Source of the DNA: Granulosicoccus antarcticus IMCC3135 | Lineage (GTDB): Bacteria > Pseudomonadota > Gammaproteobacteria > Granulosicoccales > Granulosicoccaceae | Assembly: GCF_002215215.1 (NCBI RefSeq) | Contig: NZ_CP018632.1 | Coordinates: 4,894,501-4,958,500 of the forward strand | DNA length: 64,000 nucleotides | Reading direction: 5' to 3' | Shown here: positions 1-64,000 of the stretch, piece after piece | Layout: each line of letters starts with the position of its first letter | Numbering within the stretch: position 1 is the stretch's first letter | The notes under the pieces: generated by a model | The model's input: the letters and a program-made list of their open reading frames with translations, nothing else | The model's database searches: none | What the model was told of the DNA's origin: nothing | Position numbers and translations under genes: made by a program

Positions 1-711
1 ACTGTCAACCGGCTCCATCCCCGTCACCGCGTAATACAACACAGCTCCCAAGGCATAGATATCCGTCCAGGGTCCTTGCTGCTGATCGTCGCCCTCGCTG
101 TATTGCTCCAGCGGCGCATAACCGGCGGAAACCAATGCCGTCAGGGTATTGGGGCCAGTAACACTGGCGCTACGTGCTGATCCGAAATCCAGCAGCACAG
201 GCGTACCGTCGGTGCGCACAAGAATATTCGCAGGTTTGATATCACGGTGAATGAAGCCATGCTTGTGAACTTCGGACAGCCCCTTTGATATCGGCACAAA
301 CAACTGCTTCAACGCCCCTTCATCGGCGTTCTCCGGATTCTTCAGGTGTACACGAAGGTCTTGCCCTTCCTCGAACTCCATGACGATATAGGCAGTGTCA
401 TTGAGTTCGAAAACCGACATGACTCGCACGATATTCGGATGTTTGAAGCGCACCATGTTGCGCGCCTCAGTGATGAAGCGCTGCACACCCTGATTGGCCC
501 TCTCCTGCAGATCCAGAGTCGCAGACTCGGTATCGTCCGTGCTGGTAGGTATCAGTACACGGTATTCCTTGATCGCCACCAGGTGGTCAAGGTTGGTGTC
601 TGTGGCCAAATAGATGACACCGAAACCCCCACGCCCAAGGATTCGCTCAATGCGATACCAATTAAGCATCTCTCCTTGACGGAGCGATCGATAGGGGGCG
701 CTGGCTTCCAT
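1..711 (-). CDS. Ser/Thr protein kinase, N-terminal part (runs off the window)
   Basis: The reverse strand reads open from an ATG at 711 to the window edge (237 residues), giving a Hanks-type kinase domain. Visible elements are the glycine loop GRGGFGVIY (about 26-34), the ATP-binding lysine in VAIKEY (48), an alpha-C glutamate in FITEARN (83), the catalytic loop HRDIKPAN (155-162), DFGSAR (175-180) and an APLEQY activation-segment end (199-204). All key catalytic residues are present, so it should be an active kinase. The C-terminal part, where a membrane segment or sensor domain would sit, lies outside. It diverges from the GAPDH gene across about 180 bp. Substrates cannot be inferred. Confidence 0.9.
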   Translation of the reverse strand, partial: MEASAPYRSLRQGEMLNWYRIERILGRGGFGVIYLATDTNLDHLVAIKEYRVLIPTSTDDTESATLDLQERANQGVQRFITEARNMVRFKHPNIVRVMSVFELNDTAYIVMEFEEGQDLRVHLKNPENADEGALKQLFVPISKGLSEVHKHGFIHRDIKPANILVRTDGTPVLLDFGSARSASVTGPNTLTALVSAGYAPLEQYSEGDDQQQGPWTDIYALGAVLYYAVTGMEPVDS

Positions 712-802
712 CTAACGCGGCAACTGACCGTTTATAGTTCGTATGAATGGTACGCGATTCATGTCACAGGTTCACAACTCATGAAATTTAAATAACCGAA
801 TA

Positions 803-822
803 ATGACTATTTTACTAGTCAT
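803..822. other. 7-bp inverted repeat in the kinase/gap intergenic region
   Basis: ATGACTA (803-809) and TAGTCAT (816-822) form a perfect inverted repeat with a 6-base AT-rich spacer. It lies between the divergent kinase and GAPDH starts. It could be a regulator site or a small hairpin; no regulator can be assigned. Confidence 0.3.
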
Positions 823-895
823 GGACCTCTTGCCGCTAAGATCCACGTCCGATAGCTAACTATATTTTCCATCCACCTTTCAAAGGACGTATTTT

Positions 896-2344
896 GTGAC
901 CGTATCTACAGCGCATCTGAACACGTATATCGAAGAACAAGGCTTGGCCGAACAGATGATCCCATCGGTGGGTTCCCTCTATCGCAATCGCGGTGTCATT
1001 GTTACGGTATTTGGTCGCAAACTGATGAATGGGTCAACCATTGACATCATCAAAGCCCACCAGCAGGCACTGCAGGTCGTTGGCGAGAAAGTGACGTTGT
1101 TGGAAACCAGTGCGGTGCTGAACGTGCTTACCGCTGTTCAGCCAGGCAGTTCACGCATCGATATCGGCAAGCTGGCTTTCGGCGCACGTCAGGCTGGGCT
1201 GGTAGATGAGCCGGCCGCATTACTCAACTACGTGAAAGAGGCACTGCAGGACATTCCCGATGCCTCATCCGTACTTGAAGAACCTCGCGATGTCGTGCTT
1301 TATGGCTTTGGCCGTATCGGTCGTATCCTGGCACGACTGCTGATCGAACGCACGACATCCAACAACCCTCTGCGGTTGCGGGCCATTGTCGTTCGAGGCG
1401 GCCGCGAAGGCGATTTGCGCAAACGTGCCAGCCTGCTGCGTCGTGACTCCATTCACGGCCCATTCAACGGACATGTGTCGGTTGATGAGGAGAATAGCGC
1501 CATCATTGCGAACGGCAATTTCATCAAGGTGATCTATGCCAATCAGCCCGAAGATATCGATTACACCGCCTATGACATTCACGATGCCCTGATTGTCGAC
1601 AACACCGGTGTGTTCAAGGATGAGGCCGCTCTGAGCCGACATCTGGTCCCCAAGGGCGCCCGCAAGGTCCTGCTCACCGCCCCTGCCAGCGGTGCGATCA
1701 AGAATATCGTCTACGGCGTGAATCACGACATGATTGAGGACGATGACATGATTGTCTGTGCAGCAAGCTGTACGACCAATGCCATCACACCGGTCCTGAA
1801 GATCATCAATGACCGATTCGGCGTCATCAATGGCCATGTGGAAACCGTACATTCCTACACCAATGACCAGAATCTGATCGACAACTACCACTCGGCAGAT
1901 CGTCGTGGTCGCAGTGCTCCGCTCAATATGGTACTAACCTCAACCGGTGCGGCCAAGGCTGTGTCCAAGGCCCTGCCGGAACTGGAAGGCAAACTGACGG
2001 GTAATGCCATTCGTGTGCCGACGCCCAATGTTTCCATGGCCGTGTGCAACCTGAACCTGGAAAAGGCAACCAACCGGGAAGAATTGAACGACTACGTCCG
2101 TGAAATTGCCTACAACTCTGCGCTGAGTCAGCAGGTCAGCTACTCGTATAGCACCGAGGTGGTGTCAACCGATTTTGTCGGCACGCCAGAGCCTGCCATA
2201 TTCGATTCCGTTGCAACTATCGTAGACGGCAATCGCTGTGTGCTGTACGTCTGGTATGACAACGAGTTTGGCTACAGCACGCAGGTACTGCGCGTCATGC
2301 AACACATGGTAGGCCTGCATATCCAGAACGTTCCGGCCATCTGA
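896..2344 (+). CDS. gap: Glyceraldehyde-3-phosphate dehydrogenase, long form
   Basis: NAD(P)-dependent oxidation of glyceraldehyde 3-phosphate to 1,3-bisphosphoglycerate, in the cytoplasm. At 482 residues it is about 150 longer than classical GapA because of an N-terminal extension (residues 1-130), as in the long GAPDH-like proteins of pseudomonads and vibrios. The Rossmann motif GFGRIGR is at 137-143, the catalytic motif CAASCTTN at 288-295 (nucleophile Cys292) and the base His319 in HSYTND. The start is GTG, preceded by AAAGGACG. It is monocistronic, with a hairpin after the stop. The family is certain; whether it acts in glycolysis or gluconeogenesis is not readable here. Confidence 0.93.
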   Translation: MTVSTAHLNTYIEEQGLAEQMIPSVGSLYRNRGVIVTVFGRKLMNGSTIDIIKAHQQALQVVGEKVTLLETSAVLNVLTAVQPGSSRIDIGKLAFGARQAGLVDEPAALLNYVKEALQDIPDASSVLEEPRDVVLYGFGRIGRILARLLIERTTSNNPLRLRAIVVRGGREGDLRKRASLLRRDSIHGPFNGHVSVDEENSAIIANGNFIKVIYANQPEDIDYTAYDIHDALIVDNTGVFKDEAALSRHLVPKGARKVLLTAPASGAIKNIVYGVNHDMIEDDDMIVCAASCTTNAITPVLKIINDRFGVINGHVETVHSYTNDQNLIDNYHSADRRGRSAPLNMVLTSTGAAKAVSKALPELEGKLTGNAIRVPTPNVSMAVCNLNLEKATNREELNDYVREIAYNSALSQQVSYSYSTEVVSTDFVGTPEPAIFDSVATIVDGNRCVLYVWYDNEFGYSTQVLRVMQHMVGLHIQNVPAI

Positions 2345-2356
2345 GACAAGTCGTCT

Positions 2357-2379
2357 GACCCTGCCCGCGCGGCAGGGTC
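2357..2379. terminator. Hairpin between convergent gap and DUF4159 genes
   Basis: A 9-bp perfect stem GACCCTGCC/GGCAGGGTC with a 5-base loop starts 12 bases after the gap stop. It sits between convergent genes and probably serves both; it has no strong T-run on either side. Confidence 0.5.
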
Positions 2380-2388
2380 AACGGATAA

Positions 2389-3396
2389 TCAGTGCGTCAT
2401 GCCGTACATGACGTAGTTGACCCCGAGACGGTAGGCCGTGGCGGTATACAGAGCGCTGTATTCTTCCATGTCGGCATGCTCCCAGGCATCACCCAGATCC
2501 ATGTTCCAGTTGATGATCGCCATGATCCGGCCATCATCATCCATTACGCCGCGCCATCGCGGTTGTTGCCTGGAGGCATTGCTTTCGTTGACGGCTGACG
2601 ATTTCATGATTGGCAGTTCCCAGGTCTCTCCGGGGTTCAGACATAACGCTCGCAGCCCGGGTATCTGGATGAATTCGTCGATGGCAAAATGCACATTGAA
2701 GATTTCATGGCTCGGTGGGATATCCACAATGGAGCGATCGGGAAAGACTTGCCGCATCCAGCCTTCGAATTCTTCCCATTGATAGGATCCGTGAAAATCG
2801 TCCACCAGCAGGAACCCGCCTCGCAGCAGGTACTCACGCAGGGTATCGGCCTCGGGCTGGCTGAAAGAGGCAAAGCCTGCCTCCACCACATACAGCATCG
2901 GATAATCGTAGATCCGATCGTCAAGCAGTGAAATGGACTGACTGTCTGTGTTGGTATCAAGCCGCGTCAAGCGCTTGAGTGCCGCGATAAAGTGCGGCTC
3001 TGATTCTGAACAATCAGCCTGCCAGTGTGGATAACCAATGCGATCACCCAGATTCTCGATGGCAGCCTGATTATCTGAAAAAATGAGTCGGGAGAACGTG
3101 AACTCCTGATCCGCAGGTGCATTGAGCGCCGACGGGCAATCGGGCCGCTGCGGGGTGGTACAGATTGCCAGCTCTGCCAGAGAGGGAGTACTGAACAATA
3201 CCGCGGCAATCGCCGTTGCACCACATCGGACACACCACTGTTTGAACGTAACGATTGCCACTGTTTTCAAGCTGCTCCTGCTATCACGGTCACGACCAAG
3301 GATCGATGTCATTCTGCAAGACAGACGCCACAATGTCAGCAAGCCCCAACGATCTCTACTGTATCTGCATGGAGACTTGGTCCTGCCAGACGGCAT
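2389..3396 (-). CDS. DUF4159 domain protein
   Basis: A 335-residue protein whose C-terminal two thirds match the DUF4159 pattern: YDYPMLYVVEAG, then LREYLLRGGFLLVDDFHG and a conserved WEEF. These features fit the glutamine-amidotransferase-like fold of that family, whose function is unknown. A hydrophobic stretch at about residues 57-72 ending in SLAELA looks like a signal peptide or membrane anchor. The ATG at 3396 has a strong GGAGGA site (3402-3407), which favours the long form; an internal ATG at 3312 would give a more conventional signal peptide. DUF4159 genes often sit in MoxR/BatA-type operons; this one stands alone. Confidence 0.75.
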   Translation of the reverse strand: MPSGRTKSPCRYSRDRWGLLTLWRLSCRMTSILGRDRDSRSSLKTVAIVTFKQWCVRCGATAIAAVLFSTPSLAELAICTTPQRPDCPSALNAPADQEFTFSRLIFSDNQAAIENLGDRIGYPHWQADCSESEPHFIAALKRLTRLDTNTDSQSISLLDDRIYDYPMLYVVEAGFASFSQPEADTLREYLLRGGFLLVDDFHGSYQWEEFEGWMRQVFPDRSIVDIPPSHEIFNVHFAIDEFIQIPGLRALCLNPGETWELPIMKSSAVNESNASRQQPRWRGVMDDDGRIMAIINWNMDLGDAWEHADMEEYSALYTATAYRLGVNYVMYGMTH

Positions 3397-3601
3397 AACG
3401 TTCCTCCAAAAACGCAGACAGAGCTAGATCCTAGACCATTTTAGCCACACGATGGAACGATGCTCTGGCAGCGGCGTACCTGAATGAGTTAGATATCACT
3501 GAAAAAACGGCATTCACCCTGCTCGTTTCATACTCAGAGCATGCAGTCCGGTAGAAACGCGCAGGACCCCACAAGAGGCCCTGCCTGAAGTTTGGGGTTC
3601 T

Positions 3602-4387
3602 TCAGTCGAATTGAACGGCACCAGGGCCAGGTGTTGCCCCCGGAGGGCATTTGCCCAGAATGATCATGCCCAGCACCTCATCACGCGTCACATCACTGAC
3701 CGGAGCAGTTCCGACCATCTGACCGTTCTTCATGACGGCAACACGATCTGCCAGATCGAAAACATCCTCGATATCGTGGCTGATCAGAAAGATACTGATG
3801 CCATCCTTCTTGAGCTGTTTGATCAACTCTCCGACCTGAGCGGTTTCCTGTGGGCCCAGAGCCGCGGTCGGCTCATCCATGATCAGTATCTGCGCATTGA
3901 ACAGAATGGCCCGTGCAATAGCCACCGACTGACGCTGACCACCAGACAAGGCCTTGACCGGCTCCTTGAATCGTTGAAAGCGTGGGTTCAGCCGTCCCAT
4001 CACCTCACGGGCATGGGCCTCCATGGCCACATCATCCAACGTGCCCCAGGCTGTGCGCAACTCGCGTCCCAGATAAAGGTTGGCCGCCGTATCAACGTTA
4101 TCTGCCAATGCCAGTGTCTGGTAGATAGTCTCGATGCCCAAAGCTTTGGCATCTCGTGGATTGCTGATCGTGGCGTTCTCACCGCGAACGCGAATGGTGC
4201 CGCTATCGCGCTTGTAGGCTCCCGACAACAATTTGATGAAGGTGGATTTGCCGGCACCGTTGTGACCTAGCAAAGCCACCACTTCCCCCTTGTGTAAATC
4301 CAGGGAGGCATGATCGACAGCGTGAATGCCGCCGAAGGCGATCGAGCAATCCTGCATCTCGACGACCTTGGTAGAAGATGTTTCCAT
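3602..4387 (-). CDS. xylG: Xylose/ribose-type ABC transporter ATPase, single domain
   Basis: ATP-hydrolysing subunit of the sugar importer encoded with the two genes upstream. It has Walker [10 protein letters not shown] (41-49), the Q-loop near 90, signature LSGGQRQ (147-153), Walker B ILIMDEP and the switch His in LISHD. At 261 residues it holds one ABC domain, whereas E. coli XylG and RbsA are about 500-residue tandem proteins; it resembles the FrcA-type short ATPases and presumably works as a homodimer. It is third in the minus-strand order xylF-xylH-xylG, 27 bases after xylH. The specificity is inferred from xylF and xylB. Confidence 0.85.
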
Positions 4388-4414
4388 ATTATGTATTTTC
4401 TCTGCTGCGCGCCG

Positions 4415-5731
4415 CTAGATGGAACGTCTGCGATAGAGGCCGTCAAGCCAGACAGCAAGTACCAGCACGATACCTACCACGACATTCTGGAACGGTGCAT
4501 CCACTCCCAGCAACACCATGCCGCTTTGCAGCGACTGCATGACCACGGCACCGAGCATGGCGCCTAGAATAGTGCCCACACCACCTCCCAGAGAGGTGCC
4601 GCCGATAACCGCAGCGGCGATAACCAGAAGCTCATCCAGCGTGCCCTGCGCGTTGGTAGATGCGTTCAATCGAGCGGTCGAGATAGCGCCTGCGATGGCG
4701 CACAGTATCCCCATGAGAATGAAGATCTTCATGGTGACCCATTTTGTATTGATCCCCGCCAGCTCTGCCGCTTCCGGATTGCCACCCATGGCAAAAACAT
4801 AGCGGCCGAAGCGCGTACGGGTCGCAATGAAGGTCATCACAACGCCGACGCAAACGGCAATGACCACCGGGATAGCAATACCGTGAGCGATGAACAGACC
4901 ACCATCAGGCAGTTCAATATTGTTGCTCTGTGCGTAACGGCGCACGATGCCCTTGGGCCAGGGGTAGCTGTTGGCAACAGATACAGCCCCTAGTACCGCT
5001 CCACAGCTCACCACAGCCAATGTCAATTCAGCCCATACCGGACGCAGTGGAAAGTTGAAACGCTGGCGATTAAGACGTCCCTGAAACAGCATTGCTATAA
5101 TGCCAACGCAGGCAATAGCCGCCACAACCCAGCTCCAGAAAGCACCAATCGAGCCGTACGGACCACCGCCCATCAAACGGAAAGTGGTGTCCATGGGGGC
5201 GACTGTCTGTCCCGAGGTGACCCACCAGGCAGCACCGCGCCACACCAGCAATCCGCCGAGCGTCACGATGAAGGCAGGCACTGCCAGATAGGCAATGACA
5301 TAACCATGTAGCGCGCCAATCAATGCACCAAGAGCAATACCGATGAACAGTGTGAACACCCAGATCCAGCCACTTCCGGTGCCAAAAATATCAGACAGAA
5401 AGGTTGTTTGCGACACGCCCATCACCATCGCCACGAACCCCAATATGGAGCCGACCGACAAATCAATATGCCGGGTCACGATGATCAACACCATGCCGGT
5501 CGACATGATTGCTACCGAGGAGGTCTGAACCGAGAGGTTCCAGAGGTTGCGTGGTGTCAGAAAGCGACCATCTGACAGCAAATGAAAAGCCAGCCATATC
5601 AGCAGCAAGGCTCCAAGCATGCCAAGCATGCGGGTATCAACTTCTGTCGCCCGGAGGAATTTGACCAGGAGAGAAGCTTCACTTTGCCTGGCACCTTGCG
5701 CCTCGGCTGGGGGCGAATTTTTTCCGCTCAT
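4415..5731 (-). CDS. xylH: D-xylose ABC transporter permease
   Basis: An inner-membrane permease of the BPD_transp_2 family (XylH/RbsC/FrcC). It has 438 residues with roughly ten hydrophobic segments, the first at about 35-55. Family hallmarks are the HIDLSVGSILGF region in the N-terminal half and GNPEAAELAGIN followed by GGTSLGGGVGT near the C-terminus. It is longer than E. coli XylH (393), with a charged N-terminal extension and an extra loop mid-protein. It lies between the binding protein and the ATPase; a stem-loop separates it from xylF and may lower its expression relative to xylF. Confidence 0.9.
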   Translation of the reverse strand: MSGKNSPPAEAQGARQSEASLLVKFLRATEVDTRMLGMLGALLLIWLAFHLLSDGRFLTPRNLWNLSVQTSSVAIMSTGMVLIIVTRHIDLSVGSILGFVAMVMGVSQTTFLSDIFGTGSGWIWVFTLFIGIALGALIGALHGYVIAYLAVPAFIVTLGGLLVWRGAAWWVTSGQTVAPMDTTFRLMGGGPYGSIGAFWSWVVAAIACVGIIAMLFQGRLNRQRFNFPLRPVWAELTLAVVSCGAVLGAVSVANSYPWPKGIVRRYAQSNNIELPDGGLFIAHGIAIPVVIAVCVGVVMTFIATRTRFGRYVFAMGGNPEAAELAGINTKWVTMKIFILMGILCAIAGAISTARLNASTNAQGTLDELLVIAAAVIGGTSLGGGVGTILGAMLGAVVMQSLQSGMVLLGVDAPFQNVVVGIVLVLAVWLDGLYRRRSI

Positions 5732-5782
5732 GAAATATTCAAAGGTTGGTGAGTTGTTAGGAGAAGGGACAAAAATTCAGAA

Positions 5783-5811
5783 GGTGGCAACACAAAGCCT
5801 GTGTTGCCACC
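5783..5811 (-). terminator. Strong stem-loop between xylF and xylH
   Basis: An 11-bp perfect inverted repeat (GGTGGCAACAC / GTGTTGCCACC, 7-base loop) lies 28 bases after the xylF stop. Read on the minus strand it is followed by TTCTGAATTTTTG, so it resembles a partial terminator or mRNA stabiliser that would favour xylF over xylHG. Confidence 0.6.
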
Positions 5812-5838
5812 ATCACACTATCCGCATTCAAGCGTTCA

Positions 5839-6876
5839 TTACTGACAGGCAGCTACAGAATCGGCAGCACCTTCACACAACTTGTCCTTTTCTATCCAGC
5901 CCGCGTCAACAACGACGTTCAGGTTCTCCTGAGTCACAGCAACCGGGGCCAGAAACACCGCATTCAGGCTCACACCGTTTGGACCACCGGCCCATTCGAC
6001 AACATCGGGTGCCTCGGTTGGCGCAGCGCCGTCAGCCATCATGGTGGCAATCTGAGCAGCGCCCTTGCCCAACTCACGAGCATCTTTCCAGACCGAAACC
6101 GTCTGAGTACCACGAGCAACACGATTCAGAGCCGCATGGTCACCATCCTGGCCTGAAACAGGAACTGCACCGTCCAGACCCTGAGCTGCCAGTGCTGCAA
6201 CCACACCACCCGCAGTACCGTCGTTGGATGCGACAACTGCATCAACTTCATTGTCGTTGGCGGTCAGAATCTGCTCCATGTTGCGCTGCGCGTTTTCTGG
6301 CTTCCAGGCGTCGGTATAGGCTTCACCCACGTTGATGATGCGACCTGCATCAATCGATTCCTGCAGAATTTCCATTTGCCCACCGAACAGGAAATCAGCA
6401 TTTGGATCAGAGGACGAACCCTTGATGAAGGCGTAGTTGCCTTCCGGCATGGCGGCCAGTACTGCCCGTGCCTGCATACGCCCTACTTCGACATTGTCGA
6501 AGGTGATGTAGAAGGCATCCTTGTTTTCGATCAGACGATCGTAACCAACAACAGGAATACCTTCAGCGACAGCCTGCTCGACTGCTGGCCCAATGGCACC
6601 AGAATCCTGTGCCAGGATGATCAGAGCATCAGCACCTTGCGAAATCAGTGCTTCCACATCAGACAACTGCTTGGCAGCTGAGGCTTGTGCATCGGCTGAT
6701 ATGTAAGTGTCACCGTTCGCTTCAATGACTTCCTTGATAGCAGCTTCATCAGTCTTCCAGCGCTCTTCCTGAAAATTCGACCAGGAAACGCCTATTGTTT
6801 TGCCTTCTGCCAGTACCGGTCCTGCCAGAATGGCAGATACAGTCGCAGCGACTATGAGGGCTCCAGTTTTTTTCAT
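5839..6876 (-). CDS. xylF: D-xylose-binding periplasmic protein
   Basis: Periplasmic substrate-binding protein that delivers D-xylose to XylHG. 345 residues from the ATG at 6876, with a clear signal peptide (KKTG, hydrophobic core, cleavage after VLAEG). The mature chain follows the XylF pattern: IGVSWSNFQEERWKTDE, then FYITFDNVEVGRMQA, AVVASNDGTAGGVV and VSGQDGDHAALN, matching E. coli XylF segments such as SFDNEKVGELQA, VVASNDATAGG and SGQDAD. An open frame extends upstream to 7173 but would remove the signal peptide and run through the promoter region. It is the first gene of the operon. Confidence 0.92.
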   Translation of the reverse strand: MKKTGALIVAATVSAILAGPVLAEGKTIGVSWSNFQEERWKTDEAAIKEVIEANGDTYISADAQASAAKQLSDVEALISQGADALIILAQDSGAIGPAVEQAVAEGIPVVGYDRLIENKDAFYITFDNVEVGRMQARAVLAAMPEGNYAFIKGSSSDPNADFLFGGQMEILQESIDAGRIINVGEAYTDAWKPENAQRNMEQILTANDNEVDAVVASNDGTAGGVVAALAAQGLDGAVPVSGQDGDHAALNRVARGTQTVSVWKDARELGKGAAQIATMMADGAAPTEAPDVVEWAGGPNGVSLNAVFLAPVAVTQENLNVVVDAGWIEKDKLCEGAADSVAACQ

Positions 6877-6903
6877 GCTAACTCCAAGTGGTAAGGTCGT
6901 CGT

Positions 6904-6927
6904 ATTTATTTCACGACTGGAATAAAT
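6904..6927. promoter_or_regulatory. Candidate XylR operator between xylF and the ROK regulator
   Basis: The inverted repeat ATTTATT (6904-6910) / AATAAAT (6921-6927) with a 10-base centre lies in the 124-bp divergent region, 28 bases upstream of xylF. Its AT-rich arms are compatible with a ROK-repressor operator. The regulator assignment is inferred from position only. Confidence 0.45.
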
Positions 6928-7000
6928 AGTGACTTCACCGGCCAAATGTGTCAAGTTGTTTTTGACAAGAACACACAACAACCACAACTCCAGAGAACAA

Positions 7001-8233
7001 ATGCAGCCGTCTTCCCTTATTCGCAGTGACGATCTGCGCAATGAAAACCGGCGACGCCTGCTCGACACCTTGCGTGCCGAAGGGCCTTGTGCACCTGCGC
7101 GGGTGCGCGCTCTGACAGGACTTAGTGCAGCCTCCATATCCATGCTCAGCTCCCAGATGGTCGAACAGGGCATTCTTCTCAGCGAACGTTATCCAACGCA
7201 TCTGGATAAGAATCTGCGTGGCCGACCTCGTTCACAGTTATCACTCAACCCGGCTGCCGGCCATGTACTGACGATCGCACTGACCATCGACCGTATAAGG
7301 ATCCGCCTGGTGGACTACGCGGGCAAGATCTGCGCTACTCGGGAGCAATACCTGGAGACGCGAATACTGGATGCTAGCCAGCTGTTAGCAGTCCTGTGTG
7401 AAAACATTGACGAGTTGCTCTCACGTCACGATGCAATGCGGCTGCGTCACATCGGTGTCGGTTTTCAGGGCCAGACCGAGCATGCCACCGGCGCTCTGCT
7501 CTGGTCGCCGATAATCCGTGATCACAACATCCCACTGGGTGCAATGTTGCGCCAGCGTTATGCGGTGAGTATCAGTGTGAATAACGATTGCCGGCTAATC
7601 GCCCAGGCACTGAGCCGCAGTCAGGCAGAGGTGTTGGGCAAAACCTTTGCCACGGTTCTGTTTTCCCACGGTGTCGGACTTGGCTTGTACCTCAACGGCC
7701 AACCTTTTGCAGGGACACGCTCCTCGGCCATGGAGATCGGCCACTTGCGCTACAAATCCGGTGGCGCACTGTGCCGTTGCGGCAGACGCGGCTGTATTGA
7801 AGCCTACGCTGCCGACTATGGTATCGAACGGTTGGCAAAGGCTCAGCCTATCGATCAGGAACCTGCTGGTCGCGTTACCGAGGCGAGCATGGACTTGCTG
7901 ATCGCCGCCGCTCAGGCTGGCGAACAGACAACAGTCGAGGCTTTTGTTACCGCCGGCAAAGCGGTTGGTGAAGGACTGGTCAATCTTTTCACCCTGTTTG
8001 ACCCCATGCCCGTTGCACTGGTAGGTCATAACGATGAGGCCTTCGATTTGATGCGTACCGGCATTCACGCCATACTCGATTCGCACCTGCCCGACGGCCC
8101 TGAAGCATCCGAACTTCTGCATCGCTTCGCTCAGGATGACCCCCTGCTCAGCCAGGGCCTGATAGACAATAGCCTCAACCAGGTCGATCGATTATTCGCT
8201 GACCAGAAAACCGATATTGATCTGACCGGATGA
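7001..8233 (+). CDS. xylR: ROK-family xylose repressor (XylR-like)
   Basis: A 410-residue transcription factor: an N-terminal winged helix-turn-helix (VRALTGLSAASISMLSSQM, about 33-51) followed by a ROK sugar-kinase-like domain with the zinc motif CRCGRRGCIEAYA. This is the architecture of NagC/Mlc and Gram-positive XylR repressors. The ATG at 7001 is preferred: it leaves the divergent promoter free and starts just before the HTH; an upstream start at 6929 is open. Its stop overlaps the next gene as ATGA (8230-8233). Divergence from xylF and co-transcription with xylB support xylose control. Confidence 0.8.
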   Translation: MQPSSLIRSDDLRNENRRRLLDTLRAEGPCAPARVRALTGLSAASISMLSSQMVEQGILLSERYPTHLDKNLRGRPRSQLSLNPAAGHVLTIALTIDRIRIRLVDYAGKICATREQYLETRILDASQLLAVLCENIDELLSRHDAMRLRHIGVGFQGQTEHATGALLWSPIIRDHNIPLGAMLRQRYAVSISVNNDCRLIAQALSRSQAEVLGKTFATVLFSHGVGLGLYLNGQPFAGTRSSAMEIGHLRYKSGGALCRCGRRGCIEAYAADYGIERLAKAQPIDQEPAGRVTEASMDLLIAAAQAGEQTTVEAFVTAGKAVGEGLVNLFTLFDPMPVALVGHNDEAFDLMRTGIHAILDSHLPDGPEASELLHRFAQDDPLLSQGLIDNSLNQVDRLFADQKTDIDLTG

Positions 8234-9687
8234 AACTGCCCACTACTTTTTTAACGGCCTGCATGGTTCTAAGCTTTCCTGGCAGCCTTGCACTCATCCA
8301 GACTGCCATGGCCGATGAAGCGCAGACGCCAGCACCCAGCCTCACGCCGTGGTCTGAAAGAGCTCTGCTACAGCCGGTTCTCAGTACGGACTATGCGGGT
8401 CGTCTGGACAGGGACAAACTCATGGAACTGATTTCAGCCGGTGACCATCTTTTCAACGCACGCTTCACCAGTCTCGATGGTGTCGGCCGACCGATGGCCA
8501 CTCAGGCCATTGTTCCCACCAAACGCAAACGTGCCCCCAGAAGTGGTTTTTCACGCACTGCAGGCCTCGATGCAAACGCCTGTGCCAGTTGCCACAATGT
8601 GCCAGTGAGCGGTGGCGCTGGAGATTTTTCCGCCAACGTTTTTGTATCCGAAGGTTTCCAGCATGCTGATTTCGACACCGTAGATCCTCAGTTTTCCAAC
8701 GAACGCAACACCAATCATCTGTTCGGTGCGGGTCTGGTAGAGCTACTGGCACGCGAAATGAGTCGCGACTTGCAGGCCATACGCACTCAGGCCCTGATGG
8801 AGGCACGCAGCACTGGCAAACCCTTGTCTGTAGTCCTGAATAGCAAAGGCATTCACTTCGGTACGCTGAGCGTCATGCCCGATGGCCGGGTAGATCCTGA
8901 GGGTATCGAGGGCGTAGACCACGATCTGGTGATCCGGCCCTTCACCCACAAGGGGGTCATGACCTCACTACGGCAATTTACAATCAATGCCTTGAACCAG
9001 CACCATGGCATGCAAGCCGTTGAACGGTTCGGTCCACGCTGGACTGGTGAGAACGATCACGATGAGGACGGCGTGGAAAACGAAATAGGTATTGGCGATG
9101 TGTCGGCACTGGTCGCCTGGCAGGCCAGCCTTGCGCCCCCCTTTCCAACCCAGCCTGACGATATCGACTGGCAGGCAGCAGCCAGCGCCGGCCAGAAACA
9201 CTTCACAGAGGCAGGCTGTGTGGACTGCCACAAGCTCTACCTGCCACTGGAGTCTCTGGATTTTGCCGATCCCGGTCCTCTGGATGCGGCCGGCACTTTA
9301 CGTACCGGAGAAGGCAGCGATGCCATCTATGACCTTCAACTGCTCGACTGGGCCAGCCAGCTGGAACGCGATGAGAACGGAGACGTGATGGTTCCCTTGT
9401 TCGGCGATTTGAAGCGGCATGTCATTGCCGACCAACAATTGTCGGCATTGGGAAATGAACTACTTTCACAGCGATTTGTTGAACGCAACGTCTTCATGAC
9501 CAGCGAATTATGGGGCGTTGCCTCGACCGCGCCTTATGGTCACCGTGGCGACATGACGACACTGAGCGAAGTCATCCATGCTCACGGTGGTGCTGCACGC
9601 ACATCACGCGATGCCTGGCAGGCCATGTCGAACCGCCAGCAAAGCGAGCTGATTGCCTGGTTGAAAACACTGGCGATCGAACCATGA
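8230..9687 (+). CDS. Di-haem oxidoreductase (DHOR, DUF1111 family)
   Basis: A 485-residue periplasmic c-type cytochrome with a signal peptide (about 1-29, cut near AMADEA). There are two haem-binding motifs, CASCH (118-122) and CVDCH (330-334), and the conserved C-terminal ending TAPYGHRGDMTTLSEVIHAH. The family is called DHOR, thiol oxidoreductase-like or putative di-haem peroxidase; its physiological substrates are largely unknown. It overlaps the regulator upstream and the CRTAC1 gene downstream by four bases each, so the three are translationally coupled. It is not part of any textbook xylose operon. The family call is firm; the role is open. Confidence 0.85.
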   Translation: MKLPTTFLTACMVLSFPGSLALIQTAMADEAQTPAPSLTPWSERALLQPVLSTDYAGRLDRDKLMELISAGDHLFNARFTSLDGVGRPMATQAIVPTKRKRAPRSGFSRTAGLDANACASCHNVPVSGGAGDFSANVFVSEGFQHADFDTVDPQFSNERNTNHLFGAGLVELLAREMSRDLQAIRTQALMEARSTGKPLSVVLNSKGIHFGTLSVMPDGRVDPEGIEGVDHDLVIRPFTHKGVMTSLRQFTINALNQHHGMQAVERFGPRWTGENDHDEDGVENEIGIGDVSALVAWQASLAPPFPTQPDDIDWQAAASAGQKHFTEAGCVDCHKLYLPLESLDFADPGPLDAAGTLRTGEGSDAIYDLQLLDWASQLERDENGDVMVPLFGDLKRHVIADQQLSALGNELLSQRFVERNVFMTSELWGVASTAPYGHRGDMTTLSEVIHAHGGAARTSRDAWQAMSNRQQSELIAWLKTLAIEP

Positions 9688-11393
9688 GAACTCTCATCAC
9701 ACCGTCAATACAGACAGCTTTTCTACTGATCAGTGCATCACTGTCGTTCAGCCATGCCAGCCTGGCGCAGGATTTCCCTGGCGACATACCGGTATTGATT
9801 GAACAGTCCGAGGTTGCCGGCCTGCTGCATCGTTATGAAGGTCCATGGGAATATTTTGTCGGTGGCGGTGTCAGCACCTTCGACTGCAACCAGGACCGCC
9901 TGCCCGATCTGTATCTGGCAGGCGGTGAGAACAAGGCAAGCCTGTTCATCAATCGCAGTCAGCCGGGAGGCGAACTGAAGTTTGAAAAGATCAACAACAC
10001 CCCCTTATCGCTTGAACGCAGCATTGGCAGCTACCCTGTAGATATCGACAATGATGGCATTCTGGATCTGGTCGTCATGCGGGTCGGCGAAAACCAGCTA
10101 TTCAAGGGCGGGCCTGATTGCAGCTTCACCGCATCCAACATCGCCTGGAAATTCAATGGCGGCAATGCCTGGACAACGGCGTTCAGCGCCAGCTTTGAAC
10201 AGGGCCAGCGCTTTCCGACACTCGCCATTGGCAACTATGTCGACCGGACGGCTCCAGGCTCCCCCTGGGGCACCTGTCACCCGAACGAGCTGCACCGCCC
10301 CGCTGCGGGTGCAAGCGCGGGTGCAAGCGCGGGTGCAAGCGCGGCTGCTTCCCCTGAAATCCCGGACTACTCCGATGCGCAGCCATTGGCACCCGGCTAC
10401 TGCGCCTTGTCCATGCTCTTTACCGACTGGAATAAATCGGGCACCGACGCCTTGCGTGTCACCAACGACAGGCAGTACTACCGCGGTGGACAGGAACAGA
10501 TGTGGCGTCTGGATAGTGGTCGCTACCCGCGCCTCTTCAGCACCGCTGACGGCTGGGAGCCACTGATTATCTGGGGTATGGGAATAGCAGAGGCAGATCT
10601 GAACGCCGATGGCTATCCCGAGTACGCGCTGACCTCTATGGGCGACACAAAATTGCAGGTGCTGGATCTGCAACAAGCTATCGAGGAGAATCGCCCCAGC
10701 TACGAAGACATGGCCTGGGATCGGGGCGCAACGGCACACCGCCCCTACATTGGCGATGATCTGAAACCCAGTACCGGCTGGCATTCCCAGTTCGAAGATC
10801 TCAACAATGATGCAAGTCTGGATCTGTTCATAACCAAGGGCAACGTCGAGAACATGAATGACTTTGCCGGCTTTGATCCTGACAATCTCCTGCTCGGCCG
10901 CCCCGACGGCAGCTTCAGCGAACAAGGCCTGGCCGCGGGCATTGCTCTGGACCGTCGAGGCCGTGGTGCCAGCATCACCGACTTCAACGCCGATGGACTG
11001 CTTGATATCATCGTCGTTAACCGCCGCGATAATGTCAGCCTGTTTCGCAACGCTGGCATGGCATCCGGGCAAGGAGCACGCCCCGGCGGCAACTGGCTCA
11101 AACTGGAGCTGCAGCAAAGCGGTGCCAACCGGCACGCCATTGGCGCTCGTCTGTCGATCAAGACAGGCAATCAAGTGCAGACCCGCCGACTGCATGTCGG
11201 CGGTGGCCATGCTTCGGGAGACGCCGGTTTCGTGCATGTCGGATTGGGCGTTGCCGAACGCGCCACCGTTCGCGTGCAGTGGCCAGATGGCGAATGGAGC
11301 GCCCCCTTCAAACTATTCGCCAATCATCACGTCATTATCGAGCGCGGCAAGGACACTGTCATTCAATGGTTTCCACCCGTCGCCAAACCCTGA
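9684..11393 (+). CDS. CRTAC1-family protein with FG-GAP repeats and ASPIC/UnbV domain
   Basis: 569 residues from the ATG overlapping the DHOR stop. A signal peptide (1-27, ending SLAQDF) is followed by FG-GAP/VCBS-type repeats with calcium-binding loops: DCNQDRLPDLYLAGG, DIDNDGILDLVVMR, DLNADGYPEYALTS, DLNNDASLDLFITKG and DFNADGLLDIIVV. A C-terminal ASPIC/UnbV module follows (NWLKLELQQSGANRHAIGAR and the VRVQWPDGEW type end). It is probably a secreted or periplasmic beta-propeller. A 12-bp tandem repeat adds an AGAS-rich loop at about residues 207-221. Partnership with the DHOR is inferred from coupling. Confidence 0.85.
   Translation: MRTLITPSIQTAFLLISASLSFSHASLAQDFPGDIPVLIEQSEVAGLLHRYEGPWEYFVGGGVSTFDCNQDRLPDLYLAGGENKASLFINRSQPGGELKFEKINNTPLSLERSIGSYPVDIDNDGILDLVVMRVGENQLFKGGPDCSFTASNIAWKFNGGNAWTTAFSASFEQGQRFPTLAIGNYVDRTAPGSPWGTCHPNELHRPAAGASAGASAGASAAASPEIPDYSDAQPLAPGYCALSMLFTDWNKSGTDALRVTNDRQYYRGGQEQMWRLDSGRYPRLFSTADGWEPLIIWGMGIAEADLNADGYPEYALTSMGDTKLQVLDLQQAIEENRPSYEDMAWDRGATAHRPYIGDDLKPSTGWHSQFEDLNNDASLDLFITKGNVENMNDFAGFDPDNLLLGRPDGSFSEQGLAAGIALDRRGRGASITDFNADGLLDIIVVNRRDNVSLFRNAGMASGQGARPGGNWLKLELQQSGANRHAIGARLSIKTGNQVQTRRLHVGGGHASGDAGFVHVGLGVAERATVRVQWPDGEWSAPFKLFANHHVIIERGKDTVIQWFPPVAKP
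10305..10340 (+). repeat. In-frame 12-bp tandem repeat (three perfect copies)
   Basis: The unit GCGGGTGCAAGC occurs three times head to tail, followed by a partial copy. It is in frame and encodes Ala-Gly-Ala-Ser units in a linker of the CRTAC1 protein. Copy number can change by slippage without a frameshift. Confidence 0.9.
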
Positions 11394-11423
11394 CCCAATC
11401 AACCTTACGGATACTTTCACACC

Positions 11424-12887
11424 ATGTTTCTAGGTATAGATCTAGGTACCTCTAGCGTCAAGAGCGTTCTCATGGACGCCGAACAACAAATTCTTGCCAG
11501 CCACAGCGCCGCTCTCGACGTCAGCCGTCCACAGGATGGCTGGTCAGAACAGAACCCCTCAGACTGGATCAGCGCTATCGAGCAGACGCTGGATGCGCTT
11601 CGACAAAGCCACCCCAAGGAGCTCTCTGCGGTGCGTGGAATTGGCTTGTCCGGCCATATGCATGGCGCTACCTTGCTGGATGATCAAGACCAGGTCATCC
11701 GCCCATGCATGCTATGGAACGACACTCGCAGCCAGGCACAGGCTCAGCGTCTGGATACACCGCAGTTTCGCCAAATCGGTGGCAACATCCTGTTTCCTGG
11801 CTTCACAGCCCCTAAAGTCGCCTGGGTTGCCGAGCACGAAGCTGACAATTTTGCGCGTTTGGCCAAAGTACTTCTGCCCAAGGATTATGTTCGCTTGTGG
11901 CTGACAGGCGAACATGTCGGCGACATGTCCGATGCCGCCGGTACCGGCTGGCTGAATGTTGCCAAGCGCTGCTGGTCCGATGAGCTGTTGCAGGCAACCG
12001 GGCTTTCCCAGCAACACATGCCACGCCTGGTAGAAGGCACACAGGTGTCCGGCCAGTTGCGTACAGCACTCGCGACACGCTACGGCATGCTCAATAGCGT
12101 GGTCGTAGCCGGTGGCGCCGGCGATAATGCAGCCAGCGCCTGTGGCATGGGCACAGTAGCAGACGGTGATGCCTTTATCTCCCTGGGCACCTCTGGCGTG
12201 CTGTTCGCAGCCAACGATAGCTACCAGCCCAATGCCCAGAGCGCTGTGCATGCGTTCTGTCATGCATTGCCCGATACCTGGCATCAGATGGGCGTGATAC
12301 TCGCCGCAACCGATGCGCTCAACTGGCTTGCAAAAGCCATGAAGTCCACACCGCAAGCACTGAGCTCACCGCTGGATTCGCGACGGGCAGAGCCAACGGA
12401 TGTGATCTTTCTGCCGTACTTGGGAGGCGAACGAACGCCCATCAACGACACCGATGCACGTGGCGTCTTCATGGGACTCAAGCACTCGACTGATGCCGAT
12501 GAAATGACCCGTGCCGTATTGCAAGGAGTGGCGTTTGCCTTCAAGGATAGCCAACTGGCACTGCAATCAGCTGGTAGCACACTCAAACGGGCTGCCGCCA
12601 TAGGCGGTGGCGCAAAATCCGACTATTGGCTGCGGGTTATTGCCAATACGTTGAACATCCCGCTGGATATCCCCCTCGATGGTGATTTTGGTGCCAGCCT
12701 CGGAGCTGCCCGACTGGGAATGATTGCTGCCGAGCAAGCCGATCCCTTAAGTGTATGCACCGCACCGCTCATTGAGCGAACGGTAGAACCTGATGGCTCC
12801 AGCGCCGCCTTTGCCGAGCAATTTGAACGCTATCATGCCACCTACGAAGCACTGGCTCCGATCATGCGTCATCCCTCCAATAACTGA
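11424..12887 (+). CDS. xylB: Xylulokinase
   Basis: FGGY-family kinase phosphorylating D-xylulose to D-xylulose 5-phosphate for the pentose phosphate pathway. At 487 residues it has the usual size. The N-terminal phosphate-binding motif is GIDLGTSSVKSVL, followed by the XylB-typical SGHMHGATLLD (E. coli XylB has GQMHGAT), a second-domain DNAASACGMG, and FLPYLGGERTP near the ATP site. It lies 30 bp after the CRTAC1 gene on the same strand. No xylose isomerase (xylA) or xylose dehydrogenase is present here, so xylulose must be made by an enzyme encoded elsewhere. Confidence 0.92.
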   Translation: MFLGIDLGTSSVKSVLMDAEQQILASHSAALDVSRPQDGWSEQNPSDWISAIEQTLDALRQSHPKELSAVRGIGLSGHMHGATLLDDQDQVIRPCMLWNDTRSQAQAQRLDTPQFRQIGGNILFPGFTAPKVAWVAEHEADNFARLAKVLLPKDYVRLWLTGEHVGDMSDAAGTGWLNVAKRCWSDELLQATGLSQQHMPRLVEGTQVSGQLRTALATRYGMLNSVVVAGGAGDNAASACGMGTVADGDAFISLGTSGVLFAANDSYQPNAQSAVHAFCHALPDTWHQMGVILAATDALNWLAKAMKSTPQALSSPLDSRRAEPTDVIFLPYLGGERTPINDTDARGVFMGLKHSTDADEMTRAVLQGVAFAFKDSQLALQSAGSTLKRAAAIGGGAKSDYWLRVIANTLNIPLDIPLDGDFGASLGAARLGMIAAEQADPLSVCTAPLIERTVEPDGSSAAFAEQFERYHATYEALAPIMRHPSNN

Positions 12888-12900
12888 AGGGACTCGCCTG

Positions 12901-12922
12901 CCAGCTCACTTTTGTGAGCTGG
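12901..12922. terminator. Hairpin between convergent xylB and the thioredoxin-like gene
   Basis: A perfect 9-bp stem CCAGCTCAC/GTGAGCTGG with a TTTT loop starts 13 bases after the xylB stop. It lies in the 44-bp convergent gap and probably acts as a bidirectional terminator. Confidence 0.6.
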
Positions 12923-12931
12923 GCTGAAGTG

Positions 12932-13441
12932 CTAGCTTCCTGCGCTGGTATCCGCAACAGGTCCGGCGACAACGGCTTCAAGTGCCGCTCTTTCAATCAT
13001 GCCGGTGCGCGCGCCGGCAAGATTGCCGGAGGGGTCATACAGCAGGTAGGTCGGTGTCGCTCGAAAATCCTTGCCCGTCAGTTCCTTGTACTGGCGGTGG
13101 AACACGTCCGTGAATACGACCAGATTCGGGTACGACGGATTGTGCCGATCGATCAGTTTCTGAATCTCGGCCTCGGCCTCCATGCCATCCAGAGCAATAC
13201 CCACTACGCGTGCATCACTGGCCTGATGATCATGATGAAAGGCTTCAATCATGGGCTTTTGCTGCTCACAGGGAATACAGTCGGTCGACCAGAACATCAC
13301 CAGTGTCCAACGCCCATCACCGACGTAATCGTTGAGATTGACCCGGCTACTTTCCATGTCCTGGAGTTGAAAGGACTGCGCCAGCCCGGCACCAAACAGT
13401 AGTGAACCGCCCACCAGACAAGCCAGCAGACGCTTGCCCAT
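12932..13441 (-). CDS. TlpA/thioredoxin-like periplasmic protein
   Basis: A thioredoxin-fold protein of 169 residues from the ATG at 13441. The N-terminal signal peptide is GKRLLACLVGGSLLFGAGLA. The active site is FWSTDCIPCEQQ (Cys55 and Cys58), a CxxC with the C-terminal-side pattern of TlpA/ResA reductases, and the later cis-proline region reads RATPTYLLYD. It may reduce disulfides in the periplasm. A GTG at 13489 could extend it but would spoil the signal peptide. It follows the first OmpA-like lipoprotein by 62 bp on the same strand, and that family has a conserved Cys pair. Confidence 0.8.
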   Translation of the reverse strand: MGKRLLACLVGGSLLFGAGLAQSFQLQDMESSRVNLNDYVGDGRWTLVMFWSTDCIPCEQQKPMIEAFHHDHQASDARVVGIALDGMEAEAEIQKLIDRHNPSYPNLVVFTDVFHRQYKELTGKDFRATPTYLLYDPSGNLAGARTGMIERAALEAVVAGPVADTSAGS

Positions 13442-13503
13442 GACAGGCCAGCACAACAAAGAGGACACTTTACTGAAGATCAAATTCACCGATTTTTTTC
13501 TGC

Positions 13504-14607
13504 TTAATCCTGACGATTGAGAGTCACCACGACACCTCGCCGCGGCAATGTGTTGCCTGAACTATCACCTGCCCAGCAGCCTTCGTCAAGAATTCTGTTC
13601 TGCGGTATACCCGCAAACAATAGCGCTTCGCGTACTCGACTAGCCCGCCCTAGCGCCAATGCCGCATTACCGCTTTCCAATTCCGTTGGACCCAGCGAAC
13701 AACCGATCACTGAAAACAGATCCGACTCTGGCTCGAAGGATAATACCATTTCATCCACCAGTCTCTTGTTAACCGCACCAAGTCGTAATGAGTCGTTAGG
13801 GAACAACAGGATCAGCTCCTCCACGACACGATGCTCGGCCAGCAAATCTTCGAAGTTGGACTCCCCCAGATCAAATACGTTCTCCACCCGCGTCAAATTA
13901 GCCAACGGCAAAGCCAGATTCTGCTTGGCGATAGCACCGGACACGACCGGATTCAACGGATTAGCCTCATCAGGTACGGACAGAGGTGAGACCTCTGGGT
14001 TTGTACCTGCTGTATCCTGCGCAAGTTCGCCGGTCGCCACCTCGGTATTCGGGCTGACAACAGGCACCGGATCAACTACCGAAGCCGTATTGGCGAATAC
14101 CCGATCATTGGGAATAATGGCACTGGCGTCGGCACCGCGAACATACAAGGGCGTGAGCGGACTGATTCCAGCCACACCAGCCATCAGAAAGCTGCGACGC
14201 AATTCGACACTGCCAATTGCCATTTCATAGGTGGCCTGCTGAGCTGCACCCTGATCAGTTTTCTGGGCCGATTTCTGCTCAAGGCGATACTGGAACAATT
14301 GACCACTCGACGTATCGTTGACCCAGCGCACCCCGTAGCCTGCAGCCCGCAACGCCATCTGCATGGCGACGGTGAACTCATCGGTGCGCGAAGTTCGCAG
14401 CAGATTAATCGTCGTCTCTGCCGGTTGCAGCAAATCGATCTGCCGCAAAGTGTTCACAAAATTCCCGGCAATAATCTGTACAGGCTCCGCTCCCTGCTGC
14501 CCAGAAGCCGCAATAGACAGTTCGTCTTCGGCTTGGGGTGGCTGGCTGACACAGCCCAAAGGCAGGCAGGCCAACAGAAATACGAGAGTGAATCGAGACA
14601 GATGCAT
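13504..14607 (-). CDS. OmpA-like lipoprotein, paralogue 1
   Basis: A 367-residue probable outer-membrane lipoprotein with a signal ending in a lipobox (LPLGC, Cys19). The first half holds a conserved alpha/beta-looking region (NFVNTLRQIDLLQPAETTINLL ... ALRAAGYGVRWV) shared with the two neighbours. The C-terminal 110 residues resemble an OmpA-type domain (FPNDSLRLGAVNKRLVDEM ... NAALALGRASRVREAL), but the usual peptidoglycan-contacting Asp is replaced in GCSLGPTE. Two cysteines (GCS and DEGCW) recur in the paralogues. The middle is Pro/Ser/Thr-rich. The function is unknown. Confidence 0.7.
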   Translation of the reverse strand: MHLSRFTLVFLLACLPLGCVSQPPQAEDELSIAASGQQGAEPVQIIAGNFVNTLRQIDLLQPAETTINLLRTSRTDEFTVAMQMALRAAGYGVRWVNDTSSGQLFQYRLEQKSAQKTDQGAAQQATYEMAIGSVELRRSFLMAGVAGISPLTPLYVRGADASAIIPNDRVFANTASVVDPVPVVSPNTEVATGELAQDTAGTNPEVSPLSVPDEANPLNPVVSGAIAKQNLALPLANLTRVENVFDLGESNFEDLLAEHRVVEELILLFPNDSLRLGAVNKRLVDEMVLSFEPESDLFSVIGCSLGPTELESGNAALALGRASRVREALLFAGIPQNRILDEGCWAGDSSGNTLPRRGVVVTLNRQD

Positions 14608-14852
14608 TTTCTTGAAATCTTCCTTGAAGGCCTGAATTCCAGACAGCTTATCTGGAGCGGCGGCAATTTACGGATACTATACCGGCGGTTGATACTTGTA
14701 GAAGGTGGCTCCGATCACGTTTAGTGAAGCTCGTCAAAAGAAAACATGAATCGATCCGAATTCATCACGCAAGTTCGGCATGTTGGTACCTTGCGAATCA
14801 GATACCCTATCTGTAACAAGCTGACAGATCCGCAAACCGGAGCAAGAAACCC

Positions 14853-15956
14853 GTGATTCAACTTTCCGGCAACAGAGCCGAATATCCTGCCTGGAAACCT
14901 CTAGTGGCCATCTGCCTGCTAGGCAGCTCCCTGGCCTTAAGTGCCTGCGCAGTAACCGACACTCCCATTTCTCCAGCGTCCCTGATAGCCGATAAGGCCA
15001 ACCGGAACATATTCGGGAAAGCCGCCCCGGTACCCACAGCGTACCGGACAATGGTCAACGACCTGAGCGACGTCGTCGTGCAGATCTTTGATCCTCGCGA
15101 TACCACCCTGCAAGTGACAAGAAGCAATGCAGATCCTATTTTGCAGTACTTCGTCCAAGTCCTGGCTGAACACGGTTTTGGCATACAGCGAGTCAGTGCC
15201 GACCAGGGAGCTCAGTACCTGCAATATGAACTCAGATCGATTGATGATGAGAATGGCGTGCTGGTATCCCTCAATGTGGGTCCCGTGGTAGCCACTCGTT
15301 ATTATCAACTGCTGCGCGACAACGTCGTTACCCCTACCAGCGTTGTACAACTTGCGGGCACGCGCGCACCGGTCACGGTAGCAGATACTCCGACAGGTCG
15401 ATTCAAAGTATCAAACCCGGCCTTCTCACAGGTGCAATACGTCGCCGCGATGAGTCTTGATGAGCAATCACCCATCATCTCGCTGGTTACGCCCGATGTT
15501 ATCAACAGCGCAACAAGCCAATCCGCACGCGGGCCCAGCCTACAGGCTCTGAATTCCAGTAAAGTTGAAGTCACCAATCTTTTCTTCGGCACAGAATCCA
15601 ACTTTGCATCCATTCTCGATGGCCATGAACAAGTGGATCGTCAGATCGTGGTGTTCGGTAATGACTCCATGATATTGGGCGACACCAACAAGCAACTGAT
15701 TGACCAGTTTGTGGATGAGAAGCTAGAAGCTACCGACGTCATCAGCCTGGTCGGTTGCAGCAACGGCCCCACCGCTCTGGATATCGGCAACGAAGGCCTG
15801 GCGCTGGGTCGGGGCAGACGCGTAATCGAAGCATTGATGGCCCGCGGCGTATCGCGCGAGCAAATTCTGGATGAAGGTTGCTGGGCTCCGACCAAGGCAG
15901 ATGATCGGTTTCCCAGTCGTGGTGTTGTCCTTGAATTGTGGCGGAGTCAATCATGA
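14853..15956 (+). CDS. OmpA-like lipoprotein, paralogue 2
   Basis: 367 residues with a lipobox (LALSAC, Cys33) after a 32-residue signal; the start codon at 14853 is GTG. It has the same two-part layout as the divergent paralogue 1: an N-terminal region with VQIFDPRDTTLQVTR and LAEHGFGIQRV, then a degenerate OmpA-like domain with NDSMILGDTNKQLIDQF, VGCSNGPTALDIGN, GLALGRGRRVIEAL and DEGCWAP. Both conserved cysteines are present. A 245-bp gap separates it from paralogue 1; its stop overlaps paralogue 3 as ATGA. Function unknown; a surface or cell-envelope role is likely. Confidence 0.7.
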   Translation: MIQLSGNRAEYPAWKPLVAICLLGSSLALSACAVTDTPISPASLIADKANRNIFGKAAPVPTAYRTMVNDLSDVVVQIFDPRDTTLQVTRSNADPILQYFVQVLAEHGFGIQRVSADQGAQYLQYELRSIDDENGVLVSLNVGPVVATRYYQLLRDNVVTPTSVVQLAGTRAPVTVADTPTGRFKVSNPAFSQVQYVAAMSLDEQSPIISLVTPDVINSATSQSARGPSLQALNSSKVEVTNLFFGTESNFASILDGHEQVDRQIVVFGNDSMILGDTNKQLIDQFVDEKLEATDVISLVGCSNGPTALDIGNEGLALGRGRRVIEALMARGVSREQILDEGCWAPTKADDRFPSRGVVLELWRSQS

Positions 15957-17020
15957 GCTTTTCACCTGCCGCCTCACTGAGCACAGGCGTCACTCTACTT
16001 TCATTACTGCTATCAGGCTGTACGGGGCTCTCAGGTCCACAAGGCGTGGACCAGGAAGCCTTGCTGCCCCGATTGGCAGGCAATGCTGCCTCCCTGAATG
16101 AAATCAGCGGACTGGAGCGAGCTCATCTACAGCTGATTGCCACCAACCTTGTCGCCACCCTGGTGCAGATTCCAGAAATGCGCCCGGCCACTGTCACCTT
16201 GCAGATCAACACACCATTCACCGCTTTTGGCAATGCGGTGATCAGGGCACTGGAGGATGCCGGCTTCGGCATGCAACTGGTCGATGCGGACCAGGGACAG
16301 AATTTCGTCTCATACAGCAAGAGTCTTTCCGAGACCGAGTCCGGACTGGTCACCAACTATGGACTTGCCGTTGGTCGTATCCGCTTGTCACGTGAGTACG
16401 TCATTGAAGCCGATGCCGTCTACCCTTCATCCCTGATGACTATCTCAGGAACTGATTCAATTGCCGATATCCAGTTGGCGGACAACATCTTTGCCGAACA
16501 AGGTGGCCAGAGCACAGCATTCATCAGCGGTGCACAGCGCGCTGGAATTCCTGACCCGAACCTCAAGGCAAGCACCATTGATGTCAACGAGTTCGATAAG
16601 CTGCCAGAAGACAAACGCACAACGCAGGAATATGTCTTCACGGAAGCCCGGCAACGCTATTTTGAAAGTGACACACGCCGCCGCGTACCGGATCTCAGTC
16701 GCTACTCCAAGCACCGCCGCACGGTACTGATATTCGAGGACAACACGACTCAGGTAATGGGCAATGCCAACAAGCAGGCTGTACGCTTGCTGGTGCGCGA
16801 GTTCAGTGATGATGACATCATGCTGATCAAAGCCTGCCTGGATGCAGACGGACGTGACGAGGCCTCCCTGAACAGGGCCATTCGTGTTGAAGAAGAACTG
16901 GCAGGTCTGGGCGTACCGACAGAATCTGCCTATATAGCCCCATGTGCGCGGATCAGTTATCGCCACGCATCGGACAACTCTCCCACACCGGTGGAACTGA
17001 TTCACTACCGTCCAAAATAA
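15953..17020 (+). CDS. OmpA-like lipoprotein, paralogue 3
   Basis: 355 residues from the ATG at 15953, which overlaps the previous stop. The lipobox is LLLSGC. The N-terminal half aligns by eye with the neighbours (NLVATLVQIPEMRPATVTLQ, RALEDAGFGMQLVDADQGQ), and the C-terminal half has NTTQVMGNANKQAVRLLVREF. This copy is the most diverged: GCS has become KACLDADG and DEGCW has become IAPCAR, but both cysteines remain. It is followed after two bases by an AapJ-type binding protein, so the four proteins of this region are probably used together. Function unknown. Confidence 0.68.
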   Translation: MSFSPAASLSTGVTLLSLLLSGCTGLSGPQGVDQEALLPRLAGNAASLNEISGLERAHLQLIATNLVATLVQIPEMRPATVTLQINTPFTAFGNAVIRALEDAGFGMQLVDADQGQNFVSYSKSLSETESGLVTNYGLAVGRIRLSREYVIEADAVYPSSLMTISGTDSIADIQLADNIFAEQGGQSTAFISGAQRAGIPDPNLKASTIDVNEFDKLPEDKRTTQEYVFTEARQRYFESDTRRRVPDLSRYSKHRRTVLIFEDNTTQVMGNANKQAVRLLVREFSDDDIMLIKACLDADGRDEASLNRAIRVEEELAGLGVPTESAYIAPCARISYRHASDNSPTPVELIHYRPK

Positions 17021-17022
17021 AG

Positions 17023-18039
17023 ATGATGCTATCCAGAAAAAGACTCCTGCTACCAGCCCTGCTGGCACTCATCAGCGGCAACAGCACCTCAGCTGCGACG
17101 CTCGAAACCGCTCTCGATCGTGGCGCACTGCGTTGTGGTGTAAATGCGGAGCTAGCCGGTTTCGCCAAAGCCAATAGTCTGGGTGAATACAGTGGCTTCG
17201 ATATTGATATTTGCAGAGCTGTAGCCAGCGCGGTCTTCAATGACAGCGAAGCGGTGGAGATGATTCCGGTAACCACGACTGATCGTTTCCCGGCCATGCT
17301 GTCCGGCACATTTGACATCTTGTCCAGAAACACGACGTGGACACTTGAGCGCAACGCGCAATTCGGGCAATTCGCCGGCGTCAATTTCTACGATGGGCAA
17401 GGCTTCATGGTCACCAAGTCCAGTGGCATCAGAAGCGCACTGGAACTCGATAACCAGCCGATCTGCGTCGGTAGAAATACTACCTCAGTACCGAACGCAG
17501 AAGATTTTTTTGCCGTCAGTGATATTCGCTATCGCCCAGTCTTTTTCAATGATGAGGTTGAAGCAGCTGAAGGATATAAGGAGGGACGCTGCAAGGCACT
17601 GACAGCTGACCGCTCAGCACTCGCAGCTCATCGCACAGGCTTTCCCGAGTCTGATGCACATATGGTATTACCCGAAGTCATATCCAAGGAGCCACTTGGC
17701 CCCATGGTTCCCCAGGATGACTCACGCTGGGAGAACATCGTACGATGGTCGCTTAACTGCATGATCAACGCCGAGGAGCTGGGCGTGACCAGCAGCAACG
17801 TCAACGATCCTGCCACCGCCAACACACCGGCTATTCAACGCCTGATCGGAGCTGTCGACAACATGGGCGAATTACTCGGACTGAACAAGCAATGGTGCAG
17901 CCGCATCATTCAGCAAGTTGGCAACTATGGCGAAGTGTATGACCGCCACCTTGGCCCTGATACGCCTCTCGGACTTGAGCGTGGTATCAACGAGCTATGG
18001 ACCAATGGCGGCTTGATCTACGCACCACCCGTTCGCTGA
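17023..18039 (+). CDS. AapJ-type amino-acid ABC transporter substrate-binding protein
   Basis: A periplasmic binding protein of about 338 residues (start ATG ATG at 17023/17026; signal peptide ending STSAATLE). It follows the general L-amino-acid binding protein pattern: LRCGVNAELAGFAKAN, YSGFDIDICRAVASAVF, TDRFPAMLSGTFDILSRNTTWTLERN, CVGRNTTSVPNAEDFF, and the end LGLERGINELWTNGGLIYAPP. The usual permease and ATPase genes (aapQMP) are absent here; instead it is the last gene behind two OmpA-like lipoproteins. It may serve a transporter encoded elsewhere or have been recruited to another role. Confidence 0.8.
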   Translation: MMLSRKRLLLPALLALISGNSTSAATLETALDRGALRCGVNAELAGFAKANSLGEYSGFDIDICRAVASAVFNDSEAVEMIPVTTTDRFPAMLSGTFDILSRNTTWTLERNAQFGQFAGVNFYDGQGFMVTKSSGIRSALELDNQPICVGRNTTSVPNAEDFFAVSDIRYRPVFFNDEVEAAEGYKEGRCKALTADRSALAAHRTGFPESDAHMVLPEVISKEPLGPMVPQDDSRWENIVRWSLNCMINAEELGVTSSNVNDPATANTPAIQRLIGAVDNMGELLGLNKQWCSRIIQQVGNYGEVYDRHLGPDTPLGLERGINELWTNGGLIYAPPVR

Positions 18040-18063
18040 GCAGGTACAGCAGCTGTAAAAGGG

Positions 18064-18087
18064 ACTGGCTGGAAGGATCTGGCCAGT
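18064..18087. terminator. Weak hairpin between convergent genes
   Basis: ACTGGC (18064-18069) and GCCAGT (18082-18087) can pair across 12 bases, followed by TT on the plus strand. It lies just beyond the AapJ-type gene and touches the end of the zinc permease gene. Confidence 0.3.
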
Positions 18088-18915
18088 TTAAGGAACCCCT
18101 GCTTTATCACTCAGACTGACACCATCCTCATCACGAAGCGTGAAAGTCTCGGACACGGGCAAAAGCACTGAAACGCCGTAACACGCAGAACCGAGGAGCG
18201 CCAGACACCACACGATGGTGGCACCTGACGGCCAGTCATTCCAGGCCGACATGAACAAGCCCATCAGATAGGCACTCAAGCCAACTGTGTAGGCCCACAC
18301 ACGCACCCTCCGCCCGTGCAGGCGACGAACCGCCAGCGCTGGAATGATCAGACTGGCAAACACCAGGTAGACCCCGACGAGTTGCGTGGACAAGGTGATC
18401 GTGACCGCAAACAGCGGATAGAAAAGCCAGCCACCCTGCTGCTGCCGCAGACGGAACCAGGCAAACAGCACGCAGCTGTAGACCATAGCCACCCAGAACA
18501 GCTGCGTGGCACTTGTCCACAGAATTTGCCCGACCAGCAAATCTCTCAGGCGCTCACCACCCTGTGGGTCCGAGGCCAGCAGAAGAATGCTGCCTGTAGC
18601 GGCCATGACAAAGGCGACACCAATCAAGGCTTCCTGCTCTTTGGGGTCATGCTTGCGCAATAGGTAAAGCAACAAGCTGGCGACAATCGCCGTGCATATC
18701 GCAATTGCCTGCCCAAGGACAGGCGCATGCTCATCCATACCAAAGGTGCTCGCCGCAACCAGACCAAAGCCCGCTATCTGGGCTATGGCAAGATCCAGGA
18801 AGATGATTCCTCGACGCAGCACCTCCTGACCCAGCGGCACATGAGTGGCAACCACCAGCATACCTGCGAGCATGGCAGGCCAGAGAACATCGATTTGTAT
18901 CAACAGTATGTCCAC
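18088..18915 (-). CDS. Zinc/manganese ABC transporter permease (AztB/ZnuB-like)
   Basis: A 275-residue inner-membrane permease of the ABC-3 family with about eight hydrophobic segments. Typical segments are LWPAMLAGMLVVATHVPLGQEVLRRGIIFLDLAIAQIAGFG near the N-terminus and the short-loop motif LVGVYLVFASLIIPALAVRRL. It is the last gene of the Zur-type operon and starts one base after the binding-protein stop. No ATPase gene follows or precedes it in the window, so the nucleotide-binding subunit must come from elsewhere. Zinc is more likely than manganese because of the aztD-like gene and the Zur-like boxes. Confidence 0.85.
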   Translation of the reverse strand: MDILLIQIDVLWPAMLAGMLVVATHVPLGQEVLRRGIIFLDLAIAQIAGFGLVAASTFGMDEHAPVLGQAIAICTAIVASLLLYLLRKHDPKEQEALIGVAFVMAATGSILLLASDPQGGERLRDLLVGQILWTSATQLFWVAMVYSCVLFAWFRLRQQQGGWLFYPLFAVTITLSTQLVGVYLVFASLIIPALAVRRLHGRRVRVWAYTVGLSAYLMGLFMSAWNDWPSGATIVWCLALLGSACYGVSVLLPVSETFTLRDEDGVSLSDKAGVP

Positions 18916-18916
18916 C

Positions 18917-19822
18917 TCAGCCTCCTGTCAGCAACAGGGTGAGAATCGAGTCATACAGACTCTGCAGGTCATCGGCCTCGTCGTTTCCCCCAATCGTGAA
19001 CGGCAGCTCCAGCAATGCAATGTCACTATTGTCAGCCAGCCAGCGGGCACCCCTTTTGTTCTGATAATTCGCGATCAGCACGAAATTGGCATTCTGCGCA
19101 CGTGTGGTTTGCAATAACTCGGCAAGATGTCCGCTGGTCGGCGGAATACCGGGTTTGGGCTCAAGATCACCGACGGTCTCAATCTGCAACCAGTCCAGCA
19201 GGTAGCTCCAGTTCTTGTGATAGACAACAGCTCGCTTACCTCGCAGCGGTTCGGCCCGTTTCTCCCAGCGCTGCACCGCTTCTGTCCAAGCGGACGAGAA
19301 TATCGATAAGCGCTGACGATAGTACTCGGCGTGTTCGGCGTCGACAGCCTGGAGTCGCGCACTGAACGCCTCAGCAATAACCAGCAGCCTACGCGGGTCC
19401 AGATACACATGCGGGTTACCGTCCGCATGAACATCGCCCTGACTTCGGTCTACCTTCTGGGGCACCTCGATGCGCTCAACCTGCAAGGCTGCCAGAAAGT
19501 GTCCGGGTTGCCCGACTTGAACACGGCGGTTGCCGGATTTTTCCAACAACAACGGCAACCATCCGATTTCCAATTCCGCTCCCGTGCAGAACACCATGTC
19601 GGCATCACGCGCTTTGATGATCAGTGATGGCCTGGCTTCTACGTGATGTGGGTCCTGCATAGCATGCGTGGCAGACTCCACCTTCACCCTCTCGCCACCC
19701 AGCTCTTCAGCCAGCGCCTGCCACTCCGGTTCGCACGCCAGAATGTTCAGCGAAGCCTGCGCAAAAGGACTTGCCGAGAAAAATAGCGCGCACATCGCCA
19801 GTATTTGTATTCTAGAATTCAT
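18917..19822 (-). CDS. Zinc ABC transporter substrate-binding protein (AztC/ZnuA-like)
   Basis: A periplasmic cluster A-I metal-binding protein of about 301 residues, with signal peptide MNSRIQILAMCALFFSASPFAQA. Metal-ligand regions can be seen: HAMQDPHHVEARP, GNPHVYLDP, VVYHKNWSYLLDW and, near the end, an acidic GGNDEADDL. There is no long His-rich loop, only DVHADGNPH, as in AztC proteins that rely on an AztD chaperone rather than ZnuA. The ATG at 19822 starts the natural signal peptide; an ATG at 19831 is also possible. Either start overlaps the end of the outer-membrane protein gene. Confidence 0.85.
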   Translation of the reverse strand: MNSRIQILAMCALFFSASPFAQASLNILACEPEWQALAEELGGERVKVESATHAMQDPHHVEARPSLIIKARDADMVFCTGAELEIGWLPLLLEKSGNRRVQVGQPGHFLAALQVERIEVPQKVDRSQGDVHADGNPHVYLDPRRLLVIAEAFSARLQAVDAEHAEYYRQRLSIFSSAWTEAVQRWEKRAEPLRGKRAVVYHKNWSYLLDWLQIETVGDLEPKPGIPPTSGHLAELLQTTRAQNANFVLIANYQNKRGARWLADNSDIALLELPFTIGGNDEADDLQSLYDSILTLLLTGG

Positions 19823-20942
19823 GGGCACCATGCGCTCCGAGGGTCATGACGTATTGCAGGCTGAGCGTGTCATTGGCATCCTCAAAGCCTTCCGCGTCCT
19901 GCAGAGTGTATTGAAGGCGTAGCTGCGAGAAATGGGAACGCATCCAACCGAGCATGACTTCCGTTTCTCTGAGCGACTGGTCGTGAAAATGATCGCCGTG
20001 AGCGGCCTTCAAATTCACTTCTCCATAACGGATCCCTGCCGACCACTGTGAATGGAAACGGTAGACCGACGAGGCATACCAGCCCTTGTGTACATCACTA
20101 TCCTGGGCAAAATCGCCAAGTTCATCGACATACAGATATTCGCCCGACAAGGTCAGCTGGCTATTCCTGGCATTTCCCTGCGGCGCCCACTTCCAGACAA
20201 AATCCAGCAGATACATATTTTCGCCACTGTATGCCGCATCGTGTGAATGGTCGTGTCCGTCTTCATCTGCATCCTCTTCCACCACCTCTTGCACGGCATC
20301 AAGACGATTGCGCAAGTAAGATACTCCAGCCTGCCAGCTGCTGGCATCGGAGAGATCACCGCCCCAGGTGGACTTGAGTGTGAAGACGCCGATTGCCGGA
20401 TCTGCCTCACCACCGGCCAGCGCTGTGCCGTTGAAGGCTTCGACGCCAAGCTGCCAGAAGAACGGCACCGGCATCAGGCCAGCAAGGCGTACACCGTCAT
20501 CGAAATAGTGTGAGCCGAGAAAAGCGCGATACAAGGCTGGACGCTCTGTAAAGCTGTCCGCATGAGTATGTCGTGAATTCAGGTAACCCACCTGCGACAG
20601 AAAGCGTCCTGCGCGAATACCGAGGCCGTAAGGCAGCGCTACGGTGTCAAAGAAAGCTTCCTCAATGTCCAACTCGGTATCGCCCTCGTGACTCTCAAGC
20701 ACCGTGGTCAAGCGACCGCTGAACAGATCATCCACAGCGCCGCTCAACGACAGTTCAGTATGACCCAGCCCAAACCCCTTGCCTTGTTCAGACAAAGCAC
20801 TGTCCTCTGATTTGAAGAAGCCGTCGAGCACGAAGCTGAGCTCAGGGTTCTCGGCATGTGCAGACTCTGCTGTCATGCTCATGACCAGCGCCAATGCCAC
20901 GGACGCGCCGATACCCGGCGCGTGTATTCGTCCCGTATTCAT
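19812..20942 (-). CDS. His-rich outer-membrane beta-barrel protein of the zinc operon
   Basis: 376 residues with a signal peptide (ending ESAHAEN) followed by porin-like amphipathic strands with many aromatic residues (for example RLTTVLESHEGDTELDIEEAF and YGLGIRAGRFLSQVGYLNSRHTH). Histidines cluster in GHDHSHDAA, AHGDHFHDQS and the C-terminal GAHGAHEF, which suggests metal binding. Its position between the aztD-like gene and the zinc-binding protein suggests a route for zinc through the outer membrane. It has no TonB box or plug domain, so it is not a TonB-dependent receptor. The outer-membrane call is good; transport of zinc is inferred. Confidence 0.7.
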   Translation of the reverse strand: MNTGRIHAPGIGASVALALVMSMTAESAHAENPELSFVLDGFFKSEDSALSEQGKGFGLGHTELSLSGAVDDLFSGRLTTVLESHEGDTELDIEEAFFDTVALPYGLGIRAGRFLSQVGYLNSRHTHADSFTERPALYRAFLGSHYFDDGVRLAGLMPVPFFWQLGVEAFNGTALAGGEADPAIGVFTLKSTWGGDLSDASSWQAGVSYLRNRLDAVQEVVEEDADEDGHDHSHDAAYSGENMYLLDFVWKWAPQGNARNSQLTLSGEYLYVDELGDFAQDSDVHKGWYASSVYRFHSQWSAGIRYGEVNLKAAHGDHFHDQSLRETEVMLGWMRSHFSQLRLQYTLQDAEGFEDANDTLSLQYVMTLGAHGAHEF

Positions 20943-20970
20943 GGTTTATCAGTCCTGATGTTCGTGCGAT

Positions 20971-21923
20971 TCAGCCAGTCCCAGCCAGGTGATGCCCCAC
21001 GAAGACCTGATCGCCCACGATACCAACGAGCTCATCGACCTCTTCATGCGCAATCACCGTTCCGATTCTGGCTTCCGCTACCATCGACTCGGGGTTTAGC
21101 AACTTGCTGGCAGGAAAGTCTTCTTGCTTCAGATCGATGAACAACATGCCGTCACCACAACCGAACGCAATGAACTCATCATTAGCGGCATGTCCGTGCA
21201 GCAGGGGGCATGGCTCTTCGTAGCGATGCTCGAGCGTGAAAGTGCCACCTTCATAGGCATAGCGCTCGACCGCTGCGGGCAAGGTCGTATCAGTTATGGA
21301 TGGGTCCCGATAGGTGACGAACAACTTGTCGTCTATGAGTTTGGCTGCTCCGTGCATATTGTTGGTCAGTGACAACTCACCCGTCACACTCCCTGCAGCT
21401 ATATCCGCATCGCTCAGAATGGTCACTGTCGAGGGCACCCCTTCCTCCGCGTCAAAGAAGATCACACCGTGTTCTTCATGAGTACTGTAGTGGGTTGGAC
21501 TGAAACCAGACAGCGTGAAATCGAGCATGGCCGGGTCCACGGCATAGTCGTGCAAATGGTCGACGTGATTCTCGGTGTACAGACCGCTATCCACAACGAG
21601 ACCCTATTGTCATTGCGTTGAATGAGCACCGCGTAGCGCTTGTCCGGGCTGGCGTACAGACTGGCCTCGCCGCCGGCCATGGCAAATCGTTGCAGCGCAA
21701 ACTCGGAGTCAAGGTCGTACACCACGACGGCTGAATCATCACTGTCATACAAAGCCAGACGACCAGCGGAGTCGATACTGACTGGCTCGTCTTCCTCGTT
21801 GGATGATGATCCGTCGCTGCAGGCACTGAGAAACAAGGCTGCGGCGCCGGCTGCGCCGACAAACTTCCCGTAGCGCGAGGTTGTGTGTTTGTGGTTCTGC
21901 GAGACCAACATTACAATTTTCAT
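20971..21923 (-). pseudogene. aztD: AztD-like zinc metallochaperone, frameshifted
   Basis: Two reading frames together form one AztD-like protein of about 317 residues. The first (from 21923) has a lipoprotein-like signal (ALFLSACSDG) and an early NHKHTTS; the second continues from about 21594 with VDSGLYTENHVDHLHDYAVDP and beta-propeller-like repeats including HGAAKLIDDKLFVTYRDP and LLHGHAANDEF. The frames meet near 21590-21603, where a single missing base (TCG TTG GTG GAT would be expected) explains the break. The rest is well preserved, so this is either a very recent inactivation or a sequencing error. In Paracoccus, AztD passes zinc to AztC. Confidence 0.7.
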
Positions 21924-21925
21924 TT

Positions 21926-21945
21926 ATGTTATGTTATAACGTATC
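21926..21945 (-). promoter_or_regulatory. Zur-like box 1, adjacent to the aztD start
   Basis: Read on the minus strand the site is GATACGTTATAACATAACAT, close to the gammaproteobacterial Zur consensus (GAAATGTTATANTATAACATTTC). It ends two bases before the first ATG of the aztD-like gene, so binding would block transcription or initiation. Zinc repression of the operon is inferred. Confidence 0.65.
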
Positions 21946-22106
21946 TTTTTAATAGATGCAAAAATCCACCGTTATCCAGCAGATTGCCCTCTAAAGAGGT
22001 GCATTCATCAGGGCAATTGCACAGCGAAATCCCACCATCAACGCTTTTTGTATATGGTCAGTCAGACGCAATCGTCCGATCTGTGCAATCGCGCCACAGT
22101 CTACAT

Positions 22107-22126
22107 GATATGTAATAACATAACAT
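22107..22126. promoter_or_regulatory. Zur-like box 2
   Basis: GATATGTAATAACATAACAT differs from box 1 at two positions (comparing box 1 on the minus strand with this one on the plus strand). It lies 184 bases upstream of the aztD-like start. The adjacent sugar ATPase gene ends here and does not need a promoter, so both boxes probably serve the zinc operon. Confidence 0.6.
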
Positions 22127-22202
22127 TTAATTTTTCAACTGCCCATCCAACTGGACAAGGATCAGTCAGGCTCTATCAATTTCACGCCTGACAAATCACG
22201 AT

Positions 22203-23297
22203 TCAACTATCGAGACCCGCCTCGCGCAAAGCAACACCATCGGATGCCCTGAAAAAATGCATCTTGGATGCATCGAGGTAAACAGTCACCCTGTCATCAG
22301 GTTGAGCCTTGTTGCTGGCATGCACCTGCGCCGTAAACTTCTCATCCCCTACCTGGCCTATCAGCAGGGTATGCGGCCCAAGCGGCTCCATTTCGACGAC
22401 CCCTACTTCGATAGATGGCCCCAGAGACGAATCCTCACCGGTATGCTCAGGTCGGATGCCCAGTACCATTTCTTTGCCTGCCATACTGGCAAGATAAGCA
22501 GGTGCTGGAAATTCAATTCCATTCTTCCCTATAAAGACCGGCCTCTCATCTTGTATCAAGATCTTGCCAGCCAGCATATTCATGCTCGGCGCACCGATGA
22601 ATGAAGCTACAAACGCATTGCGAGGTCGCTCATACAAGGTAATGGGATCTGCTGCCTGTTCAATCACCCCACCTTGCATGACAATGACACGATCAGCCAT
22701 CGTCATGGCCTCAATCTGGTCATGAGTGACGTAGACGATGGTACTTTTCAGCCGTCGATGCAATTGCTTGATTTCGGTACGCATCTCGATACGCAGCTTG
22801 GCATCCAGGTTCGACAATGGCTCGTCAAACAAAAAGACATCAGGGTCGCGTACCAGGGCTCGGCCAATTGCCACACGTTGACGTTGCCCACCCGAGAGCT
22901 CCGCCGGCTTGCGATCCAGATAATCGTCAAGGTTGAGTATGCGCGATGCCTCTTTCATCGCCTCCTCTGCCCGTTCCTTGCCTTCGCCTCGTACCCGCAT
23001 TCCATAGGTGATATTTTCACCCACCGTCATATGAGGAAACAGCGCATAGGATTGAAACACCATGGCGCAATTACGCAACCCAGGGCGCAGCTGTGTGACA
23101 TCACGAGAACCGATACTGACAGTGCCGGTCGTCGCCGTCTCCAAACCGGCGATCATTCGCAATGTTGTTGTCTTGCCACACCCCGAAGGACCTACCAGTA
23201 CGACAAACTCGCCATCGGCCACCTGCAGGTCCAGCGGCGGAATAACTTCCACTTCACCAAACGATTTGGTAACGCTCTCAATATTTATAGTGGCCAT
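22203..23297 (-). CDS. Carbohydrate ABC transporter ATPase (UgpC/MalK type)
   Basis: A 364-residue MalK-like ATPase energising the importer encoded upstream. It has Walker A GPSGCGKTT (36-44), Q-loop FQSYALFPH, signature LSGGQRQR (134-141), Walker B VFLFDEPLSNLDAKLR and the switch His in VTHDQ, then a C-terminal TOBE/MalK regulatory region (LGIRPEHTG). It is the last gene of the seven-gene operon that starts at deoC, and a short hairpin separates it from the binding-protein gene. Such ATPases can serve more than one CUT1 transporter. Confidence 0.9.
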   Translation of the reverse strand: MATINIESVTKSFGEVEVIPPLDLQVADGEFVVLVGPSGCGKTTTLRMIAGLETATTGTVSIGSRDVTQLRPGLRNCAMVFQSYALFPHMTVGENITYGMRVRGEGKERAEEAMKEASRILNLDDYLDRKPAELSGGQRQRVAIGRALVRDPDVFLFDEPLSNLDAKLRIEMRTEIKQLHRRLKSTIVYVTHDQIEAMTMADRVIVMQGGVIEQAADPITLYERPRNAFVASFIGAPSMNMLAGKILIQDERPVFIGKNGIEFPAPAYLASMAGKEMVLGIRPEHTGEDSSLGPSIEVGVVEMEPLGPHTLLIGQVGDEKFTAQVHASNKAQPDDRVTVYLDASKMHFFRASDGVALREAGLDS

Positions 23298-23345
23298 TTC
23301 TACACATTCGTTTAGCCGAATTCGGCGTTTTCGATTCCAGGCACA

Positions 23346-23370
23346 CCCTTGGAGATAGTGTCCCCAAGGG
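23346..23370 (-). terminator. Hairpin between sugar-binding protein and ATPase genes
   Basis: CCCTTGG (23346-23352) and CCAAGGG (23364-23370) form a 7-bp stem with an 11-base loop, 31 bases after the binding-protein stop. It may be an intra-operon attenuator or processing site like the one after xylF. Confidence 0.4.
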
Positions 23371-23401
23371 CATGCAATAGCACAATCAGATCAGATCGAA
23401 C

Positions 23402-24850
23402 TCAGTCAAGACCCATTGAGGCACGGTAGGCAGCTAGCTGCTCATCTCTTCCCAAATCGTCTGTCAGCTCATTCCAGCCAGCGGCAACAGTATCGAGTGC
23501 TTCCTGAGGTGTCACATCACCTGCCAATGCTTTGGACAATTCGATTTCCAGTATTTCCGTGTAGGAAAAGTACGCAGGCAGACGCATATCAAGGGCCACA
23601 TTGTCGGCAGTTACCGACGCTTGCTGTGCACCCAGGTATTCTCGTGCTTCACGCTCAGAGAAGATACTGCTCCAACGCTCCGTATTAGTGGTATGAGAAA
23701 TACGATACGGATTAACACCCGTACCAGCGGTTACCGTTGCTTCACCCGACACCTCGGGGCTGGACAGGTAGGAGATAAAATCCCAAGCCGCATCCTGCTT
23801 TTTGGACGTTTGCGGCACCGCTGCCTGCCAGCCACCAAAAGCCATGAATGGCGTGTTCAGAACATCATCATACTCATCCCATTCACCCGTCTTGTAATTG
23901 TAGACCTCTCTTGCACTTGGCAAGACCGCGGACCCAACACTACCAGCAACCTTTGACTGCTCAGGGTCAGCACCGATAACGCCGGTATCGCCCCAACCAA
24001 TAGACTGCGCAACCTGGCCACCTGCAAAGGCAGCATTAACCTCTCCAAAAGAGAAATTCAGAGCACTAGGCGGCGCCAGCTGGGAGGCACGAATGTATTC
24101 TTCCAAACCCTTTACCCAACCCGGATTATTGACTTGTGCATCCATGGTGTCAGGATCAAAGAACATCGAGCCTGGAAAATCTGGATGGCTGGTGTAGGCC
24201 GCAGCATGACTGAAGAGAAACCAGAATTGCTGACCACCACGGCGGAACGCTTCAGCAGTACCCCAGACACCATCGATATTGGTCTGGAAATATTCTGCGA
24301 TATCCAGATATTCTTTCCATGTCGCAGGAATCGCCAGATCATAGCCATACTTTTCCTTGAAACCTGCCTGGTTAGCCTCGTCTTCAAAAAGATCAATGCG
24401 GTAGGAGTATGTGTGCACATCACCATCCATCGTCTGCGACAGAACCTTACCGTTCCAGACCATCAATGATTCGCGATAAACAGGGGCGATATCCTCCCAG
24501 TCCTCTCCCTCTTGATAGCTTGCAGGCATCTCCGACAGATAAGGTGTGAAGTCCGGCGCCCAGGCAGGTGCAAATGCGATGACGTCAAAAGCATCGTCAC
24601 CAGAGGCCAGTGTTGTGACAATCTTCGGATACAGCTCTGACAAGGGGAATTCAACAACCTTGACCGTCCCACAGGTTTTGGCTTCCCAGCCTTTGGCTGC
24701 ATTTTGCAAAGCGGATGCGATGTATGGACCAGTCTGAGTGGTCGCCGTAATTTCCACGCCGGTATAGTCTGGCGAACATTCAGCCCAGACAGCCGGCGCT
24801 GCCAGGGCTGCAACAATGGCCAATGATGTGGTTTTCACTATTTTTCTCAT
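23402..24850 (-). CDS. Extracellular sugar-binding protein of a CUT1-type ABC importer
   Basis: A 482-residue periplasmic binding protein. The start is supported by AAGGAGAG just upstream; the signal peptide ends near AVWAEC. Family-1 features include FDVIAFAPAWAPDFTPYL, VNNPGWVKGLEEYIR, AFAGGQVAQSIGWGDTG and the C-terminal WDFISYLSSPEV. Neighbouring genes (two MalFG-like permeases, a PfkB kinase, deoC) suggest that the ligand is a deoxyribose, ribose-like or nucleoside-derived sugar. The ligand cannot be read from sequence. Confidence 0.87.
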   Translation of the reverse strand: MRKIVKTTSLAIVAALAAPAVWAECSPDYTGVEITATTQTGPYIASALQNAAKGWEAKTCGTVKVVEFPLSELYPKIVTTLASGDDAFDVIAFAPAWAPDFTPYLSEMPASYQEGEDWEDIAPVYRESLMVWNGKVLSQTMDGDVHTYSYRIDLFEDEANQAGFKEKYGYDLAIPATWKEYLDIAEYFQTNIDGVWGTAEAFRRGGQQFWFLFSHAAAYTSHPDFPGSMFFDPDTMDAQVNNPGWVKGLEEYIRASQLAPPSALNFSFGEVNAAFAGGQVAQSIGWGDTGVIGADPEQSKVAGSVGSAVLPSAREVYNYKTGEWDEYDDVLNTPFMAFGGWQAAVPQTSKKQDAAWDFISYLSSPEVSGEATVTAGTGVNPYRISHTTNTERWSSIFSEREAREYLGAQQASVTADNVALDMRLPAYFSYTEILEIELSKALAGDVTPQEALDTVAAGWNELTDDLGRDEQLAAYRASMGLD

Positions 24851-24874
24851 GATTCTCTCCTTAGGGTATTTTTA

Positions 24875-25903
24875 TTATTTAACTGCACCGATCGTCAACC
24901 CGGAGCGCATCAAACGCCCAAGCAGACCGGCAATGATGACCATCGGTACGATTGCCACCAAAGCTGCTGCCGATATGGCCCACCACTCATCGCCACGCTG
25001 GCTGTTTTGTCCTGCGACAAGAATGGGCAGGGTTTGCCACTTTGAATTGGTGAGAAAAAGGGCAAATAGAAATTCATTCCAGACGAAAGCCAGCGTGATC
25101 ACGAAGGTGGCTATCAGGCCCGGTCGAGCCATCGGCAGCACAATGCCGAAGAAGATCCGCCAGCTGGGTACATTCTCAACCAATGCGGCCTCTTCCACAT
25201 CTACCGGCAAAATGGCAATGAAGTCACGCATCAACCACACTACGATAGGCAGAGAAAATGCCACATAAGCCAGCGTCAAACCAAAATAGGTATCGGTCAT
25301 CTTGAAACCCATCTTGCCCATTTCGGTGTACAGCAGGAACAATGCGAAGGCCACAACAATAGGAGGAAACAGACGCTGACTGACAAACCAGAAAATGATG
25401 TCATCATTGCCTAACACCGGTCCAGGAAGCGCAAAGCGATTAAGAAAAATGGATAGCGCAAGTGCGACACAGAAGGCAATAATGGATGCCATGGCCGGAT
25501 TGACACCAAATACTTCACTACCCAGAAGATACCCTCCCATTGCCACAATAAAGAAACTGATGCCACTGGCCAGGCGCACCTTGAACGGGAACCTAACCAG
25601 AGCATAGGCCGCCATGCTACCCACCAGAGTGGCAATCAGAGAGGCCGATAAACCCACAATGGTAGACGCCCAGAAAGTGGAAAAAAATGCGCCTCGTGAG
25701 CCACTGAACAAATCCTTCCAGGCTTTCAACGTCGGCTGAAAATCAACAAAAGGCAGATAGGTCGGACCACCGACGACATCCACTGGCGACTTCAAGGAGG
25801 TGATAGCGACCCAATACAAGGGGAACAGTGTAAATATCAACCAGACCAGGCAGGCAAACAACACCCAATATCGTTTGCCGCCCTGCAGATCCCGTACGCT
25901 CAT
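24875..25903 (-). CDS. CUT1 ABC transporter permease (MalG-like)
   Basis: A 342-residue inner-membrane permease with an N-terminal membrane segment (YWVLFACLVWLIFTLFPLYW) and a MetI-like core. The EAA loop that docks the ATPase is EEAALVENVPSWRIFFGIVLPMARPG. It is longer than MalG (about 296), with extra membrane segments in the first half. Its ATG overlaps the stop of the MalF-like permease (25900-25903), so the two half-permeases are coupled; it ends 24 bases before the binding-protein gene. Confidence 0.88.
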   Translation of the reverse strand: MSVRDLQGGKRYWVLFACLVWLIFTLFPLYWVAITSLKSPVDVVGGPTYLPFVDFQPTLKAWKDLFSGSRGAFFSTFWASTIVGLSASLIATLVGSMAAYALVRFPFKVRLASGISFFIVAMGGYLLGSEVFGVNPAMASIIAFCVALALSIFLNRFALPGPVLGNDDIIFWFVSQRLFPPIVVAFALFLLYTEMGKMGFKMTDTYFGLTLAYVAFSLPIVVWLMRDFIAILPVDVEEAALVENVPSWRIFFGIVLPMARPGLIATFVITLAFVWNEFLFALFLTNSKWQTLPILVAGQNSQRGDEWWAISAAALVAIVPMVIIAGLLGRLMRSGLTIGAVK

Positions 25904-26775
25904 TTGTACTTCTCCAGATACGGCTTGAGAATAGCCAGGTACACAAGACTGATTACCAGGACCACGGCCAGGAACATGAATGACAGCGCCGAGGTATACC
26001 CCAGATTGAATTTCTTGAATCCTTCCTGGTAGGCGTACAACGACAAGGTTTCGGTGGAAATACCCGGACCGCCGCCTGTCATGACAAATACGGTGTCAAT
26101 GATCTTGAAGCTTTCCACGATACGAATGAAAATGACCGCCGCGGACATGGGTAGCATCATCGGAAACGTGATACTCCAGAACTGCTGCCAGGCAGATGCA
26201 TTTTCCAATTCTGCCGCCTCATAGACATCCTCCGGCAGACTCTGCAAACCTGCTAACAACAGCAGAATAACCAATGGCGTCCATTGCCAGATCTCCACAG
26301 TAATCAGAGAACCCAGTGCCCACTTGGTATCGGTTAGAAAAGGCAGATTGGAAAAGCCGAAGAAGCTGGTTAACTGATTCAACGGGCCCATGGTCGGATT
26401 CAGAATCTGACGTGCAACCAAGGCCACCGCAACCGGAGCAACCAGCATTGGCAACAGAAAACTGACTCGGAAAAAATCGGCTCCCGGGACACGCTTTACC
26501 AATGACAGAGCAATACTGAATCCGATGATAAATTGCAGAGCAACCGAGATGAAGGCGATCAAACTAGTGGTACTGACAACTTGCCAGAACCGCTCGTCTA
26601 CCATCAAATCTGCATAATTTTCGAGGCCAATAAAGCGTGCAGGCCTGGGTGGAATCAAACGCAGGCTCATGAAACTGTTGGCCAGCGAATAGATCAACGG
26701 GAAGATCGCCATGACCAGCACAATCAGTACTGCAGGCCACAGAAAAAAGTGCTTGACCGGATCTTCGCGTGTCAT
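25900..26775 (-). CDS. CUT1 ABC transporter permease (MalF-like)
   Basis: A 291-residue inner-membrane permease with six hydrophobic segments, the first being FFLWPAVLIVLVMAIFPLIY. The EAA motif is YEAAELENASAWQQFWSITFPMMLP, followed by VFVMTGGGPGISTETLSLYAYQ, typical of the MalF/UgpA side of CUT1 systems. Its ATG overlaps the TGA of the upstream kinase (26773-26777) and its stop overlaps the next permease, so kinase and both permeases form one coupled unit. Confidence 0.88.
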   Translation of the reverse strand: MTREDPVKHFFLWPAVLIVLVMAIFPLIYSLANSFMSLRLIPPRPARFIGLENYADLMVDERFWQVVSTTSLIAFISVALQFIIGFSIALSLVKRVPGADFFRVSFLLPMLVAPVAVALVARQILNPTMGPLNQLTSFFGFSNLPFLTDTKWALGSLITVEIWQWTPLVILLLLAGLQSLPEDVYEAAELENASAWQQFWSITFPMMLPMSAAVIFIRIVESFKIIDTVFVMTGGGPGISTETLSLYAYQEGFKKFNLGYTSALSFMFLAVVLVISLVYLAILKPYLEKYK

Positions 26776-27719
26776 CAGCTTTCAGAGCCGAACGTATCTG
26801 CAAGCAATTTTTCTATCTCCTGCTTGTCAGGCATCGAAGGTGCAGTGCCTCGTCGAGTCACCGAAATTCCTGCCGTAGCACACCCGAAACGCACCGCAGA
26901 GACAATCTCTTCACCCGCTGCCAGCGCTGCCGAGAAGCCACCCACAAAAGCATCCCCTGCGCCACTGGTGTCTATCACCGTGTCACTGGACATGGCAGGC
27001 ACATGCGCATCCACCTCATCCGACAATACATAAACACCCTTCTCCCCCAGGGTAATAACTGCAACACCCGCTCCGCGTTCTCGCAACTGTGTCGCAGCCG
27101 CCCTGGCCTGCTCCACCGTGGTAACGGGAAAACCGACGATATCGCGCGCTTCTGTTTCATTGGGAATGATGAAATCACACAATGACAACATCTCTTCGGG
27201 AAAGGACTCAGCAGGTGCTGGATTAAATATGGTGATTACACCGGCATCACGTGCAATCTTCAGCCCCTGCATCGCAGCTTCCACAGGTTGCTCGAGTTGC
27301 GTAACAAACACCTTCGATGACTCAATCACCGAGCGCCTGGCCTCTACATTCTGGGCAGACAAGGTACCACCAGAACCTGGATACACAATGATGGCGTTTT
27401 CACCGTTGCTATCGTTAACAAAGATAAAGGCGGCACCCGTCGGACAGTCAGACATGACTTCAAGCTCTGGAACAACACCCACCTGGCGATAGGTATCCAG
27501 AGCCATTTTTCCGAAGGTATCATCACCCAATTTGGTGATAAACGAGGTTCTGGCACCGGCACGGGCTGCTGCCACGGCCTGATTCGAACCTTTGCCGCCG
27601 GGTCCGACTGAAAAGCCGCTACCGGTCAGCGTTTCGCCAATGCCCGGCATTCTTGATGCCTGATAGGCGGTATCCGCAACAAATATCCCCAGTACTGATA
27701 CTCCTGCCTGCTCACTCAT
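26775..27719 (-). CDS. PfkB-family sugar kinase (ribokinase/deoxyribokinase-like)
   Basis: A cytoplasmic kinase of 314 residues from the ATG at 27719, supported by GAGGAAAGGC directly upstream. Signatures are GFSVGPGGKGSNQAVAAARAGA (substrate-binding N-terminal motif) and DTSGAGDAFVGGFSAAL with the catalytic Asp. It closely follows the ribokinase pattern. Next to deoC it probably makes 2-deoxyribose 5-phosphate from deoxyribose, the substrate of DeoC; ribokinase activity cannot be excluded. It lies 50 bp after the aldehyde dehydrogenase and is coupled to the permeases. Confidence 0.83.
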   Translation of the reverse strand: MSEQAGVSVLGIFVADTAYQASRMPGIGETLTGSGFSVGPGGKGSNQAVAAARAGARTSFITKLGDDTFGKMALDTYRQVGVVPELEVMSDCPTGAAFIFVNDSNGENAIIVYPGSGGTLSAQNVEARRSVIESSKVFVTQLEQPVEAAMQGLKIARDAGVITIFNPAPAESFPEEMLSLCDFIIPNETEARDIVGFPVTTVEQARAAATQLRERGAGVAVITLGEKGVYVLSDEVDAHVPAMSSDTVIDTSGAGDAFVGGFSAALAAGEEIVSAVRFGCATAGISVTRRGTAPSMPDKQEIEKLLADTFGSES

Positions 27720-27769
27720 TGCCTTTCCTCTTACTGGCATCTGTTGAAGGGACCACAATTGCATTAATC

Positions 27770-30142
27770 CTATTCACCGTATGGCACCCAGATATTCTTG
27801 ATGTCTGTTGCTCGGTTCAGATACTCACGCCCTTCGCCAACTATCGGATCCAACCAATCGATCTGCCGATCAAATCCACTCCAGATCCGCTTCAGATTGC
27901 CGGTAGAATTTTCTTCGACACAGTGTGTGATAGCTGGCCCTGCAAATGCCCACAAGGCATCCACATCGTTATGCTTGCTCAGCGTGTCCGCCAGCTCCAT
28001 GGCGTTTCCGGTAACAATATTGACCACCCCTGCCGGAACATCCGATGTTTCAAGTATCTGATAGAAATCAGTCGCCGATAAAGGCGAGCTCTCACTGGGC
28101 ACTATCACACTGCAATTGCCACTGGCCAACTGCGGAGCCAATAGACTGATCATGGCCAGTAAGGGTGATTCTGGTGGACAGATCAAGCCGACCACACCCT
28201 GGGCTTCAGGCACTGCCAGCGCCATACCCTTGATAGGGGGCTGGTGCACCGCACCTTCGTATTTGTCTGCCCATGCACCATAGGTAAACAAGCGCGATAC
28301 AGAGGCTTCAACCTCCGCTGTCGCCTGCTTCATCGTGACCCCGGTCATCTGTCGAATGCGTGAGGCAAATTCAGCTTCGCGTATCGAAAGATTCTCTGCA
28401 AGGAAGTACAGTATCTGAGCACGGTTGTGAGTCGTTGTTCGCGCCCAGCTTGTTGCTTTGCGTGCTGCCTCTACCGCGTTACGAATATCCTTCCTGTTCC
28501 CCTCACCGACATCCCCCAGGCTAACGCCACGAGGCGAGACCACGGCCCGTGAATAGTTGCCATCTGGCCGCACTTGCCGACCACCAATATAGAGCTTGGC
28601 CGTTCGGTCCAGCACCTCAGCGGTACGGCTGGTCTCAATGGGCAAGGCTTCAGCATCCTTACGCATCGGTGCTTTCATCCAGGCATCCGGCTTCAGGTAA
28701 TCAAAACAACCTTCACGCCCTCCTTCCCTGCCAAATCCACTCTCTTTTTTGCCTCCAAAACCAACGCCTGCGTCCATGACATTCGTGGTATTGATCCAGA
28801 CAATGCCTGCTTGCACCGCAGCGGCCACTTCCAGCGATTGATTGATGGACTCACTCCAGATACTGGCGGACAGTCCATAGCGGGTGTGATTTGCTACAGC
28901 GATGGCTTCGTCGAAAGTACGAAAGCTCATGGAGACCACAACAGGACCGAATACCTCCTCGCACATTATCGCCGAGCTGGGATCCGCATCGCTGAGCAGA
29001 GTTGGAGGATAGAAACTGCCACCCGAAGGCATTTCAATCTCGGGCTGATAGAGTGAGGCTCCCGCAGCCACTGCCTGCTGCACCATCGCCTGCACTCGAT
29101 CAAATTGCACCGGCGCTACCAACGAGCCCATATCGATGCACTTGTCCAGAGGCTGACCGACACGCAAACGTGACATGCGCTCTCGCAAGCGACTGTGGAA
29201 GTCTTCAGCAATACCTTCCTGAACCAGTATTCTGGAACCAGCACAGCAAACCTGCCCTTGATTGAACCAGATCGCATCCACCACGCCTTCAACAGCTGCA
29301 TCCAGATCGGCATCTTCAAAAACAATAAAGGGAGATTTGCCTCCTAGCTCCAATGTAAGCGATTTACCACTACCTGCAGTGGCCTGACGAATCCACTTTC
29401 CAACGGCGGTTGATCCGGTAAAAGCTACCTTGTCCACTTGTTCGTGCACAGCCAATAACGCACCTGCGGCCCCGTTGCCGGTAACAATATTAAGCACCCC
29501 CTCAGGCAGACCAGCCTTGGCTGTCAACTCTGCAAACAGCAGCGCACTCAAAGGCGTATATTCTGCAGGCTTCAGCACCACGGTATTACCCAAGGCCAAC
29601 GCGGGTGCAATTTTCCAGGCCATCATGAGGAATGGAAAATTCCAGGGGATAATCTGACCGACAACCCCTATAGGTGAGTGATCGGGAAATTCACTGGATT
29701 GCAATTGCGCCCAACCAGCGTGATGATAGAAATGTCGAATTGCCAGCGGGATATCAATATCACGGGTTTCACGAACCGGCTTGCCACTATCCAGTGCCTC
29801 TACAACGGCAATCAGACGTGCATGCCGCTGAATGATTCTTGCCAGGGCATACAGAACCTTGGCCCGAGAATGCCCCGGCAGAGCAGCCCATGCAGGTTGA
29901 GCGGCCCGAGCCGCCTTGACCGCAGCATCAACGTCGTCTTGGCGTGCTTCTGACAATGTCGCCAGCACCTCACCCGTCGCCGGTTCCAGAGTAGTAAAGG
30001 AAACTTCAGAAGGTGCGGTAAAGCGACCATTGATAAAATGACCAAAGCCATCTTGATGAGCTGCCAACCATTGGCGGGCCTCACTATCGCTTTCTGGAGC
30101 AGAGCCGTAGGACATAGTGTCAAAATAATGCGCAACGTTCAC
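27770..30142 (-). CDS. Two-domain aldehyde dehydrogenase (ALDH16-like)
   Basis: A 790-residue protein. The first domain (about 30-500) is a complete NAD-dependent ALDH: GQIIPWNFPFLM, KPAEYTPLSA, FTGSTAVGKWI, catalytic base Glu265 in LTLELGG and nucleophile Cys299 in NQGQVCCAGSR. The second domain (about 510-790) is ALDH-like (VGLICPPESPLLAM, VPSESSPLSA, VNIVTGN) but ends without the catalytic Cys motif. This layout is that of bacterial ALDH16. In this operon it would oxidise acetaldehyde released by DeoC. The GTG at 30142 lies six bases after the deoC stop; a more internal ATG at 30115 is possible. Confidence 0.85.
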   Translation of the reverse strand: MNVAHYFDTMSYGSAPESDSEARQWLAAHQDGFGHFINGRFTAPSEVSFTTLEPATGEVLATLSEARQDDVDAAVKAARAAQPAWAALPGHSRAKVLYALARIIQRHARLIAVVEALDSGKPVRETRDIDIPLAIRHFYHHAGWAQLQSSEFPDHSPIGVVGQIIPWNFPFLMMAWKIAPALALGNTVVLKPAEYTPLSALLFAELTAKAGLPEGVLNIVTGNGAAGALLAVHEQVDKVAFTGSTAVGKWIRQATAGSGKSLTLELGGKSPFIVFEDADLDAAVEGVVDAIWFNQGQVCCAGSRILVQEGIAEDFHSRLRERMSRLRVGQPLDKCIDMGSLVAPVQFDRVQAMVQQAVAAGASLYQPEIEMPSGGSFYPPTLLSDADPSSAIMCEEVFGPVVVSMSFRTFDEAIAVANHTRYGLSASIWSESINQSLEVAAAVQAGIVWINTTNVMDAGVGFGGKKESGFGREGGREGCFDYLKPDAWMKAPMRKDAEALPIETSRTAEVLDRTAKLYIGGRQVRPDGNYSRAVVSPRGVSLGDVGEGNRKDIRNAVEAARKATSWARTTTHNRAQILYFLAENLSIREAEFASRIRQMTGVTMKQATAEVEASVSRLFTYGAWADKYEGAVHQPPIKGMALAVPEAQGVVGLICPPESPLLAMISLLAPQLASGNCSVIVPSESSPLSATDFYQILETSDVPAGVVNIVTGNAMELADTLSKHNDVDALWAFAGPAITHCVEENSTGNLKRIWSGFDRQIDWLDPIVGEGREYLNRATDIKNIWVPYGE

Positions 30143-30148
30143 GAGGAA

Positions 30149-31168
30149 TTATCCAATGGGGTGGCGGTGATTGGCGCTGTAAGCACCTTCGACATGATGT
30201 TCAAGCTGACGCTCGATATCACCCAGCAAACTTGAGGCACCAAAGCGAAACAGTTCAGGCGCCAGCCAGGCATCGCCCAGCTCTTCTTTAACCAGTGCCA
30301 GATAGGACAAGGAGTCCTTGGCCTTGGATACGCCGCCAGCTGGCTTATGACCCACCCGAATGCCGGTCAGCGCCTGGTATTGGCGAATCATGCGCAACAT
30401 AACCATGGTGATGGGCAATGTTGCATTCACTGACTCCTTACCGGTGGATGTCTTGATGAAGTCTGCACCTGCCATCATGCACACCAGGCTGGCTCGAGCT
30501 ATATTGTTGAGTGTTTTCAGATCACCGGTTGCCAGAATGGCTTTGACATGTGCATCGCCACAAGCAGCTCGGTAATCCTTCATTTCCTCATACAAGGCTT
30601 GCCAGTTGCCGGTCAGTACGTATTCTCGTGTGATGACAATATCGATTTCACGAGCACCAGCAGCCACCGATTCTTCAATTTCCTGGAGTTTCAGATGATG
30701 CGGGGTCAGACCTGCAGGAAAACCTGTGGATACTGCCGCAACCGGTATTCCACTACCCTGCAGTGCATCCACAGCCGTACCGACAAAACGATGATAAACA
30801 CAGACCGCTGCGGTCGTTATGCGCCGTTCCTCCATACCCATTGCTGCCAGCAGTGACGGCTTGACAGGGTTCATGGCCTTGGCACACAAACGCCGTACTC
30901 GCCCTTCCGTATCGTCGCCATTGAGCGTCGTCAGGTCCATGCAAGTCACGGCTTTGAGCAACCAGGCTGCCTGTGCCTCCTTCTTGACTGTACGTCTGCC
31001 CGCGAGGGATTGGATACGTCGATCAGCAGCGGAGCGATTCACGCGTACACTCTCGACCCACCCCATATCCAATGACATACCCGGGTTGCGCATGCCATGT
31101 CCGGAGCTGTCGATACCAGGCGAAGACATCGCAGCTGCCACGTCTGGCTTCCTGAGAGCAGTGCTCAT
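30149..31168 (-). CDS. deoC: Deoxyribose-phosphate aldolase
   Basis: Splits 2-deoxyribose 5-phosphate into glyceraldehyde 3-phosphate and acetaldehyde (class I aldolase). 339 residues from the ATG at 31168; a TTG at 31177 is also open. Catalytic landmarks of DERA are present: EIDIVI with the proton-relay Asp, the Schiff-base Lys in ADFIKTSTGK, and the second Lys in GHKPAGGV. It is longer than E. coli DeoC (259), with an extra N-terminal segment of about 70 residues. It is the first gene of the operon, divergent from the DeoR-type regulator with a palindromic site between. Confidence 0.92.
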   Translation of the reverse strand: MSTALRKPDVAAAMSSPGIDSSGHGMRNPGMSLDMGWVESVRVNRSAADRRIQSLAGRRTVKKEAQAAWLLKAVTCMDLTTLNGDDTEGRVRRLCAKAMNPVKPSLLAAMGMEERRITTAAVCVYHRFVGTAVDALQGSGIPVAAVSTGFPAGLTPHHLKLQEIEESVAAGAREIDIVITREYVLTGNWQALYEEMKDYRAACGDAHVKAILATGDLKTLNNIARASLVCMMAGADFIKTSTGKESVNATLPITMVMLRMIRQYQALTGIRVGHKPAGGVSKAKDSLSYLALVKEELGDAWLAPELFRFGASSLLGDIERQLEHHVEGAYSANHRHPIG

Positions 31169-31244
31169 GGCAAACAAAGCCTTAATGGCATCATGGGAAC
31201 ATCACCTCGTAGTAAGTGGAACAAGATTGGCGCAATTATGTCAA

Positions 31245-31263
31245 AATGTAAACATTAAATGTT
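31245..31263. promoter_or_regulatory. Candidate DeoR-type operator between deoC and deoR
   Basis: Overlapping inverted repeats AATGT-AA-ACATT (31245-31256) and AACATT-A-AATGTT (31251-31263) lie in the 191-bp divergent region. Their position suits control of both genes by the adjacent DeoR-family protein. Binding is inferred. Confidence 0.5.
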
Positions 31264-31359
31264 ATATTTTTTACATTCACACGCAAACCGATAAACAACA
31301 GGCCGTCTCTCGGCGAGCACGACTTCAATCAATTTCCCCCGCATTCGGAAAACCAAACT

Positions 31360-32100
31360 GTGGCCTCTCGCAAGCAAAAACGCCTCTCCCAACTGCTCGA
31401 TCTGATTTCCGAACAGTCCAGCATGCACATCCGCGATGCAGCCGAAGTGCTGGACGTCTCGGAGATGACCATCAGACGAGACATCCGGGACAATCCGGAC
31501 AAGTTCGGCCACCTGGGTGGACATATCGTCCCGGCAAACAAGCTCTCTCACCGCGCCTCTTACGATCTGGGCATCGAGACCGATATTCACGATCAGGAGA
31601 AACGACAGGCCTGTCAGCAATGCCTGCCGTTCGCTATTACTGAAGACATCATCTTCGTGGACTGCGGAACAACTCTGGTGCACCTGATGGATCTTTTACC
31701 CCATGATCTTGAGATATCCATCGTCTGCCATGCTTTGAACATTGCAGACAGAGCGGTTCGCAAATCCAATGTGAACCTGATCCTGATGGGTGGGCAGTAC
31801 CATTCGCCAACCTCATCCTTCCACGGCCTGGGGGCTGAAGCCATGTTCCAGCGCCTGGGCATCAGCACCGGCTTCTTCTCGGCGGCAGGCATCCATCCTC
31901 TACACGGTGCCACCTGCACACATTTCAATGAAGTAGCCGTAAAACAAGCCGCCATGAACAGCACCACTCGCCGCATTCTGGTTGCCGATAGCAGCAAAAT
32001 TGGCAAGGTATCGCCTGCGCGCTACGCCAGCATAGAAGATTTTGATTTGATCCTGACGGAACAGGGATCCTTTGAGTTTGCGAGTGAGGCAGCTGATTAA
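31360..32100 (+). CDS. DeoR-family transcriptional regulator
   Basis: A 246-residue regulator starting at GTG. The N-terminal HTH (MHIRDAAEVLDVSEMTIRRDI, about 22-42) is the DeoR signature; the C-terminal part is the DeoR sensor domain with the phosphosugar-binding pattern DCGTTLVHLMDLL, LMGGQYHSPTSSF and a final VADSSKIGK. It probably represses the divergent deoC operon and responds to a sugar phosphate such as deoxyribose 5-phosphate. Similar half-sites occur again after its own stop. Confidence 0.85.
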   Translation: MASRKQKRLSQLLDLISEQSSMHIRDAAEVLDVSEMTIRRDIRDNPDKFGHLGGHIVPANKLSHRASYDLGIETDIHDQEKRQACQQCLPFAITEDIIFVDCGTTLVHLMDLLPHDLEISIVCHALNIADRAVRKSNVNLILMGGQYHSPTSSFHGLGAEAMFQRLGISTGFFSAAGIHPLHGATCTHFNEVAVKQAAMNSTTRRILVADSSKIGKVSPARYASIEDFDLILTEQGSFEFASEAAD

Positions 32101-32123
32101 ACCGTTTGAACATCCATTTTCAC

Positions 32124-32145
32124 AAATGTTGCATATCAAACATTT
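32124..32145. promoter_or_regulatory. Second AATGTT/AACATT-type inverted repeat upstream of the ABM gene
   Basis: AAATGTT (32124-32130) and AACATTT (32139-32145) form a spaced inverted repeat with the same half-sites as the deoC/deoR region. It lies about 80 bases upstream of the 32224 start, so the DeoR-type protein may also control that gene. Confidence 0.35.
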
Positions 32146-32223
32146 TTACAAACCGCATCAAACAATCTCCGATTGACCACCAACGCGACACCACACACTT
32201 TCAGTCCCTGGAGGACTTTGAAC

Positions 32224-32649
32224 ATGAGCACGCAAGAAAACCACTCGCCCAGCACCAGCAAGATCATGGCTCTGGAAGCCTTTGAACATGTACCCAATGA
32301 CAACGTTGCCCGCTACCTTGAACTCGCGCAGATCATTGATGATCAGGTTCGCGACGAAGAGCCAGGTATGCTGCTACATGCACTGACCCAGTTCAGTAAA
32401 AGTGATACCGAGACAGTTTTCAAATGGCTGGAAGTATTTGAGAACGCCGATGCACTGGAGGCGCACCTTGGCAGCAAGCATGTCGCTGCGCATATCGAGA
32501 AACTAGCCGACGGCATTCTGGAAGGCCGTATCGATCTGGTGATCTATGCTGACTGGGATGAGGCCACGCGAACCTATTGGCAAAACCACTTCTCTGCGGT
32601 CAACTTCAGCTTCGCCGCTGTTGAATCGGGCTTCTATCGCCAACGCTGA
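32224..32649 (+). CDS. Putative ABM-fold (dimeric alpha-beta barrel) protein
   Basis: A small 141-residue cytoplasmic protein; the ATG at 32224 has GGAGG about ten bases upstream. The pattern ARYLELAQIIDDQVRDEEPGMLLHALTQF, then FKWLEVFENADALEAHLGSKHVAAHIEKL resembles the antibiotic-biosynthesis-monooxygenase (ABM) family, in which small dimers oxidise quinol-like substrates or only bind ligands. No cofactor site is visible. It lies after the DeoR-type gene behind a possible shared operator. The fold is fairly likely; the function is unknown. Confidence 0.65.
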   Translation: MSTQENHSPSTSKIMALEAFEHVPNDNVARYLELAQIIDDQVRDEEPGMLLHALTQFSKSDTETVFKWLEVFENADALEAHLGSKHVAAHIEKLADGILEGRIDLVIYADWDEATRTYWQNHFSAVNFSFAAVESGFYRQR

Positions 32650-32717
32650 ACTGCGCAAACTGCCACTTAACAACGGCGAGACGATGGTAATCGATGAAAT
32701 GATTTTTCACACCGCAC

Positions 32718-33419
32718 TCAGGCAGCCGTCGCAAGACCGGGGTTAGACATCAGCACTTCGCAGATTTTCAGATCCATGGCCGTATCAATGTCTGCCGAAC
32801 GCTCGGCACTCATTTCATAGGCAACGGTTCGCGGGCCATTCATGCTCTTGTGCTCCTCCATCGCCGCAATATTCGCAATATAGATGGCACCATTGGGGGC
32901 GAATACAGGACTGAGTGACTGGCGATCCGTTTGCATCAGGGCCTCTTCATAACGCTCCAGATGACCCTCCTCCGACAGACAAAACAGCCAGTTGGGATGA
33001 TGCTTGGCCCGTGTAACACCGATACAAAAATCCGCTTTCTGTCTGATCATCTGCTCAATGGCCTTGTCCACGTCAGCTGCCGTACGCAGTGGACTGGTAG
33101 GCTGCAGCAAGACGACAAGATCATAGCCCGGCACCATCTGACAGGCATGCAGCAGCGGTGCCATTCCGGGCGTGTCATCCATAGCCAATGCCGCCGGTCG
33201 TAGAAAGGGTACATCTGCCCCCCAGCGCTTTGCAATATCGGCAATTTCCTGACTGTCGGTCGACACCACGACACGATCTACACAGTCGGAGTCAAGGGCC
33301 GCATCAATACTCCAGGCGATCAAAGGCTTGCCTGCCAGTGGTATGACATTCTTGCCCGGCAGTCCCTTGCTATTGCCGCGTGCCGGAATCACCGCCAGCA
33401 CCTTCCGAGTTCCTATCAT
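32718..33419 (-). CDS. CMP-N-acylneuraminate (sialic/legionaminic-type) cytidylyltransferase
   Basis: Activates a nonulosonic acid with CTP to give the CMP-sugar used in glycan or LPS synthesis. 233 residues; the N-terminal nucleotide-binding motif is IPARGNSKGLPGKNVIPLAGKPLI, then VVVSTDSQEIADIA, LQPTSPLRTAADVD and the metal-site region near AERSADIDTAMDL. It is close to NeuA/PseF/LegF. No nonulosonic acid synthase, epimerase or glycosyltransferase lies nearby, so it is an orphan in this window. The exact sugar is not readable. Confidence 0.85.
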   Translation of the reverse strand: MIGTRKVLAVIPARGNSKGLPGKNVIPLAGKPLIAWSIDAALDSDCVDRVVVSTDSQEIADIAKRWGADVPFLRPAALAMDDTPGMAPLLHACQMVPGYDLVVLLQPTSPLRTAADVDKAIEQMIRQKADFCIGVTRAKHHPNWLFCLSEEGHLERYEEALMQTDRQSLSPVFAPNGAIYIANIAAMEEHKSMNGPRTVAYEMSAERSADIDTAMDLKICEVLMSNPGLATAA

Positions 33420-33510
33420 GTCGCTGCCTGGATCATTGCTGAATTCTCCCGTTTCCGGATAACACTTGCTCTCGCCTGCGATGAACGGCGTTCCGGCTTA
33501 GTCCACACAG

Positions 33511-34428
33511 TCAAGCAAGACGCCTACCAGAACGGGAGAAACTGCACGATCGAACCCTTCGAGGTTTTTGAAGCAGCAAGTCTATTAACCGTAAAAGCTC
33601 ACCCTGCGCTGCAGGTGCATCACGACTTATCGCACAATACGGCCGCAGCAACGGCAAGGCAGTCGAGTGAGCGATACGCAACCGCCCTTCATACTCGGCG
33701 TCTTGTGCGAAGCCGCCCTGCGTCAGGGCCACCCCAACGCCTTGCTCTGCCAGGGCCATCGCCAGGCTGGTGTTGGCGACGCGCTTGCCGCGAGCGGGCG
33801 AGATATCCCGTGCAATACCCGCCTCCCGAAACCAATCGTTCCATCCCAGGTGATCCATGTAACGCTCACCCCAGTCAACATGGATAAACAGCTCTTCAGG
33901 CAATGACTTTAGCGATAGATTATCTAAGGCAATTTTTGTCGAAATCACAGGCACGATGGATTCGTGCATCAGTACGGTGGCGTGGTGACCGGGGTAGAAA
34001 TGATCTCCGTAAGTAACCCGTATATCAACGCCGTCGCGTATCAGTTCGACTGGATCGTCCTCGACACGGATGCGCAGCGGAGCGTCCCAGTCGGCCACTC
34101 GTGAGGCCAGCCAACGCTCCGCCAGAGCCGGCAAGACACTCACACACAACGGTCGACGATCGCGATCACCCAACAACTTTGACGTCAGCGTCGATAGCTG
34201 ATTCAAGGCGCTGGCACTGTCTCGGTAAATCGTCATACCGGCATCAGTTAACGCGATGTGGTTATGCCCGCGGGTGAACAGTGTCTTGCCAAAGAACAGC
34301 TCTAACTTGCGCACCTGCATACTCACAGCTGCAGCCGTCACGCCCAGCTCTTCAGCGGCGAGTACAAAGCTGCCGCAACGGGCGCTGGCCTCGAAGGATT
34401 TCAATGCGTTGAGTGGAGGTAGCCTCAT
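33511..34428 (-). CDS. LysR-family regulator (GcvA-like)
   Basis: A 305-residue LysR-type regulator. The N-terminal winged HTH is RLPPLNALKSFEASARCGSF...AAEELGVTAAAVSMQVRKLE, of the GcvA subgroup (LNALRAFEAAAR). A periplasmic-binding-like effector domain follows with RVEDDPVELIRDGVDIRVTYG. It diverges from a 2OG-oxygenase gene over 99 bp, which is the usual arrangement of a LysR protein with its target. The C-terminus is basic and Ser/Arg-rich. Confidence 0.87.
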   Translation of the reverse strand: MRLPPLNALKSFEASARCGSFVLAAEELGVTAAAVSMQVRKLELFFGKTLFTRGHNHIALTDAGMTIYRDSASALNQLSTLTSKLLGDRDRRPLCVSVLPALAERWLASRVADWDAPLRIRVEDDPVELIRDGVDIRVTYGDHFYPGHHATVLMHESIVPVISTKIALDNLSLKSLPEELFIHVDWGERYMDHLGWNDWFREAGIARDISPARGKRVANTSLAMALAEQGVGVALTQGGFAQDAEYEGRLRIAHSTALPLLRPYCAISRDAPAAQGELLRLIDLLLQKPRRVRSCSFSRSGRRLA

Positions 34429-34527
34429 ATTCTGGCATCAGTTTTTCTAAGTCTGAGTCAGTATATCTGCATTGACCTGCACCATTAATGCCGCGACAGT
34501 TGGATCTCAAAAAACAAGGAAACTCTC

Positions 34528-35526
34528 ATGCCCGCCCACGACCTCACACTGCGCCGTTTCCCTGAGTCTCTCCCCGGCTTCGCACCGATAGCCGATGACC
34601 CGGTATTCGACCCAGCGGTGCATCTGGCCCTGGGCCAGCCCGAACGCATCTATTCACTGGACGAGCTTGGTTACAAGCCAAACCAACTGAGCGAGGCCAC
34701 CGATTCGGCCGTGGCGGCGACCGATTGCTTTCGCATACTCAGCGACGAAGGTGTGGCGGCCATGTATCACGTCTGCAAGCAACTGGAAGCACACACAACA
34801 TCGAATGTACGCATCTCGCGCAACACCCGCGGGGGTGTTTATCGTTCACGCTTCATCCGCGATTTAAGCCTGTCGCCGGAGATCACCGAGCACCTGGGCA
34901 CACTGCTGCAATCGCCTCTTCTGCCCCACGCCATGGGCCACCAGCTGGCACACCTTAACTACCAGCCGCTGACTGTGGGCGAGAATATCGACAAATGGCA
35001 CTACGACACCTTGCAAGTGGACTACGTGATGTTTGTCACCGACCCCAATGTCGTTGATGGCGGTGAGTTTCAGTATTTCCGCGGCACCCGCGACGAGATG
35101 AAAGAGCTGCACGCCGCAGGCCAAACAATTGCGCCCGAGCGCATCATCGCCCCACCGATACCTGGCGCCGGATATGCCATATTGATGCAGGGTAACTACG
35201 TAGTCCACCAAGCGCGCGGCTTGCAGTCGCCGGGGGAGCGCATCACTTTCGTCAACGGCTACAGCTTCGCAGACCCGACAATCAGCGACTTCACCGCATT
35301 CAAACAACTGAGAACCGTGGACCCGGCTGAGACTGTTGACGCCGAGTATGCACGCCAGATGGCCTACCGTAGCGCTCAGCATTTACAAGCCTGTATCAAC
35401 ACGCCACATTACGGCGACACTGACGCCACTATCAAACAACTGCAACGCGCCCGCGCCGAGCTGGATATAGCCATCAATGCACTACAGGACAGGGAAGATG
35501 AGGTAATCAAGCACTTTGGTGACTAA
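34528..35526 (+). CDS. 2-oxoglutarate/Fe(II)-dependent oxygenase-like protein
   Basis: 332 residues with a plausible non-haem iron site: His-Tyr-Asp in DKWHYDTLQVDYV (HxD), a distal His in GNYVVHQARGL and a 2-oxoglutarate-binding Arg in GERITFVNGY. This gives the 2-His-1-carboxylate triad on a double-stranded beta-helix. The N-terminal region (about 1-110) carries ISRNTRGGVYRSRFIRDLS; the C-terminal 40 residues look coiled-coil. AAGGA precedes the ATG. The divergent LysR regulator suggests induction by a small molecule. The substrate is unknown; the fold call is from motifs only. Confidence 0.7.
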   Translation: MPAHDLTLRRFPESLPGFAPIADDPVFDPAVHLALGQPERIYSLDELGYKPNQLSEATDSAVAATDCFRILSDEGVAAMYHVCKQLEAHTTSNVRISRNTRGGVYRSRFIRDLSLSPEITEHLGTLLQSPLLPHAMGHQLAHLNYQPLTVGENIDKWHYDTLQVDYVMFVTDPNVVDGGEFQYFRGTRDEMKELHAAGQTIAPERIIAPPIPGAGYAILMQGNYVVHQARGLQSPGERITFVNGYSFADPTISDFTAFKQLRTVDPAETVDAEYARQMAYRSAQHLQACINTPHYGDTDATIKQLQRARAELDIAINALQDREDEVIKHFGD

Positions 35527-35576
35527 CCGTCAGCAATGGCTATTCAGACATTCCATAAGCCCCGACCTACTGAAGT

Positions 35577-35861
35577 GCGAGCTTACTGTGAATGAGCCGA
35601 ACACCCGATGGGCTGGCGGCATTAGCTATATCTACACAGCCACTGGCTGGACCTATCTGGCCATCGTGATGGATATGTGCAACCTCCAGGGGTGGGCTGG
35701 GCTTATTCACGTACGACTGACTCACAGTTAGCGGTGGGGCTCTACGCGTGGCGATAGAATCACGTCAGCCAGCACAACGATTGCTGCTTCATTCAGATCA
35801 AGGCTATCAGCACACTGCCAAGGTACTTCGTCAATATCTCTCAGACAATGACATTGTGTAA
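35577..35861 (+). pseudogene. IS3-family transposase remnant (DDE domain)
   Basis: Two broken frames carry pieces of an IS3/IS150-type rve domain. The first, from about 35577 to a stop at 35729-35731, reads NTRWAGGISYIYTATGWTYLAIVMDM, matching the DITYI...GWLYLAVV(I/M)D motif. The second (35739-35861) reads ALRVAIESRQPAQRLLLHSDQGYQ, matching LLHHSDRGSQY with the second catalytic Asp. The joint is frameshifted, the HTH end and the last Glu region are missing, and no terminal inverted repeats are seen, so the element is dead. Confidence 0.75.
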
Positions 35862-35909
35862 AGTATGAGCCGGCGAGGAAACTCGCCGGAATACTCTTTC
35901 ATCGAAATT

Positions 35910-37034
35910 TTAGTTCGGCTCCACTGTCTCAGTATCAGAGAAATCTGGCGAGCTTGCATACGATCGAAGCGTAGCTAATATCCGCCCTGAGAACTTGTAG
36001 ATATCATCCACAGAATCTATCGAATGTCTCGTTTCAGCCTTGTCTTGGTCAAACAAGCCAAGAACCATTTTACTTTCATTATTGAACCGAAGTCTGCATA
36101 TTGGCTTTCTGTTGTTGTCATCAAGGAGAATGCCACAGTAGCTTTTGGTATCACGCATCACAACTCGCTCTACCGCAACCTTTTGCCTGGCTATTGCCTT
36201 TACAACGTTATATCCGTCTATTTCATCCTGAGTCGTTACAATTCCATCATCGTTATCTGGCGGATTGGCATGCGCCACTTCGATATCGGTTTCTATAGAA
36301 TCGGAGCGACTACTTGAACTGCTCAAAGCGCTAGCTATCCGCTCATCGACGACGTTGGTCAGAAAGCGTTGCATCGCCTTAAAAACCAAAGGTGTAAACT
36401 GCTCACGCACTTTCTGGGTATATGCACCGTCTTGTACCCTTCCCGCAATTAGCTTGACAACATCATCATCAGGCTTCTCAAACTGAGCCTTTAGAGATTT
36501 GATAATTAAATTGGTATATTTCAACTCATTTGCCGAACTAAGTACAGTGTCCAAGTCAAATTTACCTCGACACATTTTCTTAATCTCTGGGATAACGTGA
36601 GATCTTAACTTCGTAATGTCGAATTCTAGAAAAGGCTTATCGTCCATGATATTCGGCTTATCTAGATCAGAATAAAATTCATAATTTACTCCGTTCGTCA
36701 GGACGCCGATTCTCGCGCTACTTGTATGGAAATACCTAATCAGCTGCTGGGCATGCTTCAACGAGAGATTGTCTCCAATCCGCTTACATTCAACCAAAAA
36801 GATCACCTCTTGTTCACTGTTCAGTATTGCGTAATCAACTTTCTCACCCTTCCGGTTGCCCACATCAGCAACGAACTCTGGAATGACGACTTTTGGATCG
36901 AAAACGTTGTATTCGAGGATGTTCATTATGAAGGGCATGACCAAAGCATTTTTGGTCGCTTCTTCGGTTCCCAGCCTCTCGCGTGACGCCTTAGCCGTCT
37001 CGGCCAGCTCTCTCAGCTTGTCAGCAATATCCAC
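35910..37034 (-). CDS. Orphan type I restriction HSDR_N-like nuclease domain protein
   Basis: A 374-residue protein with an N-terminal domain like that of HsdR (type I restriction R subunit): TEEATKNALVMPFIMNIL, then a PD-(D/E)xK core with Asp67 in KVDYAIL and ECK (82-84) in IFLVECKRIG, and a Gln motif in LKHAQQLIRYF. No helicase motifs follow; the C-terminal half (about 180-374) has a Ser-rich linker and an unrecognised domain ending in IYKFSGRILATLRSY. No hsdM or hsdS is nearby. The gene looks more AT-rich than its neighbours and sits between an IS3 remnant and tRNA-Ser, which suggests transfer. A defence role is possible but unproved. Confidence 0.72.
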   Translation of the reverse strand: MDIADKLRELAETAKASRERLGTEEATKNALVMPFIMNILEYNVFDPKVVIPEFVADVGNRKGEKVDYAILNSEQEVIFLVECKRIGDNLSLKHAQQLIRYFHTSSARIGVLTNGVNYEFYSDLDKPNIMDDKPFLEFDITKLRSHVIPEIKKMCRGKFDLDTVLSSANELKYTNLIIKSLKAQFEKPDDDVVKLIAGRVQDGAYTQKVREQFTPLVFKAMQRFLTNVVDERIASALSSSSSRSDSIETDIEVAHANPPDNDDGIVTTQDEIDGYNVVKAIARQKVAVERVVMRDTKSYCGILLDDNNRKPICRLRFNNESKMVLGLFDQDKAETRHSIDSVDDIYKFSGRILATLRSYASSPDFSDTETVEPN

Positions 37035-37274
37035 TTACCATCCCTCCTAGGAACGTCTTTCGTGTAATTATCGCCAAGCACAGGTCATGCGACTCACAGA
37101 ACAGGATTGCAGCGCTTGGAGTCGTTGATTGAGCTTACTTGGTTGGGCTTGTGCATGGCCAGAAACAGAATACTGGCGCAGCCAAAGCCCTCAGCAGTAG
37201 AAATGCTTTTAGGGGATGGCTTGTTCAGCTTCTGAAATTGAAACGGTTCCAGATCAACGCTTCAGTCAGAATAG
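37035..37274. other. Intergenic region with no recognised gene
   Basis: About 240 bases between the HSDR_N-like gene and tRNA-Ser. Only short frames without recognisable similarity were seen, and no copy of the tRNA 3' end was found that would mark an integration site. Confidence 0.5.
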
Positions 37275-37362
37275 TGGCGGAGAGGGAGGGATTCGAACCC
37301 CCGGACCTTTAACAGTCAACGGTTTTCAAGACCGCCGCATTCGACCACTCTGCCACCTCTCC
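37275..37362 (-). tRNA. tRNA-Ser (UGA)
   Basis: An 88-base tRNA on the minus strand with acceptor GGAGAGG pairing with CCTCTCC, encoded CCA end, the T-arm GGTTCGAATCC and the long variable arm of tRNA-Ser. The anticodon stem-loop GGTCTTGAAAACC gives anticodon TGA, reading UCA/UCG-type serine codons. Confidence 0.93.
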
Positions 37363-37587
37363 GCGAAGCGCGAAGTTTACTAGGTTCTGAACGCTTTGTG
37401 TGCGTTTGAATGAAATCCGAGCAAAAAAAATGTCATTTTCTTGCAGGAACGGTCGAAAACAGTTGAATCAGACAGGATGAGGTATCTTGACAAGATGGCC
37501 CACAACCCCCAAGTTAAGTCACTTGAAGCCGCTGATTAACCTCCATTTTTTCCGAATATAATCAGCGAAAAATACGAGCGATCCGCT

Positions 37588-37617
37588 TTCACGCAGAATG
37601 CCGTACAAGGTTATAGT
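37588..37617 (+). promoter_or_regulatory. Possible sigma-70 promoter of the Bax-inhibitor gene
   Basis: TTCACG (37588-37593) and TATAGT (37612-37617) with an 18-base spacer lie about 60 bases upstream of the 37679 start. The -10 match is fair and the -35 weak. Confidence 0.35.
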
Positions 37618-37678
37618 TACACAACATCTTTTACGTGACAGATAACTGTCCGGTTACTTTAAGGAGCTATTTAGAGTC

Positions 37679-38344
37679 ATGCTGAAAACCAATACGATTA
37701 CTCAGTCGGCGGAGAGTGCTCTCTCCACCAACCGCGTACTGCGTAATACCTATGCCCTGCTGGCAGCCACACTGGTGTTCAGTGGCATCATGGCCGCCGT
37801 GTCCATGGCGATCAATCCACCATACTTCACCTCACTGATTGCCACCTTCGGCGCAATCGGCGTTCTCATGTTCGTACTGCCCAAGTTTGAGAACTCCGCC
37901 GCAGGCGTCGGCATCGTATTTCTCGGCACCGGCATGCTCGGCTTTGGCCTGGGCCCAATGCTCAACGCTTACGCCGGCCTGCCCAATGGCCAAGCCGTCA
38001 TCGCAACAGCCATGGGTGGCACCGGTGTGATCTTCCTGGCGCTGAGTGCCTACGTGCTGACTACCAAGAAGAGCTTCGACTTCATGGGCGGCATGCTGTT
38101 TGTCGGCATGATCGTTGTCTTCGGTGCCGCTATCATCAACATGTTCGCGCAGATCCCGGCACTGTCCATTGCCGTATCAGGTGCGATCGTACTGCTGATG
38201 AGTGGATTTATCCTGTTTGACACCAGTCGTATCGTCAATGGTGGTGAAACCAACTACATTCGCGCCACGGTCTCCATGTTTCTGAACATCTTCAACCTGT
38301 TCACCAGCCTGCTGCACCTGCTGGGAATCATGAGCGACGATTGA
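37679..38344 (+). CDS. Bax inhibitor-1/YccA family membrane protein
   Basis: A 221-residue inner-membrane protein with seven hydrophobic segments and the BI-1 family pattern: NKVLRNTY-like NRVLRNTYALLAATLVFSG at the N-terminus, and FILFDTSRIVNGGETNYIRATVSMFLNIFNLFTSLLHLLG at the C-terminus with the family's conserved Asp residues. E. coli YccA of this family modulates FtsH; some members are calcium leak channels. AAGGAGC precedes the ATG by about ten bases. Monocistronic, with a terminator-like hairpin about 85 bp downstream. Confidence 0.9.
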   Translation: MLKTNTITQSAESALSTNRVLRNTYALLAATLVFSGIMAAVSMAINPPYFTSLIATFGAIGVLMFVLPKFENSAAGVGIVFLGTGMLGFGLGPMLNAYAGLPNGQAVIATAMGGTGVIFLALSAYVLTTKKSFDFMGGMLFVGMIVVFGAAIINMFAQIPALSIAVSGAIVLLMSGFILFDTSRIVNGGETNYIRATVSMFLNIFNLFTSLLHLLGIMSDD

Positions 38345-38427
38345 TCCCTGGTTGGTAGATGAAGCCACCCCGGCTTGCTGTCGGGGTACTTCCTACAGAC
38401 TCAGGCATTGATCTGCTGATGCACTTA

Positions 38428-38453
38428 CCGGGCTGCCATCATTGGCAGCCCGG
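38428..38453 (+). terminator. Terminator-like hairpin after the Bax-inhibitor gene
   Basis: A 10-bp perfect stem CCGGGCTGCC/GGCAGCCCGG with a 6-base loop, followed by TTTCGT. It is the likely Rho-independent terminator of the 37679 gene. Confidence 0.7.
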
Positions 38454-38504
38454 TTTCGTATTGCTGGACGAACCCTTAACAACCTTTCTGGAAAGACTTT
38501 CGGC

Positions 38505-38699
38505 ATGGACAACAATTTGTGGTATCAGATTCCTGTGGCACTGGTCATGGGCTTCATGATCTGGCGCATGGTTCCGGTCGCCAAAAACTGGTTGCAAAAC
38601 GGCCCCAAGGGCAGCTCCAAAGAATGGCTGAATGTATCAATGCTGCTGGCAGCTGTGGTCCTGTTCGTAACCTTTCTGATCGTGGTCGTCAGAGGCTAA
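38505..38699 (+). CDS. Small membrane protein, 64 residues
   Basis: The ATG at 38505 is preceded by GGAAAG. The peptide has two hydrophobic segments (IPVALVMGFMIWRMVPVA and WLNVSMLLAAVVLFVTFLIVVV) separated by a short basic loop with GPKGSSKE, so it should be a two-pass inner-membrane protein. The family is not recognised. It lies alone after the hairpin and converges with the next gene. Confidence 0.65.
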   Translation: MDNNLWYQIPVALVMGFMIWRMVPVAKNWLQNGPKGSSKEWLNVSMLLAAVVLFVTFLIVVVRG

Positions 38700-38748
38700 C
38701 AGCCTGCCAAAGGGCTCGTCCAACGAGAAATGAGCCCTGATGTGACCC

Positions 38749-39525
38749 CTACCGCGGTATCCGTTCGAATGTCGCTGTGATAGGGGCATGATCTGACGAG
38801 TTATAGTTTTTCAGAGACTCGACGCTGTGCAGTTCCAGACCTCGATAAAACACATGATCCAGATGCTGGTTGAGGTGCGCCAGACGACTCTGACGCTGCA
38901 TCACCGCCTCGGTTAACCCGGCATTGGCAGCCACCTCCTGAAATAGACTCAGACGCGATGGGTTCCAGGTGTTGAAGTCACCGGCCAGAATGACGGGGCC
39001 GCTATGCGGCTGCAATGCGACTCTCAGCTGGTCAAGCTGCTCGACATATTTGTGCACGCTGACAAAATTGATCGCGTGCATGTTCAGCACCAACAGACAT
39101 TCATCCTCCCCTTCCAGCGGGTAGAGCGTCGTCAGCAACAACTTCTGTGTCTGCGAGACAGGCTCACTGTGCGGTGACAGATAGAAGTGCTGCTCCAGCG
39201 GCGTTACCACGCAGCCTGTCTTGACTCCATGCTCGACGTGAGTACGCGGATGCCGGAAGCTTCTGGCCATGATCCAGCCCAGCCTCTCATTCTCCGTAAA
39301 CAAGGCATCAGAGGGTGCATTGAACACGGCCTCCTGCAACAGCGCCAGATCACGATCAGCGATCAGCGCCTGAAAGTCTACCGACCAACTGGGACGCTTG
39401 GCTTTCAGAATATTCCAGACCAGGCATCGAATGAAGGGACCCAGCACTGGCTGCACGGCGGTGCCCAGCTGTTGCAGCTCATCATCTGCGGTATAGCAAT
39501 GTGGTAACAGGTGGCGACGGATCAT
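38749..39525 (-). CDS. Endonuclease/exonuclease/phosphatase family protein
   Basis: 258 residues of the EEP (DNase I-like) fold, close to the YafD/YbhP type. Motifs: NILKAKRPSW and LLQEAV (catalytic Glu) in the first part, LAGDFNTWNPSRL (Asp-x-Asn), LDHVFYRGL and a final SSDHAPI (catalytic Asp-His). No signal peptide or membrane helix is seen, so it is probably cytoplasmic; the substrate could be a nucleic acid or phospholipid. It is 27 bp downstream of the cardiolipin synthase gene on the same strand; in E. coli ybhP also neighbours clsB. Confidence 0.88.
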   Translation of the reverse strand: MIRRHLLPHCYTADDELQQLGTAVQPVLGPFIRCLVWNILKAKRPSWSVDFQALIADRDLALLQEAVFNAPSDALFTENERLGWIMARSFRHPRTHVEHGVKTGCVVTPLEQHFYLSPHSEPVSQTQKLLLTTLYPLEGEDECLLVLNMHAINFVSVHKYVEQLDQLRVALQPHSGPVILAGDFNTWNPSRLSLFQEVAANAGLTEAVMQRQSRLAHLNQHLDHVFYRGLELHSVESLKNYNSSDHAPITATFERIPR

Positions 39526-39552
39526 GGGTACATTGCTGTCTTTTCCATCGCC

Positions 39553-41016
39553 TTACAAATAAGGCGAAAATAACCGAAAGAAATTGTTTCGCAATCGCAA
39601 CAGAAGATATCGGTCCGCGCAATCTGAGACTTCACTGGCACTCGCAAGCTTGCGCTCGAAAATGGTGCTCATTTCTGCGTTCATTTGCTTGTCATAGCAT
39701 TCGAGGTTGATTTCGAAATTCAGTTCCAGACTTCGTGCATCCCAGTTACTGGAACCAATCATGCTCCAATAATCATCGACCAGAAACAACTTACTATGAT
39801 CGAATGGTGCATCGGACTCGTGCAGGTGTATACCATCACGCAATAATTTGCGCCGATTGGCCAGCATCGCCCAGCCAACAAACAGCAGATTGTTGCGTGC
39901 CGGCACGCAGATATCAACGCGCACACCCCGCAACACGGCAATCTGCAAGGCACTCAGTACGGTTCTGTCCGGTAGAAAGTACGGAGAGACGACGCAAATT
40001 CGCGTTTTGGCAGCCTGTATCGCTCCCAATATGGTCAATTGCAGCTTCTGGTAGTTATCGTCCGGCCCATCAAGCAAGGCTCGTATGCTGACCGAACCCG
40101 CAGCCTCTCCATGCCAGTGCGGCAGGCTCAATGACTCACGAGCGGCAAACTGCCAATCAGCCGCGAACACCGCATTGATCTGATTGATCACAGGCCCCTG
40201 CACCTTGAAATGCACATCCTGAGTCAGGTGTTTGCTCTTTCTACCTACCTCCTCCATCGCCGAGCTAACCAGATTGCCTGCCCGAATATTCATGCCGCCG
40301 ACAAAGGCCACCTGGCCATCCACGGACAGTATCTTGCGGTGATTACGCAAATTGATGAAGCGTGTGCCAGCCGTCGACCAGGTAGACAGAAACCGCGCTG
40401 TCTTCACACCCCGTCGTCTCAGCACCCGATCGGCCCGCACCAGGCTGAAGCCATACCCCACGCCCAGACCATCGATCAGAACGCGCACCTCCACCCCCCG
40501 CTCGTGCGCTGCGACCAGAGCATCGACAAACTGACTACCGACGTCGTCATATTCGAAGATATAACTGGATAACACCACGCACTGGCAAGCCTGATTAATG
40601 GCATCGATCATGACCGGATAGGCGGCATCGCCATTGATCAGAGGCTCGACACTGTTGCCCGCCATGTAGTTCGTGTGGTGAATGCCCCCACCCAGGCGCA
40701 TGAGTGGCAGCCAGTGATCCGGCACCGTATTCAAGTCCACGGTATTGCCTTGCACCTCAGCATTCACCGACACCGTGTAATCGGGCAGTTCAGCCTGGGC
40801 TCGGCGTCGAATGCGATTGATGCCAAACAACCAGTACAGAATGGCTCCAACGAGAGGTGCCAGCACGATGATCCCCAGCCAGCTGAAAGCTGCGCCCTCG
40901 TTTTGCTTGTTCAGAACGACATGCACTCCGGCGGCCAGCGCCAGAAGCAGGTACAGCAGACCTGCCAGCGAAAAGGCCGTGCCCGGGTCAACGTAATCTA
41001 GCGGATCGCCATTCAT
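39553..41016 (-). CDS. cls: Cardiolipin synthase
   Basis: Condenses phosphatidylglycerols, or PG with another phospholipid, to cardiolipin at the inner membrane. 487 residues: two N-terminal membrane segments (FSLAGLLYLLLALAAGVHVVL and FSWLGIIVLAPLVGAILYWLFG), then two phospholipase D motifs, NHRKILSVD (His226-Lys228-Asp233) and DHSKLFLVD (His407-Lys409-Asp414). Both HKD sites are intact. Length and topology fit ClsA. The EEP-type gene follows on the same strand. Confidence 0.92.
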   Translation of the reverse strand: MNGDPLDYVDPGTAFSLAGLLYLLLALAAGVHVVLNKQNEGAAFSWLGIIVLAPLVGAILYWLFGINRIRRRAQAELPDYTVSVNAEVQGNTVDLNTVPDHWLPLMRLGGGIHHTNYMAGNSVEPLINGDAAYPVMIDAINQACQCVVLSSYIFEYDDVGSQFVDALVAAHERGVEVRVLIDGLGVGYGFSLVRADRVLRRRGVKTARFLSTWSTAGTRFINLRNHRKILSVDGQVAFVGGMNIRAGNLVSSAMEEVGRKSKHLTQDVHFKVQGPVINQINAVFAADWQFAARESLSLPHWHGEAAGSVSIRALLDGPDDNYQKLQLTILGAIQAAKTRICVVSPYFLPDRTVLSALQIAVLRGVRVDICVPARNNLLFVGWAMLANRRKLLRDGIHLHESDAPFDHSKLFLVDDYWSMIGSSNWDARSLELNFEINLECYDKQMNAEMSTIFERKLASASEVSDCADRYLLLRLRNNFFRLFSPYL

Positions 41017-41154
41017 TGCAAGGTGTCCCCGAAGGGGGCTGTGAACTGGGCCACAAGTATAGGCAGTGGTTTGCAGATTGCTTGAGCTCCTCCAGTCAAG
41101 TTAGTAACAGATACGCCGACACTGCCATATATCAATCACGTTTCGGTGTCCGCT

Positions 41155-41799
41155 ATGGCTCGCTCGTCAGACTCCAATTTCTTTCTCGCTATTGTGCGTG
41201 ATAAAACCTTTCAGGCACGTGAAATTCGACGCGTGATCATGCTTACATTCATTTACCTGGCTATCACCACGGCACTGGTTGGCGTTTTCTATCACCAGAT
41301 GTTGGGGCGCTTGCTCGATGGTATGGCACCGCTGCTATTTGTTTCCGAAGACATGGCGCTGGCCAATGAAGCATTACCGACACTGTCTGATGTCCTGGGT
41401 AATTGGCTGATTGCCATGTTACTAGTCAATGCGGGCATTACCATCATGCTGGGTATCTTCATCACCCGCCGTCTGGGACATCCCATTCTTGCAATCAAGC
41501 GCAGCCTGCGTGAAATTGGTGACGGAAACCTGGATGTGCGTCTGCGTGAGTCGGACAAGAACGAATTCGGTGAAATCGCAGGAGAACTGACCGACGCCAT
41601 GCGCAGCGTACGCGAACAGATTCGTGCCGCTCGAGCCGGCATCAACCAGGTCGGCGAGCTGGAAGCCAATGCTGGCAATGCCGAGGATATCAACCAGGCG
41701 CTGTCAGAATGTCGCAATGCACTGGATTACTTTCAGATAGATCGGCCCAGCAGCAGTGCGAACGACGACTCTTCATCGGTAAATCAAAAGGCGGCCTGA
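41155..41799 (+). CDS. HAMP-domain membrane protein without an output domain
   Basis: About 214 residues: a first membrane helix (VIMLTFIYLAITTALVGVFY), a short periplasmic loop of about 50 residues, a second helix (WLIAMLLVNAGITIMLGIFI) and a HAMP domain (RRLGHPILAIKRSLREIGDGNLDVRLRESDKNEFGEIAGELTDAM). After that only a coiled-coil-like tail remains; no kinase, cyclase or chemotaxis domain follows. A GTG at 41146 is an alternative start. It ends one base before the lipoprotein gene, so the two are probably co-expressed. Confidence 0.8.
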   Translation: MARSSDSNFFLAIVRDKTFQAREIRRVIMLTFIYLAITTALVGVFYHQMLGRLLDGMAPLLFVSEDMALANEALPTLSDVLGNWLIAMLLVNAGITIMLGIFITRRLGHPILAIKRSLREIGDGNLDVRLRESDKNEFGEIAGELTDAMRSVREQIRAARAGINQVGELEANAGNAEDINQALSECRNALDYFQIDRPSSSANDDSSSVNQKAA

Positions 41800-41800
41800 C

Positions 41801-42844
41801 ATGCGGCTTGAAATCATGAATCCCTCACCGTGTTACCACTTTGCACTACGCCCTCTGGTGGCAGCGACGCTGATTGCGTTGGCATTGCAAGCCTGCAGCG
41901 GCGGCAGTGACAGTGGCAGCACAGCCACCAAGGAGCCAGGTGTCAACGGCACCTACCTGTATATATCTACACCTGATTTCTATTTCGGTACCAATGATGT
42001 TGGCACCAGTGCCACGCAGAATATACAGATTGCCAATCGTGGTGCTGATATCTATCCCCTGACGTCAATAACGATCTCTGGAGACAATGCAGAGGAATTT
42101 TCCACCGATCTTTTTGAAGATATCGTGCTCAACCCTGCCGAAGCCATCACCGTGGGTATCACTTTCCAACCCATCACCGACGGTCGCAAGTTTGCCAATT
42201 TCGTCGTTGACTACGAGACCATTCAGCAGGTGGCCGAATCCGTCAATATCAACGAACAGAACTACTACGAAGCCAAGGATCTGGAGAACTCGGGAAACTA
42301 CTCGGCAGCCGCACAATCCTATAGCGACTATATCGAAGGCGAGCCGGTCACCATCAACAAAGCCAAGGCAACCATCAAACTGCCGGTTATCACCGAGTCA
42401 GAAATCTACGGCGACGGTGACGACTTCGATCTCTACCTCTCAGCACTGGATATGCGTGACGAGGGCGATCTGGAAGGTGCCAGCATGCAGCTCGATGTTG
42501 TCCATACTTTGTTTCCCGATGGTTATCTGGCAGATGATGCTTTGTATCTACAAGGCTATATCCAGCTGATGGATGAAAAAGACTACTCCGGTGCCTTGCG
42601 TACCATGCAGCAACTACGCAAGGAATATCCCGATTCAACTTACTACGATACCGCTCTGTACAGCGAGGCGATTGCCCAGCAGCAGATAGGTAACGATTCG
42701 GTTGCTCGCGAGATTTTTCTGGATCTGCGTTATCGGCACACCGGCATCGATACCCTGGGTATCACCATGGCCAAGGACAATCTCGTCTCACGCTTGTGGT
42801 TTGATCGGGCCAATAGCGCACTTGATAGCATGGGTACAGCCTGA
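41801..42844 (+). CDS. Lipoprotein with a choice-of-anchor-like domain and TPR-like repeats
   Basis: 347 residues. The signal ends with a lipobox (LALQAC, Cys31), followed by a Gly/Ser linker. Residues 45-150 resemble the Ig-like choice-of-anchor domain (NDVGTSATQNIQIANRG ... ISGDNAEEFS ... ITVGITFQP). Residues about 150-340 hold helical TPR/BamD-like repeats (AKDLENSGNYSAAAQSYSDYI, ALYLQGYIQLMDEKDYSGALRTMQQL, ALYSEAIAQQQIG). It probably acts in protein-protein contacts at the outer membrane or periplasm with the HAMP protein. Function unknown. Confidence 0.7.
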   Translation: MRLEIMNPSPCYHFALRPLVAATLIALALQACSGGSDSGSTATKEPGVNGTYLYISTPDFYFGTNDVGTSATQNIQIANRGADIYPLTSITISGDNAEEFSTDLFEDIVLNPAEAITVGITFQPITDGRKFANFVVDYETIQQVAESVNINEQNYYEAKDLENSGNYSAAAQSYSDYIEGEPVTINKAKATIKLPVITESEIYGDGDDFDLYLSALDMRDEGDLEGASMQLDVVHTLFPDGYLADDALYLQGYIQLMDEKDYSGALRTMQQLRKEYPDSTYYDTALYSEAIAQQQIGNDSVAREIFLDLRYRHTGIDTLGITMAKDNLVSRLWFDRANSALDSMGTA

Positions 42845-42857
42845 TTGATCCATTACG

Positions 42858-42889
42858 GGTGCTGCCCCTGAGTTCACGGGGCAAGCACC
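42858..42889 (+). terminator. Interrupted hairpin after the TPR lipoprotein gene
   Basis: GGTGC-T-GCCCC (42858-42868) pairs with GGGGC-AA-GCACC (42878-42889), 14 bases after the stop. No T-run follows. Probable Rho-assisted terminator. Confidence 0.4.
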
Positions 42890-42995
42890 TTGAATTGTCC
42901 TGAAGAATACCCGAGCAGTATTGAAAGAGCGGTGCTTTGGCATCACATTAGTTAGAATAAAGCCCCGCTCTTGCAACTTCAAGGACACCACTGGT

Positions 42996-43955
42996 ATGGA
43001 AACTCTTCTGAGCTCTGGCTCTGCATTCTGGATCGGGATAGCGATCGTTACGCTGATCTTTCTCAACTCTTCTGTCAAATTTGTCCCTCAGAACACGGCC
43101 TATGTTGTTGAACGTTTCGGCAAGTTCAGAACCACACTGACCGCTGGTCTGAAGTTCATACTACCCATCATCGATCGTGTCGCCTACAAGGTATCGCTGA
43201 AGGAACTGGCGCTGGACGTACCCTCGCAATCCGCCATTACCAAAGACAACATCACGCTGACCGTCGACGGCGTTCTGTACTTGAAAGTAATAGACCCTGA
43301 AAAATCCAGCTACGGCATCGACAACTATGTATTCGGCGTCACGCAGCTGGCTCAAACCACCATGCGTTCGGAAATCGGCAAGATCACGCTGGACCGCACA
43401 TTCGAAGAAAGAGATCTGCTCAACTCGGCGATTGTTCAGGCAATCAATGAAGCCGGCGAGGCTTGGGGAACTACCTGCCTTCGCTATGAAATAAAAGATA
43501 TCACCCCCCCCAAAAGCGTTCTGGAGGCCATGGAACGCCAGATGAAGGCTGAGCGTGACAAGCGCGCCACGGTGCTCGAGTCTGAGGGGCAGCGACAGTC
43601 AGCCATCAATATCGCTGAAGGACAACGACAGTCCATCGTTCTGGCGGCCGAAGCGCAGAGAGAACAGCAAATCCTGGAAGCCCAGGGTGAAGCCGAAGCT
43701 ATTACCACCGTCGCTCAGGCCAAGGCAGGCGCTTTGGAAACGGTCGGCAAGGCAGCAGCAACCGTTGAAGGTCAAAAAGCCGTACAGCTGGATCTGGCGA
43801 CCCGTGCCATCGCTGCCAAGGCAAGTATCGCCAAAGCCTCCACCATTGTTCTGATGGACGGCAAACAAACAGACGCGGGCCAGGTTGTCGCCGAGAGCAT
43901 GGCTGTGGTTGCGGCCATGAACTCCAGCGAGGCATTCAAGTCCGGCGGCCATTAG
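42996..43955 (+). CDS. SPFH/band-7 (stomatin-like, paraslipin) protein
   Basis: A 319-residue inner-membrane protein: an N-terminal hydrophobic segment (FWIGIAIVTLIFLNSSV), the SPFH core (VPQNTAYVVERFGKFRTTL ... VDGVLYLKVIDPEKSSYGI ... GKITLDRTFEERDLLN) and a coiled coil rich in Ala/Glu/Gln (about 190-270). The pattern is of the QmcA/paraslipin group. AAGGA lies before the ATG at 42996. It is directly followed by an NfeD-type gene with no gap, the standard pairing in which NfeD and stomatin-like proteins organise membrane microdomains or protein quality control. Confidence 0.9.
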   Translation: METLLSSGSAFWIGIAIVTLIFLNSSVKFVPQNTAYVVERFGKFRTTLTAGLKFILPIIDRVAYKVSLKELALDVPSQSAITKDNITLTVDGVLYLKVIDPEKSSYGIDNYVFGVTQLAQTTMRSEIGKITLDRTFEERDLLNSAIVQAINEAGEAWGTTCLRYEIKDITPPKSVLEAMERQMKAERDKRATVLESEGQRQSAINIAEGQRQSIVLAAEAQREQQILEAQGEAEAITTVAQAKAGALETVGKAAATVEGQKAVQLDLATRAIAAKASIAKASTIVLMDGKQTDAGQVVAESMAVVAAMNSSEAFKSGGH

Positions 43956-44435
43956 ATGGACACCTTGTTCACTAATCAGGCCACACTCTGGCTGACGATC
44001 GGTTTCGCATTACTGGCCATCGAAGCCGTCGCCTTCGGCTTTACCAGCGGCCTGTTGCTGTTCGGCAGTCTCGGGGCGATTCTGACGGGCGCATTGTTAT
44101 GGCTTGCCATCGTTCCCAATACCTTTATTGCCGCAGTTGCCTGCTTTGCCATCAGCACCGCGCTGATTACAGTGATCCTGTGGAGACCCTTGAAGCGCCT
44201 GCAAAGTGGCGCTGAACTGGGCCATGATCGCAGCAGTGATCTGATCGGGCATAGCTTCATACTGTCTAGTGACATTGACAACGAGCAATCTGGCAATCAG
44301 AAATATTCTGGTATCAACTGGCGGGTGGAGCCAGCTGAGGAACTGGCAGACAAGTCCATTGCTGCCGGCACCCGCGTGTGCGTCACAGCCGTGAGTGTGG
44401 GTGTTTTCTTTGTTCAGCCGACCGAGCAGGCATGA
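43956..44435 (+). CDS. NfeD family protein (short form)
   Basis: A 159-residue membrane protein with about three hydrophobic segments (LWLTIGFALLAIEAVAFGF, LLLFGSLGAILTGALLWLAI, FIAAVACFAISTALITVIL) followed by a C-terminal OB-fold (YSGINWRVEPAEELADKSIAAGTRVCVTAVSVGVFFVQP). It lacks the ClpP-like protease domain of long NfeD. The start codon directly follows the SPFH stop, so the two are translated together. Confidence 0.88.
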   Translation: MDTLFTNQATLWLTIGFALLAIEAVAFGFTSGLLLFGSLGAILTGALLWLAIVPNTFIAAVACFAISTALITVILWRPLKRLQSGAELGHDRSSDLIGHSFILSSDIDNEQSGNQKYSGINWRVEPAEELADKSIAAGTRVCVTAVSVGVFFVQPTEQA

Positions 44436-44500
44436 GCAATCGTTGATAGAGTTCGCAGAACAGTGCAAACAGCCCCCGACAAACACGGACTGAAAATCTC

Positions 44501-45271
44501 ATGCCTGACAACACCAACCAGACGACTGCCCGCTCCGAACTGATCGCATCCCTGGCCCCTCATGGCATCCTGCGAGCTGGCATCAACATGAGCAACTTCC
44601 TGTTGGTGAATCAGACCGATGCCAGCGGTCAACCCGACGGCGTCTCACCCGCCATGGCCCGAGCACTGGCCACCGAGCTGGGACTGGAGTTGAAGCTGAT
44701 AGCCTACAAAGGCCCCGGCGACGTTGCAGATGGTGCCAGCAAGGGCGAGTGGGATATCGCCAATATTGCACTGGAAGCCGAACGAGCCAAAGTAATCGAC
44801 TTCAGCCCTGCCTATTGCGAAATACAAGCCACCTATCTCACACCACCCGACTCCCCCATCAACAGCCTGGCTCAGATTGACCAACCGGGCAATCGCATCG
44901 CCGTGAAAGAACGCAGCGCCTACGACCTGTGGCTCACCCGTCATATCAAACAGGCAACACTGGTCCGAGCCGCCTCACTGGACGAATCATTCGAACGCTT
45001 TCGCGACGAGGGCCTGGAAGTCCTCGCAGGACTACGTCCAAAACTACTCCAGCAACAAACACTGATGCCTGGCTCTACCCTGTTTGACGAAAGCTTCATG
45101 GCCGTCCAACAAAGCATGGGGTGCCCGACTGGCAAGACACTGGCTGCAGCCCATATACGAGACTTCGTAAAACGATCCATCGAGTCCGGATTCGTGGCAG
45201 AACTGATTGAACGCTATGAAGTGGTGGGGCAGCTGTCAGTGCCGGTGATATCCCCTGAAACGATCGGTTAA
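44501..45271 (+). CDS. Family-3 solute-binding protein fold without a signal peptide
   Basis: 256 residues of the PBPb/SBP_bac_3 type: ILRAGINMSNFLLVNQ, SGQPDGVSPAMARALATELG, WDIANIALEAERAKVIDFSPAYCEIQATYL and IAVKERSAYDLWL, all typical of amino-acid binding proteins. The N-terminus (PDNTNQTTARSELIASLAPHG) is polar with no signal peptide or lipobox, and no upstream in-frame start adds one. No transporter genes are near. It could be a cytoplasmic ligand-binding protein or enzyme-like relative. Confidence 0.78.
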   Translation: MPDNTNQTTARSELIASLAPHGILRAGINMSNFLLVNQTDASGQPDGVSPAMARALATELGLELKLIAYKGPGDVADGASKGEWDIANIALEAERAKVIDFSPAYCEIQATYLTPPDSPINSLAQIDQPGNRIAVKERSAYDLWLTRHIKQATLVRAASLDESFERFRDEGLEVLAGLRPKLLQQQTLMPGSTLFDESFMAVQQSMGCPTGKTLAAAHIRDFVKRSIESGFVAELIERYEVVGQLSVPVISPETIG

Positions 45272-45319
45272 CGATCAGGATTGCAATGACGCGGTTTAGA
45301 AAAGCCTGATCGAAAACCA

Positions 45320-45883
45320 CTAAGTCTCGTTATTGATAGCGTTGCTGATCGTCTTTTTCAGCCATTCTCTGTCATTAGCAGCAATCCATTTACCGAGTTT
45401 CATCACACCAAAAGGACAAGCGATTAGCAGCAGGCTTTGTATCAGGGACATAAAACCTGCTTCGCCAGTTTCTTGCACTACAACGACTACCATGATGCCG
45501 AAAATAACGAGCGCGAAAACAAGCCAGAACGTCATGAACACTTGCACAAATCGGTTGAGCCGAAAAACTCCGGACAGTTTTGTAGTATTGATTTCAGTTT
45601 CAAAATGACCCACAAAAACAGGCCTGAATGAATTCGTTACAAAAGCGGCAGAGCGTTCAAGTTTCACGGAATTAACACCCACAAAGCCTACTATTTTAGG
45701 TGAGCCGCCATGAAAGAATCCGAACCGCCTCACTTTTGCCTTTAGCCGGCTAATTGCCAGGTCGGTGGGAACATCAAAAGCCATCTCTAAAATTTCTGAG
45801 CCATAAATACTGTGAAATATACTCTTCATAGCCAGGTTACGTTGCAGATTGCTTTTCAGTGAGTTGAGATCCCTGTGGTTCAC
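45320..45883 (-). CDS. Hypothetical membrane protein
   Basis: 187 residues with two hydrophobic segments near the C-terminus (VFMTFWLVFALVIFGIMVVVVV and FMSLIQSLLLIACPFGVMKLG) and a polar N-terminal half (FDVPTDLAISRLKAKVRRFGFF, ERSAAFVTNSF, VGHFETEINTTKLSGVFRLNRF) that could form a PH-like beta domain. A shorter start at 45829 is possible. No family recognised. The region looks richer in AT than its neighbours. Confidence 0.55.
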   Translation of the reverse strand: MNHRDLNSLKSNLQRNLAMKSIFHSIYGSEILEMAFDVPTDLAISRLKAKVRRFGFFHGGSPKIVGFVGVNSVKLERSAAFVTNSFRPVFVGHFETEINTTKLSGVFRLNRFVQVFMTFWLVFALVIFGIMVVVVVQETGEAGFMSLIQSLLLIACPFGVMKLGKWIAANDREWLKKTISNAINNET

Positions 45884-45906
45884 GCTTAGGATATCGAAAT
45901 AATTGA

Positions 45907-46113
45907 TACGTAACTGTACTACTTCACTGGACGGATCAACCCTACAAATGGCATATCAACGATGGTCCAGAAGTCTTCATACTAACGGGCGGTCAGGTTG
46001 AGAAAGATTCCATGCTGAACCAGGCAATCAACACCTCAAAACACTCCCGCGGGAGCGCTTCCCCATTGACTCAAGCCCCCATTCAAGAGATAATAAGTAC
46101 CTGTATTAATTAA
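45907..46113 (+). pseudogene. Truncated cupin-domain gene remnant
   Basis: An open stretch with no start codon reads LLHWTDQPYKWHINDGPEVF followed by ILTGGQVEKDS, closely like the first beta-strands of a cupin (pattern PYxWHxNxGxEVFxVLxGxV). It then loses the fold, passes through the palindrome shared with the next gene, and stops at 46111-46113. The front (before a stop at 45904-45906) and most of the barrel are gone, so it is a decayed piece of a former gene. Confidence 0.45.
46038..46057. repeat. Palindrome-containing repeat, copy 1 (intergenic)
   Basis: A 20-base sequence, AAAACACTCCCGCGGGAGCG, centred on the perfect 12-base palindrome CTCCCGCGGGAG. An identical copy lies inside the DUF222/HNH gene at 46817-46836. 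Confidence 0.85.
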
Positions 46114-46122
46114 GGATTCGGC

Positions 46123-47577
46123 ATGGATACCAACCTTGATCTATCTACGATTTCTACCTCCGAACTGGAGTCATCAATCACCCGTTTAAGCTGCGATCTG
46201 AACGCGGCAACTTACCGGCAATTGATGCTGCTCGCCGAGTTCGATCGGCGACAGGGCTGGGGCCATGACGGGCTTCGCTCCTGTGCACACTGGTTGAATT
46301 GGCGCTGCGGAATTTCGATCGTAGCGGCGCGTGAAAAAATGCGAGTTGCCCATGCGCTGGAAAATCTGCCGCAGACCTGCCAGGCGTTTGTCTCGGGCCA
46401 GTTGAGTTACTCCAAGGCAAGAGCCATCACTCGCGTAGGCACTGTCAATAACGAAGCCTGCCTACTCTCATATGCCCGCTACGGCACTGCCAGTCAGCTG
46501 GATAAAACCGTCCGACTCTACCGGCAGCAATACCTCGGTGCTGATGCCTTGATGGTCGACTATCACCAACCTGCCCTGACGAATTCAGAGACGAATTCCG
46601 AAACTGAAGTCGACCCTTGGGATCAGGAAAACCAGGGTGCCATGCACAACAAGGATTATCGCTTGTTGAATACACGCTGGGATGAGCATGGCTGTCTTTT
46701 GATTCAAGCGCGACTGACAGCTGAGCAAGGCGCTCTGGTCATCAAGGCACTGGAGGCGGCGCTCAGTACACTCGCAGAAAGCGAACCATCGGACAGCAGT
46801 GAAAGTCATGCGCTGGAAAACACTCCCGCGGGAGCGTCAATTGACGAAGAAGTGTTATCGCATGAGATGAACAAGCGGCCGCCAAGACGCCGGGCCGATG
46901 CCTTGCTGTTGATGGCAGAAGCCTTTCTCAAAGACAGCAAAGCTGGCTCATGCACGGATGATCGCTATCAGGTAGTCGTGCATGTCGATAGTGCAGTTCT
47001 GGCCAAGGAGCAGTTTGAAAAGCCCAGTGGAGAACCCGATTGTCATGTCGAAAATCAGGTTGCCTTACCGGTCGAGACTGCTCGACGACTCAGTTGTAGC
47101 TGCAAAATTGTCACCGCTGTAACCAACGGGTCAGAACCCTTGAACATCGGGCGCAGCACACGGGCTATTCCAACCGGCATCCGGCGAGCGCTGGCTATTC
47201 GTGACGGTGCTTGTACTTTTCCGGGCTGCGACTGCCACAAACACCTGGACGCACATCACATTATTCATTGGGCCAATGGCGGCGAGACTTCACTGGAAAA
47301 CCTGACCCAGCTATGCCATCACCATCACACCCTGATGCACGAAGGTCAGTTCACAGTCGTGCGCCTGTCTGACGGGCAACTCTTGTTCAAACGACCCGAC
47401 GGCTCAACGATTGCATCGATCGTTGAAGCTGAGTCCGACTGTGACGCTGAATCCATACCCGAATCCAAATTGCCAGTAACTGTCAATGAACTCTGGTCTG
47501 GTTGTGGAGATACCATGGACTACGCAATGGCGATGCACAACCTGCATTGCAGGGATAATGCGAGAGCGGCTTGCTGA
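46123..47577 (+). CDS. DUF222 / HNH endonuclease domain protein
   Basis: 484 residues. The N-terminal and middle region matches DUF222 (13E12-repeat type): RLSCDLNAATYRQLMLLAEFDRR, GLRSCAHWLNWRCGIS, REKMRVAHALENLP, SYSKARAITRV. The C-terminus (about 375-430) is an HNH nuclease with two zinc-type Cys (CTFPGCDCHKHLDAHHIIHW ... NLTQLCHHHHTLMH). AAGGA precedes the ATG. These proteins are common, often multi-copy and sometimes linked to mobile elements; their role is unclear. Residues encoded at 46817-46836 (NTPAGAS) come from a palindromic repeat that also lies upstream of the gene. Confidence 0.88.
   Translation: MDTNLDLSTISTSELESSITRLSCDLNAATYRQLMLLAEFDRRQGWGHDGLRSCAHWLNWRCGISIVAAREKMRVAHALENLPQTCQAFVSGQLSYSKARAITRVGTVNNEACLLSYARYGTASQLDKTVRLYRQQYLGADALMVDYHQPALTNSETNSETEVDPWDQENQGAMHNKDYRLLNTRWDEHGCLLIQARLTAEQGALVIKALEAALSTLAESEPSDSSESHALENTPAGASIDEEVLSHEMNKRPPRRRADALLLMAEAFLKDSKAGSCTDDRYQVVVHVDSAVLAKEQFEKPSGEPDCHVENQVALPVETARRLSCSCKIVTAVTNGSEPLNIGRSTRAIPTGIRRALAIRDGACTFPGCDCHKHLDAHHIIHWANGGETSLENLTQLCHHHHTLMHEGQFTVVRLSDGQLLFKRPDGSTIASIVEAESDCDAESIPESKLPVTVNELWSGCGDTMDYAMAMHNLHCRDNARAAC
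46817..46836. repeat. Palindrome-containing repeat, copy 2 (inside the HNH gene)
   Basis: Identical over 20 bases to 46038-46057, in the same orientation. It lies in the linker between the DUF222 region and the HNH end, adding NTPAGA without breaking the frame. Confidence 0.85.
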
Positions 47578-47625
47578 TGGTGAAAAAGCTCATCACCGCT
47601 TTGAGAACAACTCTCAGAAAATCCC

Positions 47626-48780
47626 TTAAAACAAACTGATCTGCTGCCCCGCAAACGGTGCGACCGCAGGCGGCTGTGGATGTACAAATCGCGTCGTGTC
47701 GGTGGCGAACACTGGCCGGCCCGTGGCAAGTCCATGACGACGACAGGCCAGTTCGAATTGCTGGCGGATGAAGTCGGCTCTGGGGCCCTCGCCTGAGAAA
47801 CGGGAACTGAAATCGCTGTTGTTGAGCTTGCCGGCACGCAAGGATCGGATGGCTTTCAATATTCGCTCTTTCTTCAAGGGATAATGAGCGTCCAGCCATT
47901 CTGGAAAAAGCTGTGCCAGTTCGTGCGGCAAACGCAGCACGATTGCATTGGCACCGGTTGCCCCTGCCTGGGCACTGGCTGCGACAATGGCGTCTATCTC
48001 ATGCTCGTTCAGAGCCGGAATAACCGGCGATACGGATACCCTGACGGGTATACCCGCATCGGCCAGCGCCTTCATCGTACGTAGCCGGCGGTGTGGCGCT
48101 GCCGCCCTGGGCTCCAGTCGATGGCTCAGCTGATTATCCAGTGTGGTTATAGAAATGGACACGGTGATCAGTTTTCTGGCAGCCAGCTGTGAAAGCAGAT
48201 CGATATCCCGTTCGATCAGAGCAGACTTGGTAATCAGATAGACAGGGTGTTCGGTTTCCAGCAAGACTTCCAGAATCTGCCGGGTAATTCCCAGGCGCTT
48301 TTCCAGTGGCTGATAGGCGTCGGTATTGACACCCAGCGCTATCGGCTTGCACTGATAGCGTGGGTTGGCCAGCTCGCCTCTCAAAAGTTTTGCTGCATCC
48401 AGTTTGGCATAGAGCAATCGTTCAAAATCAAGCCCTGCCGAGTGGCCCAGATAGGTGTGTGATGGTCGGGCAAAACAGTAGGCACACCCGTGCTCACAAC
48501 CCCGATAGGGATTGATCGACTGATCGAAGTGAACATCCGGAGACTGATTGCGCGTGATAACTGTTTTCGCTCTGTCCTCTCGCCACTGGGTACGCGCACT
48601 GGTGGCTGACTCCGCGTAGGCATCATCGGTGCAAAGCTGTGCAGTTCGACGCCAGCCATCGTCGATATCCATTCTCTGGAGTGTCTCGAAACGTCCACTG
48701 CGATTGCTCTGGGAACCGCGCCCGCGTCGCTTGTCTGGTCTGTCAAACATGGCCTGCTCGTCAGAAGCATTTTTCGCCAT
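47626..48780 (-). CDS. PA0069-type radical SAM protein
   Basis: About 384 residues from the ATG at 48780; ATGs at 48813 and 48828 and a GTG at 48837 are also in frame. The radical SAM motif is INPYRGCEHGCAYCFARPSH, a C-x3-C-x2-C [4Fe-4S] site. Later landmarks are KPIALGVNTDAYQPLEKRLGITRQILEVLLE, STTTLD-like SITTLDNQLSHRLEPRAAAPHRRL and VSPVIPALNEHEIDAI, typical of the PA0069/Rv2578c family related to spore photoproduct lyase-like enzymes. The N-terminus is basic (DKRRGRGSQSNRSGRFE). The substrate is not known. Confidence 0.88.
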   Translation of the reverse strand: MAKNASDEQAMFDRPDKRRGRGSQSNRSGRFETLQRMDIDDGWRRTAQLCTDDAYAESATSARTQWREDRAKTVITRNQSPDVHFDQSINPYRGCEHGCAYCFARPSHTYLGHSAGLDFERLLYAKLDAAKLLRGELANPRYQCKPIALGVNTDAYQPLEKRLGITRQILEVLLETEHPVYLITKSALIERDIDLLSQLAARKLITVSISITTLDNQLSHRLEPRAAAPHRRLRTMKALADAGIPVRVSVSPVIPALNEHEIDAIVAASAQAGATGANAIVLRLPHELAQLFPEWLDAHYPLKKERILKAIRSLRAGKLNNSDFSSRFSGEGPRADFIRQQFELACRRHGLATGRPVFATDTTRFVHPQPPAVAPFAGQQISLF

Positions 48781-48864
48781 ACTACTATATTTATAAACAG
48801 TATTGCTACTCATTACAGCGCCGTACATGAATGACACCTGATCATCGCTGCTCGAGCGGCTGAC

Positions 48865-49884
48865 CTACACTTGCAGCTTGCGCCCCTGAGCAGCCGACTG
48901 GTAGACCAGCTCTTCGAGCTGCAGTGTCAACAGATAAACTTCGGCCCCCGTTTCAAGGCGGCTACCGGTGCGCAAGTGATTGACAACATGCTGCTGAAAA
49001 GCCTGTACCGAATCACCGGCAAATCCTGGCCAGTCCTGCGCAGGCAGGATCACCTGATCATCCACGTAGCCGTGAGAGCGCTTGCGCACCTGTCCGTCCC
49101 CCTTGATGCTCAGTGTCCCTCGCGTCCCCTCGAACAGCACCTCACCAAAGGTGAGACGTGGATTGTCACTGGAATGATCCAGATGTCGATTGCCATCGAA
49201 TAGCGCCCGCACGCCATCCTCCATGTCAAACAGGATGAAGCCGGCATCCTCACCGGCAATCACAGGGTTCAGACGTCGCAAATCCGCATAGACTGATTTC
49301 ACCCGGCCGAACAGATACTGAAAGGTATCGATGTAATGCACCCCGGTTTCATGAATAAGCAGGCGCTGCATGGTCTGGAAATACGGCTGCCTTTCCAGAT
49401 AGGCTTCCGGCCCCTGTCCATCTCCGGTTCGCAAACGAAAAGTGGCCTGCTGCACCGTGCCAATCTCCCCTGCTTCCATGGCGGCAGCTACCACCCGGAA
49501 CCAGGGCTGAAACCGGAAGTTCTCGTGCACAATCAGGCACGCATCACTAGCCTTGGCCTCAGCCACGATTTCACGGGCTTCTGCCAGCGACAGACAAAAC
49601 GGCTTCTGACAGATGATGGTGCTCACACCCGCCGCCAGGGCGCAGCGTATAGCCGCAGCATGAGTAGCAGGCGGTGTGACGATATCCAGAATATCCGGCG
49701 ATACGTCAGCCAGCATGGTATTCAGGTCAGTGTAAGCCGACTCACAAACCTGTTCTGCACGCGCCAGTTGCGCATCGCAACAGGCGATCAGAGACACAGA
49801 CTCGATGCGACGCCAGGCTTCATGATGAAACTGGCTGAAATATCCTGCTCCCATACAAGCGACCGTCAAGGTGTCTGCTGCCAT
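48865..49884 (-). CDS. Gfo/Idh/MocA-family oxidoreductase
   Basis: An NAD(P)-dependent oxidoreductase of 339 residues from the ATG at 49884, supported by GGGAG seven bases upstream. Rossmann motif near the N-terminus (VACMGAGYFSQFHHEAWRRI), the family motif DILDIVTPPATHAAAIRCALAAG followed by IICQKPFCLSLAEAREIV with the conserved Lys-Pro, and NFRFQPWFR plus a possible catalytic His in HETGVHYIDTF. The substrate is likely a sugar or inositol derivative, unknown. It stands alone and diverges from the RNA methyltransferase gene. Confidence 0.88.
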   Translation of the reverse strand: MAADTLTVACMGAGYFSQFHHEAWRRIESVSLIACCDAQLARAEQVCESAYTDLNTMLADVSPDILDIVTPPATHAAAIRCALAAGVSTIICQKPFCLSLAEAREIVAEAKASDACLIVHENFRFQPWFRVVAAAMEAGEIGTVQQATFRLRTGDGQGPEAYLERQPYFQTMQRLLIHETGVHYIDTFQYLFGRVKSVYADLRRLNPVIAGEDAGFILFDMEDGVRALFDGNRHLDHSSDNPRLTFGEVLFEGTRGTLSIKGDGQVRKRSHGYVDDQVILPAQDWPGFAGDSVQAFQQHVVNHLRTGSRLETGAEVYLLTLQLEELVYQSAAQGRKLQV

Positions 49885-50045
49885 GCCATGCTCCCGTGAT
49901 GCTGTCCTCATGCTCGCATATTATCCGGCGACAACGCCATCGCTCCTGACGCCAGGGACTCAATCAGCGGCCCTGTTGCCCTATACTGCGAGGATATTGC
50001 AAATGGTCTCCCGTTTGCGCCCAGGCACGTTCAAAACGAGTATTC

Positions 50046-51206
50046 ATGAAAGACAAATCCGGCTGGAACAAGTATCGCCACAAGCGTCCCGAGATCGTGC
50101 CACGCGAATCCGAGCTTGTCATCGAGTCATTGACCAACGCCGGCGATGGTCTTGGGCGCGAAGAGCAACGGGTGATTTTCGTCCCCTATACGGTACCGGG
50201 CGACCGTGTGCGCATCAAGATCACACAGCGCAAGAAAACCTATGCGCTCGCCAGCGTGGTTGAGATCCTGGAACCGAGCAAGGACCGCATTAGCGCCCCG
50301 TGCGAGTACTTCGAGCGTTGTGGCGGCTGTGATTGGCAGCATGTTCCCTATGCGGTGCAGTTGTCAGCCAAGCAGGAACAGTTGACAGATACTCTGGCAC
50401 GCATCGGCTTGCTTGAAAATCTGCCCATGAAAACCATCACCCCCTCACCTCAGGAATATGGCTACCGTAACCGTATACAGGGTGAGATCCGCGCTGGACA
50501 GTTTCACTACAAATGGCGACGCAGCGATCAACGAATCGCCATCGACAAGTGTGTTATTGCCGAAGATGCCATCAACGAATACCTGGCATCAACTGATCTG
50601 ACACAAACACTGCAAGGTCGAGTGGAAATCTCGGTTGAAGACGGCGTTGTTACCATGTCTGCCGTGAATGATCGTAATTCCACCGAACTGGGCTTCAGGC
50701 AGGTCAATACGGCTGTCAGCGATGTTCTGACGGCTCGCCTGCTGGAACTGGTGGGAAAATCTGAATGCCAGCACATCGTGGATCTCTACTGTGGCCGTGG
50801 TCACTGGACCAACCTGATAGCGCAGACTCACCCGGACCGCAAAGTTGTCGGCGTCGATGTATCGGCCGAGAATATTGACGCAGCACGCGCTCAAACTCAC
50901 GAATTGGCGCTGGAAAATGTCGCTTTCCACCAGGCCGAAGTCGAGAAAACCCTGAAAAAGCTGGGTATCAAGGAAAGTCTGTGCATTGTCGACCCACCTC
51001 GCTCTGGCCTCGACACCACCGTGATCGATACCCTGATTGAGGAACCTTGCAAGCATTTGCTGTATGTCTCATGCCACCCTGCAACGCTGGCCAGAGATCT
51101 GAAGCGTCTGACTGAATCTGGTTACCGAGTCGTGAGCGTGGAATCACTGGACATGTTCCCGCAAACCGCGCACCTGGAATCCCTCGTGCACCTTGAGCGC
51201 ATCTAG
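50046..51206 (+). CDS. TrmA/RlmD-type RNA (uracil-5-)-methyltransferase
   Basis: 386 residues. An N-terminal TRAM domain (IESLTNAGDGLGREEQRVIFVPYTVPGDRVRIKI) is followed by a [4Fe-4S] cluster motif CEYFERCGGCDWQHV with a later Cys in DKCVIAED, the SAM site HIVDLYCGRGHWTNLIAQ, VDPPRSGLD, and the catalytic Cys in LYVSCHPATLARDL. It belongs to the 23S rRNA m5U methyltransferase group (RlmD/RlmC/RumA). The canonical SCNPATLARD reads SCHPATLARD here. It is shorter than RlmD (about 430), so the exact target is uncertain. Confidence 0.87.
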   Translation: MKDKSGWNKYRHKRPEIVPRESELVIESLTNAGDGLGREEQRVIFVPYTVPGDRVRIKITQRKKTYALASVVEILEPSKDRISAPCEYFERCGGCDWQHVPYAVQLSAKQEQLTDTLARIGLLENLPMKTITPSPQEYGYRNRIQGEIRAGQFHYKWRRSDQRIAIDKCVIAEDAINEYLASTDLTQTLQGRVEISVEDGVVTMSAVNDRNSTELGFRQVNTAVSDVLTARLLELVGKSECQHIVDLYCGRGHWTNLIAQTHPDRKVVGVDVSAENIDAARAQTHELALENVAFHQAEVEKTLKKLGIKESLCIVDPPRSGLDTTVIDTLIEEPCKHLLYVSCHPATLARDLKRLTESGYRVVSVESLDMFPQTAHLESLVHLERI

Positions 51207-51220
51207 AACCATCGTTCATC

Positions 51221-51250
51221 CGCTGCCCGGCGATTTCTTGCCGGGCAGCG
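51221..51250. terminator. Strong hairpin between convergent methyltransferase and cutC
   Basis: An 11-bp perfect stem CGCTGCCCGGC/GCCGGGCAGCG with an 8-base loop, 14 bases after the methyltransferase stop. It probably terminates transcription from both sides. Confidence 0.65.
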
Positions 51251-51306
51251 CGCTTTACACCTGATAGCCGAGTTCTCCACCATAATTATTGCAGGCTGGA
51301 GAACGA

Positions 51307-52092
51307 CTAACAGATAGCCAGAATGCGCTGATATTCGCGAATCAGCTGCTCATCTACCAGGCCACGCCCCTGCGCAAACCCAAACGCCTCGTAATCGCTT
51401 TCTTCGCCAGAGACTCGCGTACACGAAGAGTGAAAGGATCCGATACCTGTTTGTGAGCGGATCTGCCCGGCCAATGTCGGGCTCAAGCCGGCACCTGCCA
51501 TTATGCAGATTCGATTTCCGGCGTATGCCTGCATCTGCCCCAGTTGCACCAGCCCTTCACCCACCTGCCTGGCACCACCGGATGTCAGAATGCGCTCAAA
51601 CCCCAGAGCGACGGCCTGATCAATTGCCTGTAGCGGATCGTCAAGCATATCGATCACCCGGTGCAAGGTCTTGCCCATCGAACCGGCAGCCTCACACAAC
51701 CGTTCCAGGCAGGCCTGATCCAGGGCGCCAGCGGTGGTTGCAGCTCCCAGAACAACACCAGCAAGGCCCGCCTCACCCGCCGCTTTGATGTCCACGCACA
51801 TGATATCTACCTCAGCCTTGCTAAAGCAGAAGTCTCCCGCCCTGGGACGAACCATTGCGTAGACCTGAGCGGCTTGGCCATCAGAGCCAGAGAGCATCTT
51901 GTGCGAATTCGCCTGTGCAGCCCTTTGCATGAAGCCATGACTCGGAGTCAACCCACCCAGCGCCAATGCAGCACAGAGTTCGATACGCTCAACACCGGCC
52001 TTTTCACACACCGATAGTGCCTGCTCACTATCCACGCACACTTCCAGCTCTGCCCTGGCTGATTGCTGATGCTGAGCAGATAGGGTACTCAC
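51307..52092 (-). CDS. cutC: CutC family protein
   Basis: A 261-residue TIM-barrel protein of the CutC family: LEVCVDSEQALSVCEKAGVERIELCAALALGGLTPS at the N-terminus, VYAMVRPRAGDFCFSKAEVDIM, VVLGAATTAGALD, TLHRVIDM and RILTSGGARQVGEG. The historical link to copper homeostasis is disputed; the true reaction is not settled. The start is GTG, overlapping the upstream ROK kinase stop (GTGA), so the two are coupled; CutC beside a sugar kinase points to carbohydrate metabolism rather than copper. Confidence 0.9.
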   Translation of the reverse strand: MSTLSAQHQQSARAELEVCVDSEQALSVCEKAGVERIELCAALALGGLTPSHGFMQRAAQANSHKMLSGSDGQAAQVYAMVRPRAGDFCFSKAEVDIMCVDIKAAGEAGLAGVVLGAATTAGALDQACLERLCEAAGSMGKTLHRVIDMLDDPLQAIDQAVALGFERILTSGGARQVGEGLVQLGQMQAYAGNRICIMAGAGLSPTLAGQIRSQTGIGSFHSSCTRVSGEESDYEAFGFAQGRGLVDEQLIREYQRILAIC

Positions 52093-52985
52093 AAGGCGGT
52101 CAGAACCTGACGCACTCTTAGTGCCGCACCCAACAGCCCCTGTTCGGGACCAGAAGCCGCGGAATACAGCAAGGATGACTGGATATTTATCAAAGAACGG
52201 TTACAGACCTCCCTGTCCAACGCCTCGATCAATGCTTCACTACGAGCCAACCCACCGCCAACGGGCACAATGGCCGGACCAATCAGGTTGACCGCGGCGG
52301 CCAATGCACCTCCCACCACGTCCAGCCATAGGTCAATGACCTGCTCAGAGTCTTGGCAACCGGACTGCCAGGCTTTCACGATATCCAGACTGGTGGCATG
52401 ACGGCCATGCAAGTGATGATGCAACCGTTCAATCCCACGCGCCCCACCCAGCGTATCCACACAGCCTTGCTGACCACAACTGCACGACACAACAGGCAAG
52501 GCGGTACCGGTGCGCATGGCACTGGCGGGCCCATGTCCCCATTCGCCAGAAAGCCCGCCTAGTCCAACATGCAGGCGACCATCCAGTACCAGCGCTCCAC
52601 CAACCCCGGTACCCAGAATGACAGCCAGCACACCGCTGTATTGCCGAGCCCTGCCCAGATGGGCTTCAGCCAAAGCAAACGCATCGGCATCGTTGATCAG
52701 AACCACACCTCTACCCAGGATCAGCTCCAGCTCCCGGGCCAGTTCGTGGCCACTGATACACGGTATGTTGGCACTGTTGATCTGGCCTGTCTGAGGGTCA
52801 ATGACGCCAGCAATGGACACGCCCAGAGTGCTGCTATCAGGTGGACAAATGCGCTTTATGGCCGCGCAGAAATCATCAAAATGATCCACCGGGGTTGCCA
52901 TCCGCGCATGTTCCGTAATCTGACCCGACTCGGTGACAGATGCTGCAACGATTTTTGAACCACCGATATCAAGACAGAGGTTCAT
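52089..52985 (-). CDS. ROK-family sugar kinase (NagK-like)
   Basis: About 298 residues from the ATG at 52985 (starts at 52991 and 52997 are also in frame). ATP-binding motif CLDIGGSKIVAASV, second motif VILGTGVGGALVLDG, catalytic region LINDADAFALAEAHLG, and the ROK zinc motif with GEWGHGPAS followed by CSCGQQGCVDTLGGARGIERL. There is no HTH, so it is an enzyme rather than a repressor; N-acetylglucosamine, N-acetylmannosamine or glucose could be the substrate. Coupled to cutC. No transporter lies beside it. Confidence 0.88.
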   Translation of the reverse strand: MNLCLDIGGSKIVAASVTESGQITEHARMATPVDHFDDFCAAIKRICPPDSSTLGVSIAGVIDPQTGQINSANIPCISGHELARELELILGRGVVLINDADAFALAEAHLGRARQYSGVLAVILGTGVGGALVLDGRLHVGLGGLSGEWGHGPASAMRTGTALPVVSCSCGQQGCVDTLGGARGIERLHHHLHGRHATSLDIVKAWQSGCQDSEQVIDLWLDVVGGALAAAVNLIGPAIVPVGGGLARSEALIEALDREVCNRSLINIQSSLLYSAASGPEQGLLGAALRVRQVLTAL

Positions 52986-53129
52986 CGACATAAACATGCC
53001 GTGATCGATGAGGGATGAAAATGTACCGCTTGGCAGGCTTTATGAGAGTTCAAATGACTGTTCGACTTGACTGAAAATACCTTTCAAACTATCACATCAA
53101 TAGCCGGCTCTGGCAGCACGAGCAATCAG

Positions 53130-55058
53130 TCATGCAACAGGCACTGTCGCAACCTCGTCGGCTTTCTGTTCACGTAGCATGTCCAGAATGGCCTCTTTCA
53201 GATTCTCTGGAGAAACCGGTTTGGTGAGACAGTGAAAGCCGGCTCTTTCAATCTCATGCAATTCATCAGCTCCCGAGGCACCACTCACCAACATGGCCGG
53301 CATAGCCTGCTCCAGGACTTCACGCAATAGTTGAATCGCATCGAGTCCGCTGCAGCCGTTTGCCAGATGCAAATCACACACCACCGCATCCGGCTCAAGG
53401 GCAAGAGAGAACAATCGTTGCAGCCCTTCTTCCGCATCACGCACACACACAGCGATGCACCCCCACTGAGTCAGCATGCTTTGCATGGCGTCCCGTATGG
53501 CGACATCATCATCGATAAAAACGATGCAACGTCGCAACAGATTTTCCTCTGTTTTCACAGATTCAAATGCCCGACTATCACCAGGATCACTGGAATTCGA
53601 TTCACGTTCGGGTGATGAATCGCACGATTCAACGCCTGTCGCCATCAGCAACCTGACTTCCGTACCGCCGCCCTTAGCCACATCCAACTTGATATCTATA
53701 TCAAGCAATGCGCTCAGTCTGTGCACTATGGATAATCCAAGCCCAACCCCTGAAGCCCTCTGACTATCACCCTCCATCAGCTGATAGAACTCACTGAATA
53801 CTTTCTGGCGCTCAGAGTCGGGTATGCCATGCCCGGTATCACTGACAAGGATGCTCAGACCCGCGCTTTCACGGCGGACAATGATGGACACACCTCCGGT
53901 CTCGGTAAATTTGATGGCATTGCTGATCAGATTTCGCAATATCCGGGCAAACAAGGTGCGATCGGTATAGATAATTTCATTCGGGTAATCACACACACAA
54001 TACAAGCCTTTCTCACTGGCCACCGGCGAGAACTCTAGCGAGAGTAGCTCGAAAATCGATTCCAGAGAGACTGCCTCATATTCCGGCTTTACTACATTGG
54101 CATCCAGCCTTGAGACATCCAGCAGGCTGTTGAACATATTGTTGAGGGCCACCGTCGATTTTTCGATGGATTCAAACAGCTTCTGATTTGTCTCATTCTC
54201 GCTCTTCTGTCGCAAAGCGTGATGAAAAAGCCCGAGGGCATGTAATGGTTGTCGCAGATCATGGCTCGCTGTTGCCAGAAAGCGGCTCTTGTCGATAACC
54301 GCTTGTTCGGCACGTGCCTGGGCTTTTTGCGCGAACGACTGCTGCAATGACAAGCTTTCAACAAGGGCCTTGTTTTCAAGGTTCAGTCGGGCAATGTGTC
54401 GGTAACGGTTCTGAGTCAGGCGCCCCAGCAACTCAATACTGAGCACTGTTATCACGATGATCAGCGCCAGCAACCACAAGTCCTTTCCCCCACTGTAGAC
54501 AAGCATTACAACCATAGGCGTTACCAGACTTGACAACATGAACCGGGAAACAGGCGGAAAAAACACGGTAACTGCAGACAATATGCAAACCAGAGAACAG
54601 AAAGCCCCAATCAACAATAGTCTGTTCTGATCAGGCATGGGATAGAAAACGGCCAGACTCGCCAGTCCGTATATGACACCTGAATAGACCGAACCTGCAT
54701 CAAAAACAAGCCGCCAGCAAGGGGCGCATTGCTTACTCTGAGACAATCGTTTGTACTTTTCACCGACGTAAACCTTGATCGCCCCCTCAATGACACAGGC
54801 GACCAGAAACCAGACAAGCCATAAAGTCGGCACATGCCCCCTTACGGCATAGATACCAACGCCCAGAATCGCAAATACCGATATTGCGTAGTACTTGCTA
54901 TGTACAAGCACGTCACGAATCAGCATATGCTCCCAGTCATTCAAGGGAACGGTTCGGTAGTCTCGATAGGACGAGGCAATTGTGGCAATCCATGACCTGT
55001 TGCCGCTCTCGCCTCTCATCCCTCTCTCTCGATCTGCATACGCACAAACACCGGTCAT
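53130..55058 (-). CDS. Hybrid sensor histidine kinase/response regulator
   Basis: 642 residues. An N-terminal membrane domain (about 55-215) has six hydrophobic segments and short loops, a coiled coil (225-262), HisKA with the phospho-acceptor His266 in FLATASHDLRQPLHALGLF, HATPase_c (N box LRNLISNAIKFTE near 377, DTGHGIPD, GVGLGLSIVHRL) and a receiver domain (CIVFIDDDVAIRD, phospho-acceptor Asp562 in VVCDLHL, Lys in CLTKPVSPE). It has no Hpt or DNA-binding output. An ATG at 55019 behind GAGAGAGGG may be the true start. No partner regulator gene is adjacent. Confidence 0.9.
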   Translation of the reverse strand: MTGVCAYADRERGMRGESGNRSWIATIASSYRDYRTVPLNDWEHMLIRDVLVHSKYYAISVFAILGVGIYAVRGHVPTLWLVWFLVACVIEGAIKVYVGEKYKRLSQSKQCAPCWRLVFDAGSVYSGVIYGLASLAVFYPMPDQNRLLLIGAFCSLVCILSAVTVFFPPVSRFMLSSLVTPMVVMLVYSGGKDLWLLALIIVITVLSIELLGRLTQNRYRHIARLNLENKALVESLSLQQSFAQKAQARAEQAVIDKSRFLATASHDLRQPLHALGLFHHALRQKSENETNQKLFESIEKSTVALNNMFNSLLDVSRLDANVVKPEYEAVSLESIFELLSLEFSPVASEKGLYCVCDYPNEIIYTDRTLFARILRNLISNAIKFTETGGVSIIVRRESAGLSILVSDTGHGIPDSERQKVFSEFYQLMEGDSQRASGVGLGLSIVHRLSALLDIDIKLDVAKGGGTEVRLLMATGVESCDSSPERESNSSDPGDSRAFESVKTEENLLRRCIVFIDDDVAIRDAMQSMLTQWGCIAVCVRDAEEGLQRLFSLALEPDAVVCDLHLANGCSGLDAIQLLREVLEQAMPAMLVSGASGADELHEIERAGFHCLTKPVSPENLKEAILDMLREQKADEVATVPVA

Positions 55059-55272
55059 GGAGCAACAAGATTTCCGGATGAGGCCCCTGAAATCCTAAAC
55101 TGACAACAAATGCGTCGACTGTCTCGCTGGCAAATGTCGGTGACCCTGTGTGAGTCGAGGCATGATAATTCCTCGTAATACAGCCTCAAGAGCCTGGGTG
55201 GTAGAAACCAATCAGCTACGAGGGGTTTCTGTCGTGCAGGCTCCTAGTCGTATGTATAACCCATTTCCAGAT
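55059..55272. other. Intergenic region with no recognised gene
   Basis: About 214 bases between the histidine kinase start and the end of the lipoprotein gene. No frame with recognisable similarity and no strong hairpin was seen; it must hold the kinase promoter. Confidence 0.5.
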
Positions 55273-55803
55273 TTATTGCGATTCGATCCGTATTGACAAT
55301 GTCTCTGTCTCAAGCTGGACAAGGGTTTGTTCATTGAGATGCACATGACCATCGATAGTCGTCGGCGTGAAACTGACGGCATACTCACCGGGTGCTGACA
55401 TTGCATAATAATCAGCGATATTCATCTGCACGTCGACCCGCTCATGAGCGGGTATTTTCAGATAATCCTCTTCTGAGGGTGATGATCTCTTGACCATTCG
55501 CCCCTCATAGGCGACTGGCTCTCCATCCAGTGTGACGGTAAAAACATCTGCTGACAGATTACGTTCCAGCGGAGTATTCCAGATCAGTAAATCAATCTCA
55601 GTGTCACTGTTATTGCGGACATAGAATGTGAGTTCGGATCTGACAGCCTTGTCATCGTCAGCTTCTATACCTGCAACCAACACCGCTTGCATCGAGTCTT
55701 CCGGCATTTTAACAACCTTGTTGATCTGCTCGCTCGCACTGCAGGCGCTGCCTCCCAGAACCATCATCAGAGCAAAAACCGCGAAAGTCTTGAAGTGCAT
55801 CAT
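55273..55803 (-). CDS. Lipoprotein homologous to the N-terminal domain of the adjacent M35 protease
   Basis: 176 residues with a lipobox (LGGSAC, Cys at about 22) after a short signal. The body (45-165) closely follows residues 35-140 of the neighbouring protease: VRNNSDTEIDLLIWNTPLERNLSADVF here against LTNTGSSTLSVLRWDTPFEDALSSDVF there, then GRMVKRSSPSEEDYLKIPA against GRSVKRGVPTTDEYLVLAP. It has no catalytic domain. Its ATG overlaps the protease stop (ATGA), so it is made with the protease. An inhibitor or chaperone role for the protease is a reasonable inference. Confidence 0.75.
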   Translation of the reverse strand: MMHFKTFAVFALMMVLGGSACSASEQINKVVKMPEDSMQAVLVAGIEADDDKAVRSELTFYVRNNSDTEIDLLIWNTPLERNLSADVFTVTLDGEPVAYEGRMVKRSSPSEEDYLKIPAHERVDVQMNIADYYAMSAPGEYAVSFTPTTIDGHVHLNEQTLVQLETETLSIRIESQ

Positions 55804-57737
55804 CCCCGCCCCCTTCTCGTCACTGAACGTTGATAGGCAAGCGATAGCAGTAGCACACCGAGTCCCCAGAAATTCAAGGAACCAATACCACTACTACTAC
55901 TTGATGCTATTGGCGTTACGGATGGAACCAGATCATCATCCGGAATTGCTGGCGTTGTTGTAGGCGCATCAGGTACTGATGGTGTGACAGGGACAACCGG
56001 TGCTGGGTCATCATCGTCCGGCAGTGGTGCGATGGGATCTGCTGTCTGTGAGGTTGCCAACAGTGAATAATCGGAGGCCGTGGAGCCGACAACCAATACG
56101 TAGTAGGTATTGTCCGGCAACGGCAAGTCACAGCTATCCGTCGTTGAGTCGGCAATAATCGAAGCAGATGCGCAGACCAGGTTCGCATCGACAAAGTCTA
56201 TGGAATCGAAGATATAAAGATCAGCATCACCACTGAGTGACTCCAGCTCGACAAGTTGCGCACCATTTACCAGATAGACGTCTCGCGCATTCTCTTCCAA
56301 TGCGCCTGCCAAGGCGCTATCCAGTTCCAGAGTTACTGCTGCTGGCGCGACGGGCTCCGGGGAGCTGGCTTCCAGCGTGAAGCTGGCCGAGGTAAACCCG
56401 AAAACCCGGATATACACGGTACCTTCCACAAAATTCTCACAGATATCGACCGCATTTGCATTGATCGAATTACAGCTCTCTGCACTCAGTGCCTCATCCG
56501 TGTAAACATACAGATCGGCATCGCCAGAGATTGAGGTCAAAGTGATCTTCTGAGCACCGCTCACCTGGTAGGTAATGAAGTCATCGCTGCCCACCGTTCC
56601 ACTGAGCGAGGTATCCAGCGTCAACGTCGTGTGCTGCAAGGGCTGCGTAGGATTCGTGGTACCGAGAATTTCCAGTTCAGGAGTATTTTCTGCAAAATAT
56701 TCATGGCTATCGGCATTGGCAATGGCTTTCTCCGGATCTGTCGTGGCCAGACTTTGCGCGCCCCGCTGCGAGTAGACGTTATCGTCGGTATCAGCAAGTA
56801 CGGTGAAATGCGACAGTTCATGAACGATGGTGCCCGCGCGTGAATCTGTACCACTCAGACTTGCCGAACGGAACGATGGACAGAGATAGATCTCATACGG
56901 CCTGCTCGGAAACACATAGGCATACGTATTTCGCTCATCGCAGCTGCAGTCATACTGAATCTGTTCGTCTGCCAGTGCCGTGCCGATTGACTGGAAATTA
57001 GACAACACTCGAGTAAAGCGCGCCTCCTCATACTCACCGAACCAGGTAACGTATCGCGGTGAACCGGAGCGCTCATCGCTGGCCAGACTCTCAAGATCCG
57101 CAATAGCGGTGTTCACGTACTCCTGCGCCAGCTCTGTGGCCGCAAATATATCGGCCTGCTCCTGCACTGAACAGCTTTCATAGGCCGGCGTCAGCGCACG
57201 CAGCGACACTGCAGGAGCCATGTTCACAGCCACACTGTTGGATTTCAGGGTATCAACACTCAGCAGCTCAGGCTCCGGCGCCTTACGCACCGAAGTACTC
57301 TTTGAGGATGAGCTCTCGACGCTATACCGCAACTGGCCAGCAAAACTCACGCTGCGTCCATCTGCTTTGTCAATACGGTAATAGTCATTCAGTTTGACGG
57401 TACGGCTGGCAGTCTCGCCCGGTGCCAGAACCAGATACTCATCAGTCGTCGGTACGCCACGCTTGACTGAACGACCTATATAAGCGGCTTGCTCAACCAG
57501 CGGCCAGTCCTTGCTATAGCGTTCTACCCGAAAGACGTCGCTGGACAAGGCATCTTCGAATGGTGTATCCCAACGCAATACTGATAGCGTACTGCTGCCT
57601 GTATTGGTCAGAGAGACTGCCACACTGCCGGCCGCGCTGCCTGGCTCAAGAACAAGCCGCAACGGACCTGCGTGCACGGCCATCGACGAGAGGCAGCACA
57701 ATAAAACGGCAGCAAAGCGGGTTATGCGAAAGCGCAT
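55800..57737 (-). CDS. Secreted M35-type (peptidyl-Lys-like) metalloprotease with GlyGly-CTERM
   Basis: 645 residues. Signal peptide 1-23; N-terminal domain 24-140 of the peptidyl-Lys metalloendopeptidase propeptide type; M35-like catalytic domain about 185-352 with GTIVHELSHFTVLADTDD (HELSH 306-310; Asp in the aspzincin position) and NADSHEYFAEN; two pre-peptidase C-terminal-type beta domains (about 368-460 and 470-565, each with SGDADLYV/SGDADLYIF); a Pro/Asp linker; and a C-terminal GlyGly-CTERM anchor (SSSSSGIGSLNFWGLGVLLL then RRGRG). Rhombosortase cleavage and type II secretion are expected for such tails. Confidence 0.87.
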   Translation of the reverse strand: MRFRITRFAAVLLCCLSSMAVHAGPLRLVLEPGSAAGSVAVSLTNTGSSTLSVLRWDTPFEDALSSDVFRVERYSKDWPLVEQAAYIGRSVKRGVPTTDEYLVLAPGETASRTVKLNDYYRIDKADGRSVSFAGQLRYSVESSSSKSTSVRKAPEPELLSVDTLKSNSVAVNMAPAVSLRALTPAYESCSVQEQADIFAATELAQEYVNTAIADLESLASDERSGSPRYVTWFGEYEEARFTRVLSNFQSIGTALADEQIQYDCSCDERNTYAYVFPSRPYEIYLCPSFRSASLSGTDSRAGTIVHELSHFTVLADTDDNVYSQRGAQSLATTDPEKAIANADSHEYFAENTPELEILGTTNPTQPLQHTTLTLDTSLSGTVGSDDFITYQVSGAQKITLTSISGDADLYVYTDEALSAESCNSINANAVDICENFVEGTVYIRVFGFTSASFTLEASSPEPVAPAAVTLELDSALAGALEENARDVYLVNGAQLVELESLSGDADLYIFDSIDFVDANLVCASASIIADSTTDSCDLPLPDNTYYVLVVGSTASDYSLLATSQTADPIAPLPDDDDPAPVVPVTPSVPDAPTTTPAIPDDDLVPSVTPIASSSSSGIGSLNFWGLGVLLLSLAYQRSVTRRGRG

Positions 57738-57905
57738 CCGGAATCTCCATGAACATCGCTCGCAGTATAGCCAGTAACCGGTGCCTCAAGCACCGCGAGC
57801 AGCTGTCTATCGACAGGTTCGATTCACACAATCAGGAAATGTACACCACAGCAACCGCACGCCACCAATAACGGGTGATCAGGTTTTCAGTATGCAAGTG
57901 GATGA

Positions 57906-57992
57906 TGGTGCCCGGGGCCGGACTTGAACCGGCACGACCTTACGGTCGAGAGATTTTAAGTCTCTTGCGTCTACCAATTTCGCCACCCGGGC
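57906..57992 (-). tRNA. tRNA-Leu (UAA)
   Basis: An 87-base tRNA on the minus strand. Acceptor GCCCGGG pairs with CCCGGGC, the CCA is encoded, the T-arm is GGTTCAAGTCC, and a long variable arm is present. The anticodon stem-loop GAGACTTAAAATCTC gives TAA. Its place after tRNA-Cys and tRNA-Gly matches leuZ in E. coli. Confidence 0.94.
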
Positions 57993-58138
57993 ATTTCAGG
58001 GGAGATACAAACCTCTGCCGTGGTAGCGCGATTATTGGCAGGGCCTTACTCGAGATAACACCGAGTCTACATGTGACGTAATACGAGTGGCACGTATCGA
58101 CACAAATCACGCGGATAAAAGTGCTTACCGCGTAACAA

Positions 58139-58212
58139 TGGAGGCTGAGCCCGGAGTCGAACCGAGGTAAACGGATTTGCAATCCGGTGCATAGCCACTC
58201 TGCCACTCAGCC
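58139..58212 (-). tRNA. tRNA-Cys (GCA)
   Basis: A 74-base tRNA on the minus strand with acceptor GGCTGAG/CTCAGCC, encoded CCA, T-arm GGTTCGACTCC and anticodon loop TTGCAAA giving GCA. It lies between tRNA-Gly and tRNA-Leu as cysT does in E. coli. Confidence 0.94.
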
Positions 58213-58251
58213 GAGTGTCGTACAAAATACAAGCTAAAATCAGACCAGAAA

Positions 58252-58327
58252 TGGAGCGGGAAACCAGGTTCGAACTGGCGACCTCAACCTTGGCAAGGTT
58301 GCGCTCTACCAACTGAGCTATTCCCGC
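58252..58327 (-). tRNA. tRNA-Gly (GCC), copy 1
   Basis: A 76-base tRNA on the minus strand, acceptor GCGGGAA/TTCCCGC, encoded CCA and anticodon loop TTGCCAA giving GCC. Identical to the copy at 58374-58449. Confidence 0.95.
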
Positions 58328-58373
58328 ACCGATCGTGATTTTACTACAAAAAACTAAATTGCCAAAAAATAAT

Positions 58374-58449
58374 TGGAGCGGGAAACCAGGTTCGAACTGG
58401 CGACCTCAACCTTGGCAAGGTTGCGCTCTACCAACTGAGCTATTCCCGC
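58374..58449 (-). tRNA. tRNA-Gly (GCC), copy 2
   Basis: Identical in sequence to the copy at 58252-58327, in tandem with a 46-base spacer. The first bases beyond the 5' ends (accgatc) are also shared, consistent with a tandem duplication. It directly follows pgsA on the transcribed strand. Confidence 0.95.
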
Positions 58450-58517
58450 ACCGATCCGCCTATTATGTTATCGATCGATCATGCTGTCAAGCGTCTCGAC
58501 GAAAATTTTTGCCTTTT

Positions 58518-59078
58518 TTATTCTTCTGTCGAAGAATCACTAAAAGCGGCGTTCATGTAACCGACCATCGACCAGATCGTCAACACCGTGGCCACATAAA
58601 GAGCCGCCATGCCCATCTTGTAGATTGGCAAACCGAACAGGTCATGCAGGTACAACAACATGGACAATGAGGTGATCTGGGCTGTCGTTTTGACTTTGCC
58701 TATCCACCCTACTGCCACTTTACCTCGTTGCCCCATTCCGGCCATCCATTCTCGCAGAGCGCTGATGGTGATCTCCCGACCGATGATGACAATAGCCGGG
58801 ATGGTCAGCCACGGACTGTTATCAAACTCGACAATCAGGATCAACACAGTGGCGACCATGAGCTTGTCAGCCACCGGATCGAGGAAGGCTCCGAACCGGC
58901 TCTCTACACCCCACAGGCGAGCCAGGTATCCGTCCAGCCAGTCAGTGATTCCAGCCAGAACGAAGATGATGCAGCTTACTGGGCGGGCCCATGGCGCGTC
59001 CAGATAGAAAATCACGACAATTACTGGCAATAATGCAATTCTAAGCAGCGTCAGCCACGTTGGCAGATTCTGTTTCAT
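58518..59078 (-). CDS. pgsA: CDP-diacylglycerol-glycerol-3-phosphate 3-phosphatidyltransferase
   Basis: Makes phosphatidylglycerol phosphate from CDP-diacylglycerol and glycerol 3-phosphate in the inner membrane. 186 residues with about four membrane segments (LLRIALLPVIVVIFYLDA, ISCIIFVLAG and later) and the CDP-alcohol phosphotransferase motif D-x2-D-G-x2-A-R-x8-G-x3-D-x3-D: it reads TDWLDGYLARLWG followed by ESRFGAFLDPVADKLM, with all Asp present. It lies 21 bp after uvrC, as in E. coli. Confidence 0.95.
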   Translation of the reverse strand: MKQNLPTWLTLLRIALLPVIVVIFYLDAPWARPVSCIIFVLAGITDWLDGYLARLWGVESRFGAFLDPVADKLMVATVLILIVEFDNSPWLTIPAIVIIGREITISALREWMAGMGQRGKVAVGWIGKVKTTAQITSLSMLLYLHDLFGLPIYKMGMAALYVATVLTIWSMVGYMNAAFSDSSTEE

Positions 59079-59099
59079 TTTTTAATCTTCATTCAGGGA

Positions 59100-60977
59100 T
59101 CAACCCTTTGATACACGGGTGGGATGCAGCTCATCGTACACTCTAGCGGCCAGGTCTACGCTGATTCCGGGGACCGCAGATATATCTTCTATGCCGGCTT
59201 TCTGCAACCGTTGCAGACCACCAAAATGTGTTAACAATTGCTTCCTGCGCTTCGGGCCCAGGCCTTTTATGTCTTCCAGAATAGAACGCTGGCGCTTCTT
59301 TGCACGTCTGGCCCGGTGTCCGGCAATGGCAAAACGATGAGCCTCATCACGAATTTGCTGAATCAGCAGTAGCGCCGGTGAGTCTGTCGTCAATTGTCTC
59401 TCGGTGCGCCCACCATGCTGCTCATCACGACACAGAATCAGGGTTTCATCACCAGGTCTTCGATCCGGCCCCTTCGAGACACCCACAACCTGAACACTGT
59501 CTACCTGCAGCTCAGCCAATACTTCGATTGCAACGCCTATCTGCCCCTTGCCACCATCGATGAAAAGGATATCGGGCAGCTCACGCCCTTCCTTGATCAT
59601 TCGCGTGTATCGGCGCGTCAAAGCTTGACGCATTGCCGCGTAATCATCGCCAGGCGTGATGTCTTCGATATTGAAACGCCGGTAGTCGCTCTTCAGCGCA
59701 CCCTCGGCATTGAATACCACACACGAAGCCACTGTCGCCTCCCCCATGGTATGCGAGATATCGAAGCATTCCATGCGGCTCGGCGCCTCATCCAGCTCCA
59801 CCAGTGCTCGTACAGCCTCCAGTCTGGCAGCCATCCCTGAGCGAGATGCAAGTCGTGTCGCCAGACCTACCTCTGCGTTGGTCAGCGCCAGAGCCTGCAA
59901 CTTCGCACGCTCGCCGCGCACACTGTGAACCACGCCCACACTTGACCCCAGGCGCTTGGAGAATACCTCCGCAAACAAATCAGCATCCTCGACCTGCTCA
60001 CTACAGACGATTTCACGAGGCAGATCGTGCTCCAGATAGAACTGCGCCATGAATGCATTGAGAATCTCACCGCTAGTACTGCCCGCAGGAGAGGCCGGGT
60101 AGAACGCCTTGTTGCCCAGGTTGATGCCATTACGCACGAAAAACACCTGCACACAGCTTTGCCCTCCCTGGGTTACCGCAGCCACATAGTCGGTGTTACT
60201 GCCATCGCGCAACGTTGTCGACAAATCGCTGACGGCTTTCAAACTGCCAATCTGATCGCGCAGACGCGCTGCTGATTCGAAATCCAGAGCTTCACTGGCA
60301 GCTTCCATACGCTGCACCAGATCATTGACCACATCCATGGACTTGCCTTCCAGCACCCGCACGGTCATATCAACATCCTGCCGATATTCCTCGGGAGAGA
60401 TCCGGCTCACACAAGGCGCGGTGCAACGCTTGATCTGATATTGCAGACAGGGTCTGGAGCGATTGCGAAAATAACTGTCTTCACACTGACGTACCCGAAA
60501 CAGTTTCTGTACGAGCCCCAGAGAGCGTTTGACAGAGCCGGCGCTGGGATAAGGGCCAATGTACTTGCCCGGCACCTTGCGAGCCCCACGTTGATAGCTG
60601 AGCCGCGGATAGTCATCGCGGGTGGATATGAAGATATAGGGATAACTTTTGTCATCACGCAGCACAACGTTATAGCGCGGACGATGCTCTTTGATCAGAT
60701 TGTGTTCAAGCAACAAGGCATCAGCCGCACTATCGGTAACCGTGGTCTGCACCGTGACGATCTGAGACACCAGAGCCTGTGTTTTGCGATTGTCCAGCGT
60801 CTTCTGGAAATAGCTCCCCAGACGATTCTTCAGATTGCTGGCCTTGCCAACGTAAATGATATCGCCTTGCTCGTTGTACATGCGATAGACACCAGGACGC
60901 GTAGTCACTGTGCGCATGAAAGAGGCGGCATCGAAGGCCGGAAGTGGATCCTTGTCAGTGTTCAGTCTTCGTTCCAC
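59100..60977 (-). CDS. uvrC: UvrABC excinuclease subunit C
   Basis: Makes both incisions beside DNA lesions in nucleotide excision repair. 625 residues: an N-terminal GIY-YIG nuclease (PGVYRMYNEQGDIIYVGKASNLKNRL), a Cys-rich insert (CLQYQIKRCTAPCVSRI), the UVR/UvrB-binding domain (VQRMEAASEALDFESAARLRDQI), the RNase H-like 3'-side nuclease domain (RMECFDISHTMGEATVASCVVF, LFIDGGKGQI) and a C-terminal helix-hairpin-helix pair (LEDIKGLGPKRRKQLLTHFGGL). The start is GTG, overlapping the uvrY end by 16 bases. Confidence 0.96.
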   Translation of the reverse strand: MERRLNTDKDPLPAFDAASFMRTVTTRPGVYRMYNEQGDIIYVGKASNLKNRLGSYFQKTLDNRKTQALVSQIVTVQTTVTDSAADALLLEHNLIKEHRPRYNVVLRDDKSYPYIFISTRDDYPRLSYQRGARKVPGKYIGPYPSAGSVKRSLGLVQKLFRVRQCEDSYFRNRSRPCLQYQIKRCTAPCVSRISPEEYRQDVDMTVRVLEGKSMDVVNDLVQRMEAASEALDFESAARLRDQIGSLKAVSDLSTTLRDGSNTDYVAAVTQGGQSCVQVFFVRNGINLGNKAFYPASPAGSTSGEILNAFMAQFYLEHDLPREIVCSEQVEDADLFAEVFSKRLGSSVGVVHSVRGERAKLQALALTNAEVGLATRLASRSGMAARLEAVRALVELDEAPSRMECFDISHTMGEATVASCVVFNAEGALKSDYRRFNIEDITPGDDYAAMRQALTRRYTRMIKEGRELPDILFIDGGKGQIGVAIEVLAELQVDSVQVVGVSKGPDRRPGDETLILCRDEQHGGRTERQLTTDSPALLLIQQIRDEAHRFAIAGHRARRAKKRQRSILEDIKGLGPKRRKQLLTHFGGLQRLQKAGIEDISAVPGISVDLAARVYDELHPTRVSKG

Positions 60978-61609
60978 AAATCAAAGCGAATGGCCAGTCG
61001 AACCAGTTCTGCGGTGGTCTTGACCTGCAATTTTTCAAACGCACGAGTCCGGTGAGTGCTCACCGTTTTTTCGCTGATATGCAGGTTGCTTGAGATTTGA
61101 CGATTGCGATGGCCACGAAGCAGAAGCGTGATGATTTCTGATTCCCGACTGGTCAGCTTGTCAAAGGGGTTCTGATTATCACCATTGATGACATCCATAG
61201 CGACTTGCTGGGCAACATCGGGCGACAGATATTGCTCGCCATCCATGACAATCCGCATCGCCTTGTCCATTTCATCCGAGCTACTGCCTTTGGTGATATA
61301 GCCCCGTACTCCGGCATTCAACAACTTGCGGATATGACCCCCTTCCAGCTTGCCGGTCACCATGATGATGCGACTGTCCGGAGCCAGACTCAACAGTTTG
61401 TCAGACGCCTCCAGGCCATTGATACCGGGCAGACTGATATCCATCAGTACCAGATCAAAGGGCTGTGTGGCCGCCATCTCCAGTGCTTCTTCTCCCGAAT
61501 TGGCTTCAAAGATGAAACCTATCTGAGGGTTCTCTTCCAACAAGCGACGCATGCCGGCACGGACGAGTTCGTGATCATCGACCACCAATACCTTCAGATG
61601 CCCATTCAT
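60962..61609 (-). CDS. uvrY: UvrY/GacA-type response regulator
   Basis: A NarL/FixJ-class regulator of 215 residues. Receiver domain with the acidic pair in VLVVDDHELVRAGM, phospho-acceptor Asp57 in VLMDISLPG and Lys107 in GYITKG; C-terminal LuxR-type HTH (LTSRESEIITLLLRGHRNRQISSNLHISEKTVSTHRTRAFEKL). Position upstream of uvrC is the conserved place of uvrY/gacA, which with BarA/GacS controls small RNAs of the CsrA system. The partner kinase is not in this window. Confidence 0.93.
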   Translation of the reverse strand: MNGHLKVLVVDDHELVRAGMRRLLEENPQIGFIFEANSGEEALEMAATQPFDLVLMDISLPGINGLEASDKLLSLAPDSRIIMVTGKLEGGHIRKLLNAGVRGYITKGSSSDEMDKAMRIVMDGEQYLSPDVAQQVAMDVINGDNQNPFDKLTSRESEIITLLLRGHRNRQISSNLHISEKTVSTHRTRAFEKLQVKTTAELVRLAIRFDLWNED

Positions 61610-61617
61610 ATGGTTTT

Positions 61618-62589
61618 CTACCAGTTCACCAGTGCAGAGCCCCAGGTAAATCCTCCGCCAAATCCTTCCATGAGTATAGTGTCACCGCGATTGATCCGTC
61701 CATCGCGTACAGCAACATCAAGCGCCAAGGGGATCGACGCAGCTGAAGTATTACCATGCCACGCGACTGTTTGCACCACCTTTTCCATGGGCATTCCCAA
61801 CTTTTTAGCTGTTGCCGCAATAATGCGGTGATTAGCCTGGTGAGGAACCAGCCAATCTATATCCGTTTTTTCCATTTGATTGGCCTCCAGCGTCTCGTCC
61901 ACAATTCGCCCCAGAGTCTTGACGGCCATGCGAAATACTTCACTTCCGGCCATTTCAACATAGGCAGTACCAGACTGCACCGCCGACAGATTGTTGGAGA
62001 CCCCCTTTGGCACTTGCAGCAATGAGGCAAAATCCCCATCAGCATGCAGATGCGTGGACAGTATTCCCGGCGAATTGTCACGCTTGAGAATGACTGCTCC
62101 GGCACCATCGCCGAACAAGACACAGGTGTTCCGATCGGTCCAGTCAATAATACGGGAGAACGTCTCAGCTCCAATCACCAAGGCAGTCTTCACACTACCG
62201 GTGCGCATGAACTGATCAGCGACAGATAGAGCGTAGACAAAACCGGTACAGACGGCCTGGATGTCGAATGCCGGGCAACCATGGATTCCCAGTCGACTCT
62301 GCAACAGGCAGGCTGTACTGGGAAATACCTGATCTGCCGTGGTAGTGGCGACAATGATCAGATCAATGTCCGAACACTGAATTCCCGAGGCTTCGATGGC
62401 ACGTCGGGCGGCTTTTTCAGCCAGATCCACCGTGAACTCGCCTTCTGCCGCAATATGCCTTTGCGTAATACCCGTCCGCTCCCGAATCCAGGCATCGCTG
62501 GTATCGACGGTTTTTTCCAGTTCGGCATTGGTTACCACACGATCTGGCAGGTAACCGCCGGTCCCAACGATACGCGAGAAATGTGTCAT
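61618..62589 (-). CDS. fabH: 3-oxoacyl-ACP synthase III
   Basis: Starts fatty-acid synthesis by condensing acetyl-CoA with malonyl-ACP. 323 residues, standard for FabH. Catalytic triad visible: Cys114 in [14 protein letters not shown], His250 in [11 protein letters not shown] and Asn280 in [11 protein letters not shown]; the C-terminal glycine-rich [13 protein letters not shown] is typical. It lies 88 bp after plsX and eight bases before uvrY on the minus strand. The plsX-fabH pairing is the usual one; fabD, fabG and acpP are absent and uvrY follows instead. Confidence 0.95.
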
Positions 62590-62677
62590 GTTATCGGTGC
62601 TTATTGCCTAGAGCCGTCATACGACAGCAGTGGCCGCAGCGCTTGCCTGGCAATCAGCCGCGCCACGGGCAGAATTA

Positions 62678-63685
62678 TCAGGCCGCGTTGAGCGTCTCAC
62701 CCAAGCGATCCGCAATCATTGAAGGAAGATTGTGGCCTATTTCCAGCAGAGCGATATCAATAGCGTTAGCAAAAGCCAGCGCATCCGCACCGCCATGACT
62801 TTTGACAACAACACCCTGCAAGCCCAACAGACTGGCGCCGTTATAGCGTCTGGGGTCGATACGATTACCGAAAGCCTGAAGAATGGGTCGTGCAAGCAAT
62901 CCCACCAGCTTGTTCCAGAGAGAGCGTTTGAACTCCTCCTTCAAATAGTGAGACACCATGCGGGCTACACCCTCACTCGTTTTCAGTGAGACGTTGCCGA
63001 CGAAACCATCACAGACCACGACATCGACCTTGTCCGTATAGATTTCATTGCCTTCAACGAAGCCGGTGTAATTCAGTGAGCTATTGGCCAGCAAAGGCGC
63101 CGCCAGCTTGACCTGTTCATTGCCCTTGATATCTTCCGAGCCGATGTTAAGCAGAGCAACACGCGGTCGCTCAATACCGTCCACTGCCTGGGCCAGAATC
63201 GAACCCATCAGCGCGAACTGATAAAGATTTTTGGCCGAACTATCAACATTTGCGCCCAGATCGAGCATATGCGTATGACCATCAATCGCCGGGATGATGG
63301 CGGCAATAGCGGGTCTGTCGATACCACTGACTGTTTTCAGCACAAACTTGCTGATAGCCATCAATGCACCGGTATTGCCCGAACTGACGCAAGCATCCGC
63401 CTTGCCTTCCTTGACCAGGTTGATGGCAATACGCATCGAGGATTTTTTCTTGGTGCGTAGCGCGACGGCAGCACTATCATCCATGGTAACTACCTCGGAG
63501 GCAGGCACAATGGAATAGCGACCGTCCGGCAAAGGAACACTGCCGATATGTTGATTGATGTGGTCGGGATCACCCACCAGCACCAGATGAACATCACTAC
63601 GCTGACCAAGCACGGTGCGCACGGCATCGATAATGATACCCGTGCCACCGTCGCCACTCATGGCGTCAATTGCGACTGTCAGCAT
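62678..63685 (-). CDS. plsX: Phosphate acyltransferase
   Basis: Converts acyl-ACP to acyl phosphate for phospholipid synthesis. 335 residues; N-terminal VAIDAMSGDGGTGIIIDAV (family TIAVDAMGGDxxP), then VVTMDDSAAVALRTKKKSSMRIAINLVKEGKADACVSSGNTGALMA, LDLGANVDSSAKNLYQFALMGS and VVCDGFVGNVSLKTSEGVA. All are PlsX hallmarks. It lies 82 bp after rpmF, the conserved order in gammaproteobacteria. Confidence 0.95.
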   Translation of the reverse strand: MLTVAIDAMSGDGGTGIIIDAVRTVLGQRSDVHLVLVGDPDHINQHIGSVPLPDGRYSIVPASEVVTMDDSAAVALRTKKKSSMRIAINLVKEGKADACVSSGNTGALMAISKFVLKTVSGIDRPAIAAIIPAIDGHTHMLDLGANVDSSAKNLYQFALMGSILAQAVDGIERPRVALLNIGSEDIKGNEQVKLAAPLLANSSLNYTGFVEGNEIYTDKVDVVVCDGFVGNVSLKTSEGVARMVSHYLKEEFKRSLWNKLVGLLARPILQAFGNRIDPRRYNGASLLGLQGVVVKSHGGADALAFANAIDIALLEIGHNLPSMIADRLGETLNAA

Positions 63686-63767
63686 GTGTGGTAGTAAGTT
63701 GTCCTGAACTCATCCACAAATTGCTTCAGAGACCTGCTGGATGAGTAAGGGGACATCTTGTCAGTAT

Positions 63768-63965
63768 CTACTCGTCGTCGTCTTCTGATACTTCAGGAGT
63801 CTGTACTACTTGATTACCACGATAGAAACCATCGGCAGTCACGTGGTGACGACGATGTAGTTCACCAGTAGTAGGATCAGTAGAGAGAGTAGGGTTTTTC
63901 AGTGCATCGTGCGAACGACGCATGCCGCGACGTGAGGGTGTCTTGCGGCTCTTTTGAACGGCCAT
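63768..63965 (-). CDS. rpmF: 50S ribosomal protein L32
   Basis: A 65-residue ribosomal protein with the L32 start [21 protein letters not shown] and the later [17 protein letters not shown]. The zinc-type Cys residues of some L32 proteins are absent, as in E. coli. The C-terminus carries an acidic tail, SEDDDE, a little longer than E. coli L32 (57). First gene visible of the rpmF-plsX-fabH block. Confidence 0.97.
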
Positions 63966-64000
63966 GACTTCTTATCCAGTAGAGAGGTTAATGTAAATTC

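Follow-up and report, generated by a model that had tools for sequence, protein, structure and literature searches.

In the genome of Granulosicoccus antarcticus IMCC3135, a gene for an M35 aspzincin metalloprotease is followed by a small lipoprotein-like gene whose product is a relative of the propeptide of AsaP1, the M35 protease of Aeromonas salmonicida. We propose, with moderate confidence, that this small protein is a membrane-anchored, propeptide-derived active-site inhibitor of the preceding protease, which would protect the producing cell. In the proposed mechanism, export would deliver the protease as a zymogen, its N-terminal domain covering the active site and presenting the lysine of a VKR motif to the S1′ pocket, which holds a glutamate in M35 enzymes of the Lys-N type, and maturation would remove this domain. 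The lipoprotein, a paralogue of the propeptide carrying the same lysine, would be located at the periplasmic face of the envelope and capture the active enzyme as the propeptide does, the producer being protected until the protease is released or displayed outside.

The window analyzed is the whole stretch of 64,000 nucleotides of contig NZ_CP018632.1 (positions 4,894,501 to 4,958,500), to which all coordinates below refer. Both genes lie on the minus strand, as do all of their features given below. The protease gene (645 aa, 55800..57737) comes first, and the lipoprotein-like gene (176 aa, 55273..55803) starts inside its end, the two sharing the four bases ATGA at 55800..55803. Both reading frames and their overlap had been noted in a first-pass annotation of this DNA, and they are confirmed here at 57737..55800 and 55803..55273. 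With four tRNA genes upstream and, downstream, a 642-aa open reading frame resembling a sensor kinase (53130..55058, minus strand), the pair looks like a unit of its own. Promoter-like matches near the pair (4, against 2.5 in shuffled sequences, sd 1.4) and terminator-like ones (1, against 2.0, sd 1.3) are at about the shuffle level.

The protease consists of a signal peptide, a propeptide domain, the M35 domain, two PPC (pre-peptidase C-terminal) stretches and a hydrophobic tail of the sorting type. The N-terminal, or cis, domain (residues ~24-152, 57282..57668) is homologous to the AsaP1 propeptide by phmmer and profile matches, and contains Lys92 in the motif SVKRG (57462..57464), the proposed P1′ bait. 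The catalytic domain (residues 221-350, 56688..57077) carries the zinc motif HELSH and matches PF14521 with 141.8 bits, the cut-off being 30 (E 2.6e-41); HE..H and the later Asp are invariant in the M35 alignments. Glu346, in NADSHEYF (56700..56702), aligns with Glu157 of the Grifola frondosa Lys-N enzyme (GfMEP, PDB 1g12), the P1′-specificity residue. This places the protease with the Lys-N type, and its specificity for lysine is a prediction. Lys-N enzymes cleave before Lys, and the E157D substitution in the Grifola enzyme is described in PMC11985622 as widening the specificity to Arg. The better of the PPC stretches comprises residues 496-550 (PF04151, 56088..56252). At the C-terminus (55803..55922), a Ser/Gly run, a hydrophobic stretch and a basic end form an architecture of the rhombosortase type, like that of GlyGly-CTERM tails. 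The protease had previously been labelled a GlyGly-CTERM protease, which agrees with this architecture and with the rhombosortase encoded in the same genome (147.5 bits, cut-off 84), but not with the GlyGly-CTERM model TIGR03501, which has five matches elsewhere in the genome and none on the protease tail at E≤1. The protease as a whole is matched by no NCBIfam model at E≤10.

The small protein begins with a putative lipoprotein signal peptide (residues 1-20, 55744..55803) followed by Cys21. The propeptide domain in trans spans residues ~34-166 (55306..55704), is predicted by modelling to be a beta sandwich and contains Lys105 in the motif MVKRS (55489..55491). Its residues 64-145 align with residues 45-132 of the protease with 30 identities over 88 positions (34%, BLASTP E 4e-12). 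The first-pass annotation had pointed to this shared sequence and called the domain propeptide-like, and both statements are borne out. PDB entries 2x3a, 2x3b and 2x3c represent the AsaP1 zymogen; residues 4-354 of the protease match 2x3a with an E-value of 5.1e-54 (phmmer), the small protein, searched by itself, finds the propeptide region of that entry (3.9e-13), and a PDB search with a profile of 32 trans copies gives the AsaP1 propeptide with E 9.7e-26. A chance likeness or an artefact is ruled out by the BLASTP and profile values. The AlphaFold model of the lipoprotein (pLDDT 91.1) superimposes on residues 23-154 of AsaP1 2x3c with Z 14.5 and an rmsd of 2.3 Å over 116 residues. By sequence and by modelled fold, the lipoprotein thus belongs to the AsaP1-type propeptide domain. 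The lipoprotein matches no Pfam or NCBIfam family at E≤10, and the 32 trans copies, collected in an alignment called A4, give only weak and scattered Pfam matches, the best at 0.003.

A caution concerns the arrangement of the domains in the zymogen. The AlphaFold model of protease residues 23-360, like that of the lipoprotein a confident one (pLDDT 91.9), agrees with the AsaP1 crystal chains in the fold of each domain, but the placement of the domains differs (rmsd 16.4-17.7 Å; 16.4-16.5 Å over 271-285 residues in one comparison and 17.0-17.7 Å in another). Since the placement differs, a docking of the lysine in the active site was not seen, which counts against the inhibitor reading.

We now consider how widely the pair is conserved. 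The same genome contains a second protease/trans-copy pair, also with a 4-base overlap (locus L002, 1489..3774 and 926..1492). In the order Granulosicoccales, PF14521 matches occur in 25 of 48 genomes (34 matches), and the trans-copy profile has matches in the same 25. A trans or a C-terminally fused copy accompanies 27 of these 34 genes: 25 are followed by a stand-alone copy (one of them, L069, being cut before its own N-terminal domain) and two carry the copy as a fusion. Four others have a cis domain and neither neighbour nor fusion, and three have neither a cis domain nor a neighbouring copy. On contigs without M35 there are three N-domain matches in the order (L234, L235 and L236), all at contig ends. 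The nearest named loci, among the best 80 of 454 relatives, a sample that leans toward sequences near those of this locus, are from Granulosicoccus and Granulosicoccaceae.

Outside the order, pairs turn up, among other places, under the record titles Thalassomonas, Rubrivivax, Thiosymbion, Thiothrix, Massilia, Pseudoduganella, Derxia, Archangium and Myxococcales, and in plasmid-collection records of Aeromonas caviae and Pseudoalteromonas xiamenensis. Copies thus adjoin M35 genes in Gammaproteobacteria, Betaproteobacteria and Myxococcota, and in Aeromonas caviae a stand-alone copy lies just downstream of an AsaP1-type gene. Many relatives, the Lysobacter, Xanthomonas and Chromobacterium loci among them, show no copy in the stretch examined. 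The pairing, for which a search of other genomes had been suggested in the first-pass annotation, is therefore conserved, and the refutation proposed there, that the copy is not kept next to the protease, fails.

For a census over all loci, 171 units were reduced to 148 by removing near-identical M35 domains at 98%, and 124 of these have a cis domain. A stand-alone copy lies within 500 bp of 54 of the 124, a copy between two proteases being counted for both. It is downstream on the same strand in 37 cases, upstream on the same strand in 11, downstream on the opposite strand in five and upstream on the opposite strand in one. Another five proteases have the copy fused at the C-terminus. For the remaining 65, the examined stretch contains no copy, whether adjacent or fused, which counts against the inhibitor reading. 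Four further units with a neighbouring copy show no cis domain, namely L140 (cut at the contig start), L110, L114 and, in L102, the second of its proteases.

These numbers bear on the main alternative, in which the lipoprotein, held at the membrane, would serve the protease as a steric foldase. Propeptides often help folding, and Lif, the lipase-specific foldase, is encoded downstream of lipases secreted by the type II route, an architecture that the present gene order and anchoring resemble. In L114 and L110, moreover, a divergent M35 protease without a cis domain adjoins a separate gene for the N-domain, which speaks for a foldase. However, among the 58 proteases that have a copy as neighbour, 54 still show a cis domain of their own, so that a second foldase would be redundant, and the unpaired proteases that make do with a cis domain are common. 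We therefore consider a foldase unlikely.

Turning to the anchoring of the small protein, a cysteine follows the hydrophobic segment in all 25 stand-alone copies of the order examined, on which grounds lipidation is predicted. Among the other copies this is the case for 17 of 33, a number that includes the cut order gene L234, and some of the remainder show, by eye, an ordinary signal or a hydrophobic N-terminal segment in which no cut site stands out. The canonical lipobox is L-[AS]-[GA]-C, and the box of the present protein, GSAC, is unusual by comparison. Taken together, the small protein is probably membrane-anchored.

The presence of a copy is also linked to the C-terminal tail of the protease. 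Of the cis-bearing proteases with a hydrophobic tail, 37 of 41 are accompanied by a trans copy, compared with 16 of 75 of the others, relatedness among the sequences not being removed. The tail threshold behind these numbers was chosen after the tails had been seen (1.9, later 1.8), L083 was classed by eye, and three cut loci, five fusions and 24 units without a cis domain are left out of the table. Against the inhibitor reading, four tail-bearing proteases are without a copy (L260, L263, L264 and L268), and L092 has a tail and neither cis domain nor copy. The link suggests that an inhibitor is retained in cases where the protease crosses the envelope or remains there.

Indirect evidence on the active site comes from the lysine and the S1′ glutamate. 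In the cis domains, the lysine of the VKR motif is present in all 115 proteases with the glutamate and in two of the nine without it, the two exceptions being L164 and L257. In an earlier set of 113 proteases, the adjacent arginine was kept in 106 of 106 proteases with Glu and in seven of seven without, and a nearby glycine likewise. As these neighbours are kept, the loss of the lysine is specific. Stand-alone copies next to cis-bearing proteases with Glu have the lysine in all 45 readable cases (the copy of L079, which breaks off ahead of the site, is not among the 45), compared with four of eight next to cis-bearing proteases without Glu. It is also found in five of five fused copies, and in one of four copies next to M35 units in which no cis domain is visible. 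The trans lysine is kept beside the Glu-less proteases of L089 and L164, and also of L225 and L266, where the copy sits between two proteases, one of which has the glutamate. The trans copies thus follow the pattern more loosely than the cis domains. The two pairs of the present genome differ in step: pair 1 combines Glu with Lys in both domains, and pair 2 has Thr in the pocket, Gln in the cis domain and Arg in the trans copy.

Fisher values for the earlier set are 2.8e-9 (cis) and 2.4e-5 (trans), with relatedness ignored. On the tree there are about four losses of Glu, about three of the cis lysine and two of the trans lysine. An independent-pair test of the Lys/Glu and tail patterns, made before L257 and L266 were added, gives no significance, the independent events being too few. 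Counting starred branches, there are two independent pairs for Glu versus cis Lys, two for Glu versus trans Lys and three for tail versus trans copy; with all branches the numbers are four, three and eight, respectively. When more Glu-less proteases were sought in one order, one further member without the lysine (L266, like L225) and one exception (L257) were obtained; the other order searched is represented by one genome.

The pattern suggests that the propeptide-type domain contacts S1′, and the trans inhibitor considered in the first-pass annotation fits it. Taken alone, however, it does not tell a bait from a cut site. In the latter case the lipoprotein would be a decoy substrate or an activation cofactor, with the lysine marking a Lys-specific cut and the anchor tethering the protease or timing its release. 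A cleavage site would yield the identical Lys/Glu pattern, and the association with C-terminal tails would suit such a membrane role as well. The lysine, on the other hand, lies inside the domain and not in a linker to the catalytic domain, and the G, K and R of the motif G-x-x-x-K-R are invariant in the 32 copies of A4, which is more than a bare cleavage site needs. (A4 contains 28 stand-alone and four fused copies, i.e. 32 of the 34 rows made up of this locus and 33 others; L184 and L185, near relatives of kept rows, were left out.) A decoy or cofactor is in our view improbable.

The relation between cis domains and trans copies was followed in a tree built from 168 domains. In the main group of the order, the 23 copies, stand-alone or fused, make up a single clade separate from the cis domains (SH-aLRT 99), which rules out a recent duplication in this genome. 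Another clade is formed by three more copies of the order (L088, L090 and L094), and the cis/trans label needs eight changes over the whole tree, which is built from few columns and has many unresolved forks. In the last alternative, the lipoprotein would have no role and would be a propeptide duplicate subject to drift. Duplications do recur, as illustrated by the near-identical cis/trans pair of L102 (branches of 0.066 and 0.048). Nevertheless, the supported separate clade argues against drift, and the trans copies keep the G/K/R residues, the lipid-type cysteine in the order and their place beside the protease gene. We regard this alternative as very improbable.

Fusions with the copy on the C-terminal side of the protease occur in L063, L068, L133, L139 and L227. 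Between the halves there is a Gly-rich, hydrophobic, Arg-containing tail, followed by another hydrophobic segment that ends with SAC or AGC, so that the linker reads as a sorting tail and a lipoprotein signal run together. Rhombosortase and signal peptidase II could separate the two halves. In a broader picture, to which we give somewhat less than an even chance, the small proteins would be a widespread family, so far without a name, of M35 inhibitors anchored in the envelope and derived from the propeptide, in which a single bait residue would co-evolve with the S1′ pocket, one cell could carry two specificity-matched and mutually orthogonal pairs, and some lineages would fuse the partners into a polyprotein with sorting tail and then lipobox in mid-chain, poised for cutting in two.

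If the inhibitor reading is correct, an encoded inhibitor matched in specificity would explain how M35 producers survive their own enzyme, and a function would be assigned to a domain that Pfam and NCBIfam models leave unmatched. The facing residue pair, the lysine and the S1′ glutamate, would also provide a simple test of whether a propeptide-derived inhibitor tracks a change in protease specificity. M35 enzymes of the Lys-N type are used in proteomics (PMC11985622).

The closest known systems resemble the present one in part. One of them is AsaP1, which is reportedly, by the title of a 2009 paper, a major virulence factor. Its propeptide is like the lipoprotein in domain family, fold and KR motif, and the protease family is that of the present locus. 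The domain is a cis propeptide there, whereas here it is also a separate gene; we know of no report of a separate AsaP1 propeptide gene. The title of the AsaP1 structure paper states intramolecular inhibition by the propeptide (reference in PMC9229710).

Spi and SpeB of Streptococcus pyogenes offer a parallel in another family, C10. The inhibitor gene adjoins the protease gene as it does here, and Spi is called a propeptide analogue in PMC2873492; its presumed site of action is the cytoplasm (PMC3462683). The present lipoprotein gene is likewise adjacent to its cognate protease gene and homologous to the propeptide, and inhibition of that protease is proposed on the indirect evidence of the Lys/Glu pattern. 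SpeB is a cysteine protease of unrelated fold, and Spi is not known to have a lipid anchor. Small lipoproteins beside secreted proteases, as predicted at this locus, are found in Tannerella forsythia, where the potempins are reported to inhibit the KLIKK proteases (PMC7296668, as data to be published). Unlike here, the potempin genes precede the protease genes, and the available text of that article does not describe them as propeptide relatives. The Bacteroides C10 inhibitors Bfi and Bti are co-transcribed and exported, and several are predicted lipoproteins (PMC2873492, PMC3462683); unlike the present protein they are staphostatin-like, with no significant identity to known protease propeptides (PMC2873492).

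Two further comparisons concern the target and the fold. Emfourin (M4in) is not known to be a propeptide relative, and its target, protealysin, belongs to family M4 rather than M35. It is a metalloprotease inhibitor encoded in one operon with its target, to which it binds 1:1 in the active-site region (PMC9505478). The Ig-like BsuPI/IPI of Bacillus subtilis (3isy) is the best structural match outside AsaP1 for both the trans model (Z 7.1, 112 residues, 15% identity) and the cis domain (Z 8.4, 112 residues, 11% identity), Z values at or close to those of common arrangements. Its family (MEROPS I22, PF12690) is absent among the ten Pfam families matched by A4 members at E≤0.1, and the reported target is a serine protease, metallopeptidases not being inhibited (PMC3901451).

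The first-pass annotation knew of no described case of the pairing. This holds for M35, for which a protease with a propeptide-derived partner gene was not found in the open-access literature searched, but the kind of arrangement is known from Spi/SpeB and from the potempins and KLIKK proteases.

At the sampled locus L102, the propeptide domain within the protease (cis) and its stand-alone homologue (trans) are nearly identical, with branch lengths of 0.066 and 0.048 in the domain tree, which indicates a recent duplication or conversion. At five other loci (L063, L068, L133, L139 and L227), the M35 protease and the propeptide-like copy are fused in frame, with the sorting tail of the protease abutting a lipobox in the middle of the protein. 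It is possible that the fused product is a self-splitting polyprotein. At L110 and L114, a separate propeptide-like gene adjoins a divergent M35 gene that has no cis propeptide.

Many M35 proteases from a further gammaproteobacterial group, with family code f223, and also that of L221, carry a short hydrophobic tail of the P-I-L-x-L-L-L-D/E-D type, in which the basic end is absent. Such tails occur at L221, L224, L225, L228, L261, L263, L264, L265, L267 and L268, and may possibly constitute an unrecognised C-terminal signal for sorting or anchoring. The M35 proteases of L072, L075 and L076, all three from the order and unpaired, terminate in DxDGDGWGWxG motifs, which take the place of the sorting tail.

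In Aeromonas caviae (L272, 3384-4905, NZ_AP026896.1), a stand-alone copy lies 43 bp downstream of an AsaP1-type gene; the feature table of this record, which holds 18 features, lists no gene there. At 4.9 Mb the record, which is titled a plasmid, has the size of a chromosome.

Four tRNA genes of the window, for Leu, Cys, Gly and Gly, lie grouped at 57906-58449 on the minus strand, a short way upstream of the protease gene. The cis domain of this protease (57282-57668) matches PDB 3isy with Z 8.4 in the fold comparison. The modelled M35 propeptide domain resembles in fold the Bacillus intracellular proteinase inhibitor IPI, and the two inhibitor families may possibly be distantly related.
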